Below, piece by piece: positions 1 through 22,921 of a stretch of DNA of 22,921 bases. The translations under genes and the position numbers were made by a program. The notes beneath the pieces were generated by a model, which saw only the letters and a program-made list of their open reading frames with translations, was not told where the DNA came from and did not search any database. How positions within the stretch are numbered: position 1 is the first letter of the stretch; the number at the start of each line of letters is the position of its first letter. Source of the stretch: a virus; the IMG/VR virus record IMGVR_UViG_3300010883_022232, positions 1 through 22,921 of that record, one strand, 5' to 3'.

Positions 1-1
1 C

Positions 2-1048
2 GTTGAGGTTACGCTGTCAGAAAGATTTTCGAAGCAAGTCCTTAAAGTAGAGATGCCGGTTATTAACACCCAGCTTCAAGCACTAAGCTGGGTAAAGGAT
101 ACGTACTCTGTTAAACTTTTTTCTCATACTAGGCATATCGAAAAGATGTTAGAAAAATATGCAGATCTTAGAGATAAAATACAGGAATTTGCAGGGTTAG
201 CAAAACAGTTTGATATGCTAGACAAACATACTTGCAAGTTACGAAGGTTCCTAGAGTTATATGAAAAAGATAATTGGGTCGTTAATGTGATTCCAGCAGA
301 CGGTAGGTCCGGCAGGAAAATAGAGTTTAAACCTATTGACGTAGCCCCATACGCTGAGCCTATGCTTTTTCGACTAGGGAATAAAATATTATGCATGTCT
401 GCTACAATATTAAATGTTGATGCGCACTGTAAGATGTTGGGGATCCCCAGGGATGAATGTGAATTCATCTCAATACCATCGCCCTTCCCTGTCAAGAATA
501 GGCCGATTATTACATGTGGGATAGGCAGTATGTCTGCGAAACAGATCGACAATACATTACCTCAATTGGTAAAAGCAGTTAAAGAAATATTACGAGCCCA
601 CCCTAAAGAGAAGGGGATTATTCATTGTCATACTTTTAAAATAGCAAACTATATTAAAAGAAATATAAGAAGCAACCGATTGCTAGCGCATGACAGTACA
701 AATCGAGAAGAGACTCTTAGAAAGCATCTAAGGGCATCTTCACCAACGGTCTTATTATCCCCATCAATGACAGAGGGGGTTGACCTGGTCGATGACGCTA
801 GCAGGTTCCAGATCATATGTAAGGTGCCTTATCCATACCTAGGAGACAAACTTATCCGTAAAAAGATGAATAAGTGGCCTTGGTGGTATTCATTAATAAC
901 CGCGAAAACAATTGTTCAGGCAACTGGCAGGAGCATAAGAAATAAAGATGACACTGCTGTTACATATATCTTAGACGGAGATTGGGACATGTTTTATAGT
1001 AAAAATACCCGCATATTCCCGCGAGGGTTTAGGGATTGCATTACATAG
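2..1048 (+). CDS. Rad3/XPD/DinG-type helicase, C-terminal part (5' end outside window)
   Basis: The frame is open from base 2 to the TAG at 1046-1048, with 17 codons before the first ATG at 53, so the true start lies left of the window. What is visible is the second RecA-like half of an SF2 helicase. It has an SAT-type motif (CMSATI, just after LGNKIL), the IIHCHTFK strand, motif V (SMTEGVDL) and motif VI (QATGRSIRN) with its arginine finger. This form of motif VI is typical of the XPD/Rad3/DinG group (Helicase_C_2) rather than of UvsW or RecQ. Such enzymes unwind DNA 5'-3' using ATP, often with an Fe-S domain in the missing N-terminal half, so that feature cannot be judged here. A role in phage replication, recombination or repair is inferred. 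The next gene starts 23 bases downstream. Confidence 0.8.
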   Translation, partial: VEVTLSERFSKQVLKVEMPVINTQLQALSWVKDTYSVKLFSHTRHIEKMLEKYADLRDKIQEFAGLAKQFDMLDKHTCKLRRFLELYEKDNWVVNVIPADGRSGRKIEFKPIDVAPYAEPMLFRLGNKILCMSATILNVDAHCKMLGIPRDECEFISIPSPFPVKNRPIITCGIGSMSAKQIDNTLPQLVKAVKEILRAHPKEKGIIHCHTFKIANYIKRNIRSNRLLAHDSTNREETLRKHLRASSPTVLLSPSMTEGVDLVDDASRFQIICKVPYPYLGDKLIRKKMNKWPWWYSLITAKTIVQATGRSIRNKDDTAVTYILDGDWDMFYSKNTRIFPRGFRDCIT

Positions 1049-1071
1049 AACATGTGCCTACTTAATGTTAA

Positions 1072-1647
1072 ATGAATAGAACACTACACATATTTGACTT
1101 TGATGATACGTTAGTAAAGTCTGACACCCTTGTACGGATATCTCATTATGACGGCGCCATTTCTGAATTGACTAGCAGCGAATTCGCAGGATATACTGCT
1201 CTAGATGGTGATAGTTATGACTTTTCTGAGTTTGAAACATATCCACAAAATGGCATGCCAATATCAAGTATGTTCAAAGCCTTAAGAGATAGTTTAAATA
1301 TGTTAGGTAGCAATAATGTTGTTATTTTAACGGCTAGAAGTAATGATGTACCGGTATATGACTTCTTGGTTGATCATGGAATAGACAGATCTATAGAGGT
1401 TGTAACTGTAGGATCCTCCGACCCCACAAGGAAAGGTGAATACGTCTATGATCGAGTACTAAATGATGGGTATGATGATATCAAAGTGTATGAAGACAAT
1501 ATCAAAAACATTAATGCAATTAAAAATGTGTTGAGTGACCTGGACGTTAACTTTTCTTATGTACATGTGCTTGAGGAAGACGAAGAGTATAACGACACAT
1601 TGATAAGAAACATAGTCAGGGGTATCATCATGGAAAAAAAGTATTAA
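1072..1647 (+). CDS. HAD-superfamily phosphatase-like protein
   Basis: A 191-residue protein with the full set of HAD motifs. Motif I is at the N terminus (FDFDDTLV; nucleophile Asp9, general acid Asp11, DxDxT form), motif II is ILTAR at 85-89, a motif III Lys is plausible at 121, and the acidic motif IV is YEDN at 140-143. These residues predict a Mg-dependent phosphohydrolase. The substrate cannot be told from sequence; nucleotide monophosphatase or polynucleotide 3'-phosphatase roles are both possible in phages. The region between motifs I and II (about 20-70) holds the cap or insertion. The start has no clear Shine-Dalgarno sequence. It follows the helicase gene closely and is separated by about 100 bases from the VWA gene. 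Confidence 0.75.
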   Translation: MNRTLHIFDFDDTLVKSDTLVRISHYDGAISELTSSEFAGYTALDGDSYDFSEFETYPQNGMPISSMFKALRDSLNMLGSNNVVILTARSNDVPVYDFLVDHGIDRSIEVVTVGSSDPTRKGEYVYDRVLNDGYDDIKVYEDNIKNINAIKNVLSDLDVNFSYVHVLEEDEEYNDTLIRNIVRGIIMEKKY

Positions 1648-1714
1648 AATAAAGTGTCTGGATTAATGATCATTGCAATGGGGCTTAAATTATATAGAAA
1701 CAATGTTCACCATT

Positions 1715-1732
1715 TATGATATGATTATCATA
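1715..1732. promoter_or_regulatory. Inverted repeat upstream of the YeaH-SpoVR-PrkA set
   Basis: Perfect 7-base inverted repeat, TATGATA, then TGAT, then TATCATA, lying 20 bases before the ATG at 1752. It could be an operator or a small mRNA hairpin near the ribosome binding region, where no Shine-Dalgarno sequence is visible. It is AT-rich, so a chance occurrence is possible. Confidence 0.3.
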
Positions 1733-1751
1733 TAGCTCGATACTTATTAAT

Positions 1752-2927
1752 ATGTCAACATTCAAAGAACATAAAACTAGCGCAGACAGATCAGCTTCAG
1801 ATCGACGTCGCCACAAGCAAAAAATAGAAAGAGCCATAAAAGATGGGATCTATGACATTGTTGCAGAAGAGTCTATAATAGGCAAAGATGGAAAGAAGAC
1901 TGTCCGTATTCCTGTAAGGGGAATTAAGGAATATCGCTTCATATATGGTGACAACGAATCTAATAAGCAGGTTGGATCAGCCGGTGGCAAAGACGTAAAA
2001 AGAGGGCAATCCGTTGGGCAGGCACCTGAGGGTAATAATCCCGGCCAGGCAGACAAAGCTAGCGATGGTGAGGGTGAAGAGTATTATGATGTTGAAATAA
2101 CTCTTAATGAGTTAGCAGAATACCTTTTCTCTGACTTAGAGTTACCAGACTTAGAAAAGAAGAGAATAAAGAACATAACATCGGAAAGTATTAAACGTCA
2201 CGGGTACAGAAAGAAAGGTATTCGACCTAGGTTAGATAAGAAAAAAACTGCGATTAATAGAATAAAAAGAAAAAAAGCTAGTGAAAGAATACACGGGCCA
2301 AATGAAGAGGGAAGATTTACATTCCATGAGGATGATCTAACCTATAGGCACCTAAAGAAGTCTACAAAAGAAGCTAGTAATGCAGTTATATTCTTTATAA
2401 TGGATATCTCTGGGTCAATGACAAAAGAAAAAAAGTTTTTAGCACGAAGCTTTTATTTCTTGCTTTATCAATTTTTAAACCACCGTTACGAAAACATAGA
2501 TATTGTATTTTTAGCACATGATACCTTATCATATGAAGTAAATGAAGAACAGTTTTTCACTAGAGGAAATAGCGGTGGGACCGTTGTGTCTGTGACGCTT
2601 CAACACGCATGTGATATAATCAATCAGCGATATCACCCAGATTTTTGGAATATATATTGTTTTCAATGCTCAGATGGAGATAACTGGCCAAGTGATACAG
2701 ATGTATGTATCGAAACGGCTAGGATACTTAAGGAAAAAACGCAATTGTATTGCTATTGTGAGATAGAGCCAAGCAAAGATCGGTTATCATGGCTTTCAGA
2801 TGAGTCTAGATTATCAAACACATTTTCTCCATTGTGCGATAAACAATTTAAAATTGTTAAAATTATACAAAAAGAAGATATCTGGCCGGCTTTTAGCAAA
2901 GTATTTGGAGGAAGATCAAATGAGTGA
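1752..2927 (+). CDS. YeaH-like (UPF0229/DUF444) VWA-domain protein
   Basis: A 391-residue protein matching the YeaH/UPF0229 family along its length. The N terminus is basic (SADRSASDRRRHKQKI). A Gly-rich acidic linker follows at about 70-110, then a YeaH-type segment ending in a polar Lys-rich stretch, and a C-terminal VWA domain. The VWA MIDAS motif DISGSM is at 218-223, GGT at 275-277 and CSDGDNW at 306-312, so metal binding looks intact. In bacteria this protein is encoded beside PrkA/YeaG, and the pair acts in stress responses such as nitrogen starvation; its biochemical role is not settled. Here its stop overlaps the SpoVR start by 8 bases, so translation is probably coupled. Finding it in a phage-like context is unusual. 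E. coli YeaH is a little longer (about 430 residues); the central segment is shorter here. Confidence 0.88.
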   Translation: MSTFKEHKTSADRSASDRRRHKQKIERAIKDGIYDIVAEESIIGKDGKKTVRIPVRGIKEYRFIYGDNESNKQVGSAGGKDVKRGQSVGQAPEGNNPGQADKASDGEGEEYYDVEITLNELAEYLFSDLELPDLEKKRIKNITSESIKRHGYRKKGIRPRLDKKKTAINRIKRKKASERIHGPNEEGRFTFHEDDLTYRHLKKSTKEASNAVIFFIMDISGSMTKEKKFLARSFYFLLYQFLNHRYENIDIVFLAHDTLSYEVNEEQFFTRGNSGGTVVSVTLQHACDIINQRYHPDFWNIYCFQCSDGDNWPSDTDVCIETARILKEKTQLYCYCEIEPSKDRLSWLSDESRLSNTFSPLCDKQFKIVKIIQKEDIWPAFSKVFGGRSNE

Positions 2928-4227
2928 TTGGTCGTTAGACGCACTAGCAGAATGGGACAAAAAGATTGCAAAATTAGCAAAAGGTCATGGACTTGACTGG
3001 TATCCCATTGTTTACGAAACATGCGATTACTACGAAATGATAGGCAACATGGCATATCATGGCATGCCAAGTCATTACTCACATTGGTCACATGGGAAAA
3101 GTTTTGAAAGAACCCAACAGATGTATAATGCCGGGGTGGAAGGCCTTCCTTATGAGTTAATAATAAACTCAGATCCATCAGTGTCTTATTTGATGCGAGA
3201 AAACCCACTTTATTTACAGGTTCTTATAATGTGTCATTGTGTAGGACATAGTGATTTTTTTAAAAATAATAGAATGTTCTCTCACACTAGGGCGGATACC
3301 GTAGTTTCTAGATTTAGGAATGCAAAAAAAAGAATTCAAGGTTATGTAGAAGATCCAAGCATTGGAGTAGAAAGTGTTGAAGAAATTCTAGACGCTGCGC
3401 ATGCTATACAGTTTCAGAGGCCTCACACTTTTCATGAAAGAGAATCAGACAAAAAAATAAAAAAAAGATGGGTTGACCTAGTAAAAAACGACTCCAGCGA
3501 AAAATACGATAATATTGACATAGAGAAAGTACCAATTGAACCAGACTATAATATATTGGGGTTTATCTCTGAACACTCTAGAAACCTAGAGGACTGGCAG
3601 AGGGATATAATAGAGATCGTTAGAGATCATGCATCTTACTTTATGCCTCAAATTCAAACAAAAATTATGAATGAGGGATGGGCGTCTTATTGGCATTATA
3701 GGTTGATGCATGAACTAGAATTACCAGATAGTTTGCATCTTCCGTTTTTAAAAAGTCATAACCAGGTTATACGACCCCATATCGGAGGAATTAATCCTTA
3801 CCATATGGGATTTTATATGTTTAATAAGATAGAAGAGAGGCATGGGTTGGAAGAATGCTTTATTGCAAGGGAGACATCTAATGATTCTGCATTTCTTAGG
3901 CAGTATCTTACTGAAGAAGACTGTCAGGAGCTAAACCTCTTTTCATATGCAAATAAAAAAGGCACCTACACAATAGAAGAGATATCAGATGATGATGGAT
4001 GGAAGTTGGTAAAAAAAGATCTTATCTCAGGTGTTGGCACGAATAACATGCCGAAAATTTATGTTGATGAAATAGTAGATGGTAATATATTGGTCTTGAA
4101 CCATGATCATGATGGAAGAGATCTAGATCTAACCCACGCAGACGAAGTTGTTATGCATGTTCACACATTATGGGGTGATATTGCAAAACTTGATACTATT
4201 ATAGAAGATGAACCATGGGAGATCTAA
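2920..4227 (+). CDS. SpoVR/YcgB family protein
   Basis: The start at 2920 is preferred because GGAGGA lies 6-7 bases upstream and the protein then begins MSDWSLDALAEWD as in the SpoVR family. The frame is open further upstream, but that part lies inside the preceding gene. The product is 435 residues, against roughly 470-510 for bacterial SpoVR/YcgB. Family signatures are clear: an N-terminal HGLDWYPIVYE region, HCVGHSDFFKNN at 106-117, and NEGWASYWHYRLMHEL at 251-266, with several His residues that look metal-binding. In Bacillus SpoVR affects spore cortex formation. In non-sporulating bacteria the homologue is co-regulated with PrkA and YeaH, and its activity is unknown. Here it sits between its two usual partners, 22 bases before the PrkA gene, which strongly suggests one functional unit. 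Confidence 0.9.
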   Translation: MSDWSLDALAEWDKKIAKLAKGHGLDWYPIVYETCDYYEMIGNMAYHGMPSHYSHWSHGKSFERTQQMYNAGVEGLPYELIINSDPSVSYLMRENPLYLQVLIMCHCVGHSDFFKNNRMFSHTRADTVVSRFRNAKKRIQGYVEDPSIGVESVEEILDAAHAIQFQRPHTFHERESDKKIKKRWVDLVKNDSSEKYDNIDIEKVPIEPDYNILGFISEHSRNLEDWQRDIIEIVRDHASYFMPQIQTKIMNEGWASYWHYRLMHELELPDSLHLPFLKSHNQVIRPHIGGINPYHMGFYMFNKIEERHGLEECFIARETSNDSAFLRQYLTEEDCQELNLFSYANKKGTYTIEEISDDDGWKLVKKDLISGVGTNNMPKIYVDEIVDGNILVLNHDHDGRDLDLTHADEVVMHVHTLWGDIAKLDTIIEDEPWEI

Positions 4228-4249
4228 TTATGCTTAAGGGAGCACACTA

Positions 4250-6178
4250 ATGTCAAAAGAAAATTTTCTCAAAATAATAGAAAAGCAGAGAAATAAAAGT
4301 AAAAAACCTAAGTTCAAGGGCACCTTTATAGATTACCTAGATATTGTCAGTAAAGATCCAAGTATAGTAAAGTGGTCGCACAAAAGGTTATATGATTCCA
4401 TAGTTTCCCATGGGATTAGTGCTATGGATGATACAGATCCAAGAAAGCATAAGCTTTTTGATGGAGAGCCTATCAAAATATATGATTATTTTGATTCAGA
4501 ATTCTTTGGTGTTGAAAATGTCGTAGCCAAGATCATGCGATTTTTAAGATCCGCGTCGCTTAAAGGCGAAGAGAGCCGGCAGATACTATTATTAATGGGA
4601 CCTGTTGGTGCAGGGAAGTCAGCACTAACTGAGCATATAAAACGTGTGTTGGAAGGAGAGTCTTACTATCACCTTAAGGGTGATCCGCAAAGGGGCGAGC
4701 CACTTCATTTGATACCCCGCGGGCTAAGGGATCGTTTCGAAAAATTACTTAAACTAAAAATAGAAGGTGACATAAGCCCTATTGCTAGGCACCACTTATT
4801 GGGCGAGTTAAACGGTGAATATGAAAAATTTCCCATTGTTGAGTCAACATTCTCGCAGCGCGCTCGGCGTGGGATAGCGTCGGTACCGCCTATGGATGCC
4901 AATAGCCAAGACACTAGTGTCTTGATAGGATCTGAGGATATATCTAAATTAGACCTATATCCTGAAGATGACCCTAGGGCATTATCTCTTAATGGCGCGT
5001 TCAATGTCGGCAACAGAGGGATCGTAGAAATGATTGAGATGTTTAAAAATGAGATTGAATTTTTACACACTGTCATTACTGCGACACAAGAGAAAAGGAT
5101 CCCTAGCCCAGGAAAACATGACATGATTTATTTTGACGGTGTTATACTGGCACATTGCAATGAATCTGAGTGGAATAGGTTTAGGAGTGAACACACAAAT
5201 GAGGCTATACTTGATCGTGTAGTAAAGGTTGATGTCCCATATGTTCTAGAGCTAGAACAGGAGATGAAGATCTATGAAAAACAGTTAAGCAGATCAGATT
5301 TTAAGGCGCACATTGCACCCCACACAATCAAGGTGGCATCAATGTTCTCTGTAATGTCTAGGCTTAAGCCTTCCCAAAAGTGTGACCTGCTCACAAAGAT
5401 GAAAATCTACAACGGCGAAGATGTTATTGAGAAAGGCCGTGTCAAAAAAATTGATATTAAAGACCTGCGCGAGGAAACTAGAAAAGAAGGGATGTCCGGT
5501 ATATCCACTAGATTTATTATGAAATCTATTGACGCTGCACTATCAGATAGTGACCGGGGCATGATATCACCTATTTCTATAATGGATTCTCTTACCAAAC
5601 AAGTTAAAGATCAAATTATTGATGAAGATTTTAGAAATCAATGCCTAGAATTAATACAAAAAGTCATTAGGGAAGAATACCTTAAAATCCTAGAAACGGA
5701 AATAGCCAAAGCATTTGTAACTGCTTATGAAGAAAACGCCCAAGCATTATTTGACAACTATCTAGATAATGCAGAGGCCCATACAACAAAACAAAGGCTC
5801 AAAGATAGAGTTACTAGAGAAGAGATGGAGCCGGATGAGTATTTCCTTAAGGCAATTGAAGAACAAATTGGAATTACTGGATCTTCTAGAGATGGATTTC
5901 GTAGCGATGTGACCGCCTATATGTTTGCAAAAATGAGAAGAGGCGAGAGTGTTAACTTTAAAAGTTATGAACCCTTAAAAGAAGCAATTGAAAGTTATCT
6001 AATAGCTTCTGTCAAAGATATGGCTAGAATAGTTACAAAATCAAAGACTAGAGATGATGATCAACAAAAGAAATACGGCGAAATGGTTAATACACTTATC
6101 GAAGAATATGGGTATAACGAAGACTCCGCGGAAGAGATCATAGTTTTTGCTAGCAACAATTTGTGGCGTGATAGTTAG
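4250..6178 (+). CDS. PrkA/YeaG-like AAA+ serine protein kinase
   Basis: A 642-residue protein, almost exactly the length of bacterial PrkA/YeaG (about 630-645). The order is an N-terminal PrkA-type AAA+ domain with Walker A GPVGAGKS at 117-124, the family segment RRGIASVPPMDANSQD near 206-221, NRGIVEMIEMFK at 255-266, HCNESEW at 302-308 and LDRVVKVDVPY at 321-331. A C-terminal PrkA domain follows, with a GISTRFI-type segment, and a long helical end. In bacteria PrkA is described as a Ser/Thr kinase, and a Lon-like protease activity has been proposed for the Bacillus protein. It works with YeaH and SpoVR in stress adaptation. AAGGGAG lies about 10 bases before the ATG. The last gene of the presumed operon, it is followed by about 100 AT-rich bases with no strong terminator. 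Confidence 0.9.
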   Translation: MSKENFLKIIEKQRNKSKKPKFKGTFIDYLDIVSKDPSIVKWSHKRLYDSIVSHGISAMDDTDPRKHKLFDGEPIKIYDYFDSEFFGVENVVAKIMRFLRSASLKGEESRQILLLMGPVGAGKSALTEHIKRVLEGESYYHLKGDPQRGEPLHLIPRGLRDRFEKLLKLKIEGDISPIARHHLLGELNGEYEKFPIVESTFSQRARRGIASVPPMDANSQDTSVLIGSEDISKLDLYPEDDPRALSLNGAFNVGNRGIVEMIEMFKNEIEFLHTVITATQEKRIPSPGKHDMIYFDGVILAHCNESEWNRFRSEHTNEAILDRVVKVDVPYVLELEQEMKIYEKQLSRSDFKAHIAPHTIKVASMFSVMSRLKPSQKCDLLTKMKIYNGEDVIEKGRVKKIDIKDLREETRKEGMSGISTRFIMKSIDAALSDSDRGMISPISIMDSLTKQVKDQIIDEDFRNQCLELIQKVIREEYLKILETEIAKAFVTAYEENAQALFDNYLDNAEAHTTKQRLKDRVTREEMEPDEYFLKAIEEQIGITGSSRDGFRSDVTAYMFAKMRRGESVNFKSYEPLKEAIESYLIASVKDMARIVTKSKTRDDDQQKKYGEMVNTLIEEYGYNEDSAEEIIVFASNNLWRDS

Positions 6179-6280
6179 TTGCTAATGTAAAGTAATTCAT
6201 TAATTTATACTAATCACGATTAACATATAAGTTTGTTAATATAAGTGCATATATGTGTAAAACTAATGAGGTAGCATTAC

Positions 6281-6544
6281 ATGAACGTCGAATTTAGATA
6301 TCAATTTCCGGAGCTTTTGCTAACGGGATCATTCTTATTATTTAACTCGGGCAATAATCAAATTGCGTGGGTATTTTTTATATGTGGAGTAATTGCATCG
6401 ATTACGCGGCTTGGGGTCAGTAGGAGTGAAAAAGAAGAAGATAAGAAAGATAGAGATGCACAATGGGAAAACCTAAGACAGCAACTTCTACAAGCTCAAA
6501 TGGCGACTCCTGTCACATCAGATGATGATTATATGGAGCACTAA
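6281..6544 (+). CDS. Small membrane protein, unknown
   Basis: An 87-residue protein I do not recognise. A hydrophobic stretch at about 10-22 (PELLLTGSFLLFN) and a stronger one at about 27-46 (IAWVFFICGVIASITRLGV) predict one or two membrane segments. A highly charged Lys/Glu/Asp stretch and a Gln-rich amphipathic helix follow, and the tail is acidic. This is a membrane anchor with a cytoplasmic coiled tail, or possibly a small holin/spanin-like or superinfection protein, but nothing proves either. GAGGT lies about 8 bases before the ATG. The stop is 11 bases before the chaperonin-like gene, whose ribosome binding site lies directly after this stop, so the two are probably co-translated. Confidence 0.65.
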   Translation: MNVEFRYQFPELLLTGSFLLFNSGNNQIAWVFFICGVIASITRLGVSRSEKEEDKKDRDAQWENLRQQLLQAQMATPVTSDDDYMEH

Positions 6545-6555
6545 TAGGAATCACC

Positions 6556-7944
6556 ATGAAATTCTCTAGAGTTCATATCAGTAATTATAGTGATACTAAA
6601 TCGTTACAATACATTCGAGAATTAGAAGTACTCTTGAATGATATCATCGAAAAAAAAGTATATCTAGATAACGGTAAAGGAATTATACAGCAACATTTTA
6701 CCGATATTCTAGATATACTAATGGAGAAACAAGAGCATGGATCTAATTTTTTAATTAGAAATGCATTGCTAGAAACTATATTTAATGCCAATAATAAATC
6801 ATCGTATGGTGGATTTTATGCATTTGTTTTCTTTTTAAAATATTCAAAATGGATTTTAAAAAATAAGATAGCAGGTAACCTTGAAGATATATCTATAGAG
6901 AACAAAGTCTCAGATATGTGTAGTTTATCAAGGGCATGTAATTTAGATACTATGATATCAATTTTAAAATCACACACCTCTGATGATTTTATAAGAAACA
7001 TTATAGAGTCTGCTACAGCATTAGCTGGGTTTGATGGACAAATCTATATTAATGATAAAGCCAAAGACAATAATTGTCTAGAGCTTATAATGGGAAATAA
7101 ATTCAATATATCACCCCATGAAGCATTTATCAATACCGGAAAGTTAAAAACTTGGGAAAGAAATGATGTTTGCTGTATAATCATAGATGGCATTGTAGAA
7201 AAAGTATCTGAGTTAGATAACATACTTTCTAAACTTTCACAAAATAAGCGGCCGGCAGTGATCTTTGCTAGGGGCTTTGGGGAAGAGGTTGTGGCTACAC
7301 TATTGGCAAACTTTCTAAAAGAAACACTAGATGTAATCCCATTTAAGGTAGCATATGATTTAAGGGGAGCGAATATGCTAAAAGATATTGCAGTCTGTGT
7401 TAATGGTGACGTAGTCTCATCACTTAAGGGTGAGTTAATAACTACAATAGACGTAGACGAATCCCCTTTTGCTGAGAGCTTCGCCATAGGTCATAAAAGT
7501 ATTATAATAAAAAATCCGGATGCAGCCTTAAATACAAAACTGCATATTAAAGAGCTAATAAAAGAATTAGATAGTTCCCATATGCCGGAAAAATTAAGAT
7601 TAATTAATGAAAGATTATCTTATATGGGAACTAGATGTGTTACTATTTCATTAAATGAACATAACAAAGAAAGGCTTAAGTATAAAAATGACAAAATACG
7701 TAACGGGATAAAATTAATTAATGATATTTCGCAACATGGCCATATTAACTTATCCAAACTATGCAATCATACTAAGTTATCAAATGACCCGCGGGCTAAG
7801 CCATTAATGCAGTCTTATAAAATATTTGAATCGTTAAACTTAAAGCTTATTTCTTCGCCATCTATTGTGCATGGTCTTATTAGTGGTTACTCGTTAGCAA
7901 AAACCATATCAAATTGTACAATTTTTGTAACTTCTGATTCATAA
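6556..7944 (+). CDS. Divergent GroEL/Hsp60-like protein with degraded ATP site
   Basis: A 462-residue protein (GroEL is about 545). Comparison from memory with E. coli GroEL shows collinear similarity. Residues 179-291 track the apical domain: FNISPHEAFINTGKL resembles the region ending YFIN, KRPAVIFARGFGEEVVATLLANFL resembles the [21 protein letters not shown] segment, and MLKDIAVCVNGDVVSS resembles MLQDIATLTGGTVISE. Residues 345-367 track the LQER...GGVAVI hinge, and 434-462 the C-terminal equatorial helix ending CMVTD. The nucleotide site is not kept. The DGTTTAT loop corresponds to YGGFYAF at 84-90, the catalytic Asp398 position looks like Asn383, and the GGG loop after it is missing, as is part of the C-terminal equatorial domain. 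So it is probably an ATPase-inactive chaperonin relative that might bind substrates or co-assemble with host GroEL. TAGGAA sits five bases before the ATG. Confidence 0.72.
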   Translation: MKFSRVHISNYSDTKSLQYIRELEVLLNDIIEKKVYLDNGKGIIQQHFTDILDILMEKQEHGSNFLIRNALLETIFNANNKSSYGGFYAFVFFLKYSKWILKNKIAGNLEDISIENKVSDMCSLSRACNLDTMISILKSHTSDDFIRNIIESATALAGFDGQIYINDKAKDNNCLELIMGNKFNISPHEAFINTGKLKTWERNDVCCIIIDGIVEKVSELDNILSKLSQNKRPAVIFARGFGEEVVATLLANFLKETLDVIPFKVAYDLRGANMLKDIAVCVNGDVVSSLKGELITTIDVDESPFAESFAIGHKSIIIKNPDAALNTKLHIKELIKELDSSHMPEKLRLINERLSYMGTRCVTISLNEHNKERLKYKNDKIRNGIKLINDISQHGHINLSKLCNHTKLSNDPRAKPLMQSYKIFESLNLKLISSPSIVHGLISGYSLAKTISNCTIFVTSDS

Positions 7945-7963
7945 GAACTAAATTTAATTGCCC

Positions 7964-7989
7964 TATATATTTACTATATACAATTAATG
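7964..7989 (+). promoter_or_regulatory. Possible promoter-like AT element
   Basis: An element with TATATAT, about five bases, then ATATA(C/T)AATTAAT. A close relative occurs at 15151-15176 before another gene start, with about 20 of 26 positions alike, and a shorter version at 12492-12510. It lies about 40 bases before the GTG at 8030. It is possibly a phage promoter; AT-rich bias could also produce this. Confidence 0.3.
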
Positions 7990-8029
7990 ATTAATTTTAA
8001 GAATAGATTAACCATGGTAGGAGGATATT

Positions 8030-8233
8030 GTGAGTAAACAAAGTAATATAGGGAAGCTAATGTATGACGTCAGAGACGTCTTATCAAATGATGTTACATC
8101 AACAGTTTTAAGGTTTGCATTAGATCGTGGAATGGATAGGAATGATGTATTAAACTTAGTCAAAGAGCTTAAGGGTGACGTGCATAAAGCTTTTGATAGA
8201 GGCACCGACGCAGTTCTTAAGCAAGTAAAATAA
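8030..8233 (+). CDS. Small helical protein, unknown
   Basis: A 67-residue protein beginning at GTG 8030. The start is supported by the strong TAGGAGGA at 8018-8025, 4-5 bases upstream; the ATG at 8013 is in another frame. The protein is short, charged and probably all helical (SNIGKLMYDVRDVLSND, RNDVLNLVKELKGDV), with no Cys, no membrane segment and no motif I can name. It is the first gene of a run of four small proteins ending at the tmRNA gene; the next gene begins 7 to 25 bases after its stop. It is probably phage-specific. Confidence is for being a real gene, not for a function. Confidence 0.7.
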   Translation: MSKQSNIGKLMYDVRDVLSNDVTSTVLRFALDRGMDRNDVLNLVKELKGDVHKAFDRGTDAVLKQVK

Positions 8234-8258
8234 GCAAAGTATGGAAGGCATCAAACAT

Positions 8259-8711
8259 ATGATAGAGTGTCATTGCATCTTGCCACAATTTAAAAATAGG
8301 GCTAGCCCGCCTTATCATAAGTTTGTAGTTTTCTCTACTATAGATGATAGTGATACCGCAATACCAAAATACGCACAATGCAATAACTGTGATGTTGTCC
8401 ATAAGGTATTTGATATCTGTAAATCTGAGATTATTTCCGGGAAAGATGAGCTTAGATCAATAACATCGAAAAATGATCTTTCCCTGGTGTTATCCCCTAG
8501 TTTAGTAGAAGTCTTAAAAACCTATAACGCAGATGTCCCCACCTGGGAACAAGCAAATTTTATTATCTCTAATAGAAAATGGGGACAATCAATTATTTTA
8601 TCGAAAGATACAATAGGTGATGATGTTATGGGAAAAAGGCTAGTATTTGAAAGTATAAAAAAGTTTAAACTAGAAGAATTTTTAGATAGTGCTACGATGG
8701 GTAAAAAATGA
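8259..8711 (+). CDS. Phage protein with zinc-type Cys pairs, unknown
   Basis: A 150-residue protein when started at ATG 8259, which has GGAAGG ten bases upstream. An earlier in-frame ATG at 8241 (156 residues) has no ribosome binding site. The N terminus reads MIECHC, and CNNC occurs at 41-44, with a further Cys at 54. The CxC plus CxxC arrangement suggests a small zinc-binding fold. The rest is mixed alpha/beta with conserved-looking segments (PPYHKFVVFSTIDD, PTWEQANFIIS). I have an impression of similar proteins in marine T4-like phages but cannot verify it. The stop overlaps the next ATG (ATGA), so translation is coupled. Possible roles are a zinc-ribbon adaptor or a transcription factor; none is shown. 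Confidence 0.72.
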   Translation: MIECHCILPQFKNRASPPYHKFVVFSTIDDSDTAIPKYAQCNNCDVVHKVFDICKSEIISGKDELRSITSKNDLSLVLSPSLVEVLKTYNADVPTWEQANFIISNRKWGQSIILSKDTIGDDVMGKRLVFESIKKFKLEEFLDSATMGKK

Positions 8712-8953
8712 AAGTAAAGCAATACGGAGAAACTTCAAAAGATCAAATTGCTAGTACATCACTTAAGTGTCGTGAAATAGTAAAAGAAATTATTAACTTC
8801 GGCGTTAACGAACAACAATTGTTAAAAATTTGTTATTTGTTAAGCCTTGAACTCGAAAATACAACAATACTTAAAGAAGTAAGTAGTTGTATTAAGAAAC
8901 ACCTTAATCAGTTATCCGAAGAGTCTGATTCTGGTTTGATTACTGACGTATAA
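8708..8953 (+). CDS. Small conserved phage-type protein, unknown
   Basis: An 81-residue protein whose ATG overlaps the previous stop by four bases (ATGA). It is predicted to be helical: SLKCREIVKEIINFGVNEQQLLKICYLLSLELE looks like two packed amphipathic helices, followed by a charged helix and an acidic tail. There is no membrane segment and no recognised enzyme motif. Translational coupling to the Cys-pair protein suggests the two act together. The function is unknown. Confidence 0.68.
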   Translation: MKVKQYGETSKDQIASTSLKCREIVKEIINFGVNEQQLLKICYLLSLELENTTILKEVSSCIKKHLNQLSEESDSGLITDV

Positions 8954-8965
8954 TAGGAGATAGGA

Positions 8966-9154
8966 ATGTCAAACGTATTAGAGAAATGGAATGAAATAAA
9001 AGTACTAGTTGAAAGTTTAGACCTAGACGTGCATAAAAACGCCGGCGGAAACTCATCTGCAGGAGTTCGAGCTAGAAAGGGATTGCGACTTCTTAAGAAA
9101 GAAGCTGCAGAGCTTGTTAAAGCAACAATTGAAGAAGAAAAAAGTAAAGGTTAA
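8966..9154 (+). CDS. Histone H1/Hc1-like small basic protein
   Basis: A 62-residue, Lys-rich protein. The core GNSSAGVRARKGLRLLKKEA at about 29-48 resembles the GNKAAGxRVRKxMxxLKxxA core of bacterial Hc1-like (histone H1-like) proteins, including the short form found in many Bacteroidetes. The Ala/Pro/Lys-rich tail of chlamydial Hc1 is absent. It is likely to bind nucleic acid and perhaps help compact phage or host DNA; this is family-based inference. AGGAGA lies close before the ATG, 12 bases after the previous stop. It ends only six bases before the 5' end of the tmRNA, so that RNA is probably processed from a transcript that also carries this gene. Confidence 0.62.
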   Translation: MSNVLEKWNEIKVLVESLDLDVHKNAGGNSSAGVRARKGLRLLKKEAAELVKATIEEEKSKG

Positions 9155-9160
9155 CTACAT

Positions 9161-9558
9161 GGGGATGAACTGGTTTCGACAAGGTAAGAAAGTTTGAGGG
9201 TGCAAGTATCCAACCGTAATACATGGATTGACAGTGTTACAAACTTTAATTGCCAACGACAATGTTGAGTACGATTACGCACTAGCTGCATAATTGCGGG
9301 GTTTTCGGTGACCTTGTTATCAAAGCCGGATAAGTGGTTGATCTCACCGAAATAAAAAAGATTAAAAATGGTTCCCTGGCACAAACTTGCATCATTTAGA
9401 GATAAGTGACAACCTTTTGTTACAGGTGGATTTCCGAGGCCACATAAGAAATGGGAAAATTGTGGATACCTTGCTAGTTTGGGAATAAATTAGCTAAACT
9501 TGTGAATGACCTAATTATGAACTTATTTTGGACCCGGGTTCGATTCCCGGCATCTCCA
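9161..9558 (+). ncRNA. ssrA: Transfer-messenger RNA (one-piece tmRNA)
   Basis: The 5' end GGGGATGAACTGGTTTCGAC is the classic tmRNA start. The acceptor stem pairs 9161-9167 with 9551-9557 (one G-U), followed by discriminator A9558. The T arm is complete (CCGGG, TTCGATT, CCCGG at 9534-9550). Helix P2 is visible (9181-9188 with 9522-9529, some G-U), and a strong 9-bp stem joins 9303-9311 to 9344-9352. The resume codon is GCC at 9252, and the tag frame 9252-9290 reads ANDNVEYDYALAA, ending in TAA. ALAA is the ClpXP recognition end. CCA is not encoded (ACT follows the stem), so it must be added. tmRNA with SmpB rescues stalled ribosomes and tags products for proteolysis. The order is unpermuted, unlike alphaproteobacterial and cyanobacterial genes. 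It is full length, not an integration-site fragment. Confidence 0.95.
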
Positions 9559-9707
9559 CTTTTATACTAGTTATTAATAGTTAAATCGTAGAAATTACTA
9601 TGGCATCAACTTTAAATCAATTAAAACAAACGAATAATGCCGTTAATATTACGAAAAAACAATATACTTATAATCACGGTGCTAGCACAAATAATAAGGA
9701 GAATAAT

Positions 9708-10784
9708 ATGAGTGGTATAGAAGAGACACAGGACGATAACTACATCAATCCACCACTGGACGATTTTGGATTTTTAGGAAATTATGATGATGCTCCTGCA
9801 GCAGATGAGAGACTATTACCGGAAAATACTGCGGCTAGCGCAATCAAGTGTGGGTTTATAGGTATTGGAGGAGGCGGGGGAAAGCTAGCAAAAGCTTTTC
9901 TAGATTTAGGGTTTAATAAGACCCTAATTATTAATACCACGGTTAAGGACCAACCGGCTGGTCTAGACCCAAACCACTTTGTATTATTACCCGGGGCTGA
10001 CGGAGTTGGCAAGGATGTTGATCTAGGCAAAGAGATCCTAGGCAATAATAGCGCGATGGTTGAAGATGCTGTCCGAACTAAAATGGGACAAGTCGATTGG
10101 TTGTTTGTTTTAGCCGGAGGTGGAGGTGGTACCGGGAGTGCCTGCAAAGAATTACACACTGCACTAGAGAGGTACCTATCTTCGACTGAAGCATGTGGAA
10201 GGGTTGTATACATTGTAAGCAAGCCCACAGGGCAGGAATTATTAAACCCTACAATAAGTACAAACTATAGTTCATTGTTAAGTGACGTTGGTGATGTTCC
10301 ACATTTAGTAATTGATAATGAAAAACAGTTACAATTGCTAAGAGGTAAGGTTGGCATGTTAAACATGTTCCCGGCTGCGAACTCAACGTTTGCAAAACTA
10401 TTTCATCAGGTGTTAAAATTAGCCGATCAAAGCTCACCTATTCAAACGTTTGATACAAAAGACCTAGAAAGGTGTCTTAAGACGCCCGGGCGCCTTTTCT
10501 TAGGTAGCACCATTGTAAGAGACCCAAGCGACCCAGACCTAGGATCAACCATCTTCCAAGGAAGCCTAAGGGGATCACCTTGCCCTGCACCAACCAACAC
10601 TCCGGAAACAGGCGTTCTATTATTAATAGTCACATCAGCCATGGCTGGTGACCCAGAGATTAGTAAGAGACTAGAGGCAGCTTTCTCTTACGTAGGTGGG
10701 AGGACAAACACACTGTTCTCTGGTGTATATGTAAATGACCAGGTGCCTGGTTTAATTGGAATTACATTATTTGGTGGAATGTAG
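9708..10784 (+). CDS. Tubulin/FtsZ-like GTPase
   Basis: The start at 9708 is chosen because AAGGAGA lies 5-6 bases upstream. The frame is open to an ATG at 9600, but that stretch lacks a ribosome binding site and looks like leader. The product is 358 residues: an acidic, disordered N tail (about 1-45), then the tubulin/FtsZ GTPase fold with GIGGGGGK (T1) at 52-59, LPGADGVGKD (T3-like) near 94-103 and the tubulin signature GGGGGTGS (T4) at 137-144. The T7 loop TFDTKD at 247-252 keeps both Asp residues that complete GTP hydrolysis in the next subunit. So a polymer-forming, active GTPase is predicted. Phage relatives such as PhuZ form filaments that position phage DNA. No FtsA/ZipA-type C-terminal tail is seen, which argues against a host-type division FtsZ. 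The C terminus ends GITLFGGM. Confidence 0.83.
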   Translation: MSGIEETQDDNYINPPLDDFGFLGNYDDAPAADERLLPENTAASAIKCGFIGIGGGGGKLAKAFLDLGFNKTLIINTTVKDQPAGLDPNHFVLLPGADGVGKDVDLGKEILGNNSAMVEDAVRTKMGQVDWLFVLAGGGGGTGSACKELHTALERYLSSTEACGRVVYIVSKPTGQELLNPTISTNYSSLLSDVGDVPHLVIDNEKQLQLLRGKVGMLNMFPAANSTFAKLFHQVLKLADQSSPIQTFDTKDLERCLKTPGRLFLGSTIVRDPSDPDLGSTIFQGSLRGSPCPAPTNTPETGVLLLIVTSAMAGDPEISKRLEAAFSYVGGRTNTLFSGVYVNDQVPGLIGITLFGGM

Positions 10785-10785
10785 T

Positions 10786-11064
10786 CTATTTTTCTATAGT
10801 ATGAAAACTTCTTTTCTTAGACAGTTTTCCTAAAATGGATTTTTCTATTTGACATATTCTCATACGAGTGATACCAAAAATATCACCTATTTCTTGTAGC
10901 GTCTTTTTTCCTCTAGATGAGGATATTAACACACAGTTCATATCCTCACTAGAGTTCATCCAATATTTACAATCTTTTTTCTGGCATGAAACATTTAGTC
11001 TATCATGTTCATTAAAACATGTTGTATTACTTATTGGTTTATTTTCATTTTCCAAATATTTCAC
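10786..11064 (-). CDS. Sigma-region-4-like Cys-containing DNA-binding protein
   Basis: The only convincing minus-strand gene: 92 residues from GTG at 11064. Residues 55-81 (TLQEIGDIFGITRMRICQIE and the following helix) match the sigma-70 region 4 helix-turn-helix, where GxTRxRIxQIE is the recognition-helix signature. Before it are Cys16, Cys27, Cys32 and Cys44, which may bind zinc. Similar small proteins with a Cys-rich front and a sigma-4 helix-turn-helix exist in bacteria and phages. It lacks region 2, so it is not a complete sigma factor; a regulator or a partial sigma acting at -35-like elements is inferred. The start has only weak ribosome binding signals. It converges on the tubulin gene with one base between the stops, and its start faces the PhoH gene, so a divergent promoter region lies at about 11065-11145. 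Confidence 0.7.
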   Translation of the reverse strand: MKYLENENKPISNTTCFNEHDRLNVSCQKKDCKYWMNSSEDMNCVLISSSRGKKTLQEIGDIFGITRMRICQIEKSILGKLSKKRSFHTIEK

Positions 11065-11160
11065 TTATTTCTTTAACCTTTAATTCCAGTAGATTGCTAC
11101 TTATAGTAAATAAGGTACCTTGAAGAAAAACAATGTATAGACTAAAGGATGTTAACATAT

Positions 11161-12462
11161 ATGGGTGATAGAAAAATTCTCGTGCTTGATACTAGCGTAT
11201 TACTTTATGATAAGTGTGCAATCCATTCATTTCCAGGAAATGATGTTATAATCCCTCTTATAGTTCTAGATGAACTAGATAGGTTTAAAGAAAGGCCGGG
11301 GATATTAGGGGAGTCGGCTAGATACGTCAATCGCTACCTAGACAACTTAAGATCAATGGGTCGACTTGATCAGGGAGTAATACTGGATGACATTGACCAA
11401 TCAATAAAGGTCGAATCTAGAAATAGTAAGTTAGCGTTAATACCTGATGATCTGGATAGTGATTGTGGCGATAACAAGATCTTGGGGGTTGCGCTACTAG
11501 TACAAAGTGAAAACAAAGATAGGCTTGTAAAAGTAATTACAAAAGATATTAACTTTAGGGTAAAGTGTGATGCCGTACAACTGCTAGCTGAGGATTATTA
11601 TAAGGATTATATCAACCTAGATAACAATGAACATTTCACCGGTTCGGCCTATATCAAAGTTGGTGATGATAAAATAGATGAATTCTACGAGGATAACTTT
11701 CTTCCATATGAGAGTGAAGATCTTTGCCCAAACCAATTTATTGTTGCAACAAGCAATACATCAAAAAAATCTGCCTTAGGCATCTATAGAGATAAAGCCA
11801 TCAGAAAAATACCTGGTACACATCTGAATAATTCTGTTGGTATAGAGGCAAAAAATAAAGAGCAAGGATTTGCAATGCACCTGCTATCTGATCCAGGCAT
11901 TCAACTAGTTACGATTACAGGATTAGCAGGATCAGGAAAAACATTTCTAACTATAATGTGTGGACTATCTTCCCTATTCAATGAAGAATATAACAGGATT
12001 ATAATTACTAGATCAATACAACCAGTAGGCAGAGACCTAGGTTATCTACCAGGTGATGTAGATGAAAAAATGGATCCATGGCTGGCTCCAATCGTTGATA
12101 ATATCAAGCAGGCATTCAGTGATACAACATACTTCAGTTGCCTAAGAGATAAAGGCCAGGTTGAAATTGCACCATTATCCTATATTCGTGGTAGGACATT
12201 CAATGATTCTTATATCATTGTTGACGAAGCACAAAATACAACAATACATGAATTAAAGACAATAATAACAAGGACCGGAAAAGGTTCAAAGATTATATTA
12301 CTTGGAGATACGGATCAGGTAGACACACCCTATATAGATAAGAGATCGAACGGGTTGTCAATCGTCTTAGAGAAGTTTAAAAATTCAGACATTGCAGGAC
12401 ATATACACCTACCAGTTGGTCAGAGATCAGAGATCGCGACGATAGCGTCAAAAATACTATAG
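11161..12462 (+). CDS. phoH: PIN-PhoH (PhoH2-type) RNase/helicase-like ATPase
   Basis: The start at 11161 is preferred: AAAGGA at 11144-11149 acts as its ribosome binding site, and an upstream ATG at 11149 overlaps that site. The product is 433 residues. The N-terminal PIN nuclease domain (about 5-140) carries acidic residues at LVLDTSVLL (Asp10), LDELD (Glu38), a DGDNK-like DCGDNK near 101 and ITKDINF. The C-terminal PhoH ATPase domain (about 225-433) carries Walker A GLAGSGKT at 254-261 and Walker B IIVDEAQN at 352-359. In bacteria the fused PhoH2 form is reported as a sequence-specific RNA helicase and RNase. Many marine phages carry only the short single-domain PhoH, so the fused form is worth noting. 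A role in RNA turnover during infection is inferred. Confidence 0.88.
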   Translation: MGDRKILVLDTSVLLYDKCAIHSFPGNDVIIPLIVLDELDRFKERPGILGESARYVNRYLDNLRSMGRLDQGVILDDIDQSIKVESRNSKLALIPDDLDSDCGDNKILGVALLVQSENKDRLVKVITKDINFRVKCDAVQLLAEDYYKDYINLDNNEHFTGSAYIKVGDDKIDEFYEDNFLPYESEDLCPNQFIVATSNTSKKSALGIYRDKAIRKIPGTHLNNSVGIEAKNKEQGFAMHLLSDPGIQLVTITGLAGSGKTFLTIMCGLSSLFNEEYNRIIITRSIQPVGRDLGYLPGDVDEKMDPWLAPIVDNIKQAFSDTTYFSCLRDKGQVEIAPLSYIRGRTFNDSYIIVDEAQNTTIHELKTIITRTGKGSKIILLGDTDQVDTPYIDKRSNGLSIVLEKFKNSDIAGHIHLPVGQRSEIATIASKIL

Positions 12463-12491
12463 GATGATTGCCTAAACCGACTTAATTAACA

Positions 12492-12510
12492 TATATATGT
12501 TATATAATTA
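12492..12510 (+). promoter_or_regulatory. Possible promoter-like AT element
   Basis: Contains TATATATGTTATATAATTA ending 14 bases before the ATG at 12525, including a TATAAT at 12503-12508. It resembles the elements at 7964-7989 and 15151-15176 with a shorter central gap. It lies between PhoH and the first fibre gene. A compact phage promoter is possible, but no good -35 is seen. Confidence 0.3.
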
Positions 12511-12524
12511 CGGGACGTAAAATA

Positions 12525-13331
12525 ATGTCTAATGATGAAGTATCTATTAATCAAAGCTTAGGGGAACTCAAGAAAGAGAAGTTTCTAACTATCAAAAATG
12601 CCCAGACGCTTGAGTCAAAAAAAATAATAAGCTGCCCAGATTTGCAAGTTGGATTAAAAGACAAAAACTTTCCTTCTCGGGGATTAGTTTTTCCCGCGAA
12701 AGGCGCGCCGGTAGAAACTAGCGATAAGCTCTACAACCAATACGGTACACTTTATTTTGATGGTATACCGTTATTATCTGGGACCACGGGGACAGGCACA
12801 ATAACAAATGTTATCGCCGGTGGTGGTATAACGTCAACAGTGTCATCAGGTGTCGCGACCATTGAAGTAAAGTACAGTGCTGGCACGGACATAATATCTT
12901 CTGCTAATGATGGTACAACTGTCACAATTGACCCCATCAACGATAAAGTAATAATATTAGATAACACAGATAGCACCGTCAAGTATGTTAACATAAACCA
13001 GATTGCAGCTGTAACGGGGGATATCACGGCTGTTACTGCCGGTATTGGACTTACCGGTGGTGGGGCGTTTGGAGACGTTACTTTAAATATCAATGATAGT
13101 ATTGTCGCGACGCTCAGTGGTTCAGCATTTTCTGGGCATGTTATACCATCAGATGATTCTACATATAACTTAGGTAGTGCTAGCAATCGTTGGGCTAATA
13201 TCTATACTGGTGACCTTCACTTAAGAAATGAACGTGGAAACTGGACGATTGTTGAGGAAGTAGATTATCTCACAGTTGTTAACAACATTACTGGCAAGAA
13301 ATATAAGATGATGCTTGAACCTATAGACTAA
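12525..13331 (+). CDS. Fibre-like phage structural protein A
   Basis: A 268-residue, Gly/Thr/Ser/Ile-rich protein predicted to be mostly beta. The N-terminal 60 residues are charged and could attach to the virion. A LYNQYGTLYFDGIPLL segment follows, then a Gly-rich region, then GDITAVTAGIGLTGGGAFGD at 165-184, which recurs in the next gene. The C-terminal module at about 209-266 (TYNLGSASNRWANIYTGD, then RGNWTIVEE and KKYKMMLE) is shared with protein B. This type of C terminus is one I associate with structural proteins of marine T4-like phages. It is probably a tail-fibre, neck or baseplate-associated protein; attachment function is inferred. The ribosome binding site is weak. A 193-base AT-rich gap with no gene follows. 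Confidence 0.72.
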   Translation: MSNDEVSINQSLGELKKEKFLTIKNAQTLESKKIISCPDLQVGLKDKNFPSRGLVFPAKGAPVETSDKLYNQYGTLYFDGIPLLSGTTGTGTITNVIAGGGITSTVSSGVATIEVKYSAGTDIISSANDGTTVTIDPINDKVIILDNTDSTVKYVNINQIAAVTGDITAVTAGIGLTGGGAFGDVTLNINDSIVATLSGSAFSGHVIPSDDSTYNLGSASNRWANIYTGDLHLRNERGNWTIVEEVDYLTVVNNITGKKYKMMLEPID

Positions 13332-13524
13332 TTCTTTAATAAAAATATATTATTACCCCACTAGTTGTTGTGGCACATATGTTTACTTTTTAAAAAAAAA
13401 GTTAGATTAGCCGTGATATATACACGATTTACGCAATATTTAGAATTGGTGGATTTTGATTCATCATTTGTTTATAAACTAAGACAACAAGGGCTTTTTT
13501 AAAGCTAAATATTGGAGATTTTAA

Positions 13525-15087
13525 ATGGGTATTATTACTAGTAATATATCTGCATCAGCTGAAGGCGGATCTGCGTCGGCACCCGCGGGACGTATTGGTG
13601 TTACAGGGTCTATGCACCTACACAGTGGTAGCGGTGCAGACGGAGGTTATCTGATTTTTGATCAGTTGACCACATCAGGAGGTCCCGCGGTTCCCGGCGG
13701 AAACACTGGTGTTCTTTTTGTTTCGGGAAATAATGGAGGCGCAGTTGATATCTGGTTCAAAGAGCCAGGTGGTACTTCAGTTAACCTTTCTGCTGAAGGT
13801 GATATCACTGCTGTACGTACCAGTGCTAATAGTGGACTTACAGGAGGTGGAACTTCAGGAGACATAACGTTAAGTGTCGATAGCGCTATAATACCAAACC
13901 TAACAGCAAGTAATGCATTTTCCGCCGGAACAACTCAGTGGTTCTTAGGTAATGTCAATGTATCAGGAAGTGCTACTTTCGGAGATGGTAATACAGACAA
14001 ATTCAACGTTACTTCGGATGCATTGTTTAATAAGCTATTATGTTCTGGTTCGTTCCGATTTGGACATACTACCGGTGGTTCACGCGGCGATGGTGTTATC
14101 CAGGCGAAGGCACTGTCTCTTACGGCAACAGAGGCCTTAAGCTCAGTTGCGACCTTGGACTCCACGGTTACTGCTGGTACACATTTAATGTTAAACAGTA
14201 CCCTTGATACGTACGCCCAGGCTGCTCGGAAACTACTGTTGTCCGGTACAAATGGTGTTGATATTAATTCAACCAACAACGGTGTTATTAATGTCGGTGA
14301 CGGGGCACATACTGGTGCAATCAACGTTGGTACTGGTGCATCTGTTAGAACAATATCAATCGGTAACGAAACTGGAGCAACTGCTCTCGACATTGATACT
14401 GGTACGGGTGGAGTTACAATCGATTCCCAGGGTGCAGGTACTATTGCCATTGGTACTGAAGCCGATGCGGGCGCAATTAACATTGGTGTTGGTGCATCTG
14501 CTAGAACAATTACGGTAGGTAATGCTGCCTCTACTGCAGTCAACTTAAATGCTCTGGCATCTACGATAACCACTGTAAATGCTCTGGCCTTGACTGATGG
14601 CACTGCAACATTTCAGCTAGGTGGTACAGGTGCAACAACCCTTGCTGCAGCTACCACACTGGATTTGCAAACCACTGGTAATATTACTATTGATTCATCC
14701 GCTGGTACAATCGGTGTTGGTACCGATGATGTCGATGAGAATATCAGCATCGGAACCCTGGGTGAAAGAACGATTGCAATTGGAAGTGGTGATGCAGTCG
14801 CTATAAGTCTTACAGGTCCAATTGGTCTAACAGGTGCTGTTGGCCTAACCGGTAATATTACGCCGTCGGCGGATATGACATATAATTTAGGGACTGCGAC
14901 AATGCGGTTTGCTAACATATTTACTGGTGACCTTAACTTGCGGAATGATCGTGGAAACTGGACCCTCATAGAGGAAGCCGGCTTCATATCTTTCCGTAAT
15001 AATGATACCGGTAAGCGTTTCAAGATGCTTATGGAGGATATCACAGGTGACGGATCATATGGCCCTGGTCTTAACGGTGTACTATAG
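13525..15087 (+). CDS. Fibre-like phage structural protein B with internal repeats
   Basis: A 520-residue, Gly/Thr/Ala-rich beta protein. The start is supported by GGAG at 13514-13517. Residues 92-123 (GDITAVRTSANSGLTGGGT and on) repeat a segment of protein A. The middle has degenerate repeats of about 50 residues built on GAINxGxGASxRTIxxGN, seen at about 14315-14375 and 14470-14525, with a weaker copy (NISIGTLGERTIAIG) at about 14740-14785; this is typical of elongated fibre shafts. The C-terminal module (about 448-505) is shared with protein A: MTYNLGTATMRFANIFTGDL, RGNWTLIEE and KRFKMLMEDI, plus an extra tail ending GPGLNGVL. It is probably a trimeric tail-fibre or other virion surface protein. 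No enzyme motif is seen. A strong terminator follows 25 bases after the stop. Confidence 0.75.
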   Translation: MGIITSNISASAEGGSASAPAGRIGVTGSMHLHSGSGADGGYLIFDQLTTSGGPAVPGGNTGVLFVSGNNGGAVDIWFKEPGGTSVNLSAEGDITAVRTSANSGLTGGGTSGDITLSVDSAIIPNLTASNAFSAGTTQWFLGNVNVSGSATFGDGNTDKFNVTSDALFNKLLCSGSFRFGHTTGGSRGDGVIQAKALSLTATEALSSVATLDSTVTAGTHLMLNSTLDTYAQAARKLLLSGTNGVDINSTNNGVINVGDGAHTGAINVGTGASVRTISIGNETGATALDIDTGTGGVTIDSQGAGTIAIGTEADAGAINIGVGASARTITVGNAASTAVNLNALASTITTVNALALTDGTATFQLGGTGATTLAAATTLDLQTTGNITIDSSAGTIGVGTDDVDENISIGTLGERTIAIGSGDAVAISLTGPIGLTGAVGLTGNITPSADMTYNLGTATMRFANIFTGDLNLRNDRGNWTLIEEAGFISFRNNDTGKRFKMLMEDITGDGSYGPGLNGVL

Positions 15088-15111
15088 TCAATTAATAATT
15101 GATTAGCCTGG

Positions 15112-15147
15112 GCGGGTAGGACAATATTGTCCTACCCGCTTTTTTTT
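15112..15147 (+). terminator. Intrinsic terminator after fibre protein B
   Basis: A perfect inverted repeat of 14 bases per arm (15112-15125 against 15126-15139), GC-rich at its base (GCGGGTAGGAC) and with an AATATT centre that would form the loop. Eight T residues follow at 15140-15147. It is the strongest terminator in the window and separates fibre gene B from gene C. Confidence 0.93.
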
Positions 15148-15150
15148 GCC

Positions 15151-15176
15151 TATATATACATCATATATAATTAATC
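15151..15176 (+). promoter_or_regulatory. Possible promoter-like AT element
   Basis: Starts TATATATACATCATATA and contains TATAAT at 15166-15171, directly after the terminator and 30 bases before the ATG at 15206. It resembles the elements at 7964-7989 and 12492-12510. Gene C needs its own promoter because the terminator blocks readthrough, which raises the likelihood. Confidence 0.4.
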
Positions 15177-15205
15177 TAAAGGACAACTACTTTAAGGAGA
15201 ATAAC

Positions 15206-16876
15206 ATGCCATTGACAGGCGATATATCGGGATCATATGGAAAGTCTAGTATTATTGGTATTACCGGGTCGCTTGACTTAACATATGATGGTACGGGAAC
15301 AGAAGATGGATGGTTTCAGTTACAAGAAATGGCATCTAACCCTACCACACCATCATCAAATAAGGGAAAAATATTCGTTAAAGATAATGGGAGTGGTACC
15401 ACACTCCCTTATTTTATAGATGCTGCTGGTACAGTAACTAGTCTCCTAGGAGGTGGTAGTTCATCACCTGCAGGATCGGACAGCCAAGTCCAATATAATA
15501 ATGGTGGTTCACTTGGGGGTGCCTCTAGCCTAGTATATAATGACTCTACTCATAAGCTAGGCATCGGTACCACATATGCATCTACAGCACCACAAAACAT
15601 TCTGTCTGTTTACGGTGATGTCTCCGGAGATTATGTTGCTCTTATTGATAATGATAATGGTTCTTCCGGTCATGGTCTTAAGGTTACTAGTGACGGAACA
15701 GGCACCGGTACACACCTTTTGGATATTGAGTCTGCTAGCACTACATTATTTAGATTTAGAGGTGATGGAAGGGTAGGCTTTGGAAAGGTCACATCTCTCC
15801 CGGAGGCAATATTAACAGTCTCAAGTAGTAACGCGGATAGTGACCTCGCAATTGCTCATAAGATTCATCACATTGGTGACTCTGATACTCATATTGAATT
15901 TGCAGATGATATGATCCAGTTAACGGCTGGAGGAAGAACATTCATAAAGCTAGAAGAAGCAGGTCAAGATAAGTTAATAATTAACCATGGGGCCCTTGAC
16001 ATCGATCTAAAGGTCGGTGGTGAAAATAATGCTAATCTTATAAGGACCGATGCTGCAAATGATAGTGTGTACTTTAACGGTGGGTCTGCCTCCGGGGATG
16101 ATAATAGCTTTTGGGTATCTGGCTCTATAGGATCCCATGGCTCCGATAATCGAGGGACCGCTGTATTTGGTGGTGATTTAGTTTTAAGTGGAACAACCTA
16201 CACGCAGAATAATTTAGTGGTTGAAGATATAGATGCCGATGATGAGGGGACTATAACGATTGGTAATTCAGGTGGAGCAGTATACTCTACATTGACAACA
16301 AACCGGTATGGGCGTTTGACAGTTCAAACTAGAAATAATGGTAGGGATGGGGAAATTTGGTTAGATTCATCTGATGATATTGTTTTAGATGCTGGGGGAA
16401 CTGTGGATATTCGTTCTTCCGGAACTAGTGTACTGAAGATAACGCCTAGTTCTAGTGATGTGGTTATACAACCTCAAGTATCTGGGAAGGATATTATCCT
16501 CTCTTCACAATCTGGTAACACTATTATGACTGTAGATTCTTCTGATGAGTCTCTTATAATTAATAGGCGGTTGGGTTTAGGGATGGGTATGTTAAGTAGT
16601 ACCGGTACACTTTCTGCAGATGCCCCTTTTGTGATGATAGCAAATGGAGGAGCATCAGATATCACCGGTACTTTGGCAAATGCTACGTTCAGTGGTCAAA
16701 TTAAAGTAATTGTGGGAATGCAATTGAGTTCTGGAACATGTATATTATCTTACACAAATGCTGCAGGTAGTACAACTACAAAAACACTTACAAGTGGACT
16801 TGCTATAATGTTATGTAGTTTTGATGCAACAGGAAGTGGTGCTTATAGATGGTTTCCAATTGGTGATGTTAGTTAG
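15206..16876 (+). CDS. Fibre-like phage structural protein C
   Basis: The start at 15206 is supported by TAAGGAGA at 15193-15200. The frame extends to a TTG at 15146, but that lies in the terminator T-run. The product is 556 residues, beta-rich and low in complexity. It has an N-terminal GDISGSYGKSSIIGITGSLDL region, a Ser/Gly linker near 105-115, and many short strands such as LGIGT, DGRVGFG and TAVFGGDLVLSG. The C terminus ends AYRWFPIGDVS, a form often seen in phage fibre tips. Unlike A and B it lacks the RGNWTxxEE module, so it may belong to a different structural class. It is probably a tail-fibre or receptor-binding structural protein. No catalytic or self-cleaving chaperone motif is visible. 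Confidence 0.72.
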   Translation: MPLTGDISGSYGKSSIIGITGSLDLTYDGTGTEDGWFQLQEMASNPTTPSSNKGKIFVKDNGSGTTLPYFIDAAGTVTSLLGGGSSSPAGSDSQVQYNNGGSLGGASSLVYNDSTHKLGIGTTYASTAPQNILSVYGDVSGDYVALIDNDNGSSGHGLKVTSDGTGTGTHLLDIESASTTLFRFRGDGRVGFGKVTSLPEAILTVSSSNADSDLAIAHKIHHIGDSDTHIEFADDMIQLTAGGRTFIKLEEAGQDKLIINHGALDIDLKVGGENNANLIRTDAANDSVYFNGGSASGDDNSFWVSGSIGSHGSDNRGTAVFGGDLVLSGTTYTQNNLVVEDIDADDEGTITIGNSGGAVYSTLTTNRYGRLTVQTRNNGRDGEIWLDSSDDIVLDAGGTVDIRSSGTSVLKITPSSSDVVIQPQVSGKDIILSSQSGNTIMTVDSSDESLIINRRLGLGMGMLSSTGTLSADAPFVMIANGGASDITGTLANATFSGQIKVIVGMQLSSGTCILSYTNAAGSTTTKTLTSGLAIMLCSFDATGSGAYRWFPIGDVS

Positions 16877-17098
16877 TTAGGATTCTATAGTATAGAACTA
16901 TAGTTTAATGTATTAAATACTATAATAGAATAACTTATTATTAATAATACAGTACTAGTATTAACAGGTATACAGATACTGATTTGCTGTCCGCATAACA
17001 GATTATTACTGTGTTTTGCAAAAATGTTTAATTTAAATCTCAAAATAAACATTAGTGAATTTGTGTGTAGATTAATCATTATATACTGGCCGGAGAAA
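16877..17098. other. AT-rich intergenic region with small hairpins
   Basis: About 220 bases between fibre gene C and the glycosyltransferase block, with no convincing gene. It holds several small inverted repeats: TTCTATAGTATAGAA at 16883-16897, TAATAC...GTATTA at 16945-16963 and ACAG...CTGT at 16998-17012, the last followed by TTTT. It may carry a weak terminator plus a promoter for the downstream block. None is strong enough to name. Confidence 0.35.
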
Positions 17099-17102
17099 TG
17101 TG

Positions 17103-19034
17103 ATGTTTGACAAAAGTTTGTTTGAAAATAAAGAAGGGGAGAAACTTGAGGATATAGTAACAGGGACTGATATTGTTTTTGTTTCTGATCTATTTGTTTC
17201 TGATTATGTTGGTGGTGCTGAGTTAACTACTCAGGCTCTGATTGACTCTTCGCCATTTACAGTTCAGAATATTCACTCTAGAGATGTAACCATGGCTCTA
17301 CTAGAGTCCGGACATCAAAAATACTGGATATTTGGAAACTACTCAGCACTTGATTATGAACTAATACCAAGCATTATAGCAAATTTAGATTATTCTATTC
17401 TTGAGTATGATTATAAATATTGCATTCAGCGTTCCCCGGAGCGCCATGCAGAAATATCCGGTAAAGACTGTGATTGTCATAATGACATTAATGGAAAAAT
17501 GATATCAACGTTTATGTTAGGTGCAAAATCTATATGGTGGATGTCTGAAAAGCAGCAAGAACTATATTGTGAAAAATTCCCTTTTCTTGCAGATGCTACG
17601 GATACTGTGCTTAGTTCAGTTTTTGATGATAAATTTTTTCTTACAGTCAAAATGTTACGTGAAAAATATAAAGATGTTGAAAGGAAAGGGTGGATTGTAC
17701 TTGGATCCACTAGCTGGATAAAAGGCTTTCATGAAGCAGAGCAATGGTGTAAGGACAACAATAAAGAATATGAGGTTGTTTGGGATATATCCTATGATGA
17801 TGTTCTAGAAAAACTAGCTACAGCAGAGGGGTTTGCTTACTTGCCCCTAGGCGGTGATACATGTCCTAGGATGGTAATTGAAGCTAAATTATTAGGATGC
17901 AAGCTTCATATTAATGAAAATGTTCAGCATGCTAAAGAGTTATGGTTTGATACTGATGATACCCTAGAGACTGAGTCTTATTTGTATGCTGCTCGTGAGA
18001 TATTTTGGAAAGGGATTAAGCATAACATGAATTATACACCTACCCTAAGTGGGTATACTACAACGCTAGATTGTGAAAAAAATGGATATCCATGGAAGCA
18101 ATCGATCAAATCAATGTTGGGATTCTGTGATCAAGTTGTTGTAGTCGATGGTGGTTCTACTGACGGTACGTGGGAGCAACTAGTTGAATGGGCTGATAAT
18201 ACTGAAAAATTAATTGCTCATAAGGAAGAAAGAGACTGGTCTGATAAAAGATTCGCAGTTTTTGACGGTGCACAAAAGGCTCTAGCTAGATCGCTTTGTA
18301 CGATGGAGTTTTGTTGGCAACAAGATGCAGATGAGGTGGTCCATGAAGACCACTATAGTAAAATGCTAGGCATGATGAAAAATTTTCCAAAAGAAGTCAA
18401 TGTAGTATGCCTTCCAGTTGTAGAGTACTGGGGAAATAAAGGGAAGATTAGAGTTGATGTTAATCCGTGGAAATGGAGGTTAAGTAGGAATAAGCCCCAC
18501 ATAACACACGGCATACCTCTAGAGCTTAGGATGACTGATAGCGATGGAAATATGTACGCAAAAATGGGTACTGACGGTTGTGACTATATCAATAAAGATT
18601 CAGGCCTAGTAATCCCACATGCAAACTTTTATAACAATGAAGCCCATACAGCCAGAATAGCTGCTATGAGTGGTAATAAGATGGCCCTACGCTCTTATGC
18701 TGAGTGGTTTATGAGATGTGTTGATCTGCTTCCTGGTGTACACCATTTTTCTTGGTTTGACCTTCCCAGAAAAATTAATACATACAAGAATTACTGGTCA
18801 AAACATTGGCAAAGTTTGTATGATATTAAACAAGACGATACCGCTGAGAATAATATGTTTTTCCAAAAGCCATGGGCTGAAGTCTCTAAAAATGATATTA
18901 GTTCATTGGCTGAGAAACTAGAATCAGAAATGGGCGGATGGGTTTTTCACGAGCCGGTTGATTTTAATAAGCCAACGCCAAGTCTAACTCTAGAGTCCGG
19001 CATGCCGGAAATAATGAAGGAATATGCTAAATAG
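17103..19034 (+). CDS. Two-domain glycosyltransferase (GT-B-like plus GT2/GT-A)
   Basis: 643 residues from ATG 17103, with CGGAG at 17091-17095; a GTG directly before is an alternative. The N-terminal half is GT4/GT-B-like: YVGGAE near 35-40, a segment ILEYDYKYC near 100, LGSTSWIKGF near 200-209, and a donor-site D-x7-E (Asp252 and Glu260 in GGDTCPRMVIEAKLLG). From about 310 a GT2/GT-A domain follows: YTTTLDCEKNGYPWKQSI, VVVVDGGSTDG near 345-355 and a DxD-type QQDADEVV near 406-413. The two folds in one chain suggest addition of two sugars in sequence. The GT-A part also resembles glycan-modifying enzymes of phages that act on virion proteins. It is the first gene of the sugar block, just after the fibres, so modification of fibre or host surface glycans is inferred. 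Sugar specificity is unknown. Confidence 0.8.
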   Translation: MFDKSLFENKEGEKLEDIVTGTDIVFVSDLFVSDYVGGAELTTQALIDSSPFTVQNIHSRDVTMALLESGHQKYWIFGNYSALDYELIPSIIANLDYSILEYDYKYCIQRSPERHAEISGKDCDCHNDINGKMISTFMLGAKSIWWMSEKQQELYCEKFPFLADATDTVLSSVFDDKFFLTVKMLREKYKDVERKGWIVLGSTSWIKGFHEAEQWCKDNNKEYEVVWDISYDDVLEKLATAEGFAYLPLGGDTCPRMVIEAKLLGCKLHINENVQHAKELWFDTDDTLETESYLYAAREIFWKGIKHNMNYTPTLSGYTTTLDCEKNGYPWKQSIKSMLGFCDQVVVVDGGSTDGTWEQLVEWADNTEKLIAHKEERDWSDKRFAVFDGAQKALARSLCTMEFCWQQDADEVVHEDHYSKMLGMMKNFPKEVNVVCLPVVEYWGNKGKIRVDVNPWKWRLSRNKPHITHGIPLELRMTDSDGNMYAKMGTDGCDYINKDSGLVIPHANFYNNEAHTARIAAMSGNKMALRSYAEWFMRCVDLLPGVHHFSWFDLPRKINTYKNYWSKHWQSLYDIKQDDTAENNMFFQKPWAEVSKNDISSLAEKLESEMGGWVFHEPVDFNKPTPSLTLESGMPEIMKEYAK

Positions 19035-19047
19035 CATTAAATATTAA

Positions 19048-19785
19048 ATGAAGCATAGCAATTTCGTATTTGTGACCCCTGCTTTTAATTGTGAAAAAAC
19101 AATACAACAGACCATATTATCAGTTGTAGCACAGTCATACCCTCATTGGAGGATGGTCATATATGATGATGTATCTACAGATACTACCCTCACCACTGCT
19201 AACAATATTGCAAAAGTATTAGGTATTGAAGACAGACTTTGTGTAGTATCCCGCTCAGAAAAATATGGTGAGGTTAGAAACACTATAGATGCTGTTTCAT
19301 CTATAGACGATAATGAAATAGTATGCCGTCTAGATGGTGGCGATTGGTTAACTGATAATGATACGCTAGCTGTGCTGCATCAAATGTATTCAACCCATAA
19401 TCCGGCTGTTTTATGGACAAAACATAGGTGGTCATATACCTCAAAAAATATCTCCGGACCGCTAAGCACACCTGACGCTGATATATATAAACACCCATGG
19501 GTGACTAGTCACCTTAAAACTTTTCGTAAAAACGCAATTAATAATATTAACGAAGATAATTTCAAAGATGAGAATGGCGACTGGATTATGATTGGATGCG
19601 ACCAGGCAGTATTTTTACCAATATTACATAGGGCCTATGAGGAGAATAGGGCACGGATATTTTTGCCAATGGTATGTTATCATTATTCTATAGACTTAGA
19701 AGATCCAACTTTATTCTCGTCCGAACGTTCATTAAAGCAAAAATACTCGGCTGAATGGATACGAGACAGGGGCTATATAACATGA
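19048..19785 (+). CDS. GT2-family glycosyltransferase
   Basis: A 245-residue GT-A enzyme. The N terminus FVFVTPAFNCEKTIQQTILSV is the usual GT2 nucleotide-binding start. YDDVSTDTT at 39-47 corresponds to the DDxSxDxT motif, and RLDGGDWL at 94-101 holds the metal-binding Asp site, here DGGDW rather than a plain DxD. A later Asp near DENGDWIMIGCDQAVF may be the catalytic base region. No membrane segment is visible, so it acts in the cytoplasm, probably transferring a sugar from a nucleotide donor. It begins 13 bases after the previous stop, with little Shine-Dalgarno, and its stop overlaps the next ATG by four bases (ATGA). The acceptor is unknown. Confidence 0.8.
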   Translation: MKHSNFVFVTPAFNCEKTIQQTILSVVAQSYPHWRMVIYDDVSTDTTLTTANNIAKVLGIEDRLCVVSRSEKYGEVRNTIDAVSSIDDNEIVCRLDGGDWLTDNDTLAVLHQMYSTHNPAVLWTKHRWSYTSKNISGPLSTPDADIYKHPWVTSHLKTFRKNAINNINEDNFKDENGDWIMIGCDQAVFLPILHRAYEENRARIFLPMVCYHYSIDLEDPTLFSSERSLKQKYSAEWIRDRGYIT

Positions 19786-20696
19786 ATATTCTTTTTGATA
19801 ATGTAAATTTAGCTAGCTCATCTGGACCTAATAATTTTGCGAAAAAACTTTCCTCACAGATATCTGAACTAGATGATAACTTTATCCTTACGTCAATTCA
19901 GGAGGAATATATTGATGTGCAACTTTCATTTATACAGACAAATTATAAGATGGCACCAACTGCTTTGAGATTAGACGGAATATATTTTAACTCTGAACAA
20001 GGGTGGGAAGAACTTAATGAACCTATAAAAAAGAGTTATATAAATTCAGAGGCAATAATTTATCAATCTAATTTTAATAAATTACTAACGGAGCATTATT
20101 TTGGCTCCCATCCTAATACACATGTTATCCACAATGGAACTAGAATGGATTGGATATCAAATATACCAAGACTTGATAGTGATAAACTTAATCAGTTTGC
20201 AGGTACCTGGTGTTGTGCTAGTTCATGGCGACCTCACAAAAGATTAAAGGATAACGTCACCTATTTTTTAGAGCATGCTCCTAAAGATAGGTGTTTAGTA
20301 ATTGCCGGCCCTAACCCTGATTATAATATTAACGACCCTAGGGTATTTTACGTTGGATCATTAGATTGGACCACACTGATCGCACTTTACAAACGTTCTG
20401 AGACGTTTCTTCACCTGGCTTACTTAGACCATTGTCCAAACGTTGTAGTGGATGCACGTGCTTCCGGATGTAATGTTGTATGTTCCAGCGCCGGCGGGAC
20501 ACATGAAGTATCTGGGGAAAATGCTAAAATAATTATCGAAAATGAGTGGGATTTATCACCAACTAAATTATATGAACCTCCTCCTATGGATTTCTCTTCT
20601 TATAAGATAAATGATATCAACAGTGATCTAGACATGATCAGTGTGTCTAGGAAATACCTTAAGGTTCTAGAGGGTATAGCGGGTGGCGATTTTTAA
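19782..20696 (+). CDS. GT-B (GT4-like) glycosyltransferase
   Basis: 304 residues from ATG 19782, which overlaps the previous TGA; an upstream start would sit inside the previous gene. The GT-B pattern is N-terminal MNILFDNVNLASSSGPNNFA (acceptor-side loop), VIHNGTRMDW near 115-124, then a C-terminal donor domain with CASSWRPHKRLKDNV near 145-159, FYVGSLDW near 189-196 and HCPNVVVDARASGCNVV near 217-233. The usual E-x7-E donor motif appears as D-x7-D (Asp216, Asp224), a conservative change. It is shorter than typical GT4 enzymes (about 350-400). It is cytoplasmic, with unknown sugar specificity, and part of the tightly overlapping sugar operon. The next gene starts right after its stop. Confidence 0.77.
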   Translation: MNILFDNVNLASSSGPNNFAKKLSSQISELDDNFILTSIQEEYIDVQLSFIQTNYKMAPTALRLDGIYFNSEQGWEELNEPIKKSYINSEAIIYQSNFNKLLTEHYFGSHPNTHVIHNGTRMDWISNIPRLDSDKLNQFAGTWCCASSWRPHKRLKDNVTYFLEHAPKDRCLVIAGPNPDYNINDPRVFYVGSLDWTTLIALYKRSETFLHLAYLDHCPNVVVDARASGCNVVCSSAGGTHEVSGENAKIIIENEWDLSPTKLYEPPPMDFSSYKINDINSDLDMISVSRKYLKVLEGIAGGDF

Positions 20697-20697
20697 T

Positions 20698-21612
20698 ATG
20701 AAAATATTTGTTTTAGCCCCTAAAGAAAACTGGATATGCGATAGGCAGTTACAGGAATGGAATTTACATGCTTCAAACATTACTACAACCTCTATAGAAG
20801 ATTGTGATATAATTTGGTTATTAGCAGGGTGGTGTTGGAACCAAGTAGATCCTAGGATATTAAAAAAGAAAAAGGTTGTTGTTACAGAGCATCATATAGT
20901 ACCTGAGAAATTTAATGAGCAAAAATTAAGTTCTTTTAAAATTAGAGATGTATTGGTTGATGCATACCATGTCCCTAATGATACAACGGCTTCATTCTTA
21001 AAAAAAATAACAGATAAACCGATTTATGTGATACCGTACTGGTATAATCCAGAGTCTTGGTATTATGAAGATAAAGGAAAGTGTCGTAAGGAGTTAGGGT
21101 TACCCAACAACAAGTTTATTGTAGGATCATTCCAACGCGATACTGAGGGTGGCACTCGAAGCCCTAAGTTAGAAAAGGGGCCTGATTTGTTTGTTGATTA
21201 TTTAATAAAGATGAACAGGGATGATTTACTAGTTTTATTAGGTGGTTGGAGAAGAGAATATATATGTGATCGATTAAACGCCGCGAATATTCCCTACACC
21301 GGTGTCGAGCTAGCTCCATTGGATGTAATAAGAAAAATGTATGCATCATGTGATCTGTATATCGTATCATCTAGGTATGAAGGTGGCCCTCAGGCTATAT
21401 ATGAGGCGTCTGTAATGAAAGTGCCTATTGTTTCAACTGATGTAGGCGTTGCAAAAAAGATATTATGTGATAATTGTATTATTGATATTCCAAATGAGAT
21501 TTACTACCCGACCAGTAAAGATATAGATCTAAACTTTAGCAGGGTAAAGAGTTATAATATAAAAGTACATAAAAAAGAATATTTCAAGATGTTTGACGGA
21601 GTTTTGAATTGA
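20698..21612 (+). CDS. GT-B (GT4-like) glycosyltransferase
   Basis: 304 residues from ATG 20698, one base after the previous stop; a GTG at 20683 in the same frame is possible, but GGGTGG at 20681-20686 fits the ATG. The N-terminal domain starts MKIFVLAPKENWICDRQ, typical of a Rossmann acceptor half. The C-terminal domain has VGSFQRDTEGG near 142-152, KGPDLF near 160-165, and the E-x7-E donor motif (Glu228, Glu236) in SSRYEGGPQAIYEASVMK. It probably retains activity with a nucleotide-sugar donor. Its length matches the preceding enzyme but the sequence does not look like a duplicate. The stop TGA overlaps a TTG start of the next gene. Confidence 0.78.
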   Translation: MKIFVLAPKENWICDRQLQEWNLHASNITTTSIEDCDIIWLLAGWCWNQVDPRILKKKKVVVTEHHIVPEKFNEQKLSSFKIRDVLVDAYHVPNDTTASFLKKITDKPIYVIPYWYNPESWYYEDKGKCRKELGLPNNKFIVGSFQRDTEGGTRSPKLEKGPDLFVDYLIKMNRDDLLVLLGGWRREYICDRLNAANIPYTGVELAPLDVIRKMYASCDLYIVSSRYEGGPQAIYEASVMKVPIVSTDVGVAKKILCDNCIIDIPNEIYYPTSKDIDLNFSRVKSYNIKVHKKEYFKMFDGVLN

Positions 21613-22577
21613 AAAAGAGGGCATTAATAACCGGTGTTAACGGAATGGACGGAAGCTACATGTCAGACTTTCTTTTAGAGAAAGGATATGATGTTTTTGG
21701 TATGGAAAGAAGGTCTTCTGTAAAAAATAGAACAAATACTGGTCACCTTGAAGGAAAGATAACATTTTTAATGGGTGATTTAACTGATCAAAACTCCCTA
21801 TCACGGGTTATTCAAGACAGCGATCCTCATGAGATATATAACTTTGCTTCCCAAAGCTTTGTTGGTGAAAGTTGGAATACCCCAGAACAAACATCAGATG
21901 TAACAGGGTTAGGGGTGCTAAGGGTCCTAGAGGCAATTAGAGAGTATAAAAAACCTATCAAATTTTATCAAGCTAGCAGCTCTGAAATGTTTGGTCGAAT
22001 GGTAGAAAATCCAGCAAGTGAAAATACTCCATTCTACCCACGCAGCCCATATGGGGTGGCAAAGTTATATGGTCATTGGATTACCAAGAATTACAGAGAA
22101 TCGTATGATATGTTTAATGTATCAGGAATATTATTCAATCATGAGGCTGAACGTCGAGGCCATGAGTTTGTTACGAGAAAAATCTCTGATGGTGTTGCTA
22201 AAATACACCTAGGATTAGCTGACCATATTTCACTAGGAAATTTAGAATCTAGAAGAGATTGGGGCTATGCCCCTGACTATGTCGAAGCAGTATGGATGAT
22301 GTTGCAACAGGACACCCCTGATGATTATGTAATTGCTACAAATGAGGCTCATTCAATAAGAGATTTTTTAGATGAAGCATTTAATATTGTTGGTATTAAA
22401 GACTGGTCATCTTTAGTAAAACAAGACCCTAGGTATATGAGACCGGCCGAGGTGGACGTCTTGAGGGGTGATTATACAAAAGCTAATGATAACATAGGCT
22501 GGTCACCAAAGACTAGTTTCAAATCTCTGGTCAAAAAAATGGTTGATAATGATGTTGCTATTTTAAATAACAAATAA
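21609..22577 (+). CDS. gmd: GDP-mannose 4,6-dehydratase
   Basis: 322 residues from a TTG start at 21609. GGAG at 21598-21601 lies seven bases upstream, and the start overlaps the previous TGA. It is an extended short-chain dehydrogenase: GVNGMDG (NAD(P)-binding GxxGxxG) at 9-15, QASSSEMFG at 119-127, and Tyr146/Lys150 in SPYGVAKLYGHW. Gmd-specific segments are strong: MERRSSVKNRTNTGHLEG, LFNHEAERRGHEFVTRKI (usual form LFNHESPRRG) and SLGNLESRRDWGYAPDYVEA. It turns GDP-D-mannose into GDP-4-keto-6-deoxymannose, the precursor of fucose, rhamnose and perosamine-type sugars. No epimerase/reductase partner is seen in the window, so it may lie beyond, or the host may supply it. It is slightly short for the family (about 345-370). 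Confidence 0.9.
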   Translation: MKKRALITGVNGMDGSYMSDFLLEKGYDVFGMERRSSVKNRTNTGHLEGKITFLMGDLTDQNSLSRVIQDSDPHEIYNFASQSFVGESWNTPEQTSDVTGLGVLRVLEAIREYKKPIKFYQASSSEMFGRMVENPASENTPFYPRSPYGVAKLYGHWITKNYRESYDMFNVSGILFNHEAERRGHEFVTRKISDGVAKIHLGLADHISLGNLESRRDWGYAPDYVEAVWMMLQQDTPDDYVIATNEAHSIRDFLDEAFNIVGIKDWSSLVKQDPRYMRPAEVDVLRGDYTKANDNIGWSPKTSFKSLVKKMVDNDVAILNNK

Positions 22578-22583
22578 ATCGTT

Positions 22584-22921
22584 ATGAAAACTATATTCAC
22601 AAATGGTTGCTTTGACATTCTACATCTTGGCCATGTAGAATTACTTAAGTTTTGTTCTACCCTAGGTGACAAAGTTATTGTTGGTCTAAATAGTGACGCT
22701 AGCGTTACATCCCTTAAGGGAACATCACGCCCGATTAATAATCAATATTCTAGAAAAAATATGTTATTATCACTAAAATATGTAGATGATGTTATTATCT
22801 TTGATAAAAGTACGCCACACAACTTGATAAAACAACTTTCACCAGATATCATTGTTAAAGGTGGGGACTATAAGAAAGAATCTGTGGTTGGAAATGATAT
22901 TGCAGAAGTTGTTATATTTGA
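22584..22921 (+). CDS. ADP-heptose-type nucleotidyltransferase (HldE C-domain-like), partial
   Basis: The gene starts at ATG 22584, seven bases after the previous stop and with no clear Shine-Dalgarno. It runs off the window, with 112 codons visible. The protein starts MKTIFTNGCFDILHLGHVEL, the cytidylyltransferase-like HxGH motif (HLGH) of the HldE/RfaE C-terminal domain. LNSDASVTSLKG, TSRPINNQYSRK and IVKGGDYKKE follow the HldE order closely. That domain adenylates D-glycero-beta-D-manno-heptose 1-phosphate to make ADP-heptose. It starts as a free-standing domain, without the kinase half in front. A related glycerol-phosphate type cytidylyltransferase is less likely given KGGDY. The 3' end and any partner are outside the window. 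Confidence 0.82.
   Translation, partial: MKTIFTNGCFDILHLGHVELLKFCSTLGDKVIVGLNSDASVTSLKGTSRPINNQYSRKNMLLSLKYVDDVIIFDKSTPHNLIKQLSPDIIVKGGDYKKESVVGNDIAEVVIF

Follow-up and report, generated by a model that had tools for sequence, protein, structure and literature searches.

The window analysed is a 22,921-base fragment deposited as an IMG/VR virus record (IMGVR_UViG_3300010883_022232). It contains three consecutive genes on the plus strand, which the initial annotation had recognised as YeaH, SpoVR, and PrkA. The YeaH (YhbH, DUF444) gene at positions 1752–2927 encodes a 391-residue protein composed of an N-terminal region and a VWA domain with a MIDAS motif (D218-x-S-x-S222, T277, and D308). The gene of the SpoVR/YcgB family (2920–4227) encodes 435 residues with the conserved motifs HxxGH-DFFKNN and NEGWA. 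The 642-residue PrkA/YeaG protein (4250–6178) has an N-terminal AAA+ domain, with the Walker A motif GPVGAGKS at residues 117–124, and a C-terminal PrkA domain. The start of SpoVR was corrected from the mechanical open reading frame start at 2800 to the ATG at 2920, which fits all relatives. The start codon of SpoVR and the end of YeaH overlap by 8 nucleotides in the window, and overlaps of 1, 4, or 8 nucleotides occur in 57 of the 79 loci measured, which suggests that the translation of YeaH and SpoVR is coupled.

The Pfam scores of the three proteins are far above the family cut-offs. YeaH reaches 373.1 bits for DUF444 (PF04285, cut-off 27) and SpoVR 404.9 bits for PF04293 (cut-off 27), with its C-terminal domain PF24755 scoring 27.5 bits against a cut-off of 27.6. 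PrkA scores 447.9 bits for AAA_PrkA (PF08298) and 261.6 bits for the PrkA C-terminal domain (PF06798) against a cut-off of 25. The window therefore holds the complete set of three full-length families rather than a single gene. The scores for the NCBIfam equivalogs are below the cut-offs in all three cases: 400.1 versus 467.95 bits for YeaH (YhbH, TIGR02877), 284.2 versus 679 bits for SpoVR (PRK11767), and 387.6 versus 576 bits for PrkA (PRK15455). By this test, therefore, all three belong to their families without being orthologs of the corresponding proteins in E. coli or Bacillus. As judged by its score, the YeaH of the window shares a family with the sporulation protein YhbH and is not its equivalog.

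A scan of IMG/VR with the SpoVR of the window as the query identified 193 relatives. In the best 80 of these, the three genes lie together on one strand in the order YeaH-SpoVR-PrkA; under a stricter profile test, the best 80 of the 193 comprise 79 complete trios and one contig that ends inside PrkA. Trio-bearing contigs of this marine clade are up to 293 kb long. The tailed-phage terminase TerL is encoded on 13 of the 14 large trio-bearing records tested, and a T4-type major capsid protein of the gp23 family was found on every one of the 11 tested. The presence of both proteins on the same contigs rules out a bacterial chromosome and bears out the earlier description of the genome as phage-like. 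In seven large records, PrkA is positioned 80–102 kb upstream of TerL on the same strand; the loci are thus orthologous and belong to a single lineage of T4-type marine jumbo phages. The nearest named phages to the terminase of the clade are Flavobacterium phage immuto (41% identity), Microcystis phage Mel-JY01, and T4-like cyanophages (34–35%). A 305-kb contig (L091) filed in a gammaproteobacterial "Methylococcaceae" metagenome-assembled genome has both TerL and the T4-type capsid protein and is therefore a phage of the same kind.

The trio is located between two conserved neighbours. The upstream one, which precedes the trio in many loci of the clade, is a phage DNA helicase with its 5′ end cut off by the border of the window (2–1048, plus strand; phrog_2488, E = 4e-74). 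The downstream one is a GroEL-like open reading frame (6556–7944, plus strand; PRK12849, E = 8e-18; Hsp60 8u39, E = 2e-14), the match of which is limited to GroEL residues ~140–400; it belongs to a block downstream of PrkA that is conserved across the clade loci. The window also contains a small gene for a histone H1-like protein Hc1 (8966–9154), which is shared by 10 of 11 large clade records, and a tmRNA, which is present in only part of the clade. Upstream of YeaH, the late promoter motif of T4-type phages (TATAAATA) is not more frequent than in shuffled sequences.

The motifs noticed in the initial annotation (MIDAS, SpoVR signature, and Walker A) are intact in the window and throughout the clade. 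In YeaH, the MIDAS residues DxSxS and T277 are present in all 79 aligned clade sequences and D308 in 78, the remaining one having a gap at this position. In PrkA, the Walker A motif GPVG[AS]GKS, which tolerates alanine or serine, and residues N304 and R323 are found in 79 of 79 sequences, and E260 and E263 are also invariant. SpoVR retains H106, H110, and E252 in all 81 sequences aligned, together with an invariant E79. Pairs of clade members differ at a proportion of 0.07–0.23 of nonsynonymous sites (pN) as opposed to 0.65–0.84 of synonymous sites (pS), which are near saturation. The trio is under strong purifying selection, and the nearly saturated pS, low pN, and invariant key residues indicate that its proteins are in use.

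The origin of the trio was analysed in three trees, one per protein, with 97 taxa each. Marine phage copies form a single clade in the PrkA, SpoVR, and YeaH trees (SH-aLRT 99–100). In the PrkA and SpoVR trees, this clade is positioned beside the same patchy group of bacteria, comprising Clostridia, Myxococcota, Bdellovibrionales, and Flammeovirga, with support of 91 and 96, respectively; the best YeaH tree also has this grouping, with a weak support of 50. PrkA proteins of the neighbouring bacteria are 52–60% identical to those of the marine phages. The three trees agree and do not scatter the genes among unrelated host clades, so the trio has a single origin in the marine phages as a whole set, and its entry into the phage ancestor in one transfer is the simplest reading of the trees.

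The gene order had been considered unusual, which holds in comparison with most bacteria, where the order is PrkA-YeaH-SpoVR. The neighbouring bacterial group has this usual order as well, and the order in the marine phages is therefore a rearrangement. However, YeaH-SpoVR-PrkA is not a peculiarity of the clade, because it is shared with Thermus phages and with five Bacillota loci, including that of Sulfobacillus.

In relatives lacking the trio, the helicase gene is directly upstream of the groEL-like gene. Loci selected by PhoH, which were found with an alignment query after a single-sequence PhoH scan gave nothing, have the block helicase, groEL-like gene, g156, g81, g62, and PhoH. Among them, L461, L462, and L463 have no trio and contain one open reading frame of ~150–195 residues between the helicase and the groEL-like gene; in L462, another open reading frame stands in the place of the latter. 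PrkA is absent from the more distant block-bearing relatives, including records of 309 and 340 kb. In six fragments without PrkA selected by TerL, the relevant side is mostly too short for a call of presence or absence. The phages with the block but without the trio rule out that it is a core gene of all relatives; the trio is an insertion kept by one clade, and the site between the helicase and the GroEL-like gene is empty in its relatives.

Further IMG/VR scans yielded 234 and 474 PrkA stretches, in sets that overlap with each other and with the 193 relatives and thus are not additive. In most of the additional stretches, the trio follows the bacterial order. Viral copies of PrkA fall into at least six distinct clades of the tree, and the trio is carried by at least five besides the marine one. 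The others include the Thermus phages, an alpha/gamma-proteobacterial type with two huge phages of ~635 kb, a type that groups near Planctomycetota, Nitrospirota, and Bdellovibrionota and has a 595-kb huge phage, and two without near bacterial kin. A common origin of the marine and Thermus phage trios, which their common order might suggest, was rejected, since a single PrkA clade is incompatible with the data (p-AU 5e-5). Several other large-phage lineages gained the trio separately. A bacterial origin is probable for the IMG/VR contigs L329/L292 and L330, which were excluded as evidence for a viral trio.

VWA partners couple ATPases of the Rea1/midasin, MoxR, and chelatase types to their targets. 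The AlphaFold2 model of YeaH (pLDDT 73) has its best PDB matches among VWA/MIDAS domains, of which the MIDAS domain of Rea1 is the first (6qtb, E = 2e-7), and other Rea1/Mdn1 MIDAS domains rank high. By sequence, 20 of 36 YeaH members match VWA_CoxE, and YeaH, as a VWA/MIDAS partner, is adjacent to SpoVR-PrkA in all loci. PrkA of the window matches a solved PrkA structure over its full length (9xip, E = 1e-92), and two more PrkA entries are available; for YeaH and SpoVR, no solved relative was found in the PDB by sequence. Eleven of 12 PrkA members match the dynein-related AAA_5 family, all below the threshold, and the PrkA of the window scores below the cut-offs of both AAA_5 (15.9 versus 22 bits) and bpMoxR (12 versus 27 bits). 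When the profiles of PrkA and MoxR are compared, Walker B, sensor 1, and the arginine region align; the match is weak, with an E value of 0.006 but an hhalign probability of 6%. A kinship of PrkA with Lon was rejected: Lon outscores MoxR, but its match covers only the P-loop region. The Rea1-like fold of YeaH together with the AAA_5 and MoxR leanings of PrkA suggests an AAA+/VWA remodelling pair in the style of midasin and MoxR.

The model of SpoVR has a high pLDDT of 90.8 and no fold match in the PDB at E ≤ 0.001. SpoVR was rejected as a zincin protease, because its HxxGH motif is devoid of the catalytic glutamate of HExxH and there is no fold match. Its invariant HxxxH pair and glutamate may form a putative metal site. 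The evidence moderately supports an interpretation of the trio as an AAA+/VWA remodelling machine with SpoVR as a third subunit. PrkA would oligomerise and hydrolyse ATP, YeaH would link it through the MIDAS metal site to a target or to SpoVR, and SpoVR may contribute the metal site of its HxxxH pair and glutamate.

Bacteria use PrkA-YeaH-SpoVR to survive starvation and form spores, and the system is widely conserved among bacteria; its biochemistry is unsettled, with PrkA regarded as a kinase, a protease, or neither. PrkA from B. anthracis oligomerises with ATP, and the pure protein shows no kinase or protease activity (PMC13001217); the Ser/Thr kinase and protease activities are disputed even in bacteria. 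For YeaG of E. coli, which forms a "metabolic brake" jointly with YeaH during nitrogen starvation, the Walker A lysine K116 is required (PMC4664914, PMC10954441).

On the preferred reading, the ancestor of a group of T4-type marine jumbo phages took the complete, functional trio from a bacterium once; the genes landed between the helicase gene and the GroEL-like gene and have been under strong purifying selection since. During infection, the trio would most likely act on host proteins to produce a stress-tolerant cell with low turnover, a state that would support long infection in slow-growing ocean bacteria. The chances of this reading as a whole, of a module captured once, kept under selection, and functioning as an AAA+/VWA machine that holds the host in a stress-tolerant state, appear about even. 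The imposition of a starvation-like state is plausible, on the basis of the function of YeaG and YeaH in E. coli and of the name "sporulation"; the proposed effect on host physiology is an extrapolation from E. coli and Bacillus, which are distant from the likely host.

Alternatively, the trio could serve the handling of proteins for the phage instead of the stress state of the host, as a dedicated chaperone-like machine alongside the GroEL-like protein and tmRNA, in virion assembly or in the turnover of phage and host proteins. The GroEL-like gene and tmRNA adjoin the trio in the window, the Rea1/midasin-type VWA partner suggests the remodelling of complexes, and the trio of Thermus phage Lalka8 lies inside the morphogenesis module, between a minor head protein and TerL. 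However, the tmRNA is limited to part of the marine clade, the distance of 80–102 kb from TerL places the marine trio away from the capsid genes, and close relatives make virions without it. We consider this possibility a serious one but rather unlikely. A modification of the cell envelope that delays or controls lysis, or excludes other phages, is improbable: SpoVR owes its name to the formation of the spore cortex in Bacillus (literature cited in PMC4605624), and its conserved HxxxH pair and glutamate could form a hydrolase-like metal site, but no solved hydrolase matches SpoVR in structure, and the protein lacks the catalytic glutamate of HExxH zincins. A role of the AAA+/VWA machine in taking apart a host defence complex is very improbable: at least six viral clades acquired the trio independently, which, like its frequency in large phages, fits a generally useful host-takeover function, but the bacterial copies are mostly ordinary chromosomal stress genes.

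The kinship of the terminase and the Hc1 gene, which among 14 control genomes was found in Bacteroides only, provide weak hints of a host from the Bacteroidota. SpoVR occurs in 6 of 296 Bacteroidota genomes sampled; if the host assignment is right, the phages bring a system that most of their hosts lack. Bacteroidota jumbo phages might then install a foreign quiescence or stress programme instead of boosting an existing one, and the capture by at least six clades would mark a general host-takeover module; this extension is speculative, and we would not expect it to hold in full.

Phages with the trio have precedents: Thermus phages are annotated with it, and Ralstonia phage RsoM2USA has SpoVR, VWA, and PrkA genes (PMC8504454). 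No description of it as a phage module was found in the open literature searched. The system is a known bacterial one and its phage-borne copy is real, complete, and selected; it stands out for its unreported prevalence and its repeated capture, not as a new type of system. In a virome study of the ETNP oxygen-minimum zone, spoVR was the most abundant "sporulation" auxiliary metabolic gene, and the viruses were suggested to help their hosts sporulate (PMC8940887). The spoVR gene of the present phages, however, belongs to a stress module of which it makes up a third, and sporulation is therefore not the obvious reading; the trio offers a possible alternative interpretation of the "sporulation" genes of ocean viromes. 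The repeated joint capture and the kept catalytic motifs argue for the three proteins working as a single unit, the activity of which pays off during infection. If the host-takeover reading is true, the trio would provide a tractable route to the biochemistry of PrkA-YeaH-SpoVR. Cultured Thermus phages with the trio offer a simple genetic system in laboratory strains of T. thermophilus.

Rea1/midasin, MoxR-VWA, RavA-ViaA, and BchI-BchD resemble PrkA and YeaH in combining an AAA+ ATPase with a VWA/MIDAS partner. However, the PrkA of the window is outside their AAA+ families by Pfam cut-offs, and we know of no SpoVR-like third subunit in any of them. The Thermus phages phiYS40, TMA, phiLo, MN1, and Lalka8 share the order YeaH-SpoVR-PrkA with the marine clade, and their records annotate SpoVR and a "serine kinase" side by side; by contrast, their trio proteins are only ~20–31% identical to the marine ones and form a separate clade. 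The huge phages LR745206, LR756502, LR756504, and LR756511 (595–642 kb) encode all three genes, like the window, but in the order PrkA-YeaH-SpoVR, with SpoVR far off in LR756502; their proteins are of the alpha/gamma-proteobacterial or Planctomycetota/Nitrospirota-like type, in clades apart from the marine one. Ralstonia jumbo phage RsoM2USA, which was not found in the phage collection searched, also encodes SpoVR, PrkA at a distance of two genes from it, and a VWA protein of 209 residues, which are listed without being treated as a set (PMC8504454). The bacterial systems (yeaG-yeaH and ycgB; prkA, yhbH, and spoVR in B. subtilis) consist of the same families at full length with the same key motifs, and are contiguous in many bacteria, as in the window. 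By contrast, the phage copies form a clade of their own, score below the NCBIfam equivalog cut-offs, follow the order YeaH-SpoVR-PrkA, and are embedded in phage genomes.

The gene of a GroEL-like protein of 462 residues (6556–7944, plus strand), which matches only residues ~140–400 of GroEL, is included in most loci that have the conserved helicase-to-PhoH block of neighbor genes. The protein is fast evolving, with 21–42% identity within the clade of T4-type marine jumbo phages carrying the YeaH, SpoVR, and PrkA trio. A 62-residue histone H1-like Hc1 protein is encoded at 8966–9154 on the plus strand (PF07432, 37.9 bits). A search of the named-phage collection with the Hc1 protein of the window returned no matches; the gene is present in 10 of 11 large records of the clade. 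Because Hc1 is a Bacteroidota-type gene, it provides a hint about the host. The window also contains a phage-encoded tmRNA (9161–9559, plus strand; Rfam RF00023, 120 bits), the tag of which is ANDNVEYDYALAA. Part of the clade has a tmRNA at the equivalent location, and the tags differ between members.

A divergent FtsZ/tubulin-like GTPase (9600–10784, plus strand) contains the motif GGGGGTGS and matches FtsZ 4m8i with an E-value of 2e-6. Relatives of this protein are absent among 50,697 named phage records, and the gene occurs in 15 of the 80 clade loci, which are the best 80 of 193 IMG/VR relatives. Just one gene of the window was observed on the minus strand: a small open reading frame with sigma-70 region 4 (10786–11064; PF04545, 36.5 bits), a candidate transcription regulator. 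Three consecutive tail-fiber-like proteins are encoded at 12525–16876 (plus strand), the first two of which share the repeated C-terminal motif YNLG...RWANIYTGDLHLRNERGNW. The plus-strand segment 17100–22919 encodes a run of glycosyltransferases, a GDP-mannose 4,6-dehydratase (417 bits, above the cut-off), and an HldE-like nucleotidyltransferase truncated by the contig end.

The trio of JADPRS010000007.1, labeled 'Lutibacter sp. B2' from Bacteroidota, falls within Clostridia in trees, and the assembly is possibly mislabeled or contaminated. A 340-kb viral record (L510/G631) encodes YeaH, SpoVR, and a PrkA-related frame of 1090 residues, in which the AAA_PrkA match falls into two separate pieces; PrkA here is interrupted by an unusual insertion. 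The 305,838-base contig NHDW01000006.1 (L091) encodes TerL, a gp23-type major capsid protein, and the trio. It is a jumbo phage belonging to the marine trio clade, apparently misbinned into the public metagenome-assembled genome 'Methylococcaceae bacterium TMED69'.
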